NCBI RefSeq assembly: GCF_027460265.1
Contig: NZ_JAPZBC010000001.1
Coordinates: forward strand, 5,994,001 to 6,058,000
Source: Streptomyces sp. WMMC940
GTDB taxonomy: Bacteria; Actinomycetota; Actinomycetes; Streptomycetales; Streptomycetaceae
Length of the DNA stretch: 64,000 nt
Direction of reading: 5' to 3'
The notes beneath the pieces are model-generated. The model saw only the letters and a list, made by a program, of their open reading frames with translations, did not search any database and was not told the DNA's origin. A program made the position numbers and the translations under genes. Within the stretch, counting starts at the first letter, position 1. The number at the start of each line of letters is the position of its first letter. Positions 1 through 64,000 of this stretch are shown here, piece by piece.

Positions 1-1184
1 TTGTTCTCCGGGTCGACCGAGCGGAAGTCGTAGGCCGGACCGCCGGCGGCGACGATCGCCTCCGTGAACTTGCGGACGGTCTGGTCCGCGGCGACCACGC
101 CGTCGTTCGTCGCACCCGTGTTGTCCTGGATCTCCTCCAGGGCGATGATGTCCGGCGTGGCGAGGTTCTCGACGACGGCCCGGGCCAGGGCGTCGAACTT
201 CTCCTGCGGGTCGGACGGGTCCAGGTTCTCCACGTTGTACGTGGCCACGGACAGTTCACCGCGGCGCTCCTGGCGGGCGCGCTCGCGCTCCAGGCCGCGG
301 TCCTTCACCGTGCCGAGGGTGCGGGCCGTGATGGTGTAGCCGCCGAACTGGTTGAAGTCCAGCGGGCCCTCGGTCGTCCCGGACAGCACGTCACCGACGT
401 TCGCCTTCGGGAACGGCTGCTGAGAGATCGGCACCAGCGACTGGATCTGCAGCCGGCCGGTGTTCTGGGAGTCGTACGAGCCGTAGCGGGTTCCGCCGCG
501 CACGGTGCGGTTCTCCCACGGCTTCACCGTGACCCACAGCTCCGAGTACGGGTCGGTGGCCCCGACGACGCGCGAGGAGCCGATCCGGACGTTGCTGCCC
601 TCCAGGGACTCGTAGTAGTCCAGGGCGTACGCGCGGGGCCGCAGCGGCAGCGCGTTGATGCTGTTCCCGGCCGCGGGGTCGCCCTCGGGCGCGTACGCCG
701 ACGGCACGGAGCGGGCGGTGATCCTCACCGGCGCGGGCAGTTCGTTCCCGGAGGAGGCCACGGTGATCGTCGGCTTGGAGATCTGGGTGATCGACTGGTT
801 GCCGGAGTTGAGGCCCCCGGGGACGTACTCGCCGACCGTGCCCGAGACCTTGACCGCGTCGCCGGTGGCGACCGTGGGGGTGGAGCCCGTGAAGACGAAG
901 ATTCCCTCGCTGGTGGCGGGGTCGGCGTCGGCCTGGGGGTCCTGGATCCAGAATCCGCGGGAGGAGCCGTACGTGCGGACACCGATGACGATGCCCTCGA
1001 CGTCGGTGACCTGGCGGCCGACGAGCGGGGACGTACGGGTCGTGCCCTGGATGTCGTGAATGCGGACCCCCGGGTCCGCGTTCTCGGTATCGGCGGCGGC
1101 CGAGGAGGAACCGGCGAGCAGGCCGGCGGCCAGTGCGGAGGCCACGACGGCTGCGACGGCGGCAGATCTCGGTATGGAAGGCAT
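1..1184 (-). CDS. Secreted endonuclease/exonuclease/phosphatase-family nuclease, C-terminus beyond window
   Basis: The gene runs off the left edge; about 394 residues are visible. The ATG at 1184 opens an Ala-rich signal peptide of about 30 residues ending near GSSSAAA. Residues about 35-200 resemble the OB-fold/lamin-tail-like domain found in extracellular nucleases of the ExeM/NucH type (IHDIQG, WIQDPQAD). The metal-dependent EEP nuclease domain starts near residue 305 with SVATYNVENL and includes the Mg-binding Glu in ALEEIQDNTGA. Inference: an exported DNase or phosphodiesterase. The catalytic His/Asp residues would lie outside the window, so activity cannot be judged here. Confidence 0.85.
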   Translation of the reverse strand, partial: MPSIPRSAAVAAVVASALAAGLLAGSSSAAADTENADPGVRIHDIQGTTRTSPLVGRQVTDVEGIVIGVRTYGSSRGFWIQDPQADADPATSEGIFVFTGSTPTVATGDAVKVSGTVGEYVPGGLNSGNQSITQISKPTITVASSGNELPAPVRITARSVPSAYAPEGDPAAGNSINALPLRPRAYALDYYESLEGSNVRIGSSRVVGATDPYSELWVTVKPWENRTVRGGTRYGSYDSQNTGRLQIQSLVPISQQPFPKANVGDVLSGTTEGPLDFNQFGGYTITARTLGTVKDRGLERERARQERRGELSVATYNVENLDPSDPQEKFDALARAVVENLATPDIIALEEIQDNTGATNDGVVAADQTVRKFTEAIVAAGGPAYDFRSVDPEN

Positions 1185-1394
1185 CAGGGAACTCCGGTGT
1201 GAGGGTTGAGGGGTGGCATGTGGGACCACTGATGGATCTACGCGCGTCAATGTCTTGTGTGGATGCGTGAGTTGTCAAGAGGTGCCGGGTGTACGGGGGT
1301 TGACGGGTACATGAATCGGAAGGCATCGGGCGAATTGCGTCTACGCTGGGGGCCGCCACGAGCCGGATCGCCCACAGTCGAGGAGAGCCCCCAG

Positions 1395-2849
1395 ATGCCA
1401 GCAGACCGCCCCGCCGGACGCCGTGCCCTGCCGCCCGTGCGACTGCACTCGGACGCGGAACTGGCGCGGGACGCGCTGGGCGCGCCCCTGCTCGCCCGGG
1501 CCGTCCGGCTGGCGCGCTGGGCCGGGCCGGAGACCAGGGTCGGTGCGGGCGGCGAGCTCGCCGACGAGCAACTCGCTCCGGCAGCCGAGGTGTTGGGGCT
1601 GCCGGCGGACGAGGACGGCCGGGCGTACGCCAGCGAGGCATGGCGGATCGCCGTGGACACCGGGCTCGTCGAGGTCACGGATCCGGAGGACGACAGCGCC
1701 GAGTTCGGCACGGTCACCGCCGGCGGCGCGCTGCCGCTGGTCACCGGCGGCAGCCCGCAGGACGTGCTCGCGCTCTGGCAGGACGCCTTCGACGCGGTCT
1801 ACGCCGACGCCATCGCCCCCGTGCTGGAGGATCCGGACGCGATCATCGGCCCGGACGGCGGGATCGACTTCGATGCGCTCGGCTGGGACCCCGAGGCCGA
1901 GACGGAGTTCCTCGACGGCGTCCTCGGCAATCTCTACCTGCTGACGGCCATGGGGACCGGAGCGGTGGAGGGACAGGTTCCGCTGCCGGCCCTCGCCGCG
2001 TCGATGATCGTGCCGGACGACATGCGGGAGCCCACCGACGCCGTGCTGGAGCAGGTCTCCGACGCGATGATGCGCCTCGACGACCAGTTCCGGGTGCTGG
2101 AGCCGATCGGGCTGGTGGAGTACCGGCCGGTCGACGAGGCACTGATGGTCGAGGAGGGCGCCGAGCCCGCGCTCCCGGGCGTCGAGGAGGACGTCTCGCG
2201 CTACGGGCTGGTGAAGCTCACCCCGCTCGGACTGCACGGCGTCAGGAACCGGTTGATCGAGGGCGGGGAGTCGGTTCCGGCCGTCGGCGACCTCGCCGAC
2301 AAGGACGCGGACGCGCTGCTCGACGGCGTGGCGTACTACCCCGACGGAGCGGCGCGGGCGGAGACCGAGCGGTGGCTCGGCGCCCGTGCCCCGCTGCAGG
2401 CCGCCCGTGAGCTGCTCGCCGCCGCGCGGGGCGACGACCCCGGCGCGCCGCTGCGCCGTCTGCGCTGCCAGCAGGCGCTCGCGCTCGCCGGCCCCGAGGC
2501 GGAACCGGCGGTCCGGGACGTCCTGGACGACCGCGAACTCGGCGGCCTCGCCCGAGTCTGGCTCGCCGAGCGCGGCGCACCGGACGTACCGCCGCCGCCG
2601 GAGGCCATGGTCTTCTGGCTTGCCGTCGACACCATCGCGGCCCAGCTCGACGCCGAGGGCGACCTGGCGGAAGTCCAGGACCTGATCGTGGGCCTCGTGG
2701 GTCAGCACGGCGGCTTCTTCGACGCGGTCTGGCGCGTCGACCACCCCGCCACGGTCGACGTCCTCGACGCGATGGGCCGTCTCCACCCCGACAAGAAGAC
2801 GGCGAAGGACGCCCGCAAGGCGGCGTTCAAGGCCCGCTCCCGCGGCTGA
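1395..2849 (+). CDS. Hypothetical HEAT-like repeat protein
   Basis: 484 residues, no signal peptide or membrane segment. The ATG at 1395 is preceded by AGGAG seven bases upstream. The protein is acidic and Ala/Leu/Glu-rich. The N-terminal half looks like winged-helix/helical segments (residues about 25-90 and 210-280), and the C-terminal 200 residues are short paired helices of HEAT or Armadillo type. It is a divergent paralog of the protein at 35543-36925: both begin with an ARAVRLARWA / DAVRIARWA block and end with a WLAVDT / WLWVDT block followed by VDVLDAMGRLHP / VQVLVALAAAHP. No enzymatic motif is visible and the function is unknown. Confidence 0.8.
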   Translation: MPADRPAGRRALPPVRLHSDAELARDALGAPLLARAVRLARWAGPETRVGAGGELADEQLAPAAEVLGLPADEDGRAYASEAWRIAVDTGLVEVTDPEDDSAEFGTVTAGGALPLVTGGSPQDVLALWQDAFDAVYADAIAPVLEDPDAIIGPDGGIDFDALGWDPEAETEFLDGVLGNLYLLTAMGTGAVEGQVPLPALAASMIVPDDMREPTDAVLEQVSDAMMRLDDQFRVLEPIGLVEYRPVDEALMVEEGAEPALPGVEEDVSRYGLVKLTPLGLHGVRNRLIEGGESVPAVGDLADKDADALLDGVAYYPDGAARAETERWLGARAPLQAARELLAAARGDDPGAPLRRLRCQQALALAGPEAEPAVRDVLDDRELGGLARVWLAERGAPDVPPPPEAMVFWLAVDTIAAQLDAEGDLAEVQDLIVGLVGQHGGFFDAVWRVDHPATVDVLDAMGRLHPDKKTAKDARKAAFKARSRG

Positions 2850-3306
2850 CACCGCGTCCGCGACGCCGGCGGTGGTACCGCGTCCGCGCTGCGGCCCGGT
2901 ACCGCGCCGCGGACGCGCTCGTGGTGGGCGTCGTGCCTCCGCGCGCGGCCGGTCGTTGGAGGCCGGTCCTCCGCGGGCCCGGGTGCGTGGGACGCCGGGC
3001 CGGTGGGGTACTGGTTGGTGCGGGGCGCCCGCCCGCGCGGGGCGCCGGTTGCCGCTTCCCCGTCGTACGCCCGCGAGGAGAGCACCGCGGTCACTTCGTT
3101 GTCATCGAGAACCCGACCGCAGCCGTCCTTGATCTCGGGAGGCCCTGCATGCGGAGACCCCTCAGCCACCGCCGACCGGCACACCTTCGGCGGACTGACG
3201 GACGCGGCTTTCCGGATGGTGCCGCTGCTGGAGGCCGGTCGGGACGCGGACCGGCCGTGGGCGGCGGGTTGAACCGGGAGCGGGGGGAGGGCACATACTG
3301 CAGGCG
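2850..3306. other. Intergenic region, no confident gene
   Basis: 457 bases. A 10-bp inverted repeat (CGCGTCCGCG at 2879-2888 with CGCGGACGCG at 2908-2917) may terminate the upstream gene. A plus-strand reading frame ending at 3272 looks coding-like over its last 30 or so residues (HTFGGLTDAAFRMVPLLEAG) but has no clear start and could be a gene remnant. A CATACT hexamer at 3294-3299 lies seven bases before the next start codon. Confidence 0.4.
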
Positions 3307-3534
3307 ATGACTGAATCTGCCGGTTCCCGGCGTCACCTGCCCACCAGTCCCTTCCACCGCCCCACCCAGCCCGCCCCGCCGATCGAGCACTTCGACGTCG
3401 GAGACCGGGTGTCGCACGACCAGTTCGGACTCGGAAGAGTCACCGGAATCGAGGGCGCCGACGCCGTCCTCGTCGACTTCTCAGGGCGACAAGGGAGGAT
3501 CCTCAGCCCCTTCACGAAACTGACCAAACTCTGA
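3307..3534 (+). CDS. Small conserved protein with UvrD-tail/Tudor-like motif
   Basis: 75 residues. Residues about 28-75 hold the pattern VGDRVSHDQFGLGRVT...VDFSG, a small beta-barrel motif resembling the C-terminal tail of UvrD/PcrA helicases and CarD-type RNA polymerase-interacting domains. The basic, Ser/Pro-rich N-terminus is probably disordered. ATG 3307 lies exactly seven bases after a CATACT -10-like element, which suggests a leaderless transcript. Likely a nucleic-acid- or RNA-polymerase-associated small protein; exact role unknown. Confidence 0.75.
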   Translation: MTESAGSRRHLPTSPFHRPTQPAPPIEHFDVGDRVSHDQFGLGRVTGIEGADAVLVDFSGRQGRILSPFTKLTKL

Positions 3535-3652
3535 CGCAGCGGGCCCTGGGCCGCCGCCGCACCGGCGGCGGCCGGGCTTCGCCCGACGGTCGTGATCAGT
3601 GCGACCGGTGCCGTCGGTACGGCGCCTTGCGGTCCACCTGACGCGGCACGCC

Positions 3653-4846
3653 CTAAAGCGCTTGGGCGGCGGGCTTGACCATGCCCCGGACCGTGCGGGA
3701 CTTCACGAACTCGCCCATCGCCGTCATCTCCCATTCGCCCGAGTACTGGCGGATGAGCTTCGCCATCATCACCCCGGTCTGCGGTTCGGCGCTGGTGAGG
3801 TCGAAGCGGACGAGCTCCTCGCCCGAGGCGGCGTCGATCAGCCGGCAGTACGCCTTCGCGACCTCGGTGAACTTCTGGCCGGAGAAGGAGTTCACCGTGA
3901 AGACCAGCCCCGTGGCGTCGGCGGGGAGCCTGCCCAGGTCCACGACGATCACCTCGTCGTCTCCCGCGCCCTCCCCGGTCAGATTGTCGCCGGAGTGCTT
4001 GATCGCGCCGTTCAGGATCGACAGCTTGCCGAAGTAGCAGCTGTCGAGGTGGTTGCGCTGCGGGCCGTACGCGATCACGGAGGCGTCCAGGTCGATGTCC
4101 CGGCCGCGGTAGGCGGGCTCCCAGCCGAGGCCCATCTTGACCTGGGAGAGCAGCGGGCGGCCGCCCTTGACCAGGGAGACGGTCTGGTTCTTCTGGAGAC
4201 TGACCCGGCCCTTGTCGAGGTTGATCTTGCCGGAGCCGGCCGGGGCCGCGGACGGGGCGGGTGCCGCGGGGGCCTGCGCCGGGGGTGCGGCCGCCGCCGG
4301 GGCGGGGGCCGGGGAGGGCACCGCAGCGGGTGCGGCGGCCGGTTCCTCGTCGACCGAGACGCCGAAGTCGGTGGCGATGCCGGCCAGCCCGTTCGCGTAC
4401 CCCTGGCCGACGGCTCGGGCCTTCCACGCCCCGTTCCGCAGGTAGATCTCCACGACGACCAGGGCGGTCTCCGCGCCCAGACGCGGCGGGGTGAAGGTCG
4501 CCAGCGCCGTGCCGCCGTCGGCGTCGCGGATCGTGGCGGTGGGCTCGATGCCCTGGAAGGTCTGCCCCGCGGCGTCCGGGCTGGCGGTGACGACGATCCT
4601 CTCGATTCCGGCCGGAACCGCCGTGGTGTCGACGACGATCGCGTCCGGTGCGGAGCCGCCGCCCGACCGGTACGTCACTCCGGGGCCGGAGGGCTGGTTG
4701 TAGAAGATGAAGTCGTCGTCTGAGCGCACCTTGCCGTCGGCGGTGAGCAGCAGGCCCGATACGTCGAGCCGCACCGGGGCGGCGACGTCCACCGCCACGC
4801 GGGCGGCGGCCAGGGGGATGTTCGAGCCGGGGGTCATAGCTGTCAT
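3653..4846 (-). CDS. TerD-family protein with two TerD domains
   Basis: 397 residues. An N-terminal TerD-like domain (about residues 10-165, with DDFIFYNQPSGPG) is joined by a Pro/Ala linker (about 168-205) to a second TerD domain (about 210-390, with GLGWEP, IDLDASV and DDEVIVVDL). The acidic residues typical of TerD calcium sites are present in the second domain (LTGEGAGDDE). Single-domain TerD proteins are about 190 residues, so this is a tandem fusion of the TerF/stress type. TerD proteins are linked to tellurite resistance, stress and differentiation in Streptomyces. A second in-frame ATG lies at 4836; neither start has a strong ribosome-binding site. Confidence 0.88.
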   Translation of the reverse strand: MTAMTPGSNIPLAAARVAVDVAAPVRLDVSGLLLTADGKVRSDDDFIFYNQPSGPGVTYRSGGGSAPDAIVVDTTAVPAGIERIVVTASPDAAGQTFQGIEPTATIRDADGGTALATFTPPRLGAETALVVVEIYLRNGAWKARAVGQGYANGLAGIATDFGVSVDEEPAAAPAAVPSPAPAPAAAAPPAQAPAAPAPSAAPAGSGKINLDKGRVSLQKNQTVSLVKGGRPLLSQVKMGLGWEPAYRGRDIDLDASVIAYGPQRNHLDSCYFGKLSILNGAIKHSGDNLTGEGAGDDEVIVVDLGRLPADATGLVFTVNSFSGQKFTEVAKAYCRLIDAASGEELVRFDLTSAEPQTGVMMAKLIRQYSGEWEMTAMGEFVKSRTVRGMVKPAAQAL

Positions 4847-5304
4847 GACTGGGGTAACGAGCGAGGTCGCTTTGCCGTTCCCTTACCTTCGGCCGAATCG
4901 GTACGGACGGCGGACTGGGCCCGGTGCTCCGGCTCCCCCCGCTCAGTGCGGCCGGCGGTGGCTCGGCCATGAACGGCCCGCCCGGACTTCGGTCCAGCGG
5001 GGCCGACGCGGCGCCCCGCACCGGCCCGCGAGGTACCCGGCAGCGGTCCCGCCAGGGCCGCGCCCGCATCGTGAGCAGCGGGAGGGCGGCCGGCGGTCCG
5101 AACCCGTCCGCGGCGTCACCCCGATGCCGGAGACCGGCTGTGACCTCCCCCCGGGCCTCCGTCGGAGGTGGGTCCCGCCGCTCCCGGCGGTCCAGTCGGG
5201 TAACGCCGTGGTCAAGTGACGTGGCGAAAACCTGAAGGGCCCTCCCGGCGGGCACAATCCAGCCGTCCGACACGCGTGGAACCGTCACCCGCCGAGGAGA
5301 GCCC
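4847..5304. other. Divergent intergenic region between terD-like gene and purine permease
   Basis: 458 bases between two divergent genes. It must hold both promoters. The ribosome-binding site of the downstream permease (GAGGAGAG) is at its right end. No reading frame here shows convincing coding character, and no strong hairpin was seen. Confidence 0.4.
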
Positions 5305-6726
5305 ATGCCGGAAACACCAGCGCGGAACGCCTTCGACCGCTACTTCCGCGTCTCCGAACGGGGGTCGACGGTCGCCCGCGAAGTGCGGGGCGGTATCGCC
5401 ACGTTCTTCACCATGGCCTACATCCTCGTGCTCAACCCGATCATCCTCGGCAGCGCCCAGGACAAGTTCGGCAACCAGCTGTCCACTCCCCAGTTGGTCA
5501 CCGTCACCGCCCTGGTGGCCGCCGTGATGACGGTGATCATGGGCGTCGGCGGCAACGTGCCGATCGCCGTCGCGGCCGGCCTCGGCCTCAACGCCCTCGT
5601 CGCCTACCAGATCGCGCCGCTGATGAGCTGGCCCGACGCGATGGGCCTCGTGGTGATCGAGGGCATCGTCATCTCCGTCCTCGTCATCACCGGGCTGCGC
5701 GAGGCGATCATGCACGCCATCCCGCAGCAGCTGAAACAGGCCATCAGCGTCGGCATCGGGATGTTCATCGCCTTCGTCGGGTTCGTCGACGCGGGCTTCG
5801 CGACCCGCATCCCCGGCGAGACGGGGACCGTGCCCGTCCAGCTCGGCGCCACGGGCCATCTCTCCGGATGGCCGGTGCTCGTCTTCTGCCTGGGTGTGCT
5901 GCTGACCGTCTCCCTGGTGACCCGGAAGGTGCGCGGCGCGATCCTGCTGTCCATCGTCACGATGACCGTCGTCGCCATCGTCGTCGACGCGATCGCCGAC
6001 ATCGCCCCGCCCGCCTGGGGACTGACCGTGCCGTCCGTCCCGGACGACCTGGTGGCCTTCCCGGACTTCGGACTCGTGGGCTCCTTCAGCCTCTTCGGGG
6101 CCTTCGAGCAGGTCAGTGCCGTCACCGTCGTCCTGCTGGTGTTCACCCTCGTTCTCAGCGACTTCTTCGACACCATGGGCACCGTCGTCGGCGTCTCCAA
6201 CGAGGCCGGGCTGCTCGACGAGAAGGGCGACGTCCCCAACCTGGGGCGGATCCTGCTCATCGACGGCGCGGCCGCGACCGCGGGCGGTCTGGCCTCGGCC
6301 TCCTCCGCGACGTCCTACGTCGAGTCCGCCGCCGGTGTCGGCGAGGGCGCCCGCACGGGTTTCGCCAACCTGGTCACGGGCGCGCTCTTCGGCCTGGCCC
6401 TGCTGCTCACGCCGCTCGCCACGATGGTGCCCGCCCAGGCGGCGGCACCCGCCCTGGTGGTGGTCGGCTTCCTGCTGATGACCCAGGTGCGGTACATCGA
6501 CTGGCTGTCGTACGAGATCGCCATCCCCGCGTTCCTGACCATCGCCGTGATGCCGTTCACGTACTCCATCACCAACGGCATCGGCGCGGGTTTCATCGCC
6601 TACGTCGTCCTCAGGACGGTGCTGGGCAAGGCGAGGGAGGTGCACGCGCTGCTGTGGGTCACGGCGGCCCTGTTCGTCGTGTACTTCGCGATCGACCCGA
6701 TCGAGCAGCTGATCGGCCTCAGGTAG
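5305..6726 (+). CDS. NCS2-family adenine/guanine/hypoxanthine permease (AzgA-like)
   Basis: 473 residues with 12-14 hydrophobic segments. The opening GGIATFFTMAYILVLNP and the NVPIAVAAGLGLNALVAY block are hallmarks of the AzgA/PbuG/GhxP branch of nucleobase:cation symporters. The DFFDTMGT motif and the ATSYVESAAGVGEGARTG block are also conserved there. Start ATG 5305 follows GAGGAGA. Role: proton-coupled uptake of purine bases across the cytoplasmic membrane. The 3' end overlaps the convergent membrane-protein gene by eight bases. Confidence 0.95.
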   Translation: MPETPARNAFDRYFRVSERGSTVAREVRGGIATFFTMAYILVLNPIILGSAQDKFGNQLSTPQLVTVTALVAAVMTVIMGVGGNVPIAVAAGLGLNALVAYQIAPLMSWPDAMGLVVIEGIVISVLVITGLREAIMHAIPQQLKQAISVGIGMFIAFVGFVDAGFATRIPGETGTVPVQLGATGHLSGWPVLVFCLGVLLTVSLVTRKVRGAILLSIVTMTVVAIVVDAIADIAPPAWGLTVPSVPDDLVAFPDFGLVGSFSLFGAFEQVSAVTVVLLVFTLVLSDFFDTMGTVVGVSNEAGLLDEKGDVPNLGRILLIDGAAATAGGLASASSATSYVESAAGVGEGARTGFANLVTGALFGLALLLTPLATMVPAQAAAPALVVVGFLLMTQVRYIDWLSYEIAIPAFLTIAVMPFTYSITNGIGAGFIAYVVLRTVLGKAREVHALLWVTAALFVVYFAIDPIEQLIGLR

Positions 6727-7183
6727 CGGCACGCCGTGCGTCGTACCGGAGGGCCAGGCCCGTCGCCAGCGCGCCGAGGCCCTCCCAGAGGCCCACGCCG
6801 AGGAAACCGGCCGGAGCTCGCCCGCCGATCACGGCCAGGATGAAGACGGTGCAGGTCAGCAGGCGGAACGGGACCGTCCAGCGGAAGAAGGGACGCCATT
6901 CGAAGAGCGCGGCCAGGACGTAGTACACGCCCATGTTGAGCGCGGCCATCGAGGACGCGGTCAGAAACACGACCGTGTGGTCCCCCTCCGTCCGTGCCGG
7001 GTCGGGCACCGTCTCGAAGCCCGTCAACGAGAGCAGTGCGTCCGGGGCGACCAGCCCCGTCACGCCCATGGCGGCGGCGAGAAGCCCGAACACGGCCATG
7101 GTCCAGCCGGACAGGGAGCGGGGCAGCGGCTGCACGAAGTCCTCCATGCGCAAGGGAAGTTGACGCGTGAACGACTCTTGCAT
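6719..7183 (-). CDS. Hypothetical four-helix membrane protein
   Basis: 154 residues with four predicted transmembrane helices (about 26-50, 71-92, 100-118, 124-145) and a basic C-terminus (RYDARRAAT). No known catalytic motif; an uncharacterised integral membrane protein. Transcribed in the same direction as the penicillin-binding protein gene 34 bases upstream, so they may be co-transcribed. Its stop overlaps the 3' end of the convergent permease. Confidence 0.75.
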   Translation of the reverse strand: MQESFTRQLPLRMEDFVQPLPRSLSGWTMAVFGLLAAAMGVTGLVAPDALLSLTGFETVPDPARTEGDHTVVFLTASSMAALNMGVYYVLAALFEWRPFFRWTVPFRLLTCTVFILAVIGGRAPAGFLGVGLWEGLGALATGLALRYDARRAAT

Positions 7184-7217
7184 ACCGTGCGCCCCGCTCC
7201 CGGCCGCGCGCGGGGGG

Positions 7218-8663
7218 CTACTTCAGCGCCGCCCGCATCATCTTCTCCGCCACCGGCGCCGCGAGCCCGTTGCCGCTCACCTCGGAGCGGGCCGCCCCGG
7301 AGTCCTCGACGACCACCGCGACCGCCACCTCCCTGCCGTCGGCGGCCTCGGCGTACGAGGTGAACCAGGCGTACGGCGTCCTGCTGTTGTTCTCGCCGTG
7401 CTGGGCCGTGCCCGTCTTTCCGCCGACCTCCACGCCGTCGATCCGGGCGTTGCCGCCCGTGCCGTCCTCGACGACCGTGACCATCGCGCTGCGCAGCTGC
7501 CCGGCCGTCTCCGGGGAGACGATGCGCTCGGTCTCGGAGTCCGAGTACTCCTGCAGCGTGGTCCCGTCCGCGTCCACCACCCTGGACACCATGTGCGGCG
7601 ACGCCAGGAGACCGTCGTTGGCCAGGGCGGCGGACACCACGGCCATCTGCAGGGGAGTGGCTGTGACCTCGAACTGCCCGATGCCCGTCAACGCCGTCTG
7701 GGCATCGTCCATCTTCGTCGGGTACACACTCTCCGCGGCACGCACGGGGACGTCCTGCTCGGAGTCGTTGAAGCCGAACCTCTCCGCCATCGCCCGGACC
7801 TTCTCCTTCCCGAGCTGCTCCGCCATCTTCCCGAAGACGTTGTTGCACGAGTACCGCAGTGCGGTGCGGATCGTGGCGTTCTCGCAGGGCGCGGACGCGT
7901 TCTCGTTGACCAGCACCGTCCGGGTCTGCGGCAGCGTGTAGGGCTGGGGGCTGTCGGTCGGCTCGTCCACGGACGCGTACAGGCCGTCCTCCAGCGCTGC
8001 GGCGGCGACCACGAGCTTGAAGGTCGAGCCGGGCGGCAGCGGCTGCCGGAGGGCCCGGTTGACCAGGGGCTGGTCCTCGTCCCCGGTGAGCCGCTGCCAC
8101 GCCTCGCCGTCCCTGGTCCCGCTGATTCTCGACGGGTCGTACGACGGGGTGCTCACCACCCCGAGGATCCGTCCGGTCCTCGGGTCGACGGCGACCGCGG
8201 CGCCCTTCTTGTCACCGAGCGCCGCGAAACCGGCCTTCTGCACCGCGGGATCGATGGTGGTGAGGACGTCCCCCGGCTGGGCCCGCTCGCCGGTGAGCGC
8301 GTCCAGGGGGTTCTTCAGCCGGTTGTCCGTGCCGTCGAGCACGTCGCCGTGGATGCCCTCGAGCTGTGTGGCCCCGTACGCCTGCGAGCTGTAGCCGGTG
8401 ACGGGTGCGTACAGCGCGCCGTCCGCGTAGGTGCGCTCGTACGCCAGATCGCCTCCCTCCGTCCGCTGCGAGCCGGTGACCGGGGAGCCGGCCACCACGA
8501 TGTCGCCGAGCGGCTGCGCGTACCGCGCGATGGTGTTCCGCCGGTTGTGCTTGTCGTCCGCGAGGGCCTTGGCCTCGTAGCCCTGCACCCAGGTCGCCCG
8601 CAGCAGCAGGGCGAACACCAGGAGCAGGCTGAAGACCGCGGCGCGCCTGATCGTCTTGTTCAT
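7218..8663 (-). CDS. Class B penicillin-binding protein (transpeptidase)
   Basis: 481 residues. A single N-terminal signal-anchor helix (residues about 7-27) is followed by a short dimerisation domain and a transpeptidase domain. The active-site motifs are present: STFK with Ser213, SCN in RYSCNNVFG, and KTG (Lys416) in GGKTGTAQ. It closely resembles the PbpA-type proteins that pair with RodA/FtsW glycosyltransferases in actinobacteria, but no RodA gene is adjacent. Role: peptidoglycan cross-linking outside the membrane. The ATG at 8663 was chosen because the anchor helix begins there; the frame is open further upstream but that part is low-complexity. Confidence 0.93.
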   Translation of the reverse strand: MNKTIRRAAVFSLLLVFALLLRATWVQGYEAKALADDKHNRRNTIARYAQPLGDIVVAGSPVTGSQRTEGGDLAYERTYADGALYAPVTGYSSQAYGATQLEGIHGDVLDGTDNRLKNPLDALTGERAQPGDVLTTIDPAVQKAGFAALGDKKGAAVAVDPRTGRILGVVSTPSYDPSRISGTRDGEAWQRLTGDEDQPLVNRALRQPLPPGSTFKLVVAAAALEDGLYASVDEPTDSPQPYTLPQTRTVLVNENASAPCENATIRTALRYSCNNVFGKMAEQLGKEKVRAMAERFGFNDSEQDVPVRAAESVYPTKMDDAQTALTGIGQFEVTATPLQMAVVSAALANDGLLASPHMVSRVVDADGTTLQEYSDSETERIVSPETAGQLRSAMVTVVEDGTGGNARIDGVEVGGKTGTAQHGENNSRTPYAWFTSYAEAADGREVAVAVVVEDSGAARSEVSGNGLAAPVAEKMMRAALK

Positions 8664-8922
8664 CCCGCAGAAGGACGAGCGGTACGGAGAGCTTCGTTCC
8701 GGATCGGCCGGTTTTCTCACCGGATCCTCATCCTCGCGAGGAGCCGCGACGACCCGTCCCGGGGAGTCCGCCCGGCGCGCGGGGTCCGCCTGCCGGGAGT
8801 CCTCCCGCACGCAGGGGTTCGTCCGGGCGCCGGTCCGCGGAGGTCCGCCCGGGCCCCGCGTGCCGTGAGGGCCGCGGGAGTCCCGGCACCCGGCGGCGGC
8901 CCGGAGACGGCCGCCTGCGGCC

Positions 8923-9492
8923 TCAGCCGTCGAGCCGCAGGAGCAGTTCCTCGGTCTCCTCGCCCCTGGCGTGGGCGAAGCCGCTGTCCCGCCCGGTCAC
9001 CGTGAAACCGCACTTGACCAGCACCCGCAGGGAACCCGTGTTGTCGGCGGCCACGCGGGCGTGCAGCGGCCGTTCCGGCACGGTCAGCAGCAGGGCGCTC
9101 AGCGCGGCCGTGGCGACACCCCGCCCCCACAGGGCGCGGTCGATCCAGTAGGTCACCTCGCGCTCGCCGGGCGGCCCGTACACGGCGGCGTGCCCCGCCA
9201 CTGCGCCGTCGACGAGGACGGTGCGGTTGACGTCGTCCGTGCCCAGGACCCGCTCCCAGTGGGCGTCGAACCGGGCCCGGTCGCCCGGGTCCTCGGCCGT
9301 GAACGCGGCCATGCGCCCGGCCTCGGGGTCCTGCATCAGCGTGAAGAGGACGTCGAGATCGGAGGGTCGGACCTCACGGAGGACGACCTCCGCCCGAGCC
9401 CCGCGAAGGGGGCCTTCCGCACCGGCGGGGTGGGGAGCGGCCTCTCCGGACCCCTCCGACCTCGACTCGGTCCACTGGTCCGAGGTGTTCAC
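8923..9492 (-). CDS. GNAT-family N-acetyltransferase
   Basis: 189 residues from a GTG at 9492 preceded by GGAGAGG. The GNAT fold is recognisable: VLREVRPSDLDVLFTLMQDPEA at the start, the acetyl-CoA loop motif RALWGRGVATAAL and the downstream VAADNTGSLRVLVKCGF block typical of RimJ/RimL-like enzymes. The substrate is unknown. The 259 bases between this gene and the penicillin-binding protein gene hold nothing recognisable. Confidence 0.88.
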   Translation of the reverse strand: MNTSDQWTESRSEGSGEAAPHPAGAEGPLRGARAEVVLREVRPSDLDVLFTLMQDPEAGRMAAFTAEDPGDRARFDAHWERVLGTDDVNRTVLVDGAVAGHAAVYGPPGEREVTYWIDRALWGRGVATAALSALLLTVPERPLHARVAADNTGSLRVLVKCGFTVTGRDSGFAHARGEETEELLLRLDG

Positions 9493-9652
9493 CGGTACCT
9501 GCCTCTCCGCCGCTCTCGGCCCGTCCTGCGTGTGGTGATCGTGTGGCTGTGGCCAGGACGTTCCGCCGGTCCTCCGGCGGGGTGCGATCCCGGGTTCCAC
9601 GCGGTGCGCTGACCGAAGTGCCAGGAGCCCGGCGCCCGGCCTGACGGAGTCG

Positions 9653-10423
9653 TCAGAGCCGCCGGGTGGCGAGCGTCAGCCGGTCCCGCGCGTCGAACAG
9701 CGCGTTCTTGATCGTCTGCTCGTGCGCGGGGGTCAGCCGGGCCACCGGCACCGAGCAGCTGATCGCGTCGCGGGCCGGGGTGCGGTAGGGGATGGCCACG
9801 CCGAAGCAGCGCAGGCCCAGCGTGTTCTCCTCCCGGTCCACGGCGTACCCCTGCTCGCGGACCTGCCGCAGCTCCTCGATCAACCGCTCGCGGTCGGTGA
9901 CGGTCCGCTCGGTGAGCGCGGGCAGCGTCTCCGGGAGCATCTTCCGCACCTGTTCGTCGCTGTGGGTCGCGAGCAGCGCCTTGCCGAGCGAGGTGGAGTG
10001 CGCGGGCAGCCGGCGGCCGACGCGGGTGAACGGCCGCAGATAGTGCTGCGACTGGCGGGTGGCGAGGTACACGACGTTCGTACCGTCGAGCCGGGCCAGG
10101 TGGATGGTCTCCGCGGTGTCGTCCGAGAGCCGGTCCAGGGTGGGGCGCGCCGCCGCGACGACCTCGTCGCCGTCGATGTACGACGTGCCGACGAGCAGGG
10201 CCCGTACGCCGATGCCGTAGCGGGTGCCGGTCGCGTCAGTCTCCACCCAGCCGAGCTCGACGAGGGTGCGCAGCAGCATGTACAGGCTGGACTTCGGATA
10301 GCCGACGGCCTCCTGGACGGCTGCCAGCGAGTGCATTCCGGGGCGGCCCGCGAAGTACTCGAGCAGCTCCACCGTCCGCACCGCGGATTTGACCTGTGCC
10401 CCACCCTGGTCGGCAGTCGCCAT
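9653..10423 (-). CDS. IclR-family transcriptional regulator
   Basis: 256 residues from ATG 10423. An N-terminal winged helix-turn-helix (about 12-70, with AVGYPKSSLYMLLRTL as recognition region) is followed by the IclR effector-binding domain (about 85-250, with HLARLDGTNVVYLA, LPAHSTSLGKALLA and EENTLGLRCFGVAI). It is divergent from the aldehyde dehydrogenase gene, and a palindrome lies between them. The family normally represses adjacent catabolic genes and is released by a pathway metabolite. It probably controls the dehydrogenase and itself. Confidence 0.93.
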   Translation of the reverse strand: MATADQGGAQVKSAVRTVELLEYFAGRPGMHSLAAVQEAVGYPKSSLYMLLRTLVELGWVETDATGTRYGIGVRALLVGTSYIDGDEVVAAARPTLDRLSDDTAETIHLARLDGTNVVYLATRQSQHYLRPFTRVGRRLPAHSTSLGKALLATHSDEQVRKMLPETLPALTERTVTDRERLIEELRQVREQGYAVDREENTLGLRCFGVAIPYRTPARDAISCSVPVARLTPAHEQTIKNALFDARDRLTLATRRL

Positions 10424-10502
10424 GGTCCTCAACCCTTCTTGACCGCGCAGAACGCCCGGAAATAGAGTCACCGACGACCCCACTATTCATCATCGGGAAC
10501 CC

Positions 10503-10520
10503 TGTTCAGAATACCGAACA
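10503..10520. promoter_or_regulatory. Putative IclR-type operator palindrome
   Basis: TGTTC at 10503-10507 and GAACA at 10516-10520 form arms separated by eight bases; 14 of the 18 positions are palindromic. It lies between the divergent regulator and dehydrogenase genes, 20 bases before the GTG of the latter. The placement suits repression of both promoters; binding is inferred. Confidence 0.55.
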
Positions 10521-10540
10521 ACTCGGGGAAGGAAGCCGCG

Positions 10541-12073
10541 GTGGGAGCAGCACCAGTCTGGAGTGTGGACCCCCGAACCGGGAAGCCGCGCGAGCAGGTT
10601 GCGGTCGAGGCCACGGCGGAGGAGGTCGACCGCGCGGTGCGCTCCGCGGAGGCCGCCCGTGCCGCCCTGGGCGACCGCGGGGCCAGGGCCGCCCTGCTGC
10701 GGACCACCGCGGACCTCCTGGACGAGTCGGGGCGGCACGTCATCGAGGCCGCCGACGCCGAGACCGCACTCGGTCCCGTCCGGTTGACCGGTGAACTCGC
10801 CCGGACCACCGCCCAGTTGCGGGCCTTCGCGGACGTGGTCGACGAGGGCTCCTTCCTGGACATCCGCATCGACCGCGCCGACCCCGCGCGCACCCCGCCG
10901 TGGCCCGACCTGCGCCGCTGGAAGATCCCTCTCGGCGTGGTCGCCGTCTACGCGGCGAGCAACTTCCCCCTCGCCTTCTCCGTGCCCGGCGGCGACACCG
11001 CGAGCGCCCTCGCCGCCGGCTGCCCCGTGGTCGTCAAGGCCCACCCCGACCACCCGGCGACCTCCGAACTGTGCGCGGCACTGCTGCGCGCGGCGGCCCG
11101 GCGCTCCGGACTGCCCGAGGACGTCGTCGTGCTGGTGCACGGCTTCGAGGCGGGCGTCGAGCTCGTGGGCCATCCGCTGGTCGCCGCGGCCGGGTTCACC
11201 GGTTCGGTGCGCGGCGGACGCGCCCTCTTCGACGCTGCCGCCGCCCGCCCGGTGCCGATCCCCTTCCACGGGGAACTCGGCTCCCTCAACCCGGTCGTGA
11301 TCACCGAGGCCGCGGCCGCGGAGCGTGCCGAGTCCATCGGCAGGGGTCTTGCCGGCTCGATGACCCTGGGGGAGGGGCAGTTCTGCACCAAGCCCGGATT
11401 CGTCCTCGCCCCCGCCGGCGACGCGGGCGACCGGCTGCTGAAGTCCCTGACCGCCGCGGTGAGCGAGACCGATCCCGGGGTCATGCTCGACCACCGGATG
11501 CGGGACGCCTTCATCGCGGGCGTGGGCGAGCGGGCCGCACTGGAGGGCGTCGAGTCGCCCGTCACCCCCGGCGCGTGCGGCGACCACAGCGTCAGCGCGG
11601 GTTTCCTGACCGTGCCGGCGCGGCGGTTGACCGAGGAGGGACCGCACGACCTGCTCCTGGAGGAGTGCTTCGGCCCCGTCGCGGTCGTCGCCCGCTATGA
11701 GGGCACGGACGAGATCGAGGCCGTGCTGTCCCGGCTGCCGGGCAATCTCACGGCCACGCTGCACGTCTCCGAGGAGGAGGCCGGGGGCCCCGCCGCGGAA
11801 CTGCTCGCCTCGCTCACCGCCCTGGCGGGCCGCGTCCTCGTCGACGGCTGGCCGACCGGCGTCGCCGTCGCCCCCGCCCAGCACCACGGCGGCCCCTACC
11901 CGGCCACCACGTCCACCTCCACCTCGGTCGGCGCCACCGCGATCGAGCGCTGGCTGCGGCCCGTCACCTTCCAGTCCGCTCCTTCCGCCCTGCTCCCGCC
12001 CGAGCTTCGCGACGACAACCCGCTCGGGCTGCCGCGACGGGTCGACGGGCATCCGGAGGCTCCACGAGGGTGA
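10541..12073 (+). CDS. Aldehyde dehydrogenase (NADP+), alpha-ketoglutaric-semialdehyde type
   Basis: 510 residues. GTG 10541 is preceded by GGGGAAGGAA. The sequence matches the ALDH branch that oxidises 2,5-dioxovalerate/alpha-ketoglutaric semialdehyde: VVAVYAASNFPLAFSVPGGD for cofactor binding, GSLNPVVITE, and GQFCTKPG carrying the nucleophilic Cys282. In bacteria this branch completes oxidative breakdown of pentoses, sugar acids or hydroxyproline to 2-oxoglutarate. No upstream pathway enzyme is adjacent here, so the natural substrate remains open. Likely controlled by the divergent IclR regulator. Confidence 0.92.
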   Translation: MGAAPVWSVDPRTGKPREQVAVEATAEEVDRAVRSAEAARAALGDRGARAALLRTTADLLDESGRHVIEAADAETALGPVRLTGELARTTAQLRAFADVVDEGSFLDIRIDRADPARTPPWPDLRRWKIPLGVVAVYAASNFPLAFSVPGGDTASALAAGCPVVVKAHPDHPATSELCAALLRAAARRSGLPEDVVVLVHGFEAGVELVGHPLVAAAGFTGSVRGGRALFDAAAARPVPIPFHGELGSLNPVVITEAAAAERAESIGRGLAGSMTLGEGQFCTKPGFVLAPAGDAGDRLLKSLTAAVSETDPGVMLDHRMRDAFIAGVGERAALEGVESPVTPGACGDHSVSAGFLTVPARRLTEEGPHDLLLEECFGPVAVVARYEGTDEIEAVLSRLPGNLTATLHVSEEEAGGPAAELLASLTALAGRVLVDGWPTGVAVAPAQHHGGPYPATTSTSTSVGATAIERWLRPVTFQSAPSALLPPELRDDNPLGLPRRVDGHPEAPRG

Positions 12074-12274
12074 CCGGGTGACCGACCGTGCGCGCGGGCG
12101 GGGGGCGGACGCCCGATCCCGGCGGCCCGCGGGCGGGAACGCCGGGTACCGGCGCTCCCGTTCGACGGGAGCGACGCGCCTCCCGCCGTGCGTCGACCGC
12201 CTCGCCGCGGGGCTCACCGCCGGCCGCGGGACGGATCAGCCGGTGCGCCCGGACTCGCCGTAGGCTACGGAGAC

Positions 12275-13318
12275 ATGGACACCCTGGGAGGCGCCGAGTT
12301 CGCGCCCACGTCGACGTATCTGAACACCTCCAGCTGCGGTCTGTGGCCGAGGCGCTCGGTGGAGGCCGTCGGAAGGCTCGCTCAGGAGATCGCCGACGGC
12401 CGCCCGGAGGGCTCGGGCAGCACCGGGGTCGTCGAGGCGGCCCGGGCCTCCTTCGCGCGACTGACGGGCGTGTCCGCGGACCGCGTGGCGCTGGGCGGCT
12501 CCGTCGCCGTCCATGTGGGGCTGATCGCGGCCTCCCTTCCCGCCGGAGCCGAAGTCCTCGTCCCCGAGGGGGAGTTCAGCTCCATGGTCACCCCGTTCAC
12601 CACCCGGGACCTGAAGGTGCGGTACGCCCCGCTCGACTCGCTCGCCGAGGCGGTGGGGCCCGGCACCACGCTGGTGGCCCTCTCCGCGGTGCAGTCCGCC
12701 GATGGCCGGATCGCCGACCTGCCCGCGGTGCGGGCCGCGGCGGCCGCGCACGGGGCGCGCGTCCTGCTGGACGCCAGCCAGGCCGCCGGCTGGCTGCCGT
12801 TGGACGCCGGACGGTACGACTACACGGTCACGGGCGGCTTCAAGTACCTGATGTGCCCGCGCGGCGCCTCCTTCCTCACCGTCACCGAGGAGGCCCAGGA
12901 ATCGCTCGTCCCGGTGCACGCGGGGCTGTTCGCGGCCGAGGATCCCGAGGGCAGCACGTACGGGCCCGTCGAGGAGTTCGCGCGTTCGGCCCGGCGCTAC
13001 GACGAGCCGCCCTCGTACCTCGCCTACCACGCGGCCGCGCGGTCCCTGCCGCTGCTGGAGGAGATCGGCATCGCGACGGTCCACGCCCACAACACCGCGC
13101 TCGCGGCCCGGTTCCGGGAGGGCCTGAGGGAGTTCGGGCACGAGCCCGTACCCGGTGACTCGGGCATCGTCGCCGTGCCCGGACTCGGCGAGCGCCGGCC
13201 CCTGCTGGCCCGTGCCGGGATCGTCGTGTCGGCCCGCGCCGGCAATCTGCGGGCCTCCTTCCACCTCTACAACTCGGCGGCGGACGTCGACCGGGCGCTC
13301 GACGTGCTCTCGGGCTGA
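12275..13318 (+). CDS. Class V aminotransferase (PLP-dependent)
   Basis: 347 residues. The fold-type I pattern is clear: LNTSSCGLWP near the start, the Asp-Ala-Ser-Gln block VLLDASQAAGWLPLD, and the PLP-binding Lys in TGGFKYLMCPRG. It resembles the kynureninase/cysteine desulfurase-like group; no active-site Cys loop for desulfuration was recognised, so the reaction is unknown. A TAGGCT hexamer at 12261-12266, eight bases before the ATG, suggests a leaderless transcript. The gap of 201 bases after the dehydrogenase argues for separate transcription. Confidence 0.85.
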   Translation: MDTLGGAEFAPTSTYLNTSSCGLWPRRSVEAVGRLAQEIADGRPEGSGSTGVVEAARASFARLTGVSADRVALGGSVAVHVGLIAASLPAGAEVLVPEGEFSSMVTPFTTRDLKVRYAPLDSLAEAVGPGTTLVALSAVQSADGRIADLPAVRAAAAAHGARVLLDASQAAGWLPLDAGRYDYTVTGGFKYLMCPRGASFLTVTEEAQESLVPVHAGLFAAEDPEGSTYGPVEEFARSARRYDEPPSYLAYHAAARSLPLLEEIGIATVHAHNTALAARFREGLREFGHEPVPGDSGIVAVPGLGERRPLLARAGIVVSARAGNLRASFHLYNSAADVDRALDVLSG

Positions 13319-13432
13319 GCCGGCGGGGCCGACGACCCGGCGCTCCCGCCCCGGCCCGGCGTACCGGGTGCGCCGGCGTTCCGGACCGGTCCGAAGGTCG
13401 CTCCGGGCGGCTGACCGCGGCCCGGGCACGGG

Positions 13433-13464
13433 AAGGGGCCGGCCGCATGAGCGGCCGGCCCCTT
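13433..13464. terminator. Bidirectional hairpin terminator
   Basis: Perfect 14-bp stem (13433-13446 with 13451-13464) and ATGA loop, built from GGGGCCGGCCGC and its complement. It stands between the convergent aminotransferase and ectD genes and probably ends both transcripts. Confidence 0.75.
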
Positions 13465-13551
13465 GCCCGCACCTCACGGCGCCCGCACCGAGATGCGGCC
13501 ACCGCGCTCCGACGCCGTGTTCCGGAGCGTCCCCCGGAACCGGCCCCGAGC

Positions 13552-14442
13552 TCACCTCACCGGTGTGAAGTCCCGCGCCCCGATGAAGGTCGGGCGCGGC
13601 ACCGGTGCCGCGAACGGCTCCCGCGCGGCGTTCTCCACGCTGTTGAACACGATGAAGACGTTGCTGCGCGCGTACGGGGTGATGTTGTCCCCGGAACCGT
13701 GCATCGCGTTGCAGTCGAACCAGGTCGCCGAGCCGGCCCTGCCCGTGAACAGCCGGATGCCGTGCCGGTCGGCGAACGCGGTCAGCGCCTCGTCCGACGG
13801 GGTGCCGGCGTCCTGCATCTGCAGCGACTTCTTGTAGTTGTCCTTGGGCGTCTCACCGGCGCAGCCGAGGAAGGTCTTGTGCGAGCCGGGCATGATCATC
13901 AGCCCGCCGTTGGTGTCGTAGTTCTCGGTGAGGGCGATCGACACCGACACGGTCCGCATGTGCGGCAGCCCGTCCTCGGCGTGCCAGGTCTCGAAGTCCG
14001 AGTGCCAGTAGAAGCCCGAGGCCCCGAAGCCCGGCTTGACGTTGATCCGCGACTGGTGGACGTAGACGTCCGAGCCGAGGATCTGCCGGGCGCGGCCCAC
14101 GACGCGCTCGTCGCGGACCAGGGCCTCGAAGATCTCGCTGATCCTGTGGACCTCGAAGACCGAACGGACCGACTGCGACTTCGGCTCGACGATCGAGCGC
14201 TCGTCGGCGCGGATCAGCGGGTCGTTGACCAGCCGGTCCAGCTCGGCGCGGTAGACGTCCACCTCGGCCGGGGTGAGCAGCTCCGGCATCGCGAGGAAGC
14301 CGTCGTGCTCGAACCCCTGGAGATCGGCCGCGGAGATCGGGCCCGGCGCGCCGGGCGGTGACCACACGACGGGGTCCCGGCGGGGGACGGCCGTCTCCGT
14401 GGCGCCGCGGGTCGGGTAGAGATCGGTGATCGCGGTGGTCAT
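13552..14442 (-). CDS. ectD: Ectoine 5-hydroxylase
   Basis: 296 residues, the usual EctD length. Non-haem Fe(II)/2-oxoglutarate dioxygenase converting ectoine to 5-hydroxyectoine. The iron-binding HxD is in FYWHSDFETWH, the distal His is in NAMHGSGDN, and the EctD signature block around the first motif is intact. It is the last gene of ectABCD; its start lies two bases after the ectC stop, so the two are translationally close. Its presence means hydroxyectoine is made, a trait linked to heat and osmotic protection. Confidence 0.97.
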   Translation of the reverse strand: MTTAITDLYPTRGATETAVPRRDPVVWSPPGAPGPISAADLQGFEHDGFLAMPELLTPAEVDVYRAELDRLVNDPLIRADERSIVEPKSQSVRSVFEVHRISEIFEALVRDERVVGRARQILGSDVYVHQSRINVKPGFGASGFYWHSDFETWHAEDGLPHMRTVSVSIALTENYDTNGGLMIMPGSHKTFLGCAGETPKDNYKKSLQMQDAGTPSDEALTAFADRHGIRLFTGRAGSATWFDCNAMHGSGDNITPYARSNVFIVFNSVENAAREPFAAPVPRPTFIGARDFTPVR

Positions 14443-14444
14443 GG

Positions 14445-14873
14445 TCAGCCCTCCTCGGTGAGCTGGGGGTCCCCACAGGCCTCGGGCTCTGGGGGAGGGT
14501 AGACGCCGTTCTCGTCGTGGTCCTCCCGTCCGGTGACGGCCGGGTTGAAGACGCAGACGCAGCGGAAGTCCGTCTTGGGACGCAGCGTGTGGCGCTCGTG
14601 GCCGTCCAGCAGGTACATCGTGCCGGGCTCGATCCAGTGCGCCTCACCGGTCTCGTCGTTCGTCAGCTCCGCCTCGCCCTCCACGCAGAGCACGGCCTCG
14701 ACGTGGTTCGCGTACCACATCGACGTCTCCGTACCCGCGTACAGCACGGTCTCGTGGAAGGAGAAGCCGACCTTCTCCTTGGCGAGCACGATGCGCTTGC
14801 TCTCCCAGGTGCCGGACTTCGACTTGACGTGCCGGTCGGTGTTCTCGATGTCCTTGAGCGATCGGACGATCAC
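14445..14873 (-). CDS. ectC: L-ectoine synthase
   Basis: 142 residues from GTG 14873 ([16 protein letters not shown]). Cupin enzyme that cyclises N-gamma-acetyl-diaminobutyrate to ectoine. The family blocks [33 protein letters not shown] and [14 protein letters not shown] carry the metal-binding residues. The C-terminus is Pro/Glu-rich and slightly longer than the roughly 130-residue family norm. An upstream in-frame extension (to 14954) would overlap ectB and lacks conserved sequence, so it was rejected. Confidence 0.97.
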
Positions 14874-14931
14874 GGTGTGTTCAGAACCTTTCTTTTCCTC
14901 GCCGTACGGGTGTGCCGCCGCGGGGGCGGCG

Positions 14932-16200
14932 TCAGGCGGTCTCGCGGACGGCACGGGCCAGTGTGCGCAGGCCCTCGTCCAGCTCGTCGGGCGTCACGGT
15001 GAGCGGCGGCAGCAGCTTCACCACCTCGCTCTCCGGCCCCGAGGTCTCGAGCAGCAGACCGAGCTCGAACGCCCGGGCGCAGACCGCCGAAGCACGGCTC
15101 TTGTCGGTGAACTCCACACCCCAGACCAGACCGCGGCCGCGGTACCGGGCGCCGAGGGCTGAGTTCTCGTCGCAGATGCCCAGGAGGGCCTGCTCGACCT
15201 GCTCGCCGCGGGCGATGGTCTGCTTCTCCATCTGCCCGTCGGCCCAGTACGTGCCGAGCGCGGCGGCCGCCGTGACGAACGCCGGGTTGTTGCCGCGGAA
15301 CGTGCCGTTGTGCTCGCCCGGCTCCCAGACGTCCAGCTCCGGGTTGAAGAGGCAGAGCGACATGGGCAGGCCGTAGCCGCTGATGGACTTCGACAGGGTG
15401 ACGATGTCCGGGGTGATGCCCGCCTCCTCGAAGGAGAAGAAGGCACCGGTGCGGCCGCAGCCCATCTGGATGTCGTCGACGATGAGCAGCATGTCCTGAC
15501 GTCGGCACAGATCGGCCAGCGCGCGCAGCCACTCGGCGCCGGCGACGTTGATGCCGCCCTCGCCCTGCACGGTCTCGACGATGACCGCGGCGGGCTTGTT
15601 CAGCCCCGACCCCTGGTCCTCGAGCAGCCGCTCGAACCAGAGGAAGTCCTGGACCTGGCCGTCCAGGTAGTTGTCGAACGGCATCGGGGTGCCGTGGACC
15701 AGCGGGACGCCGGCGCCGGCGCGCTTGAAGGCGTTGCCGGTCACGGCCAGGGAGCCGAGCGACATCCCGTGGAAGGCGTTGGTGAAGGAGACGATCGCCT
15801 CACGGCCCTTCACCTTCCGGGCCAGCTTCAGCGCCGCCTCGACGGCGTTGGTTCCGGTCGGGCCGGGGAACATCACCTTGTACGGCAGGTCACGCGGCCG
15901 CAGCACGACGTTCTGGAAGGTCTCCAGGAAAGCGCGCTTGGCGGTCGTCGCCATGTCCAGGCCGTGGGTGATGCCGTCGCGCTCCAGGTAGTCCAGCAGC
16001 GCGCGTTTCAGCACGGGGTTGTTGTGGCCGTAGTTGAGTGATCCTGCGCCGGCGAAGAAGTCCAGGTAGGTGTGGCCGTCCTCGTCGGTGAGGCGTGCGC
16101 CCTGCGCGCGGTCGAACACGGCGGGCCAACCGCGGCAGTAGCTGCGCACCTCCGACTCCAGGGTCTCGAAGACACTCAGGGCGGGCGGGGTGATGGTCAC
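14932..16200 (-). CDS. ectB: Diaminobutyrate-2-oxoglutarate aminotransferase
   Basis: 422 residues from GTG 16200, preceded by AGGAG. Class III aminotransferase making 2,4-diaminobutyrate from aspartate semialdehyde with glutamate as donor. PLP-binding Lys271 is in LSKSISGYG, and the cofactor blocks [16 protein letters not shown] and [12 protein letters not shown] are intact. It is separated from ectA by 121 bases without an obvious promoter or terminator and from ectC by 58 bases. Confidence 0.97.
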
Positions 16201-16321
16201 AGCGTTTCACTCCTGATATGGGGATCGGACGGAGCTGGGATGCGGGTCTTGCGGTCGCGCAGGGCGGGCCGGAGCCGGACCGGCGCGGAAAGTGGGTCCG
16301 GGATCGGCCGGTCCACCGGTC

Positions 16322-16816
16322 TCAGTCGCCGATGGGGCCGATGCGGTACAGCACCTCGGGCTCGTGTCCCCCGTCGGGGAAGAGCCCGCCGTCGAACAGG
16401 ACCTCGCGGTCCAGTGACGCGCCGTGCCGGTCCGCGTACGAGGTGAAGAGGCGGTCCGAGGCGGTGTTGTCCGGAGTGACGGTCGTCTCGACCGCGCGGA
16501 CGCCGCGCGGGACGACCCGGTGGGTGAGCGCGTCGAGGAGCGTGCCGGCCAGTCCCCGGCCGCGGTGCTCCCCGTCGACGGCGACCTGCCAGACCACCAG
16601 CACGTCCGGCCGCTCGGGCCGGACGTAGCCGGTGACGAAGGCGATCGGCTCACCGTCCGGGCCGCGGGCCACCACGGAGGTCGCGGCGAAATCGCGGCAC
16701 CACAGCAAATAGCTGTACGAGGAGTTGAGGTCCAGGACCTCGGAGTCGCGGGCGATACGCCAGATGGCGGCTCCGTCCTCCACGCTCGGGCTGTCGATGC
16801 TCAATGCGGTGGTCAT
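16322..16816 (-). CDS. ectA: L-2,4-diaminobutyrate acetyltransferase
   Basis: 164 residues from ATG 16816. GNAT enzyme that acetylates diaminobutyrate, the second step to ectoine. EctA-specific LDLNSSYSYLLWCRDF and the acetyl-CoA loop HRGRGLAGTLLDAL are present, as is TPDNTASDRLF. First gene of the operon; the promoter lies in the AT-richer stretch to its right. An upstream in-frame extension exists but lacks EctA similarity. Confidence 0.97.
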   Translation of the reverse strand: MTTALSIDSPSVEDGAAIWRIARDSEVLDLNSSYSYLLWCRDFAATSVVARGPDGEPIAFVTGYVRPERPDVLVVWQVAVDGEHRGRGLAGTLLDALTHRVVPRGVRAVETTVTPDNTASDRLFTSYADRHGASLDREVLFDGGLFPDGGHEPEVLYRIGPIGD

Positions 16817-17168
16817 GCGGATTGAATTTACCGAGCAAATTCGTAAATTGCATCGGGGAGAGGGGTTGGCGGGGCTCGATCCGTGTGTTATCGCGCGGGC
16901 GCGCGCCCTGGCGCGAGCCCAGGGTGAACTCTCCGCATTTGCCCGGGAGTTATTGGACATAAGGATACCTGTGTGGTGTCTGTCACACGCTTGTCACGTC
17001 CGTGGAACGGTCTCGGAATCGTGGGGGAACTCATGCGTTTAGGGTCCGAAAAAGCGGGCAGACGAATCCAGGGAGCCGCCCCTGATAAAGCAGCTCCCTG
17101 CGTTCATCCAATAATGCGCTCTTTATATTTCGGTGAGATCGAGAAGAAGTCGAGGGGAATTAGTTCTG
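16817..17168 (-). promoter_or_regulatory. ectABCD upstream region with AT-rich inverted repeat
   Basis: This 352-base stretch is distinctly AT-richer than its surroundings. AATTTAC (16825-16831) and GTAAATT (16843-16849) form a perfect inverted repeat centred about 20 bases before the ectA start, a plausible operator overlapping the 5' leader. Further right, CAGGGAGC (17069-17076) pairs with GCTCCCTG (17093-17100) in an eight-base stem with a 16-base loop. No gene was recognised. Published work reports GlnR repression of ect genes in S. coelicolor; a clean GlnR box was not identifiable by eye. Confidence 0.5.
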
Positions 17169-17396
17169 TCAGGTTTTCGTGACCGCGCGGAGGGCCCCGG
17201 CGACATCCGTGACCGCGTTCAGCGTGTCCGCCCCGGGCCCTGCCCCGGCGCGGACGCAGCCCTCCAGCGGCAGCGGCGCCTCCCCCTGGGTGATCACCAC
17301 GTCCGCCTCGGTGGAGAGGGGCCCGGCGCCCCGTCGCTCGATGGCCGCGCAGTGCGCGGCGGTCAGCGGGGTGGGATCCAGGAACGGATGGGTCAC
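17169..17396 (-). pseudogene. Remnant of a class V aminotransferase
   Basis: A minus-strand frame starting at GTG 17396 (THPFLDPTPLTAAHCAAIE) reads like the first 60 residues of a roughly 370-residue PLP-dependent alanine-glyoxylate-type aminotransferase, including ADVVITQGEAPLPLEG. It then jumps to a short tail (VAGALRAVTKT) and stops. The PLP Lys region is missing, so this looks like an internally deleted gene. Its conserved N-terminal pattern distinguishes it from chance frames. It faces away from the amidohydrolase gene. Confidence 0.5.
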
Positions 17397-17462
17397 GGAG
17401 GTGCCCGCTTCGCCCGGACGGATGTTCGGTGATGTCCCCGGTCGGGGGCAGGACAGGGCTCG

Positions 17463-17475
17463 TAGAGTGCTGGTC
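17463..17475 (+). promoter_or_regulatory. Leaderless -10 element of amidohydrolase gene
   Basis: TAGAGT at 17463-17468 fits the TAnnnT -10 consensus and ends exactly seven bases before ATG 17476, as expected for a transcript starting at or next to the start codon. No ribosome-binding site is present. No clear -35 was picked by eye. Confidence 0.5.
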
Positions 17476-18564
17476 ATGAGCGATCACGCGGTGCTGCATG
17501 TCAAGGGGCGGGTGCTCGTCGGGCCGGACGACGTACGGGACGAGCTGTGGGTGGTCGGCGGCCGCGTCACGTACCGGCGCCCGGCCGCCGGGGACGTCCG
17601 TACCGTCCGGGGCTGGGCGCTCCCCGGCCTGGTCGACGCCCACTGCCACGTCGGGCTCGACCGGCACGGCGCGGTGGACGAGGCGACCAGCGAGAAGCAG
17701 GCGCTGACCGACCGCGACGCGGGCACCCTCCTGATCCGCGACGCCGGATCCGCCGCGGACACCCGCTGGATCGACGACCGCGAGGACCTCCCGAGGATCA
17801 TCCGCGCGGGCCGGCACATCGCCCGCACCCGCCGCTACATCCGCAACTACGCCCACGAGATCGAGCCCGAGGACCTCGTCGCCTATGTGGCCCGGGAGGC
17901 CCGGCGCGGCGACGGCTGGGTCAAGCTCGTCGGCGACTGGATCGACCGTGAGGTCGGCGACCTCACCGCCTGCTGGCCGCGCGGCGCCGTCGAGAAGGCC
18001 ATCGCCGAGGCGCACCGCCTCGGCGCCCGGGTCACCGCGCACTGCTTCGCCGAGGACTCGCTGCGCGACCTCGTCGAGGCGGGCATCGACTGCATCGAGC
18101 ACGCCACGGGACTGACCGAGGACCTGATCCCGCTCTTCGTCGAGCGCGGCGTGGCCATCGTCCCGACGCTGGTCAACATCGCCACCTTCCCGGAGCTCGC
18201 GATCGGCGGCGAGAGCAGGTTCCCGCGCTGGTCGGACCATATGCGACGGCTCCACGAGCGCCGGTACGACACCGTCCGCTCGGCCTGGGACGCGGGTATC
18301 CCCGTCTACGTCGGCACCGACGCGGGCGGCAGCCTGCCGCACGGGCTCGTCGCCGCCGAGGTCGCCGAGCTGGTCAAGGCGGGCATCCCGGCGGTGGACG
18401 CGCTTTCCGCGACCGCCTGGCGCGCACGGAGCTGGCTCGGCCGGCCGGGCCTGGAGGAAGGCGCCCCGGCGGACCTGGTCGTCTACGACGGCGACCCGAG
18501 GGCGGACGTACGGGTGCTGGCGGCGCCCCGGACGGTGGTCATGCGGGGACGCGTCGTCGGTTGA
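17476..18564 (+). CDS. Metal-dependent amidohydrolase
   Basis: 362 residues. The first metal-binding HxH is in PGLVDAHCHVGLD. Further ligands are likely in RVTAHCFAE and DCIEHATG, and the final Asp in VGTDAGG, matching imidazolonepropionase/prolidase-like amidohydrolases. The C-terminal beta-strand block APADLVVYDGDPRADVRVL closes the composite beta-domain. Substrate unknown. It overlaps the 5' region of the divergent aminotransferase remnant. Confidence 0.88.
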   Translation: MSDHAVLHVKGRVLVGPDDVRDELWVVGGRVTYRRPAAGDVRTVRGWALPGLVDAHCHVGLDRHGAVDEATSEKQALTDRDAGTLLIRDAGSAADTRWIDDREDLPRIIRAGRHIARTRRYIRNYAHEIEPEDLVAYVAREARRGDGWVKLVGDWIDREVGDLTACWPRGAVEKAIAEAHRLGARVTAHCFAEDSLRDLVEAGIDCIEHATGLTEDLIPLFVERGVAIVPTLVNIATFPELAIGGESRFPRWSDHMRRLHERRYDTVRSAWDAGIPVYVGTDAGGSLPHGLVAAEVAELVKAGIPAVDALSATAWRARSWLGRPGLEEGAPADLVVYDGDPRADVRVLAAPRTVVMRGRVVG

Positions 18565-18588
18565 CGGAGGTTGACGGAGGTTGACGGA
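18559..18588 (+). repeat. Three tandem copies of a 10-bp unit
   Basis: GGTTGACGGA is repeated three times without mismatch at 18559, 18569 and 18579. The amidohydrolase stop codon lies in the first copy. Confidence 0.8.
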
Positions 18589-18895
18589 CCGTGACGCGGC
18601 CGGCGCCGGCTCGTTGACCATCCTCGGTGCCGGTCCGTCCGCGCGGTGCGCGTCATCCGCGGCCGGCCGGAGTGCGCCCGCCGCGCCCGCCCTGTGGGGG
18701 ACTCGGGGGGAACGTCCGTGCCCCGGTAATCGAATGCGGGCGCGGAAACGTCACTTTGGAGTGAACTCACCCCAGGTGTCGGACGGTTCACTCTCGGTGC
18801 GTAAGTATTCCGGTGTTCCCGGTCGCCGCCGCCCCGTACGGGTCCCTGTCGCGGGCGCGCGGCGACGTCGTGTCTCCCGTGGGGGTTCCACCACC
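18565..18895 (+). promoter_or_regulatory. Upstream region of the surface-protein gene with inverted repeat
   Basis: 331 bases. GAGTGAAC at 18759-18766 and GTTCACTC at 18786-18793 form a perfect eight-base inverted repeat with a 19-base spacer, about 105-135 bases before the start codon of the anchored-protein gene. It could be an operator for a dimeric regulator. No gene was recognised in this stretch. Confidence 0.45.
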
Positions 18896-19813
18896 GTGAA
18901 GAGCAACACCTTCCGCATGCCCGTACGCCGCTCGACGGCCGCCGTGGCCGCCGCCGCGCTGGCCGTCGGACCCGTGGCGCTCGCCGCCCCGGCCAGGGCG
19001 ACGGGCGGCGGAGACGGACGCGCGAGCGCGGTCGTCCTCCGGACCGGCCTGGACGTCTCGCTGCTCGACAAGAGCGTCCAGGTCCCGCTGAAGACGTCCC
19101 TCAACGAGGTCCAGGCGCCCGCGAGCGCCGAGAAGACCGCGCTGGCCGTCCAGCTCGAAGGCGTCCACCAGGGCAGGCCGTTCAATGTGCTGAGGGCCGA
19201 GGTGGCGAGTGCGAAGGCCACCGCGGACCGGGACGGCGCGGAGGGTCGTGTGGAACTCGCCCACGCCGAGGTGCACGTGCCGGGGCTGCCGCTGCTCTCC
19301 CTCGTCGAGGTCGGGCAGGTCACGGCCGAGGCGGTCTGCGAGGTGGGGAGGAAGCCGCTCGCCCGTTCCGATCTGCTCGGCTCCGTCACGGTCCTCGGGA
19401 AGAAGACCACGCTCACGACGGGCGGCACGACCGAGGTCGAGGTGCCCGGCGTCGGGGTCGTCACCCTCGACCTGTCCCGTACCGGCACGACCTCGCGCAC
19501 TGCCGCGGCCACGGCGCTCGAACTCAAGGTCTCCGTCAACCCGTTGAAGCTCAACGTCGCCGAGGTCGACGGCACGCTGACGCTCGCGGAGGCGACCTGC
19601 GAGACCCCGTCGGGCGAGCCCGTCGACGAACCGCCCGCCACGACGGCGCCCGACGTCAGGCCCCAGACCGGCGCGGAAGCGGAGAGGCCGCCCGCGACGG
19701 ACGGCCTGGCGGCGACGGGCGGGGATGCGTCGATTCCGTGGTTCGCGGTGGGCTCGGTGGTTCTCCTCGCGGTCGGCGGCGGCGCGGTCGTCCTGGCCCG
19801 CCGCCGCGCGTAG
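18896..19813 (+). CDS. SCO1860-family LAxTG-anchored surface protein
   Basis: 305 residues from GTG 18896. A signal peptide (about residues 1-36, ending APARA) is followed by a beta-rich extracellular domain (about 40-240) with two Cys that could form a disulfide (AVCEVG, EATCETP), a Pro/Thr/Glu-rich stalk, and a C-terminal sorting signal: LAATG, one membrane helix (about 279-300) and RRRA. LAATG fits the LAxTG consensus of class E sortases in Streptomyces, so the protein should be cell-wall attached. Function unknown. Confidence 0.85.
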   Translation: MKSNTFRMPVRRSTAAVAAAALAVGPVALAAPARATGGGDGRASAVVLRTGLDVSLLDKSVQVPLKTSLNEVQAPASAEKTALAVQLEGVHQGRPFNVLRAEVASAKATADRDGAEGRVELAHAEVHVPGLPLLSLVEVGQVTAEAVCEVGRKPLARSDLLGSVTVLGKKTTLTTGGTTEVEVPGVGVVTLDLSRTGTTSRTAAATALELKVSVNPLKLNVAEVDGTLTLAEATCETPSGEPVDEPPATTAPDVRPQTGAEAERPPATDGLAATGGDASIPWFAVGSVVLLAVGGGAVVLARRRA

Positions 19814-19955
19814 CCGTCGTGCCCTGCCGGTTGGGGCGGCGGGTCCGTGGCCCCCTCCGCGCGCCTCGGGTGGGTCCCCGGGGCGAGGCGGACGGCCTCA
19901 CACGCCCTCGGCGTGGCCACCCGCCCGGACCCGCCCGCGTCCGCAGGCGCGGCGC

Positions 19956-21005
19956 CTACGCGCCGACGAGGGTCAGCGCCTGGTCCAGGGCCTGGAGGAA
20001 ACGGTTCGTCGTGGCGCGGTCGCGGACCGCGAGGCGAAGCCAGTCACGGCCCAGCCCCGGAAACGTGTCCCCGCGCCGGGCCGCGAAGCCGAGCGCCCGC
20101 AGCCGTCCGCGTACCTCGTCCGCCCGGTCCATGCGGACGAGGACGAACGGGCCCGTCGCCCCCGGCACCGCCCGTACCTCGTCGAACTCCGCGAGACCGG
20201 CGAGCAGATGCGCCCGGTCCGCCGCGATCCGCTCCGCCGCCTCCGCCGCCTCCGCGAGTGCGTGCGGCGACATGCACGCCTCGGCGGCCGCGAGCGCGGG
20301 GGTGCCCACCGGCCAGAGCGGCTGGGCCCGTTCGAGACGGGCGACCGTCCCGGGCTCGGCGAGGACGTAGCCGATCCGCAGCCCCGCGAGCCCCCAGGTC
20401 TTGGTGAGGCTGCGCAGTACGACCAGCCCGGGTACGTCGGTCCGCGGCGCGAGGGCTTCCGGCTCGCCGGGCACCGCGTCCATGAACGCCTCGTCGACGA
20501 CCAGGGTCCGCCCCGGCCGGGCGAGCCGGGCCAGCTCGCCGGCCGGATGGAGCACCGAGGTGGGGTTGGTGGGGTTGCCGACGACGACGAGGTCCGCGGA
20601 CTCGGGCACGGCCGCAGGGTCCAGCCGGAAGCCGTCCTCCGCGCGCAGCACCACGCGCGCCACGTCGTGCCCGGCGTCCCGCAGGGCAGCCTCGGGCTCC
20701 GTGAACTGGGGGTGCACCACGACCGGCCGGCTCACCCGCAGGGCCCGCGCGATCAGCACGAACGCCTCCGCCGCCCCGGCCGTCAGCAGCACCCGCTCCA
20801 CCGGCAGCCCGTGCCGGGCCGCGACCGCCGCCCGGGCCGCGCGGCCGTCGGGGTAGGCGGAGAGGGACGTCAGCGACGCCGCGATGCGCTCCCGCAGCCA
20901 CTCCGGCGGGGTACCGGTGCGGACGTTGACCGCGAGGTCGGTCAGCCGCCCGTCGCGCACCTCCGCGTCACCGTGGTGCCGCAGATCGTGGAAGTCGCCG
21001 TTCAC
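19956..21005 (-). CDS. cobC: CobC-like Rv2231c-family PLP-dependent aminotransferase
   Basis: 349 residues from GTG 21005, overlapping the preceding chelatase stop by four bases. Class I/II aminotransferase fold with PLP Lys in LRSLTKTWGLAGLRIGY and the NPTNPTSVLHP block. Homologous to threonine-phosphate decarboxylase CobD(Salmonella)/CobC, which supplies the aminopropanol arm for cobalamin; the actinobacterial Rv2231c branch is assigned to this step by homology and cob context. The DLRHHGDAEVRDG opening is typical of this branch. Confidence 0.85.
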   Translation of the reverse strand: MNGDFHDLRHHGDAEVRDGRLTDLAVNVRTGTPPEWLRERIAASLTSLSAYPDGRAARAAVAARHGLPVERVLLTAGAAEAFVLIARALRVSRPVVVHPQFTEPEAALRDAGHDVARVVLRAEDGFRLDPAAVPESADLVVVGNPTNPTSVLHPAGELARLARPGRTLVVDEAFMDAVPGEPEALAPRTDVPGLVVLRSLTKTWGLAGLRIGYVLAEPGTVARLERAQPLWPVGTPALAAAEACMSPHALAEAAEAAERIAADRAHLLAGLAEFDEVRAVPGATGPFVLVRMDRADEVRGRLRALGFAARRGDTFPGLGRDWLRLAVRDRATTNRFLQALDQALTLVGA

Positions 21006-21796
21006 GGGCGTCCCGCGGGAGCCGGGACCGGCGAGGCCACGGCCTCCCGGTAGCGTTCGACGACCAGATCGGCCAACTCCTCGGCAGCGCCGATCACTCC
21101 GGCCGACCGCACCTCCGTGTCCGGGTGCGCCTCGGCCCAGCCCTCGGTGTGCAGCAGGGCCCGTTCGACCGGGCCGCCCTCGAACAGGGCGTACGGGAGC
21201 ACCACGATCCGGCGTGCCCCGAGCCGTACGCAGCGGTCGAGCCCCGTCGGCACGTCGGGCGCGGCCGTCGAGACGAACGCAGTCTCCACCCCGGCGTACC
21301 CCCGGCCCTCCCAGAGCAGCCGCGCCGCCCGGTGCACCTCGGCGTTGGCCTGCGGGTCGGCCGAGCCCGGCGCGACCAGCAGCACCGTCACGTCGGCGCG
21401 GTCCCGCGGCGAGCGCGCACCGCCGCCCAGCGCCTCGTCGAGCCGCCGCTCCAGCAGCGCGAGCACCACCGGGTCGGGGCCGAGGGCGCGGCTCAGGGAC
21501 ACCGTGAGCCCCGGCTGTTCCTCGCGGACCGCGTCCAGCGCCGTGGACAGGGCGCCCTCGCTCCACCGGTCCGGTACCAGCGAGAGGGGGACGGCGGCCA
21601 GCCGGTCGGTCCCCGCGGCCACGAGTTCGCCGACGGCCTCTTCGACCGGCCACCGGCCGGAGCCGAGGAGGCCGGCCGCGACGGGGATTCCGGGATGGCG
21701 GCTGCCCAGGTGTTCCACGAGGTCCAGCAGTGCCGCGGCTCCGGCGTCGTTCCGGACGCCGTCCGCGGCGATGAGCAGGGCGGGCGGGGAAGTCAC
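21002..21796 (-). CDS. Sirohydrochlorin chelatase / CbiX-like protein
   Basis: 264 residues from GTG 21796, preceded by AAGGAG at six bases. Two CbiX-like halves are visible: the N-terminal LLIAADGVRN with AAVPLSLVPD, and the C-terminal VTVLLVAPGSADPQANAEVHR with RIVVLPYALFEGG. Members of the family insert cobalt or iron into sirohydrochlorin. The expected first-half His (usually AHGS) appears replaced by ADG, so the N-terminal half may be structural. Four-base start/stop overlaps on both sides indicate an operon. Confidence 0.85.
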   Translation of the reverse strand: MTSPPALLIAADGVRNDAGAAALLDLVEHLGSRHPGIPVAAGLLGSGRWPVEEAVGELVAAGTDRLAAVPLSLVPDRWSEGALSTALDAVREEQPGLTVSLSRALGPDPVVLALLERRLDEALGGGARSPRDRADVTVLLVAPGSADPQANAEVHRAARLLWEGRGYAGVETAFVSTAAPDVPTGLDRCVRLGARRIVVLPYALFEGGPVERALLHTEGWAEAHPDTEVRSAGVIGAAEELADLVVERYREAVASPVPAPAGRP

Positions 21797-22317
21797 AGGT
21801 TCTCCTTGCGGTGGTGGCGATGCCGCCGGTGCCGGCCGACCGGTCCGCCGTCGTTCACGTCCGAGATCATGTCCGGCGCCACCGGTTCCACGCACGGCGG
21901 GACCGGACCCGGACTCGAAGTATCCGCAAGCCGCACGATGGCACAGGTCACCGCGCCGGGTCGCCCCCGACCTCCGGATTTCCGTTTGCCCACCACGAGT
22001 TCTCCCCCGTCCGCGAGGGCCGCGGCCTCCGCCACCGAAGGGGTGCCCACCGCGACCGCCGCCGCGGACGGGTTCGGCACCGGTACCCGGGCGAGCTCCG
22101 CGGCGGCGTACGTCCGCAACGGGACGCCGAGCGCGGCCGCCGCGGCCGCGATGCCCGGTTCGCGCGCCTTGGCCGTCACCGTCGCGACCGCCACGACGGA
22201 ACCCGCCGGAGCCCGCGCCTCCCGCAGCGCCTCCCGGACGAGAGCGAGCACCTCGTCCGCGGACGCGCCCCTGCGTGCCCCGACACCGACGACGAACCGG
22301 CCCGCGCGGCCGGTCAT
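21793..22317 (-). CDS. Cobalamin biosynthesis protein, CbiG C-terminal/CobE-like
   Basis: 174 residues. FVVGVGARRGASADEVLALV at the start and TVTAKAREPGIAAAAAALGVPL match the stand-alone CbiG C-terminal (CobE) domain, which assists ring contraction in cobalt-precorrin-5 processing. The C-terminus is unusual: a His/Arg-rich tail, GRHRRHRHHRKENL, that could bind metal. Its stop overlaps the next gene by four bases. It is divergent from the ZIP transporter, with 47 bases between start codons. Confidence 0.85.
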   Translation of the reverse strand: MTGRAGRFVVGVGARRGASADEVLALVREALREARAPAGSVVAVATVTAKAREPGIAAAAAALGVPLRTYAAAELARVPVPNPSAAAVAVGTPSVAEAAALADGGELVVGKRKSGGRGRPGAVTCAIVRLADTSSPGPVPPCVEPVAPDMISDVNDGGPVGRHRRHRHHRKENL

Positions 22318-22364
22318 GGCGTGGCACCCGGCAGGGTGGCGGTGGGATCGGCTAGCAAGAACCC

Positions 22365-23108
22365 ATGGCGGTGTTCGTCGCGCTCGGCGCGTTCCTGATG
22401 ACGCTGTTCGGCGGCTGGGCGGCGCAGCGCGTCACCGACCGACGGCACCTCGTGCTCGGCCTCGCCGGGGGGTTGATGCTGGGTGTCGCCGGACTCGATC
22501 TGCTGCCGGAGGCGATGGCGGCCGCGGGCGAGGAGGTCTTCGGCGTACCGCGGGCCGTGCTGCTGTTCGTCGGCGGCTTTCTGCTGGCCCACGTGGTGGA
22601 GCGGTTGCTCGCCGGCCGGCAGGCCGCGCACGGGGCGTACAACGGCGGCCGGCGCGCCCACGACCACCGCGTACCGCAGGTCGGCATGACCGCCGCCGCC
22701 TCCATGGTGCTGCACAGCCTGATGGACGGCATCGCCATCGGCGCGGCCTTCCAGGCGGGCGGTGGGATGGGGCTCACCGTCGCGCTCGCGGTCATCACCC
22801 ACGACTTCGCCGACGGGTTCAACACGTACACCGTCACCAGCCTGTACGGGAACGAGCGCCGCAAGGCCGTCGCCATGCTCTTCGCCGCTGCCCTCGCCCC
22901 GGTGGTCGGCGCGGCCTCGACCCTGCTGTTCACCATGCCGCCCGAGGCGCTCGGCAGCTATCTCGGCTTCTTCGGCGGCGCGTTGCTCTATCTCGCCGCC
23001 GCGGAGATCCTCCCGGAGGCCCACCACGCGCACCCGGCCCGGTCGACCCTGCTGTGCACGGTCTCGGGCGCGGCGTTCATCTGGCTGGTGACGGGCCTGG
23101 CGGAGTGA
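22365..23108 (+). CDS. ZIP-family divalent metal transporter
   Basis: 247 residues with eight hydrophobic segments. The metal-pathway motifs of ZIP proteins are in helix 4 (SMVLHSLMDGIAIG) and helix 5 (AVITHDFADGFNTY); a loop His cluster (RRAHDHRVPQ) precedes them. ZIP proteins import Zn2+ and related ions. Its position inside the cob cluster suggests cobalt could be a substrate, but the motifs do not discriminate. A plus-strand gene among minus-strand cob genes, so transcribed separately. Confidence 0.88.
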   Translation: MAVFVALGAFLMTLFGGWAAQRVTDRRHLVLGLAGGLMLGVAGLDLLPEAMAAAGEEVFGVPRAVLLFVGGFLLAHVVERLLAGRQAAHGAYNGGRRAHDHRVPQVGMTAAASMVLHSLMDGIAIGAAFQAGGGMGLTVALAVITHDFADGFNTYTVTSLYGNERRKAVAMLFAAALAPVVGAASTLLFTMPPEALGSYLGFFGGALLYLAAAEILPEAHHAHPARSTLLCTVSGAAFIWLVTGLAE

Positions 23109-23191
23109 CGCGCCGGAGCCCAGGGCGGGTTTCGGGAGTCCCGTCGGGTCGGGGGCGGACGACGCTGCTCTCGAAACACGCCCCAGGGCGC

Positions 23192-24565
23192 CTATGCCGT
23201 CGCGTCCCACGCCGCGCACCTCTCCGCGAACCGCCGTGCCGCGCCCGGCGCGCCCGCCCAGTGCGTGTGCACATAGCTCGCGTGCACCCCGCCCCGGACG
23301 AAGCCCTCCACCCGGGGCTCCGGCTGCCGGAGCCCCCAGGCCGGATCCGCCCCCGCGCCCGGCTCCGTGACGGTGCGGTGGAACTCGTGGCCGCGCATCC
23401 GGGTCCCTGCCGGGGCCAGGACGCTGTCGCTCACCGCCACGGCGTCCCGGTAGCCCAGTGTCAGCCGGTCCGACATCCGCGCGTCGGCGTCCAGCACCCC
23501 GCACATGGGCCGGCCGTCCAGGGAGCGCGCGAGGTACAGCAGCCCGGCGCACTCGGCGGCGACGGGCGCCCCCGAGCGGGCCAGCTCCGCTACCGCCTTG
23601 CGCAGACGGGAGTTGGCGGACAGCTCCGGCGCGTACACCTCGGGGAAGCCGCCGCCGATGACCAGGCCGGCCGTCCCGGCGGGCAGATCCTCGTCGTGCA
23701 GCGGGTCGAAGGCGACGACCTCCGCGCCGGCAGCCGTCAGCAGCTCCGTGTGCTCGGCGTACGAGAAGGTGAACGCGGCGCCCCCGGCCACGGCGACGAG
23801 GGGCCGCCGGTCCCGCGCCCGGACCGCGGGGGAACCCAGTGCCGTCCCGGGCTCCCAGGGGCCCCCGGTGAGCGGCGGCGCGCTGCGCGCCAGGGCCAGC
23901 AGCGCTTCCAGGTCGCAGCCCGCGCGTACCTGCTCGGCCTGCGCCGCGACCGCGTCGACCGCCTCGCTCCGCCGCTCGGCGACCGGCACGAGTCCCAGGT
24001 GCCGCGACGGCGTCGCCACCGCGGGCGCCCGGCGCAGCACACCGAGCACCGGCACCCCGGACTCCTCCAGGGCCTCCCGCAGCAGGGCCTCGTGGCGATC
24101 GGTGGCGACCTTGTTGAGGATCACCCCGCCGAGCCGCACCCCGGGGTCCCAGGACGCGAATCCGTGCACCAGCGCCGCCACCGACCGCGACTGCGAGGAC
24201 GCGTCGACGACCAGCACCACCGGCGCTCCGAGCAGCTTGGCGACCTGGGCCGTGGAGGCCAGCTCGCCGGCCCCCGCGGCCCCGTCGTACAGCCCCATCA
24301 CGCCCTCGACGACGGCCAGGTCGCAGCCGTGCGCGCCGTGCGAGAACAGCGGGGCGACCAGCTCCGTGCCGCACATGTACGCGTCGAGGTTGCGGCCCGG
24401 TCGCCCGGTGGCGAGCGCGTGGTAGCCGGGGTCGATGTAGTCGGGACCCACCTTGTGCGGGGAGACGGCGAGTCCGGCGGCCGTGAAGGCCGCCATCAGA
24501 CCCGTCGCGACGGTGGTCTTGCCGCTGCCGGAGGCCGGGGCCGCGACGACCAGACGTGCTACCAC
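23192..24565 (-). CDS. cobB: Cobyrinate a,c-diamide synthase
   Basis: 457 residues from GTG 24565. ATP-dependent amidation of the a and c side chains. N-terminal P-loop-like domain (AAPASGSGKTTVATGLM; KVGPDYIDPGYH; VEGVMGLYDG) and C-terminal class I glutamine amidotransferase domain with Cys in AAECAGLLYL and His in GHEFHRTV. Length and domain order are those of CobB/CbiA. Last gene of the overlapping group; 19 bases after cobO. Confidence 0.95.
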   Translation of the reverse strand: MVARLVVAAPASGSGKTTVATGLMAAFTAAGLAVSPHKVGPDYIDPGYHALATGRPGRNLDAYMCGTELVAPLFSHGAHGCDLAVVEGVMGLYDGAAGAGELASTAQVAKLLGAPVVLVVDASSQSRSVAALVHGFASWDPGVRLGGVILNKVATDRHEALLREALEESGVPVLGVLRRAPAVATPSRHLGLVPVAERRSEAVDAVAAQAEQVRAGCDLEALLALARSAPPLTGGPWEPGTALGSPAVRARDRRPLVAVAGGAAFTFSYAEHTELLTAAGAEVVAFDPLHDEDLPAGTAGLVIGGGFPEVYAPELSANSRLRKAVAELARSGAPVAAECAGLLYLARSLDGRPMCGVLDADARMSDRLTLGYRDAVAVSDSVLAPAGTRMRGHEFHRTVTEPGAGADPAWGLRQPEPRVEGFVRGGVHASYVHTHWAGAPGAARRFAERCAAWDATA

Positions 24566-24584
24566 GTTCTGCCTGCCGATCGCT

Positions 24585-25193
24585 CTACCACTCGATGCCC
24601 CGCTGGCCCTTCTGGCCCGCGTCCATCGGATGCCTGACCTTGGACATGTCGGTCACGAGGTCGGCGAACTCCTGCAGCTCCCGCGGGGCGTTGCGGCCGG
24701 TGATCACGACGTGCTGGGTGCCGGGCCGGTCGCGCAGCACCTCGATCACCTCGGCCGTGTCGATCCAGCCCCAGTGCAGCAGATACGCGAACTCGTCGAG
24801 CACGTAGAACTTGTACGTCCCGGCGGCCAGATCGCGCTTCACCTGCTCCCAGCCCTCGCGCGCCTTGTCCTCGTGGGACTGCTCGCCCTCGGCCGTCGGG
24901 CGCTGGATCCAGGACCAGCCCTCGCCCATCTTGTGCCAGTGGACGGTGCCGCCCTCGCCGCTCGCGCCGAGGACCTTGAGGGCGTTCTCCTCGCCGACCT
25001 TCCACTTCGCCGACTTGACGAACTGGAACACCCCGACCGGCCAGCCCTGGTTCCAGGCGCGCAGCGCCATCCCGAAGGCGGCCGTGGACTTCCCCTTGCC
25101 GATTCCCGTGTGCACCATCACCAGCGGTCGGTTGCGGCGCTGGCGGGTGGTGAGACCGTCGTCCGGAACCACGTCCGGCTTTCCCTGCGGCAC
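24585..25193 (-). CDS. cobO: Cob(I)yrinic acid a,c-diamide adenosyltransferase
   Basis: 202 residues from GTG 25193. P-loop variant HTGIGKGKSTAAFGMALRA, then VLDEFAYLLHWGWID and VVITGRNAP, are diagnostic of CobA/CobO/BtuR enzymes. It attaches the 5'-deoxyadenosyl group to the corrinoid cobalt. Its start overlaps the stop of the chelatase gene by one base, indicating coupled translation. Confidence 0.96.
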   Translation of the reverse strand: MPQGKPDVVPDDGLTTRQRRNRPLVMVHTGIGKGKSTAAFGMALRAWNQGWPVGVFQFVKSAKWKVGEENALKVLGASGEGGTVHWHKMGEGWSWIQRPTAEGEQSHEDKAREGWEQVKRDLAAGTYKFYVLDEFAYLLHWGWIDTAEVIEVLRDRPGTQHVVITGRNAPRELQEFADLVTDMSKVRHPMDAGQKGQRGIEW

Positions 25194-27298
25194 TACGCTG
25201 CCCTCCTGTTGCGGACCGTGCTGTCGGTTCCCGTCGTCGCCGCCCGTACGTCCCGGACCAGCCCGGCGATGCTGTCGGCGCGCAGCTCGTCCAGGGTGAC
25301 GGCGGTGCCGCCGAGGTCACGGGCGAGGTTCCCGGCCAGGCCGAGTCGCACCGGGCCCGCCTCGCAGTCCACGACCACCGAGGCCGTGCCCTCGGCGGAG
25401 TGCAGCCGGGCCGCGCGCCCCGCGAGCGCCAGGGCGTCGCCACCGCGCGCACCGGTCGCCCGTCCGTCGGTCACGACCACCAGCAGCGGCCGCCGCGAGG
25501 GGTCGCGCAGCCGCTCCACCCGCAGGACGTCATGGGCCTTCAGCAGCCCGGCGGCCAGCGGTGTCCGGCCGCCCGTCGGCAGCTCCTCCAGCCGTGCGGC
25601 GGCGGCGTCCACGGACGAGGTCGGCGGCAGCGCCACCTCGGCGCCGGTGCCCCGGAAGGTGACCAGTCCGACCTTGTCCCGGCGCTGGTAGGCGTCCAGC
25701 AGCAGCGACAGCACCGCGCCCTTCACGGAACTCATGCGCCTGCGGGCCGCCATGGAGCCGGAGGCGTCCACGACGAAGAGCACGAGATTGCCCTCGCGGC
25801 CCTCGCGGGCGGCCTGCCGCAGATCGTCCCGGCGGACCACGAGGCCCGGTCCGGAGCGGCCTCGGGCCCGCTGGTGCGGCGCCGCCGCCCGCACCGTCGC
25901 CGCCAGGTGCAGCTTGGTCAGCGTCCCCCGCGGTCGGCGCGCTCCGGTGGTCCTGCCGTGCTCGGTACGGGCCCGGGAGCGGCGCCCCGCGGCGCCCTCG
26001 CCGAGGCCGGGCACGCTGAGCACCTTCGTACGGAACGGCTCCGCGGCCCGCTCGGCGGCCCGCTCGCCCGCGCCGGTGCTCGCGGCGGGCGGTCCGGCGG
26101 GTTCGGACGGCTCCGGCTGCCCGGCGGGCGACTCGGACGGCTCGGGCTGCCCGGCGGGCGGGGCGGAGTCGGGCCCCTGGCCCTGCGGCGGGACCCCTCC
26201 GCCGCCGGGGCCGCCGTCCGGGCCGGACGGATCCGTGTCGGGGTCCGGATCGGGGTCGGTGTCCGGGTCCGGCCGGTCGTCCCCGCCGAACTGCTCCAGC
26301 GTCTCGTCGAGTTTGTCCTCGTCGAGGCCGGGCGCGTCGAACGGGTTGCGCCGGCGCCGGTGGGGGAGTGCGAGGAGCGCGGCCTGCCGCACGTCCTCCT
26401 CGCGCACGGCCGTACGACCCGCCCACGCGGCCAGCGCCGTCGCGGTGCGGGCCATCACGATGTCGGCGCGCATGCCGTCCACCTCGAACGCCGCGCAGGT
26501 GGCGGCGATCTGCCGTAGCGCCGCGTCCCCGAGCTCCACCCGGGGCAGCAGGATCCGCGCGGTCACGATGCGCTCCCGCAGTGCCGCTTCCTCGTCCGCC
26601 CAGCGGGCCGCGAAGGCCGCGGGGTCGTCGTCGTGGGCGAGCCTGCGCCGGACGACCTCCACCCGCTGCTCCGGATCCCGCGACGCGGCGACCTCCACGG
26701 TCAGCCCGAAGCGGTCGAGCAACTGGGGCCGCAGCTCCCCCTCTTCGGGATTCATCGTGCCGACGAGCAGGAACCGCGCGGCGTGCCGTACGGACACACC
26801 CTCGCGCTCGACGTAGGAGGCGCCCATCGCGGCCGCGTCCAGCAGCAGGTCGACCAGATGGTCGTGGAGCAGATTGACCTCGTCGACGTACAGCACGCCC
26901 CGGTGGGCGTCGGCGAGCAGACCGGGCTCGAACGCCTTCACCCCGTCCGCGAGGGCCCGCTCGATGTCGAGCGCGCCGACGAGCCGGTCCTCCGAGGCAC
27001 CGACGGGCAGTTCGACCATCCTGGCCGGGCGTGCCGCGGCGGGCGCGGCCTCGTGCGGCCCGTCCGGGCAGCCCGGGTCCGGCGCCCCGGGCGAGCAGGA
27101 GAACCGGCAGCCCGCGACCACGTCGACATCGGGCATCAGCGCGGCGAGGGCGCGCACGGCCGTCGACTTGGCGGTGCCCTTCTCCCCGCGTACGAGCACT
27201 CCGCCGACGGCGGGGCTGACCGCGTTCAGCAGCAGGGCCAGCCGCAGGTCGTCCATGCCGACGACCGCCGTGAAGGGGTAGTGGGGTGCGTTGCTCAC
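25193..27298 (-). CDS. Putative cobaltochelatase/Mg-chelatase-like subunit (AAA + VWA)
   Basis: 701 residues from GTG 27298. An N-terminal ChlI/BchI-like AAA ATPase (Walker [10 protein letters not shown], Walker [11 protein letters not shown], about residues 1-330) is followed by an acidic and Pro-rich linker (about 340-440) with repeats ([17 protein letters not shown] twice), and a C-terminal von Willebrand A domain with MIDAS DASGSM (about 510-690). ATP-driven partner of CobN in aerobic cobalt insertion. No cobN lies beside it here. Overlaps cobQ by four bases and cobO by one. Confidence 0.92.
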
Positions 27299-28848
27299 TG
27301 TGCGGCTCCAGGGGTTCCGGCGGCGGGCGCACCGGGGAGGTCGGGGGCGCCCGGCGGGATGAACGGCAGACCCGAGGGCGCGCCGCCCTCGATGAGACGG
27401 AGGAGCGCGTCCGTGTCCGCGTGCTCCTCGACGAGGTCGCCGAGGCGGTCGAGCTGTGCCTCGCGCAGGTCGGCGAAGGAGGTGTCCGGGGCGGGGACGA
27501 AGCGGCGGCCCGACGCCGCGGCGACGGCGCGCAGGAACGCCCGGCGGAATCCGTCGCTCTCCAGCGATCCGTGCCAGTGGGTGCCCCACACCTCACCGAC
27601 CCGGCAGCCGTCGAGGAACGGCTCGCCGTCGAGCACCTCGGCGACGCCGTGATGGATCTCGTAGCCCTCGACCGGCTGCCCCAGCGCCTCACCGGACGGG
27701 CGGGCGAGCGTCTTCTCCACGGCGAAGCGCACCCGGACCGGCAGCAGTCCGAGGCCCGGCACGGCTCCGGCCCGCGACTCGACCTCGTCGTCGATGTGCT
27801 CGCCGAGCACCTGGAAGCCGCCGCAGATGCCGAGCACGGGCCGGCCCTCCGTCGCCCGCCGGGCGAGCGCGCCGGCGAGACCGCGCTCGCGCAGCCATTC
27901 CAGGGCGCGCACGGTGCCGCGGGTACCGGGCACGATCACCAGGTCGGCATCGGCCAGTTCCTCGGGGCGGTCGACGAAGCGCACGACCACTCCCGGCTCG
28001 GCGGCCAGCGCGTCCACGTCGGTGAAGTTGGACATCAGCGGCACGGCGCACACGGCCACGCGCAGCACGTCCTCGCCGACCGGCGGCGCCACCACCGACT
28101 CGCGCACGGTGCCGCGCAGCGACACCCGCAGTCCGTCCTCCTCGTCGATACCGAGCCCGTGCGCGTACGGCAGCACGCCGAAGGTGCGCCGCCCGGTGAG
28201 TCCGTGGAGCATCTCCAGCCCCGGCTCGAGCAGCGTGACGTCGCCGCGGAACTTGTTGACGAGGTATCCGGCGATCAGCTCCTGGTCCTCCGGGGTCAGC
28301 AGCGCGGTCGTGCCGAAGAACTGGGCGAAGACCCCACCCCGGTCGATGTCTCCCACGACCAGCACCGGGAGGCGCGCGGCGCGGGCGATGCCCATGTTGA
28401 CGATGTCCGTGCGTCGGAGATTGATCTCCGCGGGGCTGCCCGCGCCCTCGCAGATCACCGCGTCGTACGTGCTCCGCAACTCGTCCAGGCAGTCCATCAC
28501 CGGCTCGAACAGCGCCTTCTGGCGCCCTCCGTGGTAGCCGCGAGCGCTCAGCTCGCCCACGGGCCGGCCCATCAGCACGACCTGGCTGGACCGGTCGCCG
28601 CCGGGCTTCAACAGCACCGGGTTCATCAGGGCCGTGGGTTCCACCCGTGCGGCCTGCGCCTGCATGGCCTGCGCCCGGCCGATCTCGGCGCCCTCGCGGG
28701 TGACGAAGGAGTTGAGGGACATGTTCTGCCCCTTGAAGGGCGCGACCTTCACGCCCCGGCGCACCAGCCAACGGCAGATCCCCGCCGTGACGACGCTCTT
28801 TCCGGCGTCCGAGGTGGTGCCGGCGACCAGCAGCCCGCCCCCGCTCAT
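27295..28848 (-). CDS. cobQ: Cobyric acid synthase
   Basis: 517 residues from ATG 28848. ATP-dependent amidation of side chains b, d, e and g. N-terminal dethiobiotin-synthetase-like domain ([29 protein letters not shown]) and C-terminal glutamine amidotransferase with Cys342 in [12 protein letters not shown] and His in YEIHHG. The start codon is now the first three bases beside the IS110 left end. The natural ribosome-binding site within cobD has been displaced; the IS end supplies AAAGGA about 11 bases upstream. The C-terminal tail is Pro/Ala-rich. Confidence 0.95.
28844..28848. repeat. Left flank copy of CTCAT at IS110 insertion
   Basis: CTCAT abuts the left end of the element and is the complement of the cobQ start codon region (ATGAG). 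An identical copy flanks the right end at 30325-30329. Confidence 0.75.
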
Positions 28849-29087
28849 TAGAGGACCATCCTTTCTGCAGCCCTCTTCGGTAGGGTTGTGACCTCTCGGT
28901 CCCGGTGGGTGCATGGCCAGTGTCGCGAGCTGCTCGACGGCCAACATGAGTTACGCCAGCCCCGCCGGGCCGAGGCCGTCTGATCGGCTTCAGGGACACG
29001 CCCCGCAGAGGGCCGATTAATGAGCTCCCGGCAGACGACCTCATCACCGGGCAGGTGCTCCGTCACAGGCACAGGAGTACGACCTTC
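28849..29087 (+). ncRNA. Candidate bridge (guide) RNA in IS110 left end
   Basis: IS110-group elements encode a bridge RNA in the non-coding left end. Here ACATGAG (28944-28950) is complementary to CTCATGT of the empty target. TAATGAG (29018-29024) is complementary to CTCATTA at the left-end junction of the element, and TTCAGGGA (28989-28996) resembles the right-end strand CTCAGGAA (6 of 8). The second pair sits in a helix: GTCTG plus ATCGGC (28978-28988) pairs with GCCGAT (29012-29017) and CAGAC (29032-29036). Order target loop then donor loop matches the known architecture. Exact RNA ends are unknown. Confidence 0.6.
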
Positions 29088-30308
29088 GTGTTCATCGGGT
29101 GGGACTGGGCGACCGAGACCCATGACGTGACCGTCATGGACGACGCCGGAAAACGCATCGACCGGTGGGAACTCGCCCACACCGAGGAGGGGTTCACCAA
29201 GACTCTGGCGAGGCTGCGCAAACACGGTGCTCCGGCAGACCTGCCCGTAGCGATCGAGACCACCCGCGGCCTGGCCGTCGACCGCCTCCTTGCCGCCGGA
29301 CACCCCATCGTGCCGGTGCACCCCAACGCCTTCCACGCCATGCGGGCACGCTGGGGCGCCTCCAAGGCCAAGACCGACGCCGGCGACAGCATGAAACTCG
29401 CCGACTACCTGCGCACCGACGGGCACATGCTGCCCAGACTGGAACCCACCGAGCAGGCCACCCTCGACCTCCAGGCCCTCACCCGGCAGCGTGCCGACCA
29501 CATCGAGGCCAAGGTCGCCGCCGTCAACCAGCTCGCCGCCCTGCTGGACGAGCACTGGCCCGGGGGCAAGGCCGTCTTCTACGAACTCGACAGCGACATC
29601 GCCATGGCCTTCCTGGAGCGCTACCCCACCCCGGCCTCCGCCGCCAGGCTCACCGCCGGACGTCTCGAAGCCTGGTGCAAGCGCCACGGATACTCCGGGA
29701 AGAAGCCCGGCAGCGTCCTGATCGAACGCCTGCGCTTGGCCCCGAAGGCCGCCTCCCGCCTCAGCGAACAGGTCGCCGGACAGCTCGTCCGAGTCCAGGT
29801 GCAGCTGGTGCAGGGCATACGCGCGACGATCCGTGTCTTGGACAAGTCCATCGCCGAAGCAGCCGCAACCCATCCCTACGCACCGCTTTTCGCCACCATG
29901 CCGCGCATCGGCAAGGTCAGCCTCGGGCAGATCATCGGCGAGATCGGCCCGATCCTGGAACGCGCCCAGACCTGCGAACAACTCGTCGCCGAAGCTGGCG
30001 TCGTCCCGGTCACCCGGGCCTCGGGCAAGGCCCGCACACTCTCCTTCCGCTTCGCGACCAACCGAAGAGCTCGACTCGCGCTGACGACCTTCGCCGACAA
30101 CAGCCGCCACGGCAGCGACTGGGCCGCCAAGATCTACAACGACGCCAGGGCGCGCAAGAAGCGACACCCCCACGCGATCCGCATCCTGGCCCGAGCATGG
30201 CTCCGCGTGATGTGGGCCTGCTGGCGCGACGGCACCTGCTATGACCCCGTGATCCACCAATCCAACAGCAAGATCAACACGACCGCGGAGACGCGGATGG
30301 CGGCATAG
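29088..30308 (+). CDS. IS110-family transposase (DEDD/Tnp_IS116)
   Basis: 406 residues from GTG 29088, which has AGGAG upstream; an alternative GTG at 29055 adds 11 residues. The N-terminal RuvC-like DEDD domain shows Asp in IGWDWATETHDV, Glu in VAIETTRG and Asp in KAKTDAGDSMKLADYL. The C-terminal Tnp_IS116 domain contains MPRIGKVSLGQIIGEIGP and the conserved Ser in GVVPVTRASGKARTL. Full length and without frameshift, so probably active. Catalyses RNA-guided recombination through a circular intermediate. Confidence 0.95.
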   Translation: MFIGWDWATETHDVTVMDDAGKRIDRWELAHTEEGFTKTLARLRKHGAPADLPVAIETTRGLAVDRLLAAGHPIVPVHPNAFHAMRARWGASKAKTDAGDSMKLADYLRTDGHMLPRLEPTEQATLDLQALTRQRADHIEAKVAAVNQLAALLDEHWPGGKAVFYELDSDIAMAFLERYPTPASAARLTAGRLEAWCKRHGYSGKKPGSVLIERLRLAPKAASRLSEQVAGQLVRVQVQLVQGIRATIRVLDKSIAEAAATHPYAPLFATMPRIGKVSLGQIIGEIGPILERAQTCEQLVAEAGVVPVTRASGKARTLSFRFATNRRARLALTTFADNSRHGSDWAAKIYNDARARKKRHPHAIRILARAWLRVMWACWRDGTCYDPVIHQSNSKINTTAETRMAA

Positions 30309-30324
30309 AGGTTGACTCAGGAAA

Positions 30325-30329
30325 CTCAT
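30325..30329. repeat. Right flank copy of CTCAT at IS110 insertion
   Basis: Second copy of CTCAT, next to the right end of the element. It contains the complement of the cobD stop codon (TCA at 30326-30328), so cobD keeps its natural end despite the insertion. Confidence 0.75.
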
Positions 30330-31309
30330 GTGCGCCTCCGCCCCAGGGCCCCGGCCGCGAGGCGCCCGCCCGCGCACACCGCGAGCGCCAGCACCCCCAC
30401 GCGCCGCGAGAGCCGTACCGCCCGTTCGATGTCCGCGACCTCGACGGCCCGGCCGCCGGCGCCGTTGAGCACGGGCCGGTGCTCGACCCGGCCGCCGTAC
30501 GAGAGCGTCCCGCCGAGCCGTACGCCGAGGGCTCCGGCGAACGCGGCCTCCACGGGACCGGCGTTGGGGCTCGGGTGCTTCGCGGCGTCCCGGCGCCAGG
30601 CGCGGGCGGCGCCGCGCGGGTCGCCGCCCGCGGCGGTCGCCAGCGCCGCGGTGAGCCGGGCCCCGGGCCAGCCCGCGAGGTCGTCGAGCCGGGCGGAGGC
30701 CCAGCCGTACCGCCGGTAGCGCGGGGACTTGTGGCCGACCATCGCGTCCAGGGTGTTGACGGCGCGGAACCCGACGAGGCCCGGCACCCCGCCGACCGCG
30801 CCCCAGACGAGCGCGCCCACGACGGCGTCCGAGGTGTTCTCGGCGACGGACTCCACGACGGCGCGGGCGATGCCGGCGCCGTCCAGCGCCTGCGGGTCGC
30901 GCCCGCACAGACGCGGCAGCCGCTCCCTGGCGACCTCGATGTCCCCGGCCGCCAGCGCCCCGCCGATCGCCCGCGCCTCCAGGCCCAGCGAGGTGCCGCC
31001 GACGACGGCCCAGGTGGCGGCCGCGGTCAGGGCGACGGCGGCGCCGCGCGACCGGCGTGCGGAGGCGGCGGCCAGCGCGCCCGCGGCGATCGCGCCCCCG
31101 GCGCACACCGCGGTGTGCAGGGCGCCCCAGCCGCGGTGGTCGCGCCAGAGTCTCCGTTCGAGAGCGGCGGCGGCCCGGCCGAAGGCGGCGACCGGGTGCC
31201 CGCGGCGTGGATCGCCGAGGAGCAGGTCGCCGGCCAGCCCGGCCGCGGCGCCGTACGCGAACGTGATGTCCGGGCGCGGCGCGCCCGGCCCCCCCGGTTC
31301 GGCAGGCAT
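30326..31309 (-). CDS. cobD: Adenosylcobinamide-phosphate synthase (CbiB/CobD)
   Basis: 327 residues from ATG 31309 (GAGGA five bases upstream); an in-frame GTG at 31321 would add four residues. Integral membrane enzyme attaching aminopropanol (phosphate) to adenosylcobyric acid. Family blocks are present: LLGDPRRGHPVAAFGR, SVAENTSDAVVGALVWGAVGG, FRAVNTLDAMVGHKSPRYRRYGWASARLDD and DAAKHPSPNAGPVEAAFAGAL. Several hydrophobic helices. First gene behind the cobalamin riboswitch. The IS110 element now follows it directly. Confidence 0.95.
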   Translation of the reverse strand: MPAEPGGPGAPRPDITFAYGAAAGLAGDLLLGDPRRGHPVAAFGRAAAALERRLWRDHRGWGALHTAVCAGGAIAAGALAAASARRSRGAAVALTAAATWAVVGGTSLGLEARAIGGALAAGDIEVARERLPRLCGRDPQALDGAGIARAVVESVAENTSDAVVGALVWGAVGGVPGLVGFRAVNTLDAMVGHKSPRYRRYGWASARLDDLAGWPGARLTAALATAAGGDPRGAARAWRRDAAKHPSPNAGPVEAAFAGALGVRLGGTLSYGGRVEHRPVLNGAGGRAVEVADIERAVRLSRRVGVLALAVCAGGRLAAGALGRRRT

Positions 31310-31339
31310 GTTCGTCCTCACTCAGGGTCCGCGCCCTGG

Positions 31340-31500
31340 CTCGACGTGACCGGCGGGAGAGAGTTCCTGGCTCCGGGACGCTCCGTGAGGGGGAGCGCAC
31401 CCGTGACAGTGGCGGGACCGCGCCGGATTCGCACCGGCTTCCTCTTCTGCCGCCGTAAATGGCCCCGGAAGTCCACCACGGTCCCCGAACGCCCGTCAAC
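31340..31500 (-). promoter_or_regulatory. Cobalamin (B12) riboswitch
   Basis: Read on the minus strand, the leader of cobD contains GAAGCCGGTGCGAATCCGGC followed by CCCGCCACTGT (GCCACTGT at 31406-31413) and GAGCCAGGA (31365-31372). These are the conserved core of AdoCbl riboswitches. A small hairpin (CAGGG at 31323-31327 with CCCTG at 31334-31338) lies next to the translation start. Extents are approximate. B12 binding should reduce expression of cobD and, before the IS insertion, of the downstream cob genes. Confidence 0.88.
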
Positions 31501-31566
31501 TCGCCCTTGACCTGCGACGGGACAGTGTGCCGAGGCCCACATGGGGCGGGTGCGGGCGCGCACACG

Positions 31567-31606
31567 ACAGGGGCCGGGCCCACCCGGAGGTGCGCCCGGC
31601 CCCTGT
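31567..31606 (-). terminator. Rho-independent-like hairpin after the Pit operon
   Basis: 13-bp perfect stem: ACAGGGGCCGGGC at 31567-31579 with its complement at 31594-31606 and a 14-base loop. It separates the phosphate-transporter pair from the riboswitch of cobD, both transcribed leftward. Confidence 0.75.
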
Positions 31607-31628
31607 GCGAGGAGGTGCCGTACGGCGG

Positions 31629-31850
31629 TCAGACCACGATCAGATAGATCCCGAAGGCCACCGCCGCCGCGCAGAGCGCGAAGCAGGTGTACGCACCCGT
31701 GCGGGCGAGGCCGGCGGAGCCTCCCTGCGCTGCCGCGGCCTCCTGCTTGGAGAGACCCGCGACGCCCAGGGTGAACAGGCCCACCAGGGCGACGGTCACG
31801 ACGAGGCTCACGCCGAAGACGGAGCCCAGAGCTGCCCAGTCGATCTTCAT
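31629..31850 (-). CDS. Small membrane protein downstream of Pit
   Basis: 73 residues with two transmembrane helices (about 9-32 and 51-72) joined by a short Gln/Ala-rich loop. It begins 12 bases after the pit stop codon, so the two are co-transcribed and it may be an accessory subunit of the transporter. No homologous function known. Confidence 0.8.
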   Translation of the reverse strand: MKIDWAALGSVFGVSLVVTVALVGLFTLGVAGLSKQEAAAAQGGSAGLARTGAYTCFALCAAAVAFGIYLIVV

Positions 31851-31862
31851 GCTGTTCTTTCC

Positions 31863-33119
31863 TTACACCGTGGCGGCGGGTGCCGGAGCGGACTCGGAGG
31901 TCTGGGCCGGGATGGTGGCCTTCGGCGCCTCGGGCTCGGTCACCGAGTTCCCTACGACACCGGCCGGGGGCGGGGTGACGGCCGCGATGGCGGTGGTGAC
32001 GACTCCCGCGGGCTCGATCTCGTCGTCCGTGACGTTGGTGTGGTCGACCGGCTTGCGGCGCGAGATCACCCAGATGGCCCCGGAGCCGGCGACGAGCAGC
32101 ACGGCCACGGCGGCGATGCCCCAGGTGCCCTGCTTGGTCAGGAACTCCGCGGCCGCGGCGACCAGGCCGGCGGCGGGCAGGGTCAGACCCCAGGCGACGA
32201 ACATCCGGGTCGCGGTGGACCAGCGGACCACACCGCCCCTGCGGCCGAGACCCGCGCCCATCACGGCACCCGAGCAGGACTGGGTGGTGGAGAGCGAGAA
32301 GCCGAGGTTCGAGGAGGCCAGGATGACCGTCGCGGCGCTGGTCTGGGCGGCGAAGCCCTGCTGCGGCTGGAGGTCGGTCAGGCCCTTGCCCATCGTGCGG
32401 ATGATGCGCCAGCCGCCGAGGTAGGTACCGAGCGCGATCGCGACACCGGCGGAGACGATGACCCACATCGGGGGGTTCGAGCCGGGGGCGAGGACGCCTC
32501 CGGTGACCAGGGCCAGGGTGATGACGCCCATGGTCTTCTGCGCGTCGTTGGTGCCGTGGGCGAGGGACACCAGGCCGGCGGAGGCGATCTGGCCGGCGCG
32601 GTAGCCCTTGGAGGTGGCCTTGTTCTCGGTCGTGCCACCGATCCGGTACGTCAGCCTGGTGGCGACCAGGGCCGCGAGGCCGGCGACGAGAGGAGCCGCG
32701 ACGGCGGGGATCAGGACCTTGGTGACGATCGTGCCGCCGTTGACGGCCGAGAAGCCGGCCGACATCACCGCGGCGCCGATGAGGCCGCCGAAGAGGGCGT
32801 GCGAGGAGCTGGACGGGAGGCCCAGCAGCCAGGTCAGCAGGTTCCAGAGGATCGCGCCGACGAGCGCGGCGAAGATCACTTCTGTGCGGATGCCCTCTTC
32901 GTTGATGATGCCGCCCGAGATCGTCTTGGCGACCTCGACGGAGAGGAACGCGCCGACCAGGTTCAGCACGGCGGACATCGCCACTGCTGCCTTCGGTCTC
33001 ATCGCACCCGTCGAGATGGTCGTCGCCATGGCGTTGGCGGTGTCGTGGAAGCCGTTCGTGAAATCGAACACGAGTGCTGTCACGACGACAATCGCGAGCA
33101 GCAGGGTGATGTGCTCCAT
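31863..33119 (-). CDS. Low-affinity inorganic phosphate transporter, Pit family
   Basis: 418 residues. The paired signatures of PiT carriers are present: FDFTNGFHDTANAMAT near the N-terminus and SLAHGTNDAQKTMGVITLAL in the middle, plus GLPSSSSHALFGGLIGAA. About ten hydrophobic helices and a Pro/Ala/Thr-rich cytosolic C-terminal tail of about 80 residues. Imports phosphate with protons. PHO-box repeats upstream place it under PhoP control, as reported for S. coelicolor pitH2, its likely ortholog. Confidence 0.93.
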   Translation of the reverse strand: MEHITLLLAIVVVTALVFDFTNGFHDTANAMATTISTGAMRPKAAVAMSAVLNLVGAFLSVEVAKTISGGIINEEGIRTEVIFAALVGAILWNLLTWLLGLPSSSSHALFGGLIGAAVMSAGFSAVNGGTIVTKVLIPAVAAPLVAGLAALVATRLTYRIGGTTENKATSKGYRAGQIASAGLVSLAHGTNDAQKTMGVITLALVTGGVLAPGSNPPMWVIVSAGVAIALGTYLGGWRIIRTMGKGLTDLQPQQGFAAQTSAATVILASSNLGFSLSTTQSCSGAVMGAGLGRRGGVVRWSTATRMFVAWGLTLPAAGLVAAAAEFLTKQGTWGIAAVAVLLVAGSGAIWVISRRKPVDHTNVTDDEIEPAGVVTTAIAAVTPPPAGVVGNSVTEPEAPKATIPAQTSESAPAPAATV

Positions 33120-33160
33120 TTACCGGGTACCCAGGCAATCGTTCAGATGTCAGTGGCTCG

Positions 33161-33197
33161 GGCGAACGTAGGGTTGCCGGGTGAACGGAAGGTGAAC
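33161..33197 (-). promoter_or_regulatory. PHO box upstream of the pit gene
   Basis: On the minus strand, GTTCACCTTCC (33187-33197) and GTTCACCCGGC (33176-33186) are two adjacent 11-base direct repeat units matching the Streptomyces PhoP consensus (GTTCACC core). A third, weaker GTTCGCC occurs at 33161-33167. The site lies about 60-80 bases before the pit start. The rest of 33120-33516 shows no gene. Confidence 0.8.
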
Positions 33198-33516
33198 TGG
33201 GGCGGGCTTCGGAGTGTCCGCAAGTGGGGTGAGGCTCCTCCGCTTGTGTCCGCGGCGGCGCCCCGGAAGTGCGCGGAGCCGGGTCGTACCGATCGGAATC
33301 AGCCAAATTTCGGGCCTCAGCCTCTCTCAGATGGTCGCACCATGGTCGCTGCGTGATCAGATTCCGTCGCCTGGATGAACACCAGAAGAGATTCCGGTCA
33401 CTCCGGACTTTCCGACGCCGCGCCCGTCGCCGCGCCCGGCCATCGGGGTGCGGCGACGGGCGCCCGGCACCGGCCCGCCGTCGCCCCCACCGGTCCGGGC
33501 TGACACGATCGGCCCT

Positions 33517-34218
33517 ATGACGGAACAGGGGCAGCCGGACGGACAGCCGGAGGGCGAGGAGCCGGAGGCGATAGCCCGGGCCTGGTCGGACCTCGTGGCC
33601 ACCGCACGCAGAACCGTCACGGACGGCCTGGTCGTGGGAACCTCGGGGAACGTCTCCGTACGCGTCCCCGGCCGCGCCGGGGACATCGTGCTGGTCACCC
33701 CCAGCGGGGTGCACTACGACCGGCTCACCCCGGCGGACGCCGTCGGTGTCCGCCTCGACGGCCGACAGGTCCTCGGGGAGCTCACGCCCACCAGCGAGCT
33801 CCCGATGCATCTCGCGATCCACCGCACCACCGACGCGGTGGCCGTCGTCCACACGCACGCCGTACACGCCACCGCCGTCTCCACCCTCGTCGACGAGCTG
33901 CCGCTGATCCACTACATGGCGGCGGCCCTCGGGGGCCCCGTCCGCGTCGCCCCCTACGCCCTGTACGGCACCGGCGAGCTGGCGGCGTACATGCTCCGCG
34001 CCCTGGAGGGCCGCACCGGCTGCCTGCTCCGCAACCACGGAACGGTCACCTACGGATCCTCGCTGGACCAGGCCTTCGACCGCACCGCCCAGCTGGAGTG
34101 GATGTGCCGCCTCTGGCTCACCGCCGGCTCCGTCCCCGGTCACACCCCCACCCTGCTCTCCGAGCCGCAGCTCCGGGACGTCGCCGAGAAGCTCCGCGAC
34201 TACGGCCAGTCCCGCTGA
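33517..34218 (+). CDS. Class II aldolase/adducin-family protein
   Basis: 233 residues from ATG 33517. Zn-dependent aldolase fold of L-fuculose-phosphate aldolase type: GTSGNVSVRVP for phosphate binding, SELPMHLAIH with the likely catalytic Glu, and Zn-binding His in VVHTHAVHATAV and LLRNHGTVTYG. Substrate unknown; it may cleave a sugar phosphate or act in methylthioribulose-type salvage. The following hydrolase gene starts 59 bases later. Confidence 0.9.
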   Translation: MTEQGQPDGQPEGEEPEAIARAWSDLVATARRTVTDGLVVGTSGNVSVRVPGRAGDIVLVTPSGVHYDRLTPADAVGVRLDGRQVLGELTPTSELPMHLAIHRTTDAVAVVHTHAVHATAVSTLVDELPLIHYMAAALGGPVRVAPYALYGTGELAAYMLRALEGRTGCLLRNHGTVTYGSSLDQAFDRTAQLEWMCRLWLTAGSVPGHTPTLLSEPQLRDVAEKLRDYGQSR

Positions 34219-34277
34219 CGTCACTCCCGCCGCCCGGTCCACTGGCACCCCGGCACGGACCTCACCACACTGGAACG

Positions 34278-35405
34278 GTGCGCCCGGCAACAGCGACGGC
34301 AGCGGCCGTCACCACCCTCATCGGTCTCGGCGCGGCCGCGTTCGCCGCGGGCCGCTACGCCAGCGACGCCGCGCTGAAGGCCCCCACGGGACGGCCCCTG
34401 CCCGGTGAAGGACGGCTCACCGTGCACGCCACCGGGCCGGGCCGGATCACCCTCACCCGCAGCCTCGTCTCCCTGCGCCCCGGCACGTACGGGCTCTGCG
34501 GGCACGACGTGCACGCCCTCGCGGGCCCCGTCCTGGACCAGGTGCCGCACGCGGCGGACACGGTCGTCCGCCGGCTGGAGCGGGTCGAGCGCGGCAGCCT
34601 CGACCCCGGCACCAAGGTGCGGCTCACCCCCCAGCTGCACGTCGGCGACCCGGACAGCGCGCTCGGCATCGACCACGAGGACGTGGACATCCCCGGCGAA
34701 CTCGGGTCCCTGCCCGGCTGGTTCGTCCCCGGACCGCGCTCGACCTGGGTCATCGTGGTGCACGGCCTCGGCACCACGCGCGAACTCACGATGAACCTCA
34801 TGCCGTTCCTCACCGAGCAGCGCCTGCCGGTACTGGCGCCCGCCTACCGCGGCGACCCCGGCGCTCCCGCGTCCCCCGACGGCCTCGGGCACCTCGGCGA
34901 CTCCGAATGGCGCGACCTCGACGCGGCCGTGCGCTTCGCGGTCCGCGGCGGCGCCGACCGGGTCATCCTGCACGGCTGGTCCACCGGCGCGTCCATGGCC
35001 CTGCACGCCGCCGCCAACTCCGCGCTTCGCGAGCGGATCGCCGGACTCGTCCTGGACTCCCCGGTCCTGGACTGGGAGACCACGCTTCGGTCCCTCGCCG
35101 CGGCCCGCCGCATGCCGACCGCCCTGCTGCCGCTCGCGGTACGCGCGGCACAGGGGCGCACGGGACTCCACGGCGACCGGCTGAGGGCGGCCGCCGACCC
35201 GGACGCACTGCGCGTACCCACCCTGATCTTCCACGGCCCTGACGACACCATCGCCCCGTGGGGCCCGTCCCGGGAACTGGCGGCCCGACGGCCCGATCTG
35301 GTCAGTCTGCAGACCGTGGCGCACGCCCCGCACGCGGCCATGTGGAACGCCGACCCGGCCCGCTACGAGGAAGCCCTCCGGCGCTTCCTCACCCCGCTGA
35401 TCTAG
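34278..35405 (+). CDS. Alpha/beta hydrolase with N-terminal membrane anchor
   Basis: 375 residues from GTG 34278. A hydrophobic N-terminal segment (about 3-22) suggests membrane attachment or export. Hydrolase motifs: oxyanion turn VVHGLGTTREL, nucleophile elbow HGWSTGASMAL, acid in FHGPDDTIAP and base His in AHAPHAAMW. Residues about 40-130 form an uncharacterised extra domain. Substrate unknown. Confidence 0.85.
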   Translation: MRPATATAAAVTTLIGLGAAAFAAGRYASDAALKAPTGRPLPGEGRLTVHATGPGRITLTRSLVSLRPGTYGLCGHDVHALAGPVLDQVPHAADTVVRRLERVERGSLDPGTKVRLTPQLHVGDPDSALGIDHEDVDIPGELGSLPGWFVPGPRSTWVIVVHGLGTTRELTMNLMPFLTEQRLPVLAPAYRGDPGAPASPDGLGHLGDSEWRDLDAAVRFAVRGGADRVILHGWSTGASMALHAAANSALRERIAGLVLDSPVLDWETTLRSLAAARRMPTALLPLAVRAAQGRTGLHGDRLRAAADPDALRVPTLIFHGPDDTIAPWGPSRELAARRPDLVSLQTVAHAPHAAMWNADPARYEEALRRFLTPLI

Positions 35406-35542
35406 TGCTGTGACCGGCCGGCCCCGTCCGGGACCCGCGGGGGGCCCGCGACCGCCGCTCGACAGGCCCCCTGACGCCCCCTCGGCACGTGTTCCCCCCT
35501 TCCGATTGGGCTTTCGGGCCGACAGCGGGGAGACTGCTCCCC

Positions 35543-36925
35543 GTGACGTCCCGTAACCTGCGCGACTCCAGGCTCCGTCTTGTCCGCCCACGGCCCACCA
35601 CCACGGCCCGCCGCGCCGTGACGAACAGGCGCACGCGACCCGCTCCGCGCCCGCCCGAGGGCACGCCGCCGACCGCGGAGCTGGCCGGCCAGGCACGCGG
35701 GGTCCTCTCCGACGCGGTGCGCATCGCCCGCTGGGCGGCAGCCCACCACGCCGAGGGCAGCGCCGCCGAGCGGGAACGGGCCGCCGCGGACCTGCGGCTG
35801 ACACCGGGACAGGTCCACGCGGGCTGGGACCGCGCCCGGCTCGCCGGGCTCGTGGAACTGCACGGCGGCACGGCACGCCCCGGCTGGCGGCTGAACGCCT
35901 GGGACCGCGACGACACCGCCGTCCTGCGCGGCTGGGTCGCCCTGTTCGACGCCTGGCCCCTCGTCCACCCCGCCCCCGACGACACGGCGCCCGCCGCCGT
36001 CGCCGAGGTGGTGGAGGCCGTCCCCCAGGTCCTCTCCCTCCTCCAGCTCTCCGCCGGGCCCGTGCTCCTGCCGGCCCTGCTCGACCTGCTCCAGCAGCGG
36101 GTGGCGGAACTGCGCGAGGAGCGCTGCGAGGTGCCCTACGGGCCCGATCCCGAGCCCGCCCCCGCCGCCGCGGCGGCCCCGGCCCTCGCCGAACCGCCGG
36201 AGGCCGTTCTCCCCGCACTGCTCGACTGGGCCCTGGAGGGCCTGGCGGCCGTCGGCGCACTGACCCTCGGCGACGGCCACGCCACCCTCACCCCGCTCGG
36301 CAACTGGGCGGTGTGGGTCAAGCTCGAGCAGATCTGCGTCGCCGCGCAGAGCCCGGCGGGCCACATCGAGCAGTCCGCCGAGGAGATGCTCCGGGGCTGC
36401 GCCCGCCTCAGCCCCGGGCCCGCCCGCGCCGAGTACCGGGCCTGGCTCGCCGCCCGTACCGTCTCCAGCGCGGTCACCGAACTCGTCGCCGCCGCCCGTG
36501 GCGAGGACGCCCTGTTGCGCGGACTGGCGTTCGAAGCCCTGCGCGTCGTCGGTGCGGCCGCCGAGGCCGATGTCCGAGCCGCGGCCGAGGAGCCCTCACT
36601 GCGCCCGTACGCCCTGCTGTGGCTCGCCGAGTACGAGGGCGGCGACCCCGAGGACGCCGCCGAGGTGCTCACGCGCGAGGAGGCGACCTGGCTCTGGGTG
36701 GACACCGCCGCCGCTGTCGCGGACCACGGCGAGAGCGCCCTGCTGGTACGCCATCTGGACTCGGCGGTGCAGGGCACCGTCCCCGCCCTGCTCGACGAGA
36801 TCCGGGCCGTGGGCCATCCGCGCACCGTGCAGGTCCTGGTCGCCCTCGCGGCCGCGCACCCGGACCCGGCCCTGGCGAAGGCCGTGCGGCGGGCGGCCTT
36901 CCAGGTGCACACCGGGGGCGCCTGA
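35543..36925 (+). CDS. Hypothetical HEAT-like protein, paralog of the gene at 1395
   Basis: 460 residues from GTG 35543, with GGGGAG nine bases upstream; a GTG at 35618 is an alternative. A basic N-terminal tail of about 45 residues precedes the DAVRIARWA block; the middle resembles winged-helix segments (ERAAADLRLTPGQVHAGWDRARLAGLVELHGG), and residues about 290-455 are repeated Ala-rich helices. Shares block order with the 1395-2849 protein. Function unknown; the winged-helix-like middle hints at nucleic-acid or protein binding. Confidence 0.75.
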   Translation: MTSRNLRDSRLRLVRPRPTTTARRAVTNRRTRPAPRPPEGTPPTAELAGQARGVLSDAVRIARWAAAHHAEGSAAERERAAADLRLTPGQVHAGWDRARLAGLVELHGGTARPGWRLNAWDRDDTAVLRGWVALFDAWPLVHPAPDDTAPAAVAEVVEAVPQVLSLLQLSAGPVLLPALLDLLQQRVAELREERCEVPYGPDPEPAPAAAAAPALAEPPEAVLPALLDWALEGLAAVGALTLGDGHATLTPLGNWAVWVKLEQICVAAQSPAGHIEQSAEEMLRGCARLSPGPARAEYRAWLAARTVSSAVTELVAAARGEDALLRGLAFEALRVVGAAAEADVRAAAEEPSLRPYALLWLAEYEGGDPEDAAEVLTREEATWLWVDTAAAVADHGESALLVRHLDSAVQGTVPALLDEIRAVGHPRTVQVLVALAAAHPDPALAKAVRRAAFQVHTGGA

Positions 36926-37313
36926 CCTGGCGGGACCGGGGCGCACCCCCGGGGCGCGGCACCCCGGGGACGGACGCGGCCCGCGGCGGGCCTCAGCACC
37001 TCCCGGCCCCGGCCGGTAGGTGCCGAAGCTCCGGACGCTGCCCTCCGGATCACGGGCCATTGGTTCTGGATGTGGTGGGACCGTACTCGTGCGCCACGAC
37101 GCACGCCGGGGCGAACGGCACGCCGATCGCCCCGAACCGGGTGCGCCGTCCGTCCCGGCGTTCACCACGGGGGCCGTCCCGCCCGTTCCGACAACGGCGG
37201 CCCGCCCGTCCCGCCCCGGTCGGGCACTCGCCGCCGCGCCCGCCCCGGGTGCCCCCGGAGCCGTGGCGGGCGCCACGGAAATCCGGTTGCCCGGTCCCGG
37301 TAGACTGGCCCGC
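36926..37313. other. Intergenic region before the ABC-F leader
   Basis: 388 bases without recognised gene. GC-rich inverted motifs just after 36930 may terminate the upstream gene. The right end carries TAGACT at 37301-37306, a -10 element for the short leader peptide below. Confidence 0.4.
37301..37306 (+). promoter_or_regulatory. -10 element for leaderless ABC-F leader transcript
   Basis: TAGACT ends seven bases before ATG 37314, matching the spacing of leaderless actinobacterial transcripts. No ribosome-binding site precedes the ATG. Confidence 0.5.
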
Positions 37314-37346
37314 ATGGCAATTCTCCTCATGGATCAGACGGCGTAG
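37314..37346 (+). CDS. Putative leader peptide MAILLMDQTA
   Basis: Ten codons ending in TAG, placed directly after a leaderless-type -10 element and 54 bases before the ABC-F start. Short translated leaders before ABC-F genes often act in ribosome-stalling attenuation. Here no clear anti-terminator was drawn by eye. Alternatively the ATG simply marks the transcription start. Confidence 0.45.
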   Translation: MAILLMDQTA

Positions 37347-37400
37347 AAGCCTTCGCGCGCCCGTCGTCCTTCCGCCGTCCATCCGTCCTGGAGTCTTCCC

Positions 37401-38999
37401 GTGATCACCGCTTCCGGCGTCGAGCTGCGCGCCGGCGCCCGCGTCCTCATCGAGTCCGCCACCTTCCGCATCGCCAAGGGCGACCGCATCGGCCTGGTCG
37501 GCCGCAACGGGGCGGGCAAGACGACCCTCACCAAGTGCCTCGCCGGCGAGGGAATCCCCGCCGCAGGCCAGATCGCCCGTTCGGGCCAGGTCGGCTATCT
37601 GCCCCAGGACCCGCGCACCGGCGACCTGGAGGTGTTCGCCCGGGACCGCATCCTCTCCGCCCGCGGCCTCGACGTCCTGATCCGAAAGATGCGCGAGAAC
37701 GAGCACCGCATCGCCACGGGCAAGGGCACCACCCGCGAGAAGGCGCTCAAGCAGTACGAGCGCCAGGAGACCGAGTTCCTGACCAAGGGGGGGTACGCCG
37801 CCGAGTCCGAGGCCGCCACCATCGCCGCCGCGCTCAACCTGCCCGACCGGGTCCTCGGCCAACCGCTGCACACCCTCTCCGGCGGCCAGCGCCGCCGCGT
37901 CGAGCTCGCCCGGATCCTGTTCTCGGACGCCGACACGCTCCTGCTCGACGAGCCGACGAACCACCTCGACGCCGACTCGGTCGTGTGGCTGCGCGAGTAC
38001 CTGAAGACCTACCGCGGCGGCTTCGTGGTCATCTCCCACGACGTCGACCTCGTGGAGACCGTCGTCAACAAGGTCTTCTACCTGGACGCCAACCGCTCCT
38101 CGATCGACATCTACAACATGGGCTGGAGGCTCTACCAGCAGCAGCGCGAGGCCGACGAGAAGCGCCGCAAGCGGGAGCGCCAGAACGCGGAGAAGAAGGC
38201 AGCCGCGCTCAACGCCCAGGCCGACAAGATGCGCGCCAAGGCCACCAAGACCGTCGCCGCGCAGAACATGGCCCGCCGCGCCGAGCGGCTGCTGGCCGGA
38301 CTGGAGGACGTGCGCCTCTCCGACAAGGTCGCGAAGCTGCGCTTCCCCGAACCGGCGCCCTGCGGGAAGACCCCGCTGACGGCCGAGGGGCTGTCCAAGT
38401 CCTATGGCTCGCTGGAGATCTTCACCGATGTCGATCTGGCCATCGACAAGGGCTCCCGCGTGGTGGTCCTCGGCCTCAACGGCGCCGGCAAGACCACTCT
38501 GCTGCGGCTGCTCGGCGGCGTGGAGAAGCCCGACACCGGCGAAGTCCTGGAGGGCCACGGGCTGAAGCTGGGCTACTACGCCCAGGAGCACGAGACGCTC
38601 GACCCGGACCGCACGGTCCTGGAGAACATGCGCTCGGCCGCCCCCGATCTGGACCTCGTGGAGGTCCGCAAGGTGCTGGGATCCTTCCTGTTCTCCGGCG
38701 ACGACGTCGACAAGCCGGCCGGGGTGCTCTCCGGCGGGGAGAAGACACGGCTGGCGCTGGCCACGCTGGTGGTCTCCTCGGCGAACGTCCTGCTGCTCGA
38801 CGAGCCGACGAACAACCTCGACCCGGCCAGCCGCGAGGAGATCCTCGGGGCCCTGCGCACGTACAAGGGCGCCGTCGTCCTGGTGACCCACGACGAGGGC
38901 GCCGTCGAGGCCCTGCAGCCGGAGCGGATCATCCTGCTGCCGGACGGGGTCGAGGACCTGTGGGGCGCGGACTACGCGGATCTCGTCGCCCTGGCCTGA
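37401..38999 (+). CDS. ABC-F family ATPase
   Basis: 532 residues from GTG 37401 (GGAG eight bases upstream). Two ABC ATPase domains without transmembrane segments: Walker A GRNGAGKTT and GLNGAGKTT, signatures LSGGQRRRVELAR and LSGGEKTRLALATL, Walker B LLLDEPTNHLD and LLLDEPTNNLD. A charged, Lys/Arg/Glu-rich interdomain linker (about 240-310) is the P-site tRNA interaction region of ABC-F translation factors. Role: ribosome-bound translation factor or antibiotic protection. Its wide conservation in Streptomyces favours a housekeeping factor. Confidence 0.92.
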   Translation: MITASGVELRAGARVLIESATFRIAKGDRIGLVGRNGAGKTTLTKCLAGEGIPAAGQIARSGQVGYLPQDPRTGDLEVFARDRILSARGLDVLIRKMRENEHRIATGKGTTREKALKQYERQETEFLTKGGYAAESEAATIAAALNLPDRVLGQPLHTLSGGQRRRVELARILFSDADTLLLDEPTNHLDADSVVWLREYLKTYRGGFVVISHDVDLVETVVNKVFYLDANRSSIDIYNMGWRLYQQQREADEKRRKRERQNAEKKAAALNAQADKMRAKATKTVAAQNMARRAERLLAGLEDVRLSDKVAKLRFPEPAPCGKTPLTAEGLSKSYGSLEIFTDVDLAIDKGSRVVVLGLNGAGKTTLLRLLGGVEKPDTGEVLEGHGLKLGYYAQEHETLDPDRTVLENMRSAAPDLDLVEVRKVLGSFLFSGDDVDKPAGVLSGGEKTRLALATLVVSSANVLLLDEPTNNLDPASREEILGALRTYKGAVVLVTHDEGAVEALQPERIILLPDGVEDLWGADYADLVALA

Positions 39000-39012
39000 G
39001 CCCGGACCGTCA

Positions 39013-39044
39013 CCCGTGTCCGGCGGCCGGCCGCCGGACACGGG
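39013..39044. terminator. Perfect 32-bp palindrome after the ABC-F gene
   Basis: CCCGTGTCCGGCGGCC (39013-39028) is followed at once by its exact complement (39029-39044). It starts 14 bases after the ABC-F stop and would form a 14-bp stem with a tetraloop, so it most likely terminates transcription. Confidence 0.75.
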
Positions 39045-39757
39045 GCCGTACGCCCGGTCGTCCCACGGCACCAGCGTGACGATGACCGCCATGGAGCCGG
39101 TGAAGCCGTCGCCGTCCCCCCCAGGCCCTCGGTCCGGCTGTCACCCGGCGCTACGGGTTCGGGTCCCGGGAACGCCCGTCGAGAAGCCCGGTCGGAGCCA
39201 GGCCCGTGAAGCCGGGCCCACGGGGCCGAGCATGTGATCGGGCCCGTGCGGCAGAGCCGCGGGGCCGGGTCCGTGAAGCCGGGTCCGAGGGACCCGGTCG
39301 CTTCCGGTCCGCGGAGCCCGTCCCGTGCGGCCGTGGGATCGCGCCGGTGCCGGCCCCACGGGGGCGGTGGCACGGTCCCGGGAGCCGGTCGGGGCCCCGA
39401 CCGGGTATTCCGTCCGGAAAGATCCAACCGGACTGATCCACTCCGTATAGATCATTCGGCTCACGCGTGATCCTTCATCTGAGTGAGTGCGTCTCGTACC
39501 GCGGCGTGGCGGTCGGCCGAAACGGTCCGCCACCCGGGTGGCCCAACGGTGCCGGCGGGGATGCCCCTGACCTGGAATTTCAGCCTCCGGAGCATTGGAG
39601 GGGCCGGGGGAGCGCCGCCGGAATGTCGCATTCCGGCAGCGCTCCGGTGCGTACCCCGGTCGAAGCTCGTCGTACGGACCTTGTCGAATGGGTGGCCATG
39701 AAGCCCGGTAGGGGTGATCATGAGAGTCCAGAGCGCACTTCCCATGAGGAGGCACGG
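39045..39757 (+). promoter_or_regulatory. Long upstream region of gbn with GATC cluster and hairpin
   Basis: Over 700 bases without recognised gene. A 16-base direct repeat (CCGTGAAGCCGGGYCC) occurs at 39204 and 39271. GATC occurs at 39421, 39435, 39450 and 39469 and again at 39716, dense for such GC-rich DNA. A strong hairpin spans 39610-39644 (nine-base stem GCCGGAATG with TCG loop, extended by six more pairs). The ribosome-binding site GAGGAGG is at 39746. Confidence 0.6.
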
Positions 39758-39979
39758 GTGGCCGAGACTCTGAAGAAGGGCAGCCGGGTGACCGGCGCCG
39801 CGCGCGACAAGCTCGCGGCAGACCTGAAGAAGAAGTACGACTCCGGTGCGAGCATCCGGGCGTTGGCCGAGGAGACCGGCCGCTCGTATGGATTCGTCCA
39901 CCGGATGCTCAGCGAGTCCGGAGTCACGCTGCGTGGACGCGGCGGGGCGACGCGAGGCAAGAAGGCGGCTTCGACCTGA
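39758..39979 (+). CDS. gbn: Nucleoid-associated protein Gbn (SCO1839-like), helix-turn-helix
   Basis: 73 residues from GTG 39758, preceded by GAGGAGG. Basic protein with a single helix-turn-helix (about residues 27-57: SGASIRALAEETGRSYGFVHR) and a Gly/Arg/Lys-rich tail. Length, sequence and the neighbouring ABC-F and enoyl-CoA hydratase genes match S. coelicolor SCO1839, described as Gbn, which binds GATC-centred sites genome-wide and affects sporulation and antibiotic production. The GATC cluster upstream suggests autoregulation. Confidence 0.85.
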   Translation: MAETLKKGSRVTGAARDKLAADLKKKYDSGASIRALAEETGRSYGFVHRMLSESGVTLRGRGGATRGKKAAST

Positions 39980-40118
39980 CGCCCGAGTCCCCGAGCGTCG
40001 TCTGAGGCCTGCCGGTCTCCGGTGTCGGCCACCCGGCCGACCCCGCGGTCGGCCGGGTGGTTACTGTGCAGTCACTTGATGTTCGCTGCACTGACCGCAC
40101 CGGAACCGGAGGCGCCCC

Positions 40119-40910
40119 ATGACTTCGCTGGACTCTGTGCTCGACAAGGACGGCGTACGGCTCACCGTCGAAGACGCGGTGGCCACGGTGACACTCACCA
40201 ACCCGGCCAAGCGCAATGCCCAGTCCCCCGCTCTCTGGCGGGCGTTGGCCGAGGCCGGGCGGTCGCTGCCGGGTACCGTGCGGGTGGTTGTGCTGCGCGG
40301 CGAGGGAAAGTCCTTCTCCGCGGGGCTGGACCGACAGGCCTTCACGCCGGAGGGTTTCGACGGCGAGCCGTCGTTCATCGATCTGGCACGCGGCTCGGAC
40401 GCCGAGCTCGACGCCGTCATCGCCGAGTACCAGGAGGCCTTCACCTGGTGGCGCCGTAACGACATCGTGTCCATCGCCGCCGTCCAGGGGCATGCGATCG
40501 GTGCCGGATTCCAGCTCGCCCTCGCCTGCGACCTGCGGGTCGTCTCGCAGGACGTGCAGTTCGCCATGCGCGAGACCAGCCTGGGCCTGGTCCCCGATCT
40601 CACGGGGACGCACCCCCTCGTCTCGCTGGTGGGCTACGCCCGTGCGCTGGAGATCTGCGCCACGGGCCGCTTCGTCCACGCCGACGAGGCGGAGCGGATC
40701 GGACTCGCCAACCTCGCCGTGGCCGCCGAGGAACTCGACGCTTCGGTACGTGACCTGGCCGGCGCTCTGCTTGCCGCGCCGCGTGACGCGGTGATCGAGA
40801 CCAAGGCGCTGCTCCGTGGGGCCCCGTCGCGCACCTACGAGGACCAGCGCACCGCCGAGCGCGCCGCGCAGGCACGCCGTCTGCGTGATCTGGCGGGCCT
40901 CGCGGACTGA
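40119..40910 (+). CDS. Enoyl-CoA hydratase/isomerase-family protein
   Basis: 263 residues. Crotonase fold: ATVTLTNPAKRNAQSPALWRAL near the N-terminus, the oxyanion-hole segments GEGKSFSAGLDRQAF and AAVQGHAIGAGFQLALACD, and ETSLGLVPDLTG, where an acidic residue normally sits. Acts on acyl-CoA substrates in beta-oxidation or a related pathway; the exact reaction is undetermined. Confidence 0.9.
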   Translation: MTSLDSVLDKDGVRLTVEDAVATVTLTNPAKRNAQSPALWRALAEAGRSLPGTVRVVVLRGEGKSFSAGLDRQAFTPEGFDGEPSFIDLARGSDAELDAVIAEYQEAFTWWRRNDIVSIAAVQGHAIGAGFQLALACDLRVVSQDVQFAMRETSLGLVPDLTGTHPLVSLVGYARALEICATGRFVHADEAERIGLANLAVAAEELDASVRDLAGALLAAPRDAVIETKALLRGAPSRTYEDQRTAERAAQARRLRDLAGLAD

Positions 40911-40918
40911 ACGACGCC

Positions 40919-40945
40919 GGCCGGTCCCGCGGGCCCGGACCGGCC
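40919..40945 (+). terminator. Hairpin after the enoyl-CoA hydratase gene
   Basis: GGCCGGTCC (40919-40927) pairs with GGACCGGCC (40937-40945), loop nine bases, starting nine bases after the stop codon. The remaining sequence to 41172 shows nothing else. Confidence 0.6.
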
Positions 40946-41172
40946 CTCCTCGTGCGGGCCGATCCCGCCTGTGCCGCGCCGGGCCGGCCGGTGCCCGACT
41001 CGTACGGCGCGGGCCGCCCCGTTCGCACGCGTCCGGGCGGACCGGCCCCCGGACCCGGTGGGGCCGGGTGCGCGGCCGGCCGCGTGCGGGCTCTCGCGGG
41101 GCCTTTCGCCGTGCGCCGCGGGGGACCGTCCGCCCGCCCGCCGGAGCGTGGACGTGCACCGGCAGAGGGCGC

Positions 41173-42114
41173 TCACTCCCCGGGGCCGACCTCCGTGACG
41201 AGCACCGTGACGGGAAGGGGCGACGGCAGGACCGAGGTGACCGCGGCTCGGACGGCGCGGGCCACCTCCACGGGACGGTGGCCCGGCGCCGTCGCGCATT
41301 CGACCCGTACGGATGACGCGTCGGCCCGTACGGCCGCCCCGAGCGTGCCGGTGAGCCGGGCGACGCCCGGAGCGGCGGCAGCGGCGGCGGCGATGACATC
41401 CCGCGTCTCGCCGGCACCGGCCCCGCCCCGCGGTTCGCCGGCGCCGTCCGCGTCTTTCGCCCCAGCGGCGCTCGGGTGCCCCGGCTCCCGCGTCTCACCG
41501 GCGCTCTCCGCGCTCACCGTGCCCTTCGCGCTCTCCGTGCCCTTCGCGTCAGCGGCGGCCGGATGCCCCGGGCCCCGCGGGGAATCCGCGGGGCGCGCCC
41601 CGTCCGCCCTGTCCGCCCCGTCCGTCTCCGCCTCCTGCGGTCGGGCGGCGGCCGGCCGCGCGACCACGGAGGTGCCGACGGGCCCCGGCCCCGGCGCTCC
41701 GGCCGCCTCCGGCGGCGCGTCCAGCAGCGCCGTCACCCGGAGGTCGACGACCGCGACCGCCAGACCGAGGTGTTCCCGGGCGGCTGCGAACAGGGCCGCG
41801 CGCAGCAGTTCGGCCAGCTCCGGCAGGGGTACCGCGGCAGCGGCCGCGAAATCCGCCTCGATCCGCAGGGGCCCGGGAGGCAGCGCGGCCGGGGGCGGCG
41901 GGACAGTCGGCGTCCCGGCCGCGCCGGGGTCGGCGAGTCCGGCGCGGATGCCGCCCGGCACCACACCGGGCACCTTCCCGGCGGCCCGCCGCAGCACCGG
42001 CTCCGCCGCCCGTTCCGCCAGCCAGGCGCCGTCCGCCGCGGTACCGAGCGGCAGCAGTCTGCCCAGCCCCAGCCGGGCCCGTACCGCCCCGGTCCAACCC
42101 TCGGCCGTCGTCAT
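41173..42114 (-). CDS. Asp23-cassette protein ('nucleopolyhedrovirus P10 family' in Streptomyces)
   Basis: 313 residues from ATG 42114; an in-frame GTG at 42120 is possible. Two regions resemble degenerate Asp23 modules: about 12-135 (WLAERAAEPVLRRAAGKVPG ... LRIEADFAAAAAVPLPELAE) and about 240-313 (VECATAPGHRPVEVARAVRA ... VTVLVTEV). They are separated by an Ala/Gly/Glu/Pro-rich linker of about 100 residues with imperfect repeats (GHPAAADAKG / GHPSAAGAKD). Divergent from the Asp23 gene, 113 bases away. Function unknown. Confidence 0.75.
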   Translation of the reverse strand: MTTAEGWTGAVRARLGLGRLLPLGTAADGAWLAERAAEPVLRRAAGKVPGVVPGGIRAGLADPGAAGTPTVPPPPAALPPGPLRIEADFAAAAAVPLPELAELLRAALFAAAREHLGLAVAVVDLRVTALLDAPPEAAGAPGPGPVGTSVVARPAAARPQEAETDGADRADGARPADSPRGPGHPAAADAKGTESAKGTVSAESAGETREPGHPSAAGAKDADGAGEPRGGAGAGETRDVIAAAAAAAPGVARLTGTLGAAVRADASSVRVECATAPGHRPVEVARAVRAAVTSVLPSPLPVTVLVTEVGPGE

Positions 42115-42227
42115 CCGCACCGCCTCGTCATTGCTCCAGCCTGCCGCATCCACAGGCGCGGGGGCGGGCAAGCGGACTTAGTGTGGTCTGCGTAGTCGGG
42201 AGTTCACCACCGCCCGGAAAGGTACGC

Positions 42228-42686
42228 ATGGCGATGACCGACACGGATGTCAGTGTGACCAAGGAACCGGCCGGCACGGTACGGCGAGGCGGCGGCGACC
42301 CGGCCACCCGGGGCCGTACCACCATCGCCGACGGAGTCGTCGAGAAGATCGCCGCGCTGGCGGCCCGTGACGTGGTCGGTGTCCACGCGATGGGCAGCGG
42401 CCTCTCCCGCACCTTCGGCGCGGTGCGCGACCGGGTGCCCGGGGGCAAACCGCCCGTCACCCGCGGTGTGAAGGCCGAGGTCGGCGAGAAGCAGACCGCC
42501 CTCGACCTGGAGATCGTCGTCGACTACGGCGTAGCGATCGCGGACGTGGCCCGTGCCGTGCGAGAGAACGTCGTCGCCGCGGTCGAGCGTATGACCGGCC
42601 TGGAGGTCGTCGAGGTCAACATCGCCGTCGGCGATGTGAAACTTCCGGACGAGGAAGACGAAGAGACGGAACCGCGGATCCAGTAG
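42228..42686 (+). CDS. Asp23/Gls24 family envelope stress protein
   Basis: 152 residues from ATG 42228 (GGAAAGG upstream). TTIADGVVEKIAALAARDVVGVHAMG and GLEVVEVNIAVGDVKLP are the Asp23 signature; VVDYGVAIADVARAVRENV is the central block. Acidic C-terminus (PDEEDEETEP). Asp23 proteins form membrane-associated assemblies under cell-wall stress and are anchored by AmaP, encoded four genes downstream. Confidence 0.93.
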   Translation: MAMTDTDVSVTKEPAGTVRRGGGDPATRGRTTIADGVVEKIAALAARDVVGVHAMGSGLSRTFGAVRDRVPGGKPPVTRGVKAEVGEKQTALDLEIVVDYGVAIADVARAVRENVVAAVERMTGLEVVEVNIAVGDVKLPDEEDEETEPRIQ

Positions 42687-42710
42687 CGGAGCTCACGAGA
42701 GGAGCCCGTA

Positions 42711-42902
42711 ATGAGCATGGCGGTGGCCGGTCTGCTGGCCGGAATGGCCCTCGGATTCGCCGGATACTTCGGTGGGTTCGCGGCGTTCCTGCTGGTGGCG
42801 GCGCTGGGGGCGGTCGGGTTCGTCGTCGGGCGCATCCTCGACGGCGATCTCGAACCGGGCGACTTCTTCAAGGGCCGCGAGCACGGCGACCGGCGGGGGT
42901 GA
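42711..42902 (+). CDS. Small membrane protein, DUF2273-like
   Basis: 63 residues with two closely spaced transmembrane helices (about 4-42) containing Gly-rich packing motifs, then a charged tail with DLEPGDFFKGREHGD. Genes of this type accompany Asp23 genes in Gram-positive bacteria. It lies 24 bases after the Asp23 gene, with GAGAGGAG upstream, and clearly belongs to the operon. Confidence 0.8.
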   Translation: MSMAVAGLLAGMALGFAGYFGGFAAFLLVAALGAVGFVVGRILDGDLEPGDFFKGREHGDRRG

Positions 42903-42908
42903 CCCGGC

Positions 42909-43331
42909 GTGGCCGCCGAGACACCCCTGCCCCCGGTCCCGTCGGCACCGTCCGCCGGTCCGCCCGCTCCCGTGCCCCCGGGCCCCGGAGCGAAGGGAAT
43001 CCGCCCAGCCGAACGGGGGGCGACCACCATCGCCGACCGGGTGGTCGCGAAGATCGCCGCCCAGGCGGCCCGTGAGGCACTCACCCATGTGCCGGAAGGC
43101 GGGTCCGCACCCCATGCGACGGTCTCCGTGCACCACGACCACGCCCGGGTACGGATCAGCCTCGAACTCGACTACCCGTGCGACATCGGAGGCCAGTGCC
43201 GCGACGTGCGTCGTCATGTCGCGGAGCGGGTAGAGGCGTTGGCGGGAATGGCGGTGCCGGAGGTCGCCGTACAGGTCGAGCGGCTGCACTCCGTCCACAC
43301 GCGCCGGGCTGCCCAGGGGAGGCTCCGATGA
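42909..43331 (+). CDS. Second Asp23/Gls24 family protein
   Basis: 140 residues from GTG 42909. A Pro/Ala-rich N-terminal tail (about 1-35) precedes an Asp23 module: GATTIADRVVAKIAAQAARE, HARVRISLELDYPCDIGGQC and MAVPEVAVQVERLH. The module is shorter and more divergent than in the first Asp23 protein. Its stop overlaps the next start by four bases (ATGA). Confidence 0.88.
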   Translation: MAAETPLPPVPSAPSAGPPAPVPPGPGAKGIRPAERGATTIADRVVAKIAAQAAREALTHVPEGGSAPHATVSVHHDHARVRISLELDYPCDIGGQCRDVRRHVAERVEALAGMAVPEVAVQVERLHSVHTRRAAQGRLR

Positions 43332-43999
43332 GCGAACCGGTGAAGGGATCCGCACGGGGGAGCGAACCGGCCGGAGGCTCCGTACGGGAGCTGGACCAGT
43401 CGGCCTCCGCCGCCGCGTACCGGCCGCTGCCCGCGGCCGAGGACGACGGCGGCGCCCGCCGCTTCTGGTCGCGGCGGCGGATTCCCGCCGCGCTGCTCGC
43501 GCTGGTCGTGACGGCCGGGGCGGGACTGCTGCTGTTCGACGTCGTCTCCGTACGGGCCGAGCGGCCCGGGATGCGCTGGCGGCGGTCGCTCGCCGACGAA
43601 CTGGCGAGCAGACCGGTGGACGACACCTGGGTGCTGGCGGGCGCGGGGGCGGCCGTCGCGGTCGGAGCGTGGCTGTTGGCGCTCGCCGTGACACCGGGGT
43701 TGCGGAATCTGCTGCCCATGCGCCGCCGGGCGGGCGACGAGGACGTAAGGGCCGGACTCGACCGGGATGCCGCGGAACTGGTGCTGCGCGACCGGGCGAT
43801 GGAAGTCTCGGGAGTGCAGTCCGTACGGGTGCGGGTGAGGCGGTCCCGGGTCGGGGTGCGGGCGGTGTCCCACTTCCGTGAGCTCGACGAGGTCCGGTCC
43901 GACCTGGACACCGTGCTGGGCGACGGCATCCGCGAACTCGGACTGGTGCGGCGGCCGGCCCTGTCCGTGCAGGTGCGCCGCCCGGCGAAGAAGGGGTGA
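43328..43999 (+). CDS. DUF6286-type membrane protein of the Asp23 cassette
   Basis: 223 residues. Cytosolic N-terminal segment of about 50 residues, two transmembrane helices (about 56-76 and 101-121), then an Asp23-like soluble C-terminal domain (about 135-218: DAAELVLRDRAMEVSGVQSV, LGLVRRPALSVQV). Translationally coupled to both neighbours by four-base overlaps. Probably a membrane partner of the Asp23 proteins. Confidence 0.82.
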   Translation: MSEPVKGSARGSEPAGGSVRELDQSASAAAYRPLPAAEDDGGARRFWSRRRIPAALLALVVTAGAGLLLFDVVSVRAERPGMRWRRSLADELASRPVDDTWVLAGAGAAVAVGAWLLALAVTPGLRNLLPMRRRAGDEDVRAGLDRDAAELVLRDRAMEVSGVQSVRVRVRRSRVGVRAVSHFRELDEVRSDLDTVLGDGIRELGLVRRPALSVQVRRPAKKG

Positions 44000-44583
44000 G
44001 CGGGATGCTCCGGGTCGTCAACCGCGTACTGATCGGGCTGGCCGGTCTGGTGCTCGTCCTGCTGGGGGGAGCGGTCCTGGCAGCGGGGCTCGGGCTGCCG
44101 GTCCCGTCCTGGTGGCCGTGGCGGGGAGCCGGGACCGTACTGCTGGGCGAGAGCCGCCGGCAGCGGTGGGAGGACCACGGCTGGTGGTGGCCTTTGGTGA
44201 TCGTGGCGCTGGCGGTCGTCGTCCTCCTCGCGCTCTGGTGGCTGCTGGCGCAGTTCCGCCGCTCGCGGCTGGCCGAGGTGCTGGTGGACAGCGGGGACGG
44301 GGAGGGGGCCCTGCTGCGGGGCCGCGCCATGGAGGCCGTGCTCGCGCGGGAGGCCGAGGACCTGGACGGCGTGTCCCGGACCCAGGTCGTACTGCACGGC
44401 CGCCGCACCGCCCCCGCGGCCCGTGTGCGCCTCCTCCTCGAGCCCTTCGCGTCACCGGGCGAGACGCTGCACCGTCTCTCGGCCGAGGCCCTGGCGCACG
44501 CGCGCGACTCGGCGGGGCTGACGTCGCTGCCCGCGGAGGTGCGGTTGCGGGCCCAGAAGCACCGGGCGAAACGTGTGACGTGA
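43996..44583 (+). CDS. amaP: Alkaline shock response membrane anchor protein AmaP
   Basis: 195 residues from GTG 43996. Two transmembrane helices (about 9-36 and 64-87) flanking a Trp-rich extracellular loop, then a soluble domain (about 100-190: RGRAMEAVLAREAEDLDGVS ... LPAEVRLRAQKHR) resembling Asp23. AmaP tethers Asp23 to the cytoplasmic membrane in firmicutes; the same role is inferred here from position and topology. Confidence 0.82.
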   Translation: MSGMLRVVNRVLIGLAGLVLVLLGGAVLAAGLGLPVPSWWPWRGAGTVLLGESRRQRWEDHGWWWPLVIVALAVVVLLALWWLLAQFRRSRLAEVLVDSGDGEGALLRGRAMEAVLAREAEDLDGVSRTQVVLHGRRTAPAARVRLLLEPFASPGETLHRLSAEALAHARDSAGLTSLPAEVRLRAQKHRAKRVT

Positions 44584-44785
44584 GCGGGGCCGACGGGTCG
44601 GGGGCGGTCGCGGGCGGGGCGCGCTCGGCATGTCGTAGCCGTCGGGGGCGCCACGCCGGATGCTCCCCGGGCGTTCCGGATGCGTCCCCATGCGTGTTCC
44701 GGGTGAGGGCGGCGTTCGGGATGCGAGCGGGCAGGCGCCCTGGTTCGCTGAGAGGGGTCCGCTGAAAGCGACGTTCGAGGAGGCC

Positions 44786-44977
44786 ATGAGCATGTCAGAC
44801 GAAGTCGGCGGCCGGGTCCGGCAGATGCGGCGGAAGGCCGAGGAGCTGAAGCAGGCCGCGGATCGCGTGAGCGATCCCGAGGAGAGCCGGCGGCTCAAGG
44901 AGAAGGCGCGCAGGCTCCAGGAACAGAGTGAGCAGGAGAGCACGATGGGGTCCGGGGACATCTACCCCATGGAGTGA
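44786..44977 (+). CDS. Small charged protein, DUF6381-like
   Basis: 63 residues from ATG 44786 with GAGGAGG upstream. Almost entirely one amphipathic helix with heptad-like pattern (VRQMRRKAEELKQAADRV, SRRLKEKARRLQEQSEQ), ending in the conserved MGSGDIYPME. Coiled-coil type small protein of unknown function, often encoded several times in Streptomyces. It follows the Asp23 cassette by 202 bases. Confidence 0.8.
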   Translation: MSMSDEVGGRVRQMRRKAEELKQAADRVSDPEESRRLKEKARRLQEQSEQESTMGSGDIYPME

Positions 44978-45026
44978 CCCTCCGTGCCGTACGCACCGGC
45001 CGGTGACCGTCGGGCCACCGGCCGGC

Positions 45027-45194
45027 GTGTGCTCGGGCGACGTGCGGTCGGGCGGCGTCTGGTCGGGTGACGTGCGGTCGGGCGGTGTGTGCGTCGGTCG
45101 CGTGTGCTCGTGTGACGTGTGCTCCGGCCGGCGTGAGGTCGGGCGGCGTGTGCTCCGGCCGGCGTGGGCTTCAGCCGCGTGTGTGCTCGGGCGC
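45027..45194. repeat. Degenerate 15-bp tandem repeat (about 11 units)
   Basis: Consensus GTGYGSTCGGGYGRC. Units start at 45027, 45042, 45057, 45072 and so on; later copies drift and some gain a base. The 15-base period keeps the frame, so both strands have open frames with pentapeptide periodicity (for example SGDVRSGGVW on plus), but no start or ribosome-binding site supports translation. The whole interval 44978-45304 has no recognised gene. Confidence 0.8.
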
Positions 45195-45304
45195 CATGTG
45201 ACGGGCGGGTGGGAGTCCCCGCCGTGATCTGGGTGATGTCGGCGGGGTGACCGTACGGGCATCCGCCGGTGTGCGCACGGGGCGGCGGCCCACGCCCACC
45301 CCTG

Positions 45305-46060
45305 TCAGAAGCCGGACCTCGCCCCGCCGTCCACCGGCAGCATCACGCCCGTGAGGTACGACGCCGCGGGCGACAGCATGAACGCCGCCGTGCGCCCGAA
45401 CTCCTCCGGAGTGCCGTAGCGCCGCATCGGAATGCGGGACTCGTTGGCGGCACGGGCCGCGTCCACGTCCCCCGACAGCGCGTCGAGTTCGCGCACCCGG
45501 TCGGTGTCGATACGGGCCGGCAGCAGTCCCACGACCCGGATCCCGCGCGGGCCCAGCTCGTCCGAGAGCGATTTGGCGAAACCGGCCAGACCGGGACGCA
45601 GACCGTTCGAGATGGTCAGGCCGGGAATCGGCTCGTGGACCGAGCCGGACAGCACGAAGCCGACGACCCCGCCCTCACCCAGCGCCGCCGCCGCGCCCCG
45701 GGCCAGCCTGACCGCGCCCAGGAACACCGACTCGAACGCCGTCTGCCACTGCTCGTCCGTGTTGTCCGCGACGAAGCCCGGCGGGGGGCCGCCGACGCTG
45801 ATCAGTACGCCGTCGAAGCGGCCGAAGTGCGCCCGGGCGGCGCCGATCAGCCGCTCGGGGGTAGCGGGGTCGGCGTTGTCGGCCGCGATGCCGACGGCGT
45901 CCGGGCCGATCCCGGACGCCGCGTCCGCGACGGCCTTCGCGTCCCGTCCGGTGATGATCAGCTTCGCGCCCTCGGCGGCCAGTGCCCGGGCGGCGGCGTT
46001 GCCCAGCCCGCGGGTCGCCCCGGTCACGACGTAGACGCGGTCCCTCAGTCCAAGATCCAT
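45305..46060 (-). CDS. SDR-family oxidoreductase with atypical active site
   Basis: 251 residues. Rossmann motif VYVVTGATRGLG, DNADPATPERL, LISVGGPPPG and C-terminal GVMLPVDGGARSGF are typical of classical SDRs. Where YxxxK is expected after the catalytic Ser (SGSVHEPIPGL), the sequence reads TISNGLRPGLAGFAKSL, so neither Tyr nor Lys is in the usual place. Related SN-x-x-R SDR branches exist. The start lies four bases after the upstream GH15 stop, so they form an operon. Confidence 0.88.
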   Translation of the reverse strand: MDLGLRDRVYVVTGATRGLGNAAARALAAEGAKLIITGRDAKAVADAASGIGPDAVGIAADNADPATPERLIGAARAHFGRFDGVLISVGGPPPGFVADNTDEQWQTAFESVFLGAVRLARGAAAALGEGGVVGFVLSGSVHEPIPGLTISNGLRPGLAGFAKSLSDELGPRGIRVVGLLPARIDTDRVRELDALSGDVDAARAANESRIPMRRYGTPEEFGRTAAFMLSPAASYLTGVMLPVDGGARSGF

Positions 46061-46064
46061 GGCT

Positions 46065-47861
46065 CTATCCTGCCGCGCCGCGCGCGGCGAGGGCCAGGGC
46101 GGAGCCCACCAGTCCCACATGGCTGAACGCCTGCGGGAAGTTCCCGAGCTGCCGCCGCGCCACCGGGTCGTACTCCTCCGCCAGCAGGCCGATGTCGCTG
46201 CGCAGTTCCAGCAAACGCTCGAAGAGGTCCTTGGCCTCCTCGACCCGCCCGGTCGCACGGAGGGCGTCGACCATCCAGAACGAGCAGACGAGGAACGTTC
46301 CTTCACGGCCGGGCAGCCCGTCGACGGACGGCCCCTTGGTGCTGTAGCGGTTGATCAGCCCGTTCCGGCCCAGCCCGGCCCGCACCGCGTCGACCGTGCC
46401 CACGACCCTCGGGTCGTCCGGCGGGAGGAAGCCCACCCGGGGGATGAGCAGCGCCGAGGCGTCCAGCTCGTCCGAACCGTAGTACTGGGTGAAGGTGTTC
46501 CGTTCCGCGTCGAACCCCCTGTCGCACACCTCCCGGTGCACCGCGTCCCGCATCGCCCGCCACCGGGTCACGTCACCGGGCAACCCGGGGTCGTCCTCCA
46601 GCGTCCGTACGGCGCGGTCGGCCGCCACCCACGCCATCACCTTGGAGAACACGAAGTGGCGCCGTGGCCCGCGCACTTCCCACAGGCCCTCGTCGGGCTC
46701 CCGCCACGTCGACTCCAGGAAGCCCAGCAGACTCAGTTGGAGGTTCCAGGCGTGCGGCGGGGACTCAAGACCGGCCTCGCGACCGAGCCGCAGCGCATCC
46801 ATGACCTCGCCGTAGACGTCGAGCTGGAGCTGGTCGACGGCGCCGTTGCCGATCCGTACCGGCGCGGAGCCCTCGTAACCGCGCAGCCAGGGCAGTTCCG
46901 TCTCCGGCAGCCTGCGCTCCCCTGCCACCCCGTACATGATCTGCAGCCCCGAGGGGTCACCCGCCACCGCGCGCACCAGCCAGTCCCGCCAGGCAGCGGC
47001 CTCGTCGACGTAGCCGGTGGAGAGGAGCGCGCCGAGCGTCAGGGTGGAGTCGCGCAGCCAGCAGTAGCGGTAGTCCCAGTTCCGCACGCCGCCGGGGTCC
47101 TCGGGGAGGGAGGTCGTGGGGGCGGCGACGATCCCGCCCGTCGGAGCGTACGTCAGCGCCTTCAGAGTGATCAGCGAGCGGACCACGGCCTCCCGGTACG
47201 GTCCCTCGTAGCCGCACCGCGCCGACCACTCCTGCCAGTCGTGCACGCTCGCGCTCAGCGCGTGGAAGGGATCGACGAGTCGGGGAGCGGGCTCGTGCGA
47301 GGGGTGCCAGGTGAGGACGAACGCCAGGCTCTGGCCGGCGCCGACGGTGAACGACGAGACCGTGCTGAACTGCTGGCCCCAGGTCTTCACCGGCACGGAG
47401 TCGGGGTTCTCGAGCCGCAGCCACACGGAGTCGGGGCCGGCGACCGCGACCCGGTGGTCGTTCGTCCTCCGCATCCACGGGACGACCGAGCCGTAGTCGA
47501 AGCGCAGCCGCAGGGTCGCGGCCATCTCTACGCTGCCGCTGACGCCCTCCACGATCCGGACGACGTCGGGGGCCTTGTCGCGCTGCGGCATGAAGTCGGT
47601 GACCTTGACCGTGCCGGTCCGCGTCTCCCAGAACGACTCGAGGACGAGCGTGCCCGGGACGTAGCGGCGGCGGGTGCAGTTCCCGGCGCCCTTGGGCGCG
47701 AGCCGCCAGTGGCCGTTGTCGTCGTCGCCTAGCAGTGCCGCGAAGCAGGCCCCTGAGTCGAAGCGCGGCAGGCACAGCCAGTCGACCGAGCCGTCCCTGC
47801 CCACCAGCCCCGCGGTCTGCAGATCGCCGATCAGGGCGTAGTCCTCGATGCGTTGGGTCAC
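46065..47861 (-). CDS. Glycoside hydrolase family 15 protein (trehalase/glucoamylase-like)
   Basis: 598 residues from GTG 47861. N-terminal beta-domain opening IEDYALIGDLQTAGLVGRDG and (alpha/alpha)6 barrel with NWDYRYCWLRDSTLTLGAL. The general acid and base are likely the Glu residues of EPDEGLWEVRG and LLAEEYDP, as in actinobacterial GH15 trehalases. No signal peptide, so cytosolic. Likely hydrolyses trehalose or a short alpha-glucan. Probably co-transcribed with the SDR gene. Confidence 0.93.
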   Translation of the reverse strand: MTQRIEDYALIGDLQTAGLVGRDGSVDWLCLPRFDSGACFAALLGDDDNGHWRLAPKGAGNCTRRRYVPGTLVLESFWETRTGTVKVTDFMPQRDKAPDVVRIVEGVSGSVEMAATLRLRFDYGSVVPWMRRTNDHRVAVAGPDSVWLRLENPDSVPVKTWGQQFSTVSSFTVGAGQSLAFVLTWHPSHEPAPRLVDPFHALSASVHDWQEWSARCGYEGPYREAVVRSLITLKALTYAPTGGIVAAPTTSLPEDPGGVRNWDYRYCWLRDSTLTLGALLSTGYVDEAAAWRDWLVRAVAGDPSGLQIMYGVAGERRLPETELPWLRGYEGSAPVRIGNGAVDQLQLDVYGEVMDALRLGREAGLESPPHAWNLQLSLLGFLESTWREPDEGLWEVRGPRRHFVFSKVMAWVAADRAVRTLEDDPGLPGDVTRWRAMRDAVHREVCDRGFDAERNTFTQYYGSDELDASALLIPRVGFLPPDDPRVVGTVDAVRAGLGRNGLINRYSTKGPSVDGLPGREGTFLVCSFWMVDALRATGRVEEAKDLFERLLELRSDIGLLAEEYDPVARRQLGNFPQAFSHVGLVGSALALAARGAAG

Positions 47862-48141
47862 GACATGCCGTTTTCCCTCGCCGGCGGCCGCCTAAGCGGT
47901 TGCGTCGGCCACGCGGGAGACGACCTTCGCGGGGCGGCGAACGTCCGGGCGGCGCTCGGGGGTTCAGGGCGGTGGGCCACGACTCCGCCGCCTCGGTGCG
48001 ATGGGCCGTGAGCCCTCGACCCCGGGGCCGTTGGACGGGGGCCTTCCCCGGGACGGGGCCCTGCCCGTGCCTGCCCGGCCCGTCGTCCACGCCGGTACGC
48101 TCCCGTGAGCACGGCCGCGTCACCGGGGCGGGCCCGGCCGC

Positions 48142-48993
48142 TCAGCTCGTCGGCGCGCCCGCCGTCGCGGGCGTTTCCTCGGCGGCCGGTCCGGTGGCCG
48201 GTTCGGTGGCCGGTTGGGCGGCCGGTTCGGTGGCCGGTTCTGCGGCAGCCGCGGACCGGTCGCGCTTCTCGCGGCGCACGAGGACCACCCAGCCCACCGG
48301 GACACCGGCCGCGAACAGCCACCACTGGACCGCGTACGCCATGTGCGCGCCGATGGAGTCGTGGTCGGGATCCGCGATCAGCTCGGGGGTGCCGCCGGCC
48401 GGCTCGGGGGCGGTCTGCTGCAGGTAGCCGCCGAGCACCGGCCGCCCCAGGCTCCTGGCCTGCTGCTCGCTGTCGATCAGCATGATCTGACGCGGCGGCA
48501 GCCCGCTGAGGTCCTTGATCCCGCTCGCGTCGGTGGTCTCGTCCGCCATGAGCCGGCCCGTGACGGTGACCTCGCCCTTCGGCGCGGGTGGGACGGCGGG
48601 GTAGGCGGTCTGGTCGGCCGCCGCGGGGACCCAGCCCCGGTTGACCAGGACGGCACGGCCGTCGGCGAGGACCAGCGGGGTGAGGACGTGCACCCCGACC
48701 CGCTCGTCGTTGTCGGTGCGGCGGCGCACGACGACCTCGTGGGCGGTGTCGTACGTGCCCGTGGCCGTGGCGTGCCGCCAGTAGTCCGCGCGCGGGACGG
48801 TGTGCCCCGGGGAGGTCAGCTCGGTGACGGGCACCGGCCGTGCGGCGAGGTTGTCCGCGATCAGCTCGTTCTGGGCGACGCGGCGCTCGTGCCGGTGCAG
48901 CTGCCAGTAGCCCAGCTCGACCATCACCGGAATGAGGACGAGGCTGACGAGGGTGAGGATCACCCACTGCCGGGACAACAGGAAGCGGTACAC
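48142..48993 (-). CDS. SURF1-family cytochrome oxidase assembly protein
   Basis: 283 residues from GTG 48993 (YRFLLSRQWVILTL). Two transmembrane helices (about 9-28 and 220-240) bracket the SURF1 domain with GYWQLHRHERR, VLVNRGWVP and HMAYAVQWWLFA. SURF1 helps cytochrome aa3 oxidase maturation. The cytosolic tail is repetitive (EPATEPAAQPATEP), encoded by near-identical GGCCGGTTSGGT units at about 48190-48240. The stretch 47862-48141 to its left shows no gene. Confidence 0.9.
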   Translation of the reverse strand: MYRFLLSRQWVILTLVSLVLIPVMVELGYWQLHRHERRVAQNELIADNLAARPVPVTELTSPGHTVPRADYWRHATATGTYDTAHEVVVRRRTDNDERVGVHVLTPLVLADGRAVLVNRGWVPAAADQTAYPAVPPAPKGEVTVTGRLMADETTDASGIKDLSGLPPRQIMLIDSEQQARSLGRPVLGGYLQQTAPEPAGGTPELIADPDHDSIGAHMAYAVQWWLFAAGVPVGWVVLVRREKRDRSAAAAEPATEPAAQPATEPATGPAAEETPATAGAPTS

Positions 48994-49106
48994 CCCACGA
49001 CCGTACAACTCGGTCGTGGGGTGTCCGGCGGCAGGGTCCGGGCGTGGCCCGGGAACGTGCCGGCAGGGAGGAGGGGAGCGGGGCGGGCGCCGGGAAGCCG
49101 GCGGGG

Positions 49107-49340
49107 TCACACCTTGTCGACGATGCCCGTCCTCCCCTCGGCGCGGGCGCAGTGCCCGCCGCAGTACCAGTGGCCCTGGACCTCGACGCCCTGGCCGATG
49201 ATCTGGACCCTGCAGTGCTCGCAGATGGGGGCCATCCGGTGGATGGCGCAGGAGAAGCAGTCGAAGACGTGCACCGCGCCCTGCGCGTGCACCTCGAAGG
49301 ACATGCCGTAGTCGTTTCCGCAGACCTCGCAACGTGCCAT
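49107..49340 (-). CDS. Cys-rich small zinc-binding protein
   Basis: 77 residues from ATG 49340; three more residues if the ATG at 49349 is used. Paired cysteines CEVCGN, CFSC, CEHC and CGGHC, with His residues between, form probable zinc-ribbon/treble-clef sites. The sequence resembles small prokaryotic metallothionein-like proteins of actinobacteria. No enzyme motif. It lies 113 bases upstream of the SURF1 start. Confidence 0.8.
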   Translation of the reverse strand: MARCEVCGNDYGMSFEVHAQGAVHVFDCFSCAIHRMAPICEHCRVQIIGQGVEVQGHWYCGGHCARAEGRTGIVDKV

Positions 49341-49537
49341 GCGCCGCATGGTCCGGAGGGCGGCGGACCGGAGCAAGGTCCCTCCGGGCGGGTCGGGGCG
49401 GCTGCACCCGACCGGCGCACGCGCCGGGGCGCACCCGACCGGCGCGCGGGCCCGGACGGTGGCGGGCAGCCCGGGCCCGTGCCCATGGAGTCCGCCCGCG
49501 CGAGGGGTCCGGCGGGCCGAGGGCCGCCGGCGGGGCG

Positions 49538-50521
49538 TCACCCCTCGGCCGGCGCGACGTCCCTGAGGAGCTGGGTGAACGCGGCCTCGTCGATGATCGG
49601 CGTCCCGTACGACCTCGCCCGGACCGTCTTCGACGTGGGGGCCTCCGGGTCATTGGTCACCAGGAGGCTCGTCAGCCGGGAGACGCTCGTCGCGACATGG
49701 AGGCCGGCCTCGACGGCACGGTCCTCCAGCAGTTCCCGCTCGACCGAGGTGTCTCCCGAGAAGGCCACCCGCATGCCCTGTATGAGCGGTTTGTCCGCCA
49801 CGTAGCGCCCCGGATTCGGGTAAGGGCACGCCGGTCGCTTGCGTGACGGGCGCCAGCCGTTCGGCCGGTACGAGGACCTCGACGCCTGACGGCCGATCCG
49901 CGGCGCGGAGGGTGCCGTGGACCACTCCGTGAGCGGACGGCACTCCAGCACCGGCAGCCGCACTCCCCGCTCGGCGGCCGTGTGCAGACTCGGCCGGAAC
50001 GCCTCCGCCAGCACCCGCGCGTCGTCCAGGGCGTTGTGCGCATGGCGCTGGACGACGCCGAAATGCGCCGCGAGCGACTCCAGCTTGTGGTTGGGCAGGG
50101 GCAGTGACAGTTCCTTGGACAGCGCGATCGTGCACAGCCGCTGGCGCACGGGTGCGACGTGCTCCGCCCGCGCGTACTCCCTGGCGATCATGGACCAGTC
50201 GAAGACGGCGTTGTGCGCGACGAGCACCCGGCCGTCCAGCCGGTGCGCGAATTCCTGGGCGATGTCCCCGAAGAGGGGCGCGCCCTCCAGCATGTCGCTC
50301 GTCAGTCCGTGGATCCACACCGGACCGGGATCCCGCTCGGGGTTGACCAGGGAGTACCAGTGGTCCTCGACGTTTCCCTGTGCGTCCAGGCGGTAGACGG
50401 CAGCCGACACTATCCGGTCGTCACGGGCGAGTCCGGTGGTCTCCACGTCGACGACCGCGTACCCCTGCGGATACGCGGCCGGCCACGCTGCTGCTGTCGT
50501 ACGGTCGTCGAGCATGGTCAC
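49538..50521 (-). CDS. DEDDh-family 3'-5' exonuclease with probable BRCT domain
   Basis: 327 residues from GTG 50521 (ATG 50515 is equally possible). DnaQ-like exonuclease domain (about 18-185) with ExoI AVVDVETTGL, ExoII VLVAHNAVFDWSMI and ExoIII HNALDDARVLAEAF. A Ser/Arg/Pro-rich linker leads to a C-terminal BRCT-like domain (about 240-322: GMRVAFSGDTSVERELLEDR, VSRLTSLLVTNDPEAPTSKT). Likely acts in DNA repair or end processing rather than as the replicative proofreader. Confidence 0.9.
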   Translation of the reverse strand: MTMLDDRTTAAAWPAAYPQGYAVVDVETTGLARDDRIVSAAVYRLDAQGNVEDHWYSLVNPERDPGPVWIHGLTSDMLEGAPLFGDIAQEFAHRLDGRVLVAHNAVFDWSMIAREYARAEHVAPVRQRLCTIALSKELSLPLPNHKLESLAAHFGVVQRHAHNALDDARVLAEAFRPSLHTAAERGVRLPVLECRPLTEWSTAPSAPRIGRQASRSSYRPNGWRPSRKRPACPYPNPGRYVADKPLIQGMRVAFSGDTSVERELLEDRAVEAGLHVATSVSRLTSLLVTNDPEAPTSKTVRARSYGTPIIDEAAFTQLLRDVAPAEG

Positions 50522-50716
50522 AGAGCTTACGGGCCGCCACTGACACGGAGGCTCCGGCCCGTGTGCGCCGGGGCCCGGTGACCGCCGGCGGGGCGCACGC
50601 CTGGGGCCCCGTCAGGCCCGCACGGGAGCGGTGGAATTCACCACGACCGACTGGTGCGGATCTTGCCGGATACGTCCGGAATTCCCTGACGAGGCGGTGC
50701 GCGGCCCGCTCGGGCC

Positions 50717-51343
50717 TCAGGTGTTCCCCTGGGCCAGCAGGGACTTGACCAGTGCCCGCAGGGACGCGGCGAACAGCCGCTCCGGGTCCGCGGGGCGCGC
50801 CAGCGCACGCGCCAGGGCCGGGTCCTTCCTCGCGCTCACGGTCTTCCCCGGCCGCCCCCGCACGGGTGTCTCCGCGGGCGCCAGCTCGCGCGCGCACTCG
50901 ACCAGGACGAAGCCGACCACCTGGAACTGCACCGCGCGGACCGCCTCGGCGGCCCGCGCTCCCCGCAGTCCGGCGGTGTGCACCTCGCGGACGAGCGCGC
51001 GTTGCGCGGGCAGGAACACCCGCTCCGTCAGGCCGCGTTCATGGACCATGGCGATCAGATGGGGCCGGGCGTGCAGTTCGTCCCGCAGCCGGCGGGCGAC
51101 CGAGACGATCCGGGTGGCCGGGGTGCGGCCGGTCGGCTGTATCGCCCCCATCTCCTCCACCGTCCGGTCCACGAGCGCGTCGAGCAGCGACTCGCGATTG
51201 CCGATGTGCCAGTAGATGGACGTCACGGCCGTACCGAGCCGGGCGGCGAGCCCCCGCATGGTGAGTGCGTCGGGACCGTGCTGTTTCACGAGGTCGTCCG
51301 CCGCCTCCAGCACCTGCTCGCGGGTCAGTACGGTACGTGACAT
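50717..51343 (-). CDS. TetR-family transcriptional regulator
   Basis: 208 residues from ATG 51343. N-terminal helix-turn-helix (about 6-52): TREQVLEAADDLVKQHGPDA, TMRGLAARLGTAVTSIYWHI. The C-terminal domain resembles TetR_C regulators of drug or hydrophobic ligand responses, with a Pro/Arg loop around 165-180. It is divergent from the VIT-family transporter gene 170 bases away and may regulate it. Confidence 0.9.
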   Translation of the reverse strand: MSRTVLTREQVLEAADDLVKQHGPDALTMRGLAARLGTAVTSIYWHIGNRESLLDALVDRTVEEMGAIQPTGRTPATRIVSVARRLRDELHARPHLIAMVHERGLTERVFLPAQRALVREVHTAGLRGARAAEAVRAVQFQVVGFVLVECARELAPAETPVRGRPGKTVSARKDPALARALARPADPERLFAASLRALVKSLLAQGNT

Positions 51344-51513
51344 GAAACCCCTATCTCCGGTCGACTCCGTTGTGGAGAAGCCTCCTTGATCTCCATCGGT
51401 ACTCGGTGTAACCACGTTACAGGCGTGGCCGTGCGGCATCCCGTGCCCCGGCCCCGTCCCCGGTGCCGTGTGGCGGCTGTGTCAGCGGCCGCGCGGGTGA
51501 GACCCTCCCTGGC

Positions 51514-52227
51514 GTGACGCAACCGACACCCCACCACGAGCCCCACGGCACGTCCATGGGCACCCGTCTCAACTGGCTCCGCGCCGCGGTCCTCGGAGCC
51601 AACGACGGCATCGTGTCGACCGCGGGCCTCGTGGTCGGCGTGGCCGGTGCGACGAGCGCCCGCGCGGCGCTGCTGACCGCCGGACTCGCCGGACTGCTCG
51701 CCGGATCCATGTCGATGGCCGCGGGCGAGTACGTCTCGGTCTCGACCCAGCGCGACTCGGAGAAGGCGGCGCTGGCCCTAGAGAGGCTGGAGCTCAGCGA
51801 ACAGCCCGCGGCCGAACTCGACGAACTGACCGCCCTGCTGGTGGCCCGCGGCCTCTCCCGCGAGGTCGCCCGCGCGGCGGCGGAGCAGCTCACCGCACGC
51901 GACGCGCTCCGCGCCCACGCCCGGGTCGAGCTCGGCATCAACCCCGACGAGCTCGCCAACCCCTGGCACGCGGCCGGCGCCAGCTTCCTGGCCTTCACCG
52001 TCGGCGCCCTGCTGCCCCTGCTGGCCATCGTCCTGCCGTCGTCCACCGCCCGGCTGCCGGTGACGGTCGTGTCGGTGCTGCTCGCCCTCGCCTTCACCGG
52101 CTGGTGGAGCGCCCGCCTCGGCGCGGCACCGGCCGGGCGGGCGATGGTGCGCAACGTGTGCGGGGGCGCGCTGGCGATGGGGGTCACGTACGCGGCGGGC
52201 TCGCTGCTGGGGGCCGCGGGGATCTGA
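51514..52227 (+). CDS. VIT1/CCC1-family iron/manganese transporter
   Basis: 237 residues from GTG 51514. Five transmembrane helices with the VIT signature LRAAVLGANDGIVSTAGLVVGVAGA and GSMSMAAGEYVSVSTQRDSE, followed by the Glu-rich cytosolic metal-binding helices (about 85-140) and the hydrophobic C-terminal half. Transports Fe2+/Mn2+ out of the cytosol. An in-frame ATG at 51463 would add a non-conserved extension. Confidence 0.9.
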   Translation: MTQPTPHHEPHGTSMGTRLNWLRAAVLGANDGIVSTAGLVVGVAGATSARAALLTAGLAGLLAGSMSMAAGEYVSVSTQRDSEKAALALERLELSEQPAAELDELTALLVARGLSREVARAAAEQLTARDALRAHARVELGINPDELANPWHAAGASFLAFTVGALLPLLAIVLPSSTARLPVTVVSVLLALAFTGWWSARLGAAPAGRAMVRNVCGGALAMGVTYAAGSLLGAAGI

Positions 52228-52402
52228 CGCCACCGTCCGGGCAGCGGAGGTGACGCCGCCGCGCCGCACGTCCGCGCGCAACCCTGAGCCGACAGGGGCC
52301 CGCGCAGGCCGCCCGGCGCCCGCCCGGGACGCTCCGGGCCGGCCCGTCCGGTGACACTGCGTCAGCCGGGTCCTGCAGCCGCCGTCCGGCCGCCCATGCC
52401 AA

Positions 52403-52436
52403 GGGCCCGGGCGTGATTCCCACCACGCCCGGGCCC
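52403..52436. terminator. Bidirectional hairpin terminator
   Basis: GGGCCCGGGCGTG (52403-52415) pairs perfectly with 52424-52436; loop eight bases. It lies between the convergent VIT-type transporter and subtilase genes. The rest of 52228-52496 shows no gene. Confidence 0.75.
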
Positions 52437-52496
52437 CTCGTCCGTGCCCACGGCCGCCCGGCGGACGGCGAACCGCCTACCGGCCGACGCGACCGG

Positions 52497-54035
52497 CTAC
52501 CAGCGCACCGCGTCCAGCGCGTCCGCCATGCCGGCTCCGTAGAAGCCGTTCTTGCTCTTGCCGCCCTCGCACACCGCGTCGACCGTGCCGTCGCCGTTGA
52601 TGTCGTACGGGTTGGTGCACGGACGGTCGTCGGCCTGTGCGTACAGGAGCGCCTTCACCCCGGCCGCCGACAGCCTCGGGTGCTTCGACTTGATCAGCGC
52701 GACGACACCCGCGACGTGCGGGGACGCCATGGACGTGCCCGCCTTGTAGTTCCAGGTGTGGCCGCCCCTGAACGTGGTCGAGAGGATCAGCCCGCTGGTG
52801 GCGGGGGCCTCCGGCGGCTGGAGGGCGGTGGAGTCGCCGCCCGGTGCCGCGATGTCCACGATCCCGTTGCCGTAGTTGGAGTAGGACGACTTGAGCCCCT
52901 TGGCCCCGGTCGCCGACACCGTGACCACACCCGGCAGCATGGCCGGGATGTCCGGGCACTCGCGCGGGTTGACGACCCGTGAGACCGGCGTGGTGTCGTT
53001 CGGGCTCGTGGTGTCGGTGACCGCGTCGGAGGCGAGGTCGGTCCGCGAGTTGCCGGCCGAGGCGACGTTCACCACGCCCTTGCGCTCCGCGTACCTGGTG
53101 GCCCGGGTGAGGGTCTCGACCAGGGCCTTCTGGTCATCGTCGGCCTTGCAGTTGTAGAGCCACGGGTCGACGTAGTAGCTGTTGTTGGTCACGTCGGCAC
53201 CGTGGTCCGCGGCCCACATGAAGCCGCAGAGGACCGCCTCGGTGTAGAAGAACCCGTCCGGGTTCGCCACCTTCAGGCTGGACACCTTCACGCCGGGCGC
53301 GACGCCGGTGACGCCGAAGCCGTTCTTCGCGGCGGCGATGGTGCCCGCCACGTGCATCCCGTGGTCGCTCTCGTCCGCCGCCGGACGCCATGCGTCGTTC
53401 TCCGTGACCGGTACGCCGCTCACGCAGTTCGCGGAGGCCCGGCGGTCGAAGTTCGGCGCGATGTCCGGGTGGGTGTCGTCGACACCCGAGTCCAGGACGG
53501 CGACCGTGACCTTGCTGCTGCCCAGCGAGCGCTGGTGGGCCTTGTCGGCCTTGATGGCGGGCAGGTCCCACTGCAGGGGCTCCAGCGGGTCCTGCTCGTC
53601 CGTCGCCCTGGCCGCGGCCGCCTTCGCCTGCGCGGCGGTCAGGGGCTGTTCCGCCTCGATGGCGTCGTCCCGCTGGGGGACCAGCGGGTTGGTGCGCGTG
53701 GCGCCCGCCGAGGCGACGCCCTTCACCGTGCGGATCTGCTTGGCGAAGTCAGGGTTCTGCGAATGGACGACGACGACGCCGATCCGGTCGTAGGCGATCA
53801 CCACCGTGCCGCCGGCCCTCGCGATCGCCCGCTTCACCTTGGCGACGGCCGATCGGCCGCCGTCCACATTGACGACGTACGACAGCTTCGGGCCGTTGGT
53901 CGAGACGGCGGCGGGCGTGTCGTCGGCGGGGGCGGCGGTCGCCGCGCCCGCGGGCAGGAATCCGAGCGAGGCCGTGAGCGCCAGACCCGCGGGCAGTGCT
54001 ATCGCGCGCGTCCGTCTGGGTCGCAGATGAGCCAT
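52497..54035 (-). CDS. Secreted S8-family serine peptidase (subtilase)
   Basis: 512 residues. A signal peptide (about 1-34, twin Arg-containing MAHLRPRRTRAIALPAG) is followed by an inhibitor-like prodomain (about 50-125) and a subtilisin catalytic domain. Triad: Asp182 in VAVLDSGVDDTHPD, His225 in DHGMHVAGT and Ser435 in GTSMASPHVAG, with oxyanion Asn in ASAGNS. A C-terminal DINGDGTVD loop resembles an EF-hand or dockerin calcium site. Extracellular protein degradation. Confidence 0.94.
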   Translation of the reverse strand: MAHLRPRRTRAIALPAGLALTASLGFLPAGAATAAPADDTPAAVSTNGPKLSYVVNVDGGRSAVAKVKRAIARAGGTVVIAYDRIGVVVVHSQNPDFAKQIRTVKGVASAGATRTNPLVPQRDDAIEAEQPLTAAQAKAAAARATDEQDPLEPLQWDLPAIKADKAHQRSLGSSKVTVAVLDSGVDDTHPDIAPNFDRRASANCVSGVPVTENDAWRPAADESDHGMHVAGTIAAAKNGFGVTGVAPGVKVSSLKVANPDGFFYTEAVLCGFMWAADHGADVTNNSYYVDPWLYNCKADDDQKALVETLTRATRYAERKGVVNVASAGNSRTDLASDAVTDTTSPNDTTPVSRVVNPRECPDIPAMLPGVVTVSATGAKGLKSSYSNYGNGIVDIAAPGGDSTALQPPEAPATSGLILSTTFRGGHTWNYKAGTSMASPHVAGVVALIKSKHPRLSAAGVKALLYAQADDRPCTNPYDINGDGTVDAVCEGGKSKNGFYGAGMADALDAVRW

Positions 54036-54309
54036 GGGATCTCCACATCATCCGGTTGGCCGCCCAGACACCCCGTGCGTATGGGCGGGTACATGACGAG
54101 TGAAGCTATCGCCGATCATCCTGGCGCATCAACGACTTCGGGAACCCGGTTCCGAGAATCGGGCGGAAAAGCGAGCGCGAATGCGCCCGGAGGTGAACCG
54201 CTCCGCGGTGTGCGCCGTGCCGTTGTCAGAGGAAGGGGCGAGCCGCCCCGCTCCCCGTACCAGACCCCGTCCGTCCATGTCTGCCGCTCCCGCGGCGCGA
54301 GGAGAGTCC

Positions 54310-54675
54310 GTGACCACCGATGCACCGCCGCCCGCCGGGGGCCAGGACCTCGGTCCCGCCCAGCCCACGACCGAAGCGTTCGTCGAGGTGCAGGCGAGCG
54401 CGGAGTTCGCCGAACTGCGCCGCACCTACCGCTCCTTCGCCTTCCCCCTGACCGTCGCCTTCATCGCCTGGTACCTGCTGTACGTCCTGCTGTCCAACTA
54501 CGCGGGCGACTTCATGGGCACCCGGCTCTTCGGCAACGTCAACGTGGCCTTCGCCCTCGGCCTCGCCCAATTCGCCACCACCTTCCTCATCGCCTGGTTC
54601 TACGCGCGGCACGCGGCCGAGAAGCTCGACCCCAGGGCGGATGCGCTCAAGTCCCGTATGGAGGCCGACGCATGA
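54310..54675 (+). CDS. DUF485 membrane protein, partner of acetate symporter
   Basis: 121 residues from GTG 54310 (AGGAGAG upstream); an ATG at 54277 is a weaker alternative. Two transmembrane helices (about 41-63 and 76-98) and the DUF485 pattern SAEFAELRRTYRSFAFPLT with FLIAWFYARHA. Genes of this type (YjcH-like) precede actP. Its stop overlaps the symporter start by four bases. Confidence 0.9.
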   Translation: MTTDAPPPAGGQDLGPAQPTTEAFVEVQASAEFAELRRTYRSFAFPLTVAFIAWYLLYVLLSNYAGDFMGTRLFGNVNVAFALGLAQFATTFLIAWFYARHAAEKLDPRADALKSRMEADA

Positions 54676-56306
54676 GCAGCACGACACTCCAGGCCGTCCG
54701 GCTCGCGGCGGCGAGCGACGCCGGCGAGCACCGCCCGCTGATCATCACCCTGTTCGCGGCCTTCGTCGTCGCGACGCTCTTCATCACCGTCTGGGCCGGC
54801 CGGCAGACCAAGGACGCCGCCGACTTCTACGCCGGCGGACGCCAGTTCACGGGCTTCCAGAACGGACTCGCCATCTCCGGCGACTACATGTCCGCCGCGT
54901 CCTTCCTCGGCATCGCCGGCGCCATCGCCCTCTTCGGGTACGACGGCTTCCTCTACTCCATCGGCTTCCTCGTCGCCTGGCTGGTCGCCCTGCTGCTCGT
55001 CGCCGAACCGCTGCGCAACTCGGGCCGGTTCACCATGGGCGACGTCCTCGCGTACCGGATGCGGCAGCGGCCGGTGCGCACCGCCGCCGGCACGTCCACG
55101 ATCGTCGTCTCGATCTTCTACCTGCTCGCCCAGATGGCCGGCGCCGGCGTGCTCGTCTCGCTGCTGCTCGGCATCACCAGTGACGCCGGGAAGATCGCCA
55201 TCGTCGGCCTCGTCGGCGTGCTGATGATCCTGTACGTCACCATCGGCGGGATGAAGGGCACCACCTGGGTGCAGATGGTCAAGGCCGTCCTGCTGATCGC
55301 GGGCACCCTGCTCATCACCTTCCTGGTGCTGTGGAAGTTCAACTTCAACATCTCCGACCTGCTCGGCACCGCGGCCGCGCAGAGCGGCAAGGGCGCGGCC
55401 TTCCTGGAGCCGGGCCTCAAGTACGGCGCCACCGGCACCTCCAAGCTGGACTTCCTGTCACTCGGCATCGCCCTGGTGCTCGGCACCGCCGGTCTGCCGC
55501 ACATCCTGATCCGCTTCTACACCGTGCCCACCGCAAGGGCCGCCCGTAAGTCGGTCATCTGGGCCATCGGCATCATCGGCGCGTTCTACCTGATGACGAT
55601 CGCGCTGGGCTTCGGCGCGGCCGCCCTGGTCGGCCCGGAGGAGATCACGGCCTCCAACAAGGCCGGAAACACCGCGGCACCGCTGCTCGCCCTGCACATC
55701 GGCGGCGCGGACTCCGCCGGCGGCGCGGTCCTGCTGGCCGTGATCTCGGCGGTCGCGTTCGCCACCATCCTCGCCGTCGTCGCCGGGCTCACGCTGGCCT
55801 CCTCCTCGTCGTTCGCGCACGACATCTACGCCAACGTCATCCGCAAGGGCCAGGCCACCGAGAAGGAGGAGGTCCGCGCGGCCCGCTGGGCGACCGTCCT
55901 CATCGGCGTCGTCTCCATCGGGCTGGGGGCCATGGCCCGCGATCTGAACGTCGCGGGGCTGGTGGCGCTCGCCTTCGCCGTCGCCGCATCCGCGAACCTG
56001 CCGACGATCCTCTACAGCCTGTTCTGGAAGAGGTTCACGACCTCGGGCGCCCTGTGGTCCATCTACGGCGGTCTGGTCTCGTCGGTGGTGCTCGTGCTGT
56101 TCTCCCCGGTCGTCTCCGGCAAGCCCTCGTCCATGTTCCCCTCGGTGGACTTCGCCTGGTTCCCGCTGGAGAACCCCGGACTCGTCTCCATCCCGCTGGG
56201 CTTCCTGCTCGGCTGGATCGGCTCCCTGCTGTCCGGGGAGGAGCCGGACCGGGGCAAGTACGCGGAGCTGGAGGTCAAGTCCCTCACGGGCGTCGGCGCC
56301 CACTGA
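54672..56306 (+). CDS. actP: Cation/acetate symporter (sodium:solute symporter family)
   Basis: 544 residues with about 13 transmembrane helices. ADFYAGGRQFTGFQNGLAISG and SAASFLGIAGAIALFGYDG are the ActP/SSS signature; GLPHILIRFYTVPTARAARKS and LASSSSFAHDIYANVI follow. Na+- or H+-coupled acetate and short monocarboxylate uptake. Translationally coupled to the DUF485 gene. Confidence 0.94.
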   Translation: MSSTTLQAVRLAAASDAGEHRPLIITLFAAFVVATLFITVWAGRQTKDAADFYAGGRQFTGFQNGLAISGDYMSAASFLGIAGAIALFGYDGFLYSIGFLVAWLVALLLVAEPLRNSGRFTMGDVLAYRMRQRPVRTAAGTSTIVVSIFYLLAQMAGAGVLVSLLLGITSDAGKIAIVGLVGVLMILYVTIGGMKGTTWVQMVKAVLLIAGTLLITFLVLWKFNFNISDLLGTAAAQSGKGAAFLEPGLKYGATGTSKLDFLSLGIALVLGTAGLPHILIRFYTVPTARAARKSVIWAIGIIGAFYLMTIALGFGAAALVGPEEITASNKAGNTAAPLLALHIGGADSAGGAVLLAVISAVAFATILAVVAGLTLASSSSFAHDIYANVIRKGQATEKEEVRAARWATVLIGVVSIGLGAMARDLNVAGLVALAFAVAASANLPTILYSLFWKRFTTSGALWSIYGGLVSSVVLVLFSPVVSGKPSSMFPSVDFAWFPLENPGLVSIPLGFLLGWIGSLLSGEEPDRGKYAELEVKSLTGVGAH

Positions 56307-56360
56307 GGAACCTCACGGGCGCCGGCGTCCGCCGAGGAGGAGAACGTCATGCGCCCGTAC

Positions 56361-56394
56361 GCGGCCGCGTCGTAGGGTCCTACGACGCGGCCGC
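56361..56394 (+). terminator. Hairpin terminator after actP
   Basis: Perfect 15-bp stem (GCGGCCGCGTCGTAG at 56361-56375 with 56380-56394) and GGTC tetraloop, 54 bases after the actP stop and 127 before moaA. Confidence 0.75.
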
Positions 56395-56520
56395 GCCGTA
56401 CCTCGTGGCAAACGGCCCCTGCCGTTGTCGGAGGTCTCGCGTAGGCTCGCCCGTAGGACGAGTTCCTCACTCACGAGACGAGTGCCAGTAAGACTTCCGA
56501 ACACGGGGAGGGGGCCGACA

Positions 56521-57510
56521 GTGCTCATCGACACCTACGGCCGTGTGGCCACCGACCTGCGGGTCTCGCTCACCGACCGGTGCAACCTCCGGTGTTCGTA
56601 CTGCATGCCGGAAGAGGGCCTGCAGTGGCTGTCCAAGACCACCCTGCTCACCGACGACGAGATCGTCCGGCTCGTCCGCGTCGCCGTGACGCGGCTCGGG
56701 ATCACCGAGGTCCGTTTCACCGGCGGCGAGCCGCTGCTGCGGCCCGGCCTCGTCGGGATCGTGGAGCGCTGCGCCGCGCTGGAGCCCCGCCCCAAGCTCT
56801 CGCTGACCACGAACGGCATAGGGCTGAAGCGCACCGCGACGGCCCTGAAGGCCGCCGGGCTGGACCGGGTCAACGTCTCGCTGGACACGCTCCGTCCCGA
56901 CGTCTTCAAGACCCTCACCCGCCGCGACCGCCACCACGACGTCGTCGAGGGTCTGGAGGCCGCACGCGAGGCCGGACTGACCCCCGTGAAGGTCAACACG
57001 GTGCTGATGCCGGGACTCAACGACGACGAGGCCCCCGAACTGCTCGCCTGGGCCGTCGAGCACGCCTACGAGCTGCGCTTCATCGAGCAGATGCCGCTGG
57101 ACGCCCAGCACGGCTGGAAGCGCGACGGGATGATCACCGCGGGTGACATCCTGCAGTCCCTGCGTACCCGTTTCGAGCTCACTCCCGAGGGCGATCAGGC
57201 CCGTGGCTCCGCGCCCGCGGAGCGCTGGCTCGTGGACGGCGGCCCGCACCGCGTCGGGGTCATCGCCTCCGTCACCCGGCCCTTCTGCAGAGCCTGCGAC
57301 CGCACCCGTCTGACCGCCGACGGGCAGGTCCGCACCTGTCTGTTCGCCCGCGAGGAGACCGATCTGCGCGGCGCGCTGCGCTCCGGCGCGCCGGACGAGG
57401 AGATCGCCCGGATCTGGAAGCTCGCGATGTGGGGGAAGAAGGCGGGATCGGGCCTGGACGACCCGGAGTTCCTCCAGCCGCAGCGCCCCATGTCAGCGAT
57501 CGGCGGCTGA
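56521..57510 (+). CDS. moaA: GTP 3',8-cyclase MoaA
   Basis: 329 residues from GTG 56521 (GGGGAGGG upstream). Radical SAM enzyme of molybdenum cofactor synthesis. The first 4Fe-4S motif is CNLRCSYC, the SAM motif is FTGGEPLLRPG, and the second cluster is in FCRACDRTRLTADGQVRTC. The C-terminal Gly-Gly (AIGG) required for catalysis is intact. The last 18 bases overlap the convergent small gene. Confidence 0.97.
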   Translation: MLIDTYGRVATDLRVSLTDRCNLRCSYCMPEEGLQWLSKTTLLTDDEIVRLVRVAVTRLGITEVRFTGGEPLLRPGLVGIVERCAALEPRPKLSLTTNGIGLKRTATALKAAGLDRVNVSLDTLRPDVFKTLTRRDRHHDVVEGLEAAREAGLTPVKVNTVLMPGLNDDEAPELLAWAVEHAYELRFIEQMPLDAQHGWKRDGMITAGDILQSLRTRFELTPEGDQARGSAPAERWLVDGGPHRVGVIASVTRPFCRACDRTRLTADGQVRTCLFAREETDLRGALRSGAPDEEIARIWKLAMWGKKAGSGLDDPEFLQPQRPMSAIGG

Positions 57511-57753
57511 GCCCCGTCCGTCGCCGGATGCCGGGCTCTCCCACTCGTCGAGTGTCACGACGTCCTTCAGGAAGCCACGCAACCCGAGGAAGCCGGACAG
57601 GTGCTCGCGGTGCTCCTCGCAGGCCAGCCACGTCTTGCGGCGCTCCGGAGTGTGCAGCTTCGGGTTGTTCCAGGCCAGTACCCACACCGCGGCGGCTCGG
57701 CAGCCCTTCGCGGAGCAGACGGGGACTTCGGCGCTCACCGGGTCAGTACTCAC
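57493..57753 (-). CDS. Conserved small Cys/His protein
   Basis: 86 residues from GTG 57753 (GGAG upstream). CSAKGCRAAAVWVLAWNNPK and WLACEEHREHLSGFL place Cys and His residues as a likely single zinc site (C-x4-C ... C-x2-H). Conserved actinobacterial small protein with no assigned function. Convergent with, and overlapping, the 3' end of moaA. Confidence 0.78.
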   Translation of the reverse strand: MSTDPVSAEVPVCSAKGCRAAAVWVLAWNNPKLHTPERRKTWLACEEHREHLSGFLGLRGFLKDVVTLDEWESPASGDGRGSAADR

Positions 57754-57955
57754 CGGATCATTCTCCACAACGAGGCGACGCCGAGCAGCCACGGGGGGAG
57801 CTGCCCGGCGTCGGTCCGTCGCTCCGACGGGGGATGCGGAGCGCACTGGCAGTATGTCACGCGGAACGGGCCGTGGTGCACCGGAACTTCATGATTGATC
57901 TGAGCTTTTCCTGAGCTTGCCGAGGCGCCTGCCGCCGGCCTCGCCGAACCGGGGT

Positions 57956-58381
57956 TCAGCCCTGCCGGGACTTCCGCTCCGTAGCGTCCTCCGCATGGTC
58001 TTCCGCATCGCCCTCCGCCTGCTCCGCCCACACCGCGCCCCCGGTGTGCGCCGCGTCCTCCGGCGCCGGCCGGGGCGCCGGCGTCCCGCTCTCGAGCGCG
58101 GGCCTCGTAGGTGCCGGTACGAAGGTGGCGAGCGGCTTCGGGGCGCTCTCACGGCCCGCGTTGGCGATCACCACGGCGATGTAGGGCAGGACCGCACCCA
58201 GCACCAGCGCCACGATCGCCACATGGCGCTCGACGTTCCACAGGACCGCGGCAAGGATCACCGCGAGGGTGCGGACCGACATGGAGATCACATACCGGCG
58301 CTGGCGGCCGCGCACGTCCTCGGCAAGCCCCTGACGGGCGCCGGTGATCCGGAAGACCTCGGTCTCCTTGTGCTTCCGCAT
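57956..58381 (-). CDS. DUF3099 membrane protein
   Basis: 141 residues from ATG 58381. FRITGARQGLAEDVRGRQRRYVISMSVRT is the DUF3099 opening, then two transmembrane helices (about 35-72) and a charged, disordered C-terminus. Typical actinobacterial conserved membrane protein of unknown function, encoded next to moaA and the small Cys/His protein. Confidence 0.88.
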   Translation of the reverse strand: MRKHKETEVFRITGARQGLAEDVRGRQRRYVISMSVRTLAVILAAVLWNVERHVAIVALVLGAVLPYIAVVIANAGRESAPKPLATFVPAPTRPALESGTPAPRPAPEDAAHTGGAVWAEQAEGDAEDHAEDATERKSRQG

Positions 58382-58596
58382 GTCGTTCCGCCGCTCAGCC
58401 GCCGCACCGGGCCCTCCCCGGTGCGAACCTGTCTCCACGGTACGCCGCGGCTCTGCCGCATTCGAGACCGGGGCCCCGGTGTCGGGCCCGAGGCGGCATC
58501 GCGCACCCGGTGCACCGCTGTCCGACATGCGCTGTATGGCGGATACCTCGAAACTGTCCGTAACTGCTTACGTCGATCCGAAAGCGGGAGGCAGCG

Positions 58597-58872
58597 ATGG
58601 GCTGGTTGTGGGCGATCATCGTCGGATTCGTGCTGGGGCTGATCGCCAAGGCGATCCTGCCGGGGAAGCAGCACAGTCCGCTCTGGCTGATCACGATCTT
58701 CGGCATCATCGGCGGCATCGTCGGCAACGCCCTCGCGGGAGCCTTCGGCATCGGGGCGACCCCGGGTATCGACTGGGGCCGTCACGCCCTGCAGATCATC
58801 GCCGCCCTGGTCGTCGTCGCCGTGGGCGACATGCTGTACATCGCCGTCCGCGGCAGGAAGAAGGTGGCCTGA
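58597..58872 (+). CDS. GlsB/YeaQ/YmgE-family stress-response membrane protein
   Basis: 91 residues with three transmembrane helices. The motif MGWLWAIIVGFVLGLIAKAI and the GIIGGIVGNALAGAFG block define this family of small membrane proteins induced by stress. GGGAGG precedes the ATG by about seven bases. Confidence 0.9.
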   Translation: MGWLWAIIVGFVLGLIAKAILPGKQHSPLWLITIFGIIGGIVGNALAGAFGIGATPGIDWGRHALQIIAALVVVAVGDMLYIAVRGRKKVA

Positions 58873-58935
58873 GGCGCCGCCCGCGCCGCGGCCGGAATCC
58901 TGCGAGCGCGAGAGCGACGCGGACCCGGGCGGTAC

Positions 58936-58969
58936 GGCGGCCGGGCGGGAGGGAACCCGCCCGGCCGCC
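58936..58969. terminator. Bidirectional hairpin terminator
   Basis: Perfect 14-bp stem GGCGGCCGGGCGGG (58936-58949) with 58956-58969, six-base loop, between the convergent GlsB-type and tyrS genes. Confidence 0.75.
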
Positions 58970-59018
58970 GCCCTGTGCACCGCCGTGTGATGCCGTGCCC
59001 GGGGGCGCAGGCACCGGC

Positions 59019-60287
59019 TCAGCCGCCCGTGACCTCCACCGCGGCCAGGTTCTTCTTGCCGCGCCGGAGCACCAGCCAGCGGCCGTGCAGCAGCTCGCCC
59101 GCGGCCGGGACCGCGTCCTCCGTGGCCACCTTCACGTTGTTCACGTAGGCGCCGCCCTCCTTGATGGTGCGACGGGCGGCCGACTTGCTCGCCACCAGCC
59201 CCACCTCCGCGAAGAGGTCAGCCACCGGAGCCGGCTCCGGCACCCGGGCCTGCGGCAGCTCGGACAGCGCCGCCGCCAGGGTCGCCGCGTCCAGGTCCCC
59301 GAGCTCGCCCTGGCCGAACAGCGCCTTCGACGCGGCGATGACGGCGGCGCACTGGTCGGCGCCGTGCACCAGCGTCGTCAGCTCCTCGGCCAGCGCACGC
59401 TGCGCGGCGCGGGCCTGCGGCCGCTCCTCGGTGAGCTTCTCCAACTCCTCCAGTTCCTCACGGCTCCGGAAGCTCAGGATCCGCATGTACCCGGAGACGT
59501 CGCGGTCGTCCACGTTCAGCCAGAACTGGTAGAACGCGTACGGCGTCGTCATCTCCGGGTCGAGCCAGACCGCGCCGCCCTCGGTCTTGCCGAACTTGGT
59601 GCCGTCCGCCTTGGTCATCAGCGGTGTGGCGAGCGCGTGCACGCTCGCGTGCGGCTCCAGGCGGTGGATCAGGTCCAGACCTGCGGTCAGGTTGCCCCAC
59701 TGGTCGCTGCCGCCCTGCTGCAGGGTGCAGCCGTGGCGGCGGTACAGCTCCAGGAAGTCCATGCCCTGCAGCAGCTGGTAGCTGAACTCGGTGTAGCTGA
59801 TGCCCTGGTCGGACTCGAGCCGGCGGGCGACCGAGTCCTTGGTCAGCATCTTGTTGACGCGGAAGTGCTTGCCGATGTCCCGGAGGAACTCGATGGCGGA
59901 CATGCCCGCCGTCCAGTCAAGGTTGTTGACCATGACCGCCGCGTTCTCGCCCTCGAACGACAGGAACGGCTCGATCTGGGCGCGGACCCGCTCCACCCAG
60001 GCCGCGACGGTCTCCGGGTCGTTCAGGGTGCGCTCGGCCGTCGGCTTGGGGTCGCCGATCTGGCCCGTCGCCCCGCCGACCAGCGCCAGCGGGCGGTGTC
60101 CCGCCTGCTGGAGCCGGCGCATGGTGAGCGCCTGCACCAGATGACCGACGTGCAGGCTGGGCGCGGTCGGGTCGAAACCGCAATAGAACGTGACGGGACC
60201 GTCCGCGAGCGCCTTGCGCAAAGCGTCCTCGTCGGTGGACAGGGCGAACAGCCCGCGCCACTTCAGCTCGTCGACGATGTCCGTCAC
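59019..60287 (-). CDS. tyrS: Tyrosyl-tRNA synthetase
   Basis: 422 residues from GTG 60287 with GAGGAGA upstream. Class I synthetase: HIGH-like motif [11 protein letters not shown], tyrosine pocket [10 protein letters not shown] and [14 protein letters not shown]-like [11 protein letters not shown], and a C-terminal S4-like RNA-binding domain (about 350-418, [20 protein letters not shown]). Essential charging of tRNA-Tyr. No T-box leader was seen upstream. Confidence 0.97.
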
Positions 60288-60370
60288 GGTTCCGGTTCTC
60301 CTCGAACAGTGGAAAGAAGGTGATGGCCGCCCCGAGGGGCATCCAGCAGTCTATGGCTTCGCCCGAAGGC

Positions 60371-61762
60371 TCAGACGCCCTGGCTGACGGAGCTCATGTT
60401 GAAGTCCGGCACGCGCAGCGCCGGCATGGCCGCCCTGGTGAACCAGTCGCTCCACTCCCGCGGCAGCGTCTTCTCCGTCCGTCCGGCCTCCTGGGCCCGC
60501 GACAGCAGGTCGACCGGCGACTCGTTGAAGCGGAAGTTGTTCACCTCCCCGGTGACCTCGCCGTTCTCCACGAGATAGACGCCGTCCCTGGTCAGCCCGG
60601 TCAGCAGCAGCGTGGCCGGGTCGACCTCCCGGATGTACCACAGGCAGGTCAGCAGCAGCCCCCGCCCGGTCGACGCGACCATCTCCTCCAGCGACTTCTC
60701 GCCGCCCGCGTCCATGATCAGGTTGTCGGCGGCGGGGGAGACCGGCAGTCCGGTCAGCCCCGCACTGTGCCGGGTGGTGATCAGCCGCTCCAGCGCGCCT
60801 TGCCGCACCCACTCGGTCGAGGGCATCGCCAGGCCGTTGTCGAACACCGACGCGTCGCCGCCGGAGGAGTGCGCGATCACGAACGGAGCGCACTCGAGCC
60901 CCGGCTCGTCGGGGTCGCTGCGGAGCGTGAGCGGCAGCTCGGACAGCCGCTCGCCGATGCGGGTGCCGCCGCCGGGCTTGGAGAAGACCGTGCGGCCCTC
61001 GACGGCGTCCCGGCCCGAGGAGGACCACAGCTGGTAGATCAGGAGGTCCGCGACGGCCGTCGGCGGCAGCAGCGTCTCGTAGCGGCCCGCGGGCAGTTCG
61101 ATCCGGCGCTCCGCCCAGCCCAGTCGGGTCGCCAGCTCGGCGTCCAGGGCCGCCGGGTCGACGTCCTTGAAGTCCCGGGTCGAGCGTCCCGCCCAGGCCG
61201 AGCGGCTGCGGTCCGGCGACTTGGCGTTGAGTTCCAGCGTCCCGTTGGGCTGGTCGTGACGCAGTCGCACCCCCGTCGACGTGCCGAGGTACGTCGAGGT
61301 CAGCTCGTGGTTGGCGAAGCCGTACAGCTCACGTCCGCCCGCGCGGGCGCGGGCGAAGGACTCACCCAGCGCGGGCGCGAAGTCGGCGAAGACGGCCGAG
61401 GAGGTCTCCGCCGGGGCGTCGGTGAAGTCGCCCGCCGCCGGGACGTCGCTCACCAGCGGCTGCGCGTCCTCGGCGGGACCCGCGGCCCGGGCGGCCGCCT
61501 CGGCCGCCCGCACCAGCGGCTCCAGGTCCGCGGCCGTCACGGCCGACCGGGACACCACTCCCGACGCGGTGCCCTGCGCCCCGTCGACGGTCGCGATCAC
61601 GGTGAGCGTACGGCCCCGGGTCACGCCGTTCGTGGTGAGGGTGTTCCCGGCCCAGCGGAGATTGGCCGACGAGTGCTCGTCGGCGATGACGACGCAGCCG
61701 TCGGCGGTGGACAGTTCGAGGGCACGCTCGACGATCTCGTGCGGCTTGCTGACGGGGCTCAT
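60371..61762 (-). CDS. TldD/PmbA-family protein, TldE-like subunit
   Basis: 463 residues. PmbA/TldE pattern with ELYGFANHELTSTYLGTSTG, LIYQLWSSSGRDAVEG and LLTGLTRDGVYLVENGEVTG. The HExxxH metal motif is absent, as expected for the non-catalytic partner of TldD. Its ATG overlaps the tldD stop by four bases, so the two are made together. Confidence 0.92.
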   Translation of the reverse strand: MSPVSKPHEIVERALELSTADGCVVIADEHSSANLRWAGNTLTTNGVTRGRTLTVIATVDGAQGTASGVVSRSAVTAADLEPLVRAAEAAARAAGPAEDAQPLVSDVPAAGDFTDAPAETSSAVFADFAPALGESFARARAGGRELYGFANHELTSTYLGTSTGVRLRHDQPNGTLELNAKSPDRSRSAWAGRSTRDFKDVDPAALDAELATRLGWAERRIELPAGRYETLLPPTAVADLLIYQLWSSSGRDAVEGRTVFSKPGGGTRIGERLSELPLTLRSDPDEPGLECAPFVIAHSSGGDASVFDNGLAMPSTEWVRQGALERLITTRHSAGLTGLPVSPAADNLIMDAGGEKSLEEMVASTGRGLLLTCLWYIREVDPATLLLTGLTRDGVYLVENGEVTGEVNNFRFNESPVDLLSRAQEAGRTEKTLPREWSDWFTRAAMPALRVPDFNMSSVSQGV

Positions 61763-63282
61763 CGACCGGCCTCCTGGGTGGTGTTCAAGATGTTGACGCC
61801 GCGGAACAGCGCGGACGGGCAGCCGTGCGAGACGGCCGCGACCTGGCCCGGCTGGGCCTTGCCGCAGTTGAAGGCGCCTCCCAGGACATACGTCTGCGGG
61901 CCCCCGACCTTCTCCAGCGACCCCCAGAAATCGGTCGTCGTCGCCTGGTAGGCGACATCGCGCAGCTGCCCGGTCAGCCGGCCGTTCTCGATACGGTAGA
62001 AGCGCTGCCCGGTGAACTGGAAGTTGTACCGCTGCATGTCGATCGACCAGGACCGGTCCCCGACGACGTAGATGCCGCGCTCCACCCCGCCGATCAGGTC
62101 CTCGGTGGAGAGTCCGCCCGGTTCGGGGCGTAGGGACACGTTCGCCATCCGCTGCACCGGGACGTGCGACGGCGAGTCGGCGAAGGCACAGCCGTTGGAG
62201 CGGCCGAGGCCCGTGAGGCGGGCGATCCGGCGGTCGAGCTGGTAGCCGACGAGCGTGCCGTCCTTCACCAGGTCCCAGCTCTGCGCCTGCACGCCCTCGT
62301 CGTCGTACCCGACCGTCGCCAGCCCGTGCTCCGCGGTCCGGTCCCCGGTCACGTTCATCACCGGCGAGCCGTATCGCAGCTTCCCGAGCTTGTCGAAGGT
62401 GGCGAAGGACGTGCCCGCGTACGCGGCCTCGTAGCCCAGCGCCCGGTCCAGCTCGGTGGCGTGCCCGATCGACTCGTGGATCGTCAGCCACAGGTTCGAC
62501 GGATCCACGACCAGGTCGTACGTCCCCGCCTCGACGCTGGGCGCGCGCATCTTGGCGGCCAGCAGTTCCGGGATCTCCTCCAGCTCGGAGTCCCAGTCCC
62601 AGCCGGTGCCCGTCAGGTACTCCCAGCCGCGGCCCACCGGCGGCGCGATGGTGCGCATGGAGTCGAACTCGCCGGTGGTCTCGTCCACGGCGACCGCGGT
62701 GAGCTGCGGATGCAGCCGGACCCGCTGCTGAGTGGTCACCGTGCCCGCGGTGTCCGCGTAGAACTTGTTCTCGTGCACGGTCAGGAGCGAGGCGTCCACG
62801 TGCGCCACGCCGTCCGCCCGCAGCAGCCGCGCGCTCCAGTCCGCGAGCAGCGCGGACTTGTCCTCGTCCGGGACGGCGAACGGGTCGGTCTCGTACGAGG
62901 AGATCCAGGTGCGGTCCGCGTGCACCGGCTCGTCGGCCAGCTCGACCCGCTCGTCGGAGCCGGCGGCCGCGATCACCTTCGCCGACAGCTTCGCCATCGC
63001 CACGGCCTGGCCCGCCACCCTGGCGGCACCGTCCATGGTCAGATCGACCCCGGACGCGAACCCCCAGGCCCCGCCGTGCACGACCCGCACCGCGTACCCC
63101 AGATCGGTGGTGTCGGACGAGCCCGCCGGCTTCGCGTCCCGCAGCCGCCATGCGGCACTGCGCACGCGCTCCAGCCGGAAGTCGGCGTGCGCGGCGCCGA
63201 GCGCGCGCGCCCGAGCGAGCGCCGCGTCGGCGAGCGCCCGCAGCGGCAACGCCGTGAAGGCTTCGTCGATGGAATGAGCCAC
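61759..63282 (-). CDS. tldD: Metallopeptidase TldD
   Basis: 507 residues from GTG 63282, preceded by AGGAGA. Zn-binding HExxxH is in LTIHESIGHATELD, followed by the DRTAEHGLATVGYDDEGV and GYQLDRRIARLTGLGRSNGC blocks. TldD/TldE heterodimers degrade unfolded peptides and process microcin- and RiPP-type substrates. No RiPP precursor gene is adjacent, so a general proteolytic role is likely. Confidence 0.95.
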   Translation of the reverse strand: MAHSIDEAFTALPLRALADAALARARALGAAHADFRLERVRSAAWRLRDAKPAGSSDTTDLGYAVRVVHGGAWGFASGVDLTMDGAARVAGQAVAMAKLSAKVIAAAGSDERVELADEPVHADRTWISSYETDPFAVPDEDKSALLADWSARLLRADGVAHVDASLLTVHENKFYADTAGTVTTQQRVRLHPQLTAVAVDETTGEFDSMRTIAPPVGRGWEYLTGTGWDWDSELEEIPELLAAKMRAPSVEAGTYDLVVDPSNLWLTIHESIGHATELDRALGYEAAYAGTSFATFDKLGKLRYGSPVMNVTGDRTAEHGLATVGYDDEGVQAQSWDLVKDGTLVGYQLDRRIARLTGLGRSNGCAFADSPSHVPVQRMANVSLRPEPGGLSTEDLIGGVERGIYVVGDRSWSIDMQRYNFQFTGQRFYRIENGRLTGQLRDVAYQATTTDFWGSLEKVGGPQTYVLGGAFNCGKAQPGQVAAVSHGCPSALFRGVNILNTTQEAGR

Positions 63283-63483
63283 GAATGTCTCCTGTCATGG
63301 TGGGACCCGTCGGCACAGGACCGGTCGCCCCGATCATGTCGCGCCCGGATGCCCCCTGCCTACCGCTTTCTGTAGGGACCCGACAGTGCATCCGTGACGC
63401 CACTGTCAGGGGTCGATCCCCTGCACAAGGGGCTGTACCGATAGGTTTTCGCAGTGTCAGACCGCTATGGAAAGGGTGATCCG

Positions 63484-64000
63484 TTGAGCCGCTCGGTTCT
63501 CGTCACCGGAGGAAACCGGGGCATCGGCCTCGCCATCGCCCGCGCTTTCGCCGAGGCCGGAGACAAGGTCGCGATCACGTACCGGTCGGGTGAGCCGCCG
63601 GCGGAGCTGGTGGAGCTGGGCTGCCTGCCCGTCCGCTGCGACATCACCGACGCCGAACAGGTGGAGCAGGCCTACAAGGAGATCGAGGACAAGCACGGTC
63701 CGGTGGAGGTGCTCGTCGCGAACGCCGGCGTCACCAAGGACCAGCTGCTGATGCGGATGTCCGAGGAGGACTTCGTCACCGTCCTCGACACCAACCTCAC
63801 CGGCACCTTCCGCGTCGTCAAGCGCGCCAACCGCGGCATGCTCCGCGCCAAGAAGGGCCGCGTCGTCCTGATCTCGTCCGTGGTCGGCCTGCTCGGCTCG
63901 GCCGGCCAGGCCAACTACGCCGCCTCCAAGGCCGGACTGGTGGGCTTCGCCCGGTCCCTCGCCCGCGAGCTGGGTTCGCGGAACATCACCTTCAACGTCG
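63484..64000 (+). CDS. fabG: 3-oxoacyl-ACP reductase FabG, C-terminus beyond window
   Basis: The 172 residues visible begin SRSVLVTGGNRGIGLAIARAF. TTG 63484 with AAAGGG seven bases upstream is the likely start and matches the S. coelicolor ortholog as remembered; GTG 63454 lies in frame, six bases after TAGGTT, and could be a leaderless alternative. SDR catalytic residues Ser (LISSVVGL), Tyr and Lys (ANYAASKAGLVGFARSL) are intact. Reduces 3-oxoacyl-ACP in type II fatty acid synthesis; the gene runs off the right edge. Confidence 0.93.
   Translation, partial: MSRSVLVTGGNRGIGLAIARAFAEAGDKVAITYRSGEPPAELVELGCLPVRCDITDAEQVEQAYKEIEDKHGPVEVLVANAGVTKDQLLMRMSEEDFVTVLDTNLTGTFRVVKRANRGMLRAKKGRVVLISSVVGLLGSAGQANYAASKAGLVGFARSLARELGSRNITFNV

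Follow-up and report, generated by a model that had tools for sequence, protein, structure and literature searches.

What directs an IS110 element to the boundary between two operon genes, and how those genes might continue to be expressed across it, are the questions raised by an element of 1481 bp that is flanked by cobD/cbiB and cobQ, both on the minus strand, in the 64,000-nucleotide stretch of Streptomyces DNA analyzed here (the window, to which all coordinates refer). The transposase/recombinase gene of the element (29088–30308, plus strand) was assigned a GTG start following the annotation of its relatives. Its product carries the Pfam domains DEDD_Tnp_IS110 and Transposase_20 and passes the cut-off of the NCBIfam model transpos_IS110 for RNA-guided transposases (164.4 bits, cut-off 140); a PDB sequence search at 1e-3 returned zero matches. 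The upstream host gene, cobD/cbiB (30326–31321, minus strand; Pfam CobD/CbiB), has an intact stop, and the downstream host gene, cobQ (27295–28848, minus strand; identified by Pfam), begins at a restored ATG.

The element is bounded by two copies of CTCAT. In the left copy (28844–28848), part of the core region of target and donor, the minus strand reads the restored cobQ ATG (28846–28848) overlapping a TGA, and in the right copy (30325–30329) it reads the cobD TGA stop and a host ATG. The core common to target and donor is CTCA in nearly all copies and GTCA in L095–L097. The left end is 247 bp long, as against 16 bp from the transposase stop to CTCAT on the right. A −35-like box, TTGACT (30312–30317, plus strand), would face the left end in a circular form; at the circle junction, read by eye, it is followed 17 bp further into the left end by a poor GACCAT, and no good −10 box was identified. 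The same genome holds four near-identical copies, each with 3–4 differences from the window copy per 1481 bases, and all four are inserted at GCTCATGT and carry the same RNA segment, ACATGAG. A frameshifted relative in this genome (L005, in pieces of 85% and 93% identity) occupies the site GCTCATGC and carries the segment GCATGAG. The element-free form of exactly this junction occurs in L114 (GCTCATGTACGCCTCC), one of 19 other loci that hold the cobQ start, and in the remaining 18 the junction differs.

A probable two-loop RNA in the left end

The consensus fold of the left ends contains 49 pairs, eight of them with double changes, and places a target-binding stem-loop (28902–28968, with 28902–28917 paired to 28955–28968) ahead of a donor-binding stem-loop (28977–29037), both on the plus strand. 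The two target guides lie on opposite sides of the target loop, and the donor stem-loop is arranged alike. The region covered by both the fold and the covariance model spans 28888–29068 (plus strand), and a further 5' stem-loop before the target loop (28867–28889, plus strand) is predicted from the single sequence. The covariance model, built from 18 sequences, matches the left ends of L078, L080, L081, L083, L084 and L095–L097 (34–54% protein identity) at E ≤ 1.4e-7 and those of L079 and L082 below 1e-3; in a control set of 30 general Streptomyces IS110 loci the best matches were 0.001 and 0.0075. Folded singly, the window RNA had no significant stability relative to shuffles (z −1.20), and an Rfam scan of 27000–32000 returned a cobalamin riboswitch alone and no bridge RNA family. 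Alignment of its relatives supports the reading that the element encodes a two-loop bridge RNA in its left end. An earlier note on this DNA had proposed a target loop followed by a donor loop, each with its own specificity, and this is borne out by the consensus fold and by the guide covariation. The donor helix drawn in that note is present in the consensus as 28977–28987 paired with 29028–29037, but the arm given at 29012–29017 occurs in the single-sequence centroid only.

Guides that change with their targets

The right target guide, ACATGAG (28944–28950, plus strand), is complementary to CTCATGT at the right junction (30325–30331), as the earlier note had observed. Alone, a 7-base match within 240 bases is only mildly unlikely (an estimated ~1.5%), and the evidence therefore lies in covariation. 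Using an alignment of 23 left-end types, 20 of which have a right flank, every variable left-end column was scanned against every flank position for identity or complement, skipping columns with more than four gaps. The three best right-flank pairs are consecutive antiparallel complements, 28944 with +7 (17.5 of 20 types), 28945 with +6 (20 of 20) and 28946 with +5 (20 of 20), each of them unequalled in 2000 permutations. The scan thereby ranked 28944–28946, part of the segment singled out in the earlier note, first. In a larger set of 28 types and 42 sites, which takes in relatives of 37–42% identity, the mean run of pairing between a guide and its own target is 6.93 bases, compared to 5.11 when permuted (0 of 20,000), though such permutation counts are not independent events, as the left-end types are related. 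Pairing extends over at least 7 bases at 36 of the 42 sites; the exceptions are L031, L046, L050 and L096 (6 each), L080 (5) and L097 (4), and in the plasmid set L179 (5) and L182 (6, outside the loop). The matched guide triplets comprise ACA, GCA, GTA, CTG, CAA, CGA, GTT and AAG, and at the TTG-type site of L094 (54% protein identity) the guide GTTTGAG stands against CTCAAAC.

On the left flank the scan is headed by two adjacent identities, 28924 with −2 (17.75 of 23 types) and 28923 with −3 (13.5 of 23), and a third identity pairs 28922 with −4 (11 of 23). The −2 and −3 identities have the orientation expected of a left target guide, and GTCGC (28922–28926), read in the sense of the top strand to the left of the core, is probably that guide, which went unnoticed in the earlier note. 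Support for this assignment is modest because the scores of some columns outside the loop come close.

Donor guides show the same behavior. The right donor guide, TAATGAG (29018–29024, plus strand), pairs with the right donor CTCATTAG (28844–28851, plus strand), and its complementarity to the element's own left junction, recognized previously, is supported by donor covariation. The left donor guide, TCAGGGA (28990–28996, plus strand), falls within the segment TTCAGGGA (28989–28996) that had been matched to the right end, and is likewise supported; it corresponds to the left donor ACTCAGGAAA in the right end through five identical bases and a possible G.T pair. Across 27 related types the right donor guide run averages 6.67 bases versus 5.55 permuted, and the left donor guide run 5.59 versus 4.60 (0 of 20,000 in both cases); these counts retain two rows (L013 and L042) in which automated placement wrongly put the donor guide inside the target loop. 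In L013, L014 and L042 the donor guide and right donor mismatch at one or two positions (right donor guide run of 5), possibly reflecting G.T pairs or weakened copies.

It is extremely improbable that there is no guide RNA and that the recombinase reads a fixed CTCAT motif with only coincidental matches. Nearly all copies do have CTCA in both target and donor, but beyond it another three positions vary in step with the RNA across eight guide variants, GTG- and TTG-type sites among them, and the column-by-flank scan already contradicts such a reading.

Stop/start overlaps and the antisense frame

Read on the opposite strand, the right target guide contains RTGAG, in which a start codon overlaps a TGA stop. 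The target had previously been taken to be a cobalamin gene junction; Pfam confirms the CobD/CbiB stop and the CobQ start at this locus, but the guide is generic for RTGAG and not specific to cobalamin genes. The wider target class rests on a frame test of GC content at codon positions, applied to 35 sites (those with <200 bases of flank were dropped) and to 552 CTCAT/CTCAC control sites. An upstream coding frame ending at the TGA was found at 25 of 35 sites compared to 37 of 552 controls, a downstream gene in frame at 22 of 35 compared to 119 of 552, and both signals at 17 of 35 compared to 14 of 552. Neither signal was present at five sites (L008, L028, L041, L083 and L094). Four GTG-type sites (L026, L027, L030 and L039) have just 4–29 codons downstream and look like the end of one gene without the start of another. 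Pfam domains were present on both sides in 12 of 14 tested gene pairs, a non-random sample of 30 proteins from 16 of 20 loci in which longer ORFs were picked; the pairs include CobD/CobQ, the halves of an ABC transporter, an ABC ATPase with a CbiQ-type protein, and nitrile hydratase beta/alpha. Of 16 plasmid matches, 12 were retrieved for analysis, and five Streptomyces plasmid copies, which represent three clearly distinct sites, carry annotation at the downstream start (L180 does not and is outside these five); in all five the start codon annotated for the downstream gene falls exactly at the left junction. A strong Shine-Dalgarno motif occurs in 23 of 50 right flanks, compared to 6 of 36 CTCAT and 8 of 133 CTCAC control sites in the window, a count on which the target class does not depend. 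Taken as a whole, the sequence comparisons make it very probable that bridge-RNA guides and a stop/start target class explain the insertion of this element.

Several other features of the sites were observed. A Shine-Dalgarno-like word, AAAGGATGG (28856–28864, minus strand), lies 7 bases before the restored start codon, and the same word is present in L095 and L097 (42% identity). In L082, which apparently lies where convergent genes end, guide and target both have the sequence CTGAG, and the antisense frame is closed. One genome carries an IS110 of 34% identity in four copies (L084–L087), whose sites are of a different class (CAGAC.TC followed by TG) and whose right flanks, by look, resemble another transposase gene; the covariance model matches the left end of L084 at E 1.4e-7.

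An open frame antisense to the transposase, absent from the earlier note, links both host genes. This hed-like frame (28848–30329, minus strand; 493 codons and a stop) runs from the host ATG at the right junction to a TAA at the left junction (28848–28850, minus strand), which overlaps the restored cobQ ATG as TAATGA. A cobalamin riboswitch upstream of cobD (31341–31492, minus strand, 47.7 bits) would control this frame. In 36 of 40 copies with both junctions, a count that leaves L005 aside, no stop interrupts the frame between the host start codon and the left junction; all 36 have lengths of 2 mod 3, and the terminating sequence is TAATGA, TAGTGA or the TGA of RTGA. The closed frames belong to L041 and L092 (frameshifted), L094 (broken transposase) and L082, the last of which acts as a natural contrast because it occupies a site other than a start codon, its length has another phase and its left end contains two stops. 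At plasmid loci, a set that leaves out L185/L186 (Mesorhizobium) and L177 (a duplicate of the L176 site), the frame is open in eight of nine directly and in L187 with the junction set at the other left-end copy; these open loci include L182–L184 and L187 from Variovorax and Mycobacterium (43–46% identity). In L187, beside a Variovorax IS110, the left-end word occurs at 1662 and again at 1727 of that locus, 65 bp apart, and the doubled word is perhaps the remnant of an earlier end. The internally deleted copies L042 and L046 have lengths reduced by 717 and 987 bp, each a multiple of three; most of the transposase is gone, and with it about half and two-thirds of the antisense frame, which nonetheless stays open.

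In the mechanism proposed here, the target loop (GTCGC and ACATGAG) and the donor loop (TCAGGGA and TAATGAG) would bring the RTGA overlap and the circle junction together, and the recombinase would exchange target and donor within the shared CTCA. Because the core contains the upstream stop and the left end re-creates the start codon, both host genes stay complete. The element lies antisense to the operon, and its open frame is closed by a stop overlapping the restored start codon. Host ribosomes would accordingly read through the insert and reinitiate at the downstream gene, making the insertion nearly silent. IS900 is reportedly, in the title of Doran et al. 1997, an element that targets translation initiation signals to express hed. 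We consider the chances evenly balanced that the bridge RNA of this lineage is programmed to read the stop/start overlap of operons and that the element's own antisense strand has been shaped into a largely sequence-indifferent pass-through cistron, which ribosomes cross before restarting; insertion would be guided and translationally near-silent, and the hed of IS900 would be the same device.

The open frame could instead lack any function and follow simply from the codon use of high-GC DNA and the conservation of the left end, a reading that we regard as rather unlikely. Openness alone is a weak signal at high GC, in that 14 of 32 control transposases are free of antisense stops (TTA/CTA/TCA), 9 of 32 control IS110 loci have an open antisense frame under a loose criterion, and the focal sequences are related, many of the 40 copies closely so; shuffling also yields an open left-end frame with a chance of 0.09–0.47 per element. 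The controls were drawn from 34 loci, of which L106 and L108 were dropped for having no ORF, and some may be of the same kind as the focal elements. Against a by-product stand the antisense-stop codons themselves, at 0 of 8467 codons in 21 focal transposases and 45 of 12,796 in the 32 controls (related sequences), and the left-end lengths of open copies (247, 250, 253, 262, 265, 274, 286, 289 and 334), all of which are 1 mod 3. Left ends off this phase are those of L094 (252, transposase with an internal stop), L035 (245, right end not found) and L082 (285), where the site is not a start codon and the left end is closed by its two stops.

Alternatively, the antisense frame may encode a functional Hed-like protein, with the start-codon target serving its expression, as the title of Doran et al. 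1997 implies for IS900; this is unlikely. IS900 offers a precedent for such a protein (PMC8141618), and 36 of 40 copies keep the frame uninterrupted across the element. Each of the six identity bins that can be compared shows a greater amino-acid identity of the antisense translation in the focal elements than in control IS110s, with differences of 0.01 to 0.10, and less change at the four-fold sites of the transposase. In most bins, however, the excess is small: 0.292 versus 0.266 at 30–40% identity, 0.310 versus 0.302 at 40–50%, 0.503 versus 0.485 at 60–70%, 0.573 versus 0.507 at 70–80% and 0.670 versus 0.632 at 80–90%, with the largest value (0.808 versus 0.713 at 90–100%) drawn from 3 focal pairs only. 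An excess of this size appears too small for the frame to be called a conserved protein. The antisense ORF has zero family matches in Pfam and NCBIfam, and one weak database match was found among the best-sharing 7983 candidates scored. The small excess, the lack of a family match and the deletion copies that keep the frame with so much of its length gone all favor ribosome passage over an antisense protein.

Should the passage of ribosomes across the insert hold true, one mechanism would account both for IS110 site finding through a bridge RNA and for IS900-like antisense ORFs at translation starts, and would offer a directly testable account of how mobile DNA can spare the operons that it enters. 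The ATG, GTG and TTG variants additionally provide natural pairs of guide and target that differ at single positions.

Comparison with known IS110 systems

According to its published account (PMC8141618), IS900 of Mycobacterium avium subsp. paratuberculosis targets translation initiation signals, and hed is an antisense ORF that spans the element. The likeness to the present element is one of description only: both belong to the IS110 family, lie at translation initiation signals and are spanned by an antisense ORF without its own start (PMC8141618). Conversely, many sites here are stop/start overlaps with ATG, GTG and TTG guide variants that covary with their targets, and a guide RNA can be read from the sequence, whereas the same part of the IS900 account does not link that element to an RNA guide (PMC8141618). 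A plasmid relative from M. avium (L183) is 46% identical and was not identified as IS900. A search of the open-access literature (excluding preprints and most subscription papers) returned no paper that ties an IS110 guide to start codons or to hed.

The bridge RNAs of IS110 elements and the order of their loops were established with IS621 (PMC11208160). As in that description of IS621 and the IS110 group, the RNA described here lies in the left end, with a 5' stem-loop (here a single-sequence prediction) followed by the target loop and then the donor loop; the left guides run as the top strand, the right guides pair with it, and a core is common to donor and target (PMC11208160). The two systems differ in three respects (PMC11208160): the left target guide is supported over about 4–5 bases here as opposed to eight or nine in IS621, the target is a gene stop/start overlap as opposed to REP elements, and the core region, set beside the CT core dinucleotide of bridge RNAs, is CTCA (GTCA in L095–L097). 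For bridge recombinase tools, the first of these points to the existence of natural systems whose left guide is short. In the IS1111 group, the seekRNA account (PMC11187229) similarly describes a non-coding RNA that guides the target choice of a DEDD enzyme; unlike the left-end RNA of the present element, the seekRNA usually lies downstream of the gene and the order of its guides is reversed (PMC11187229).
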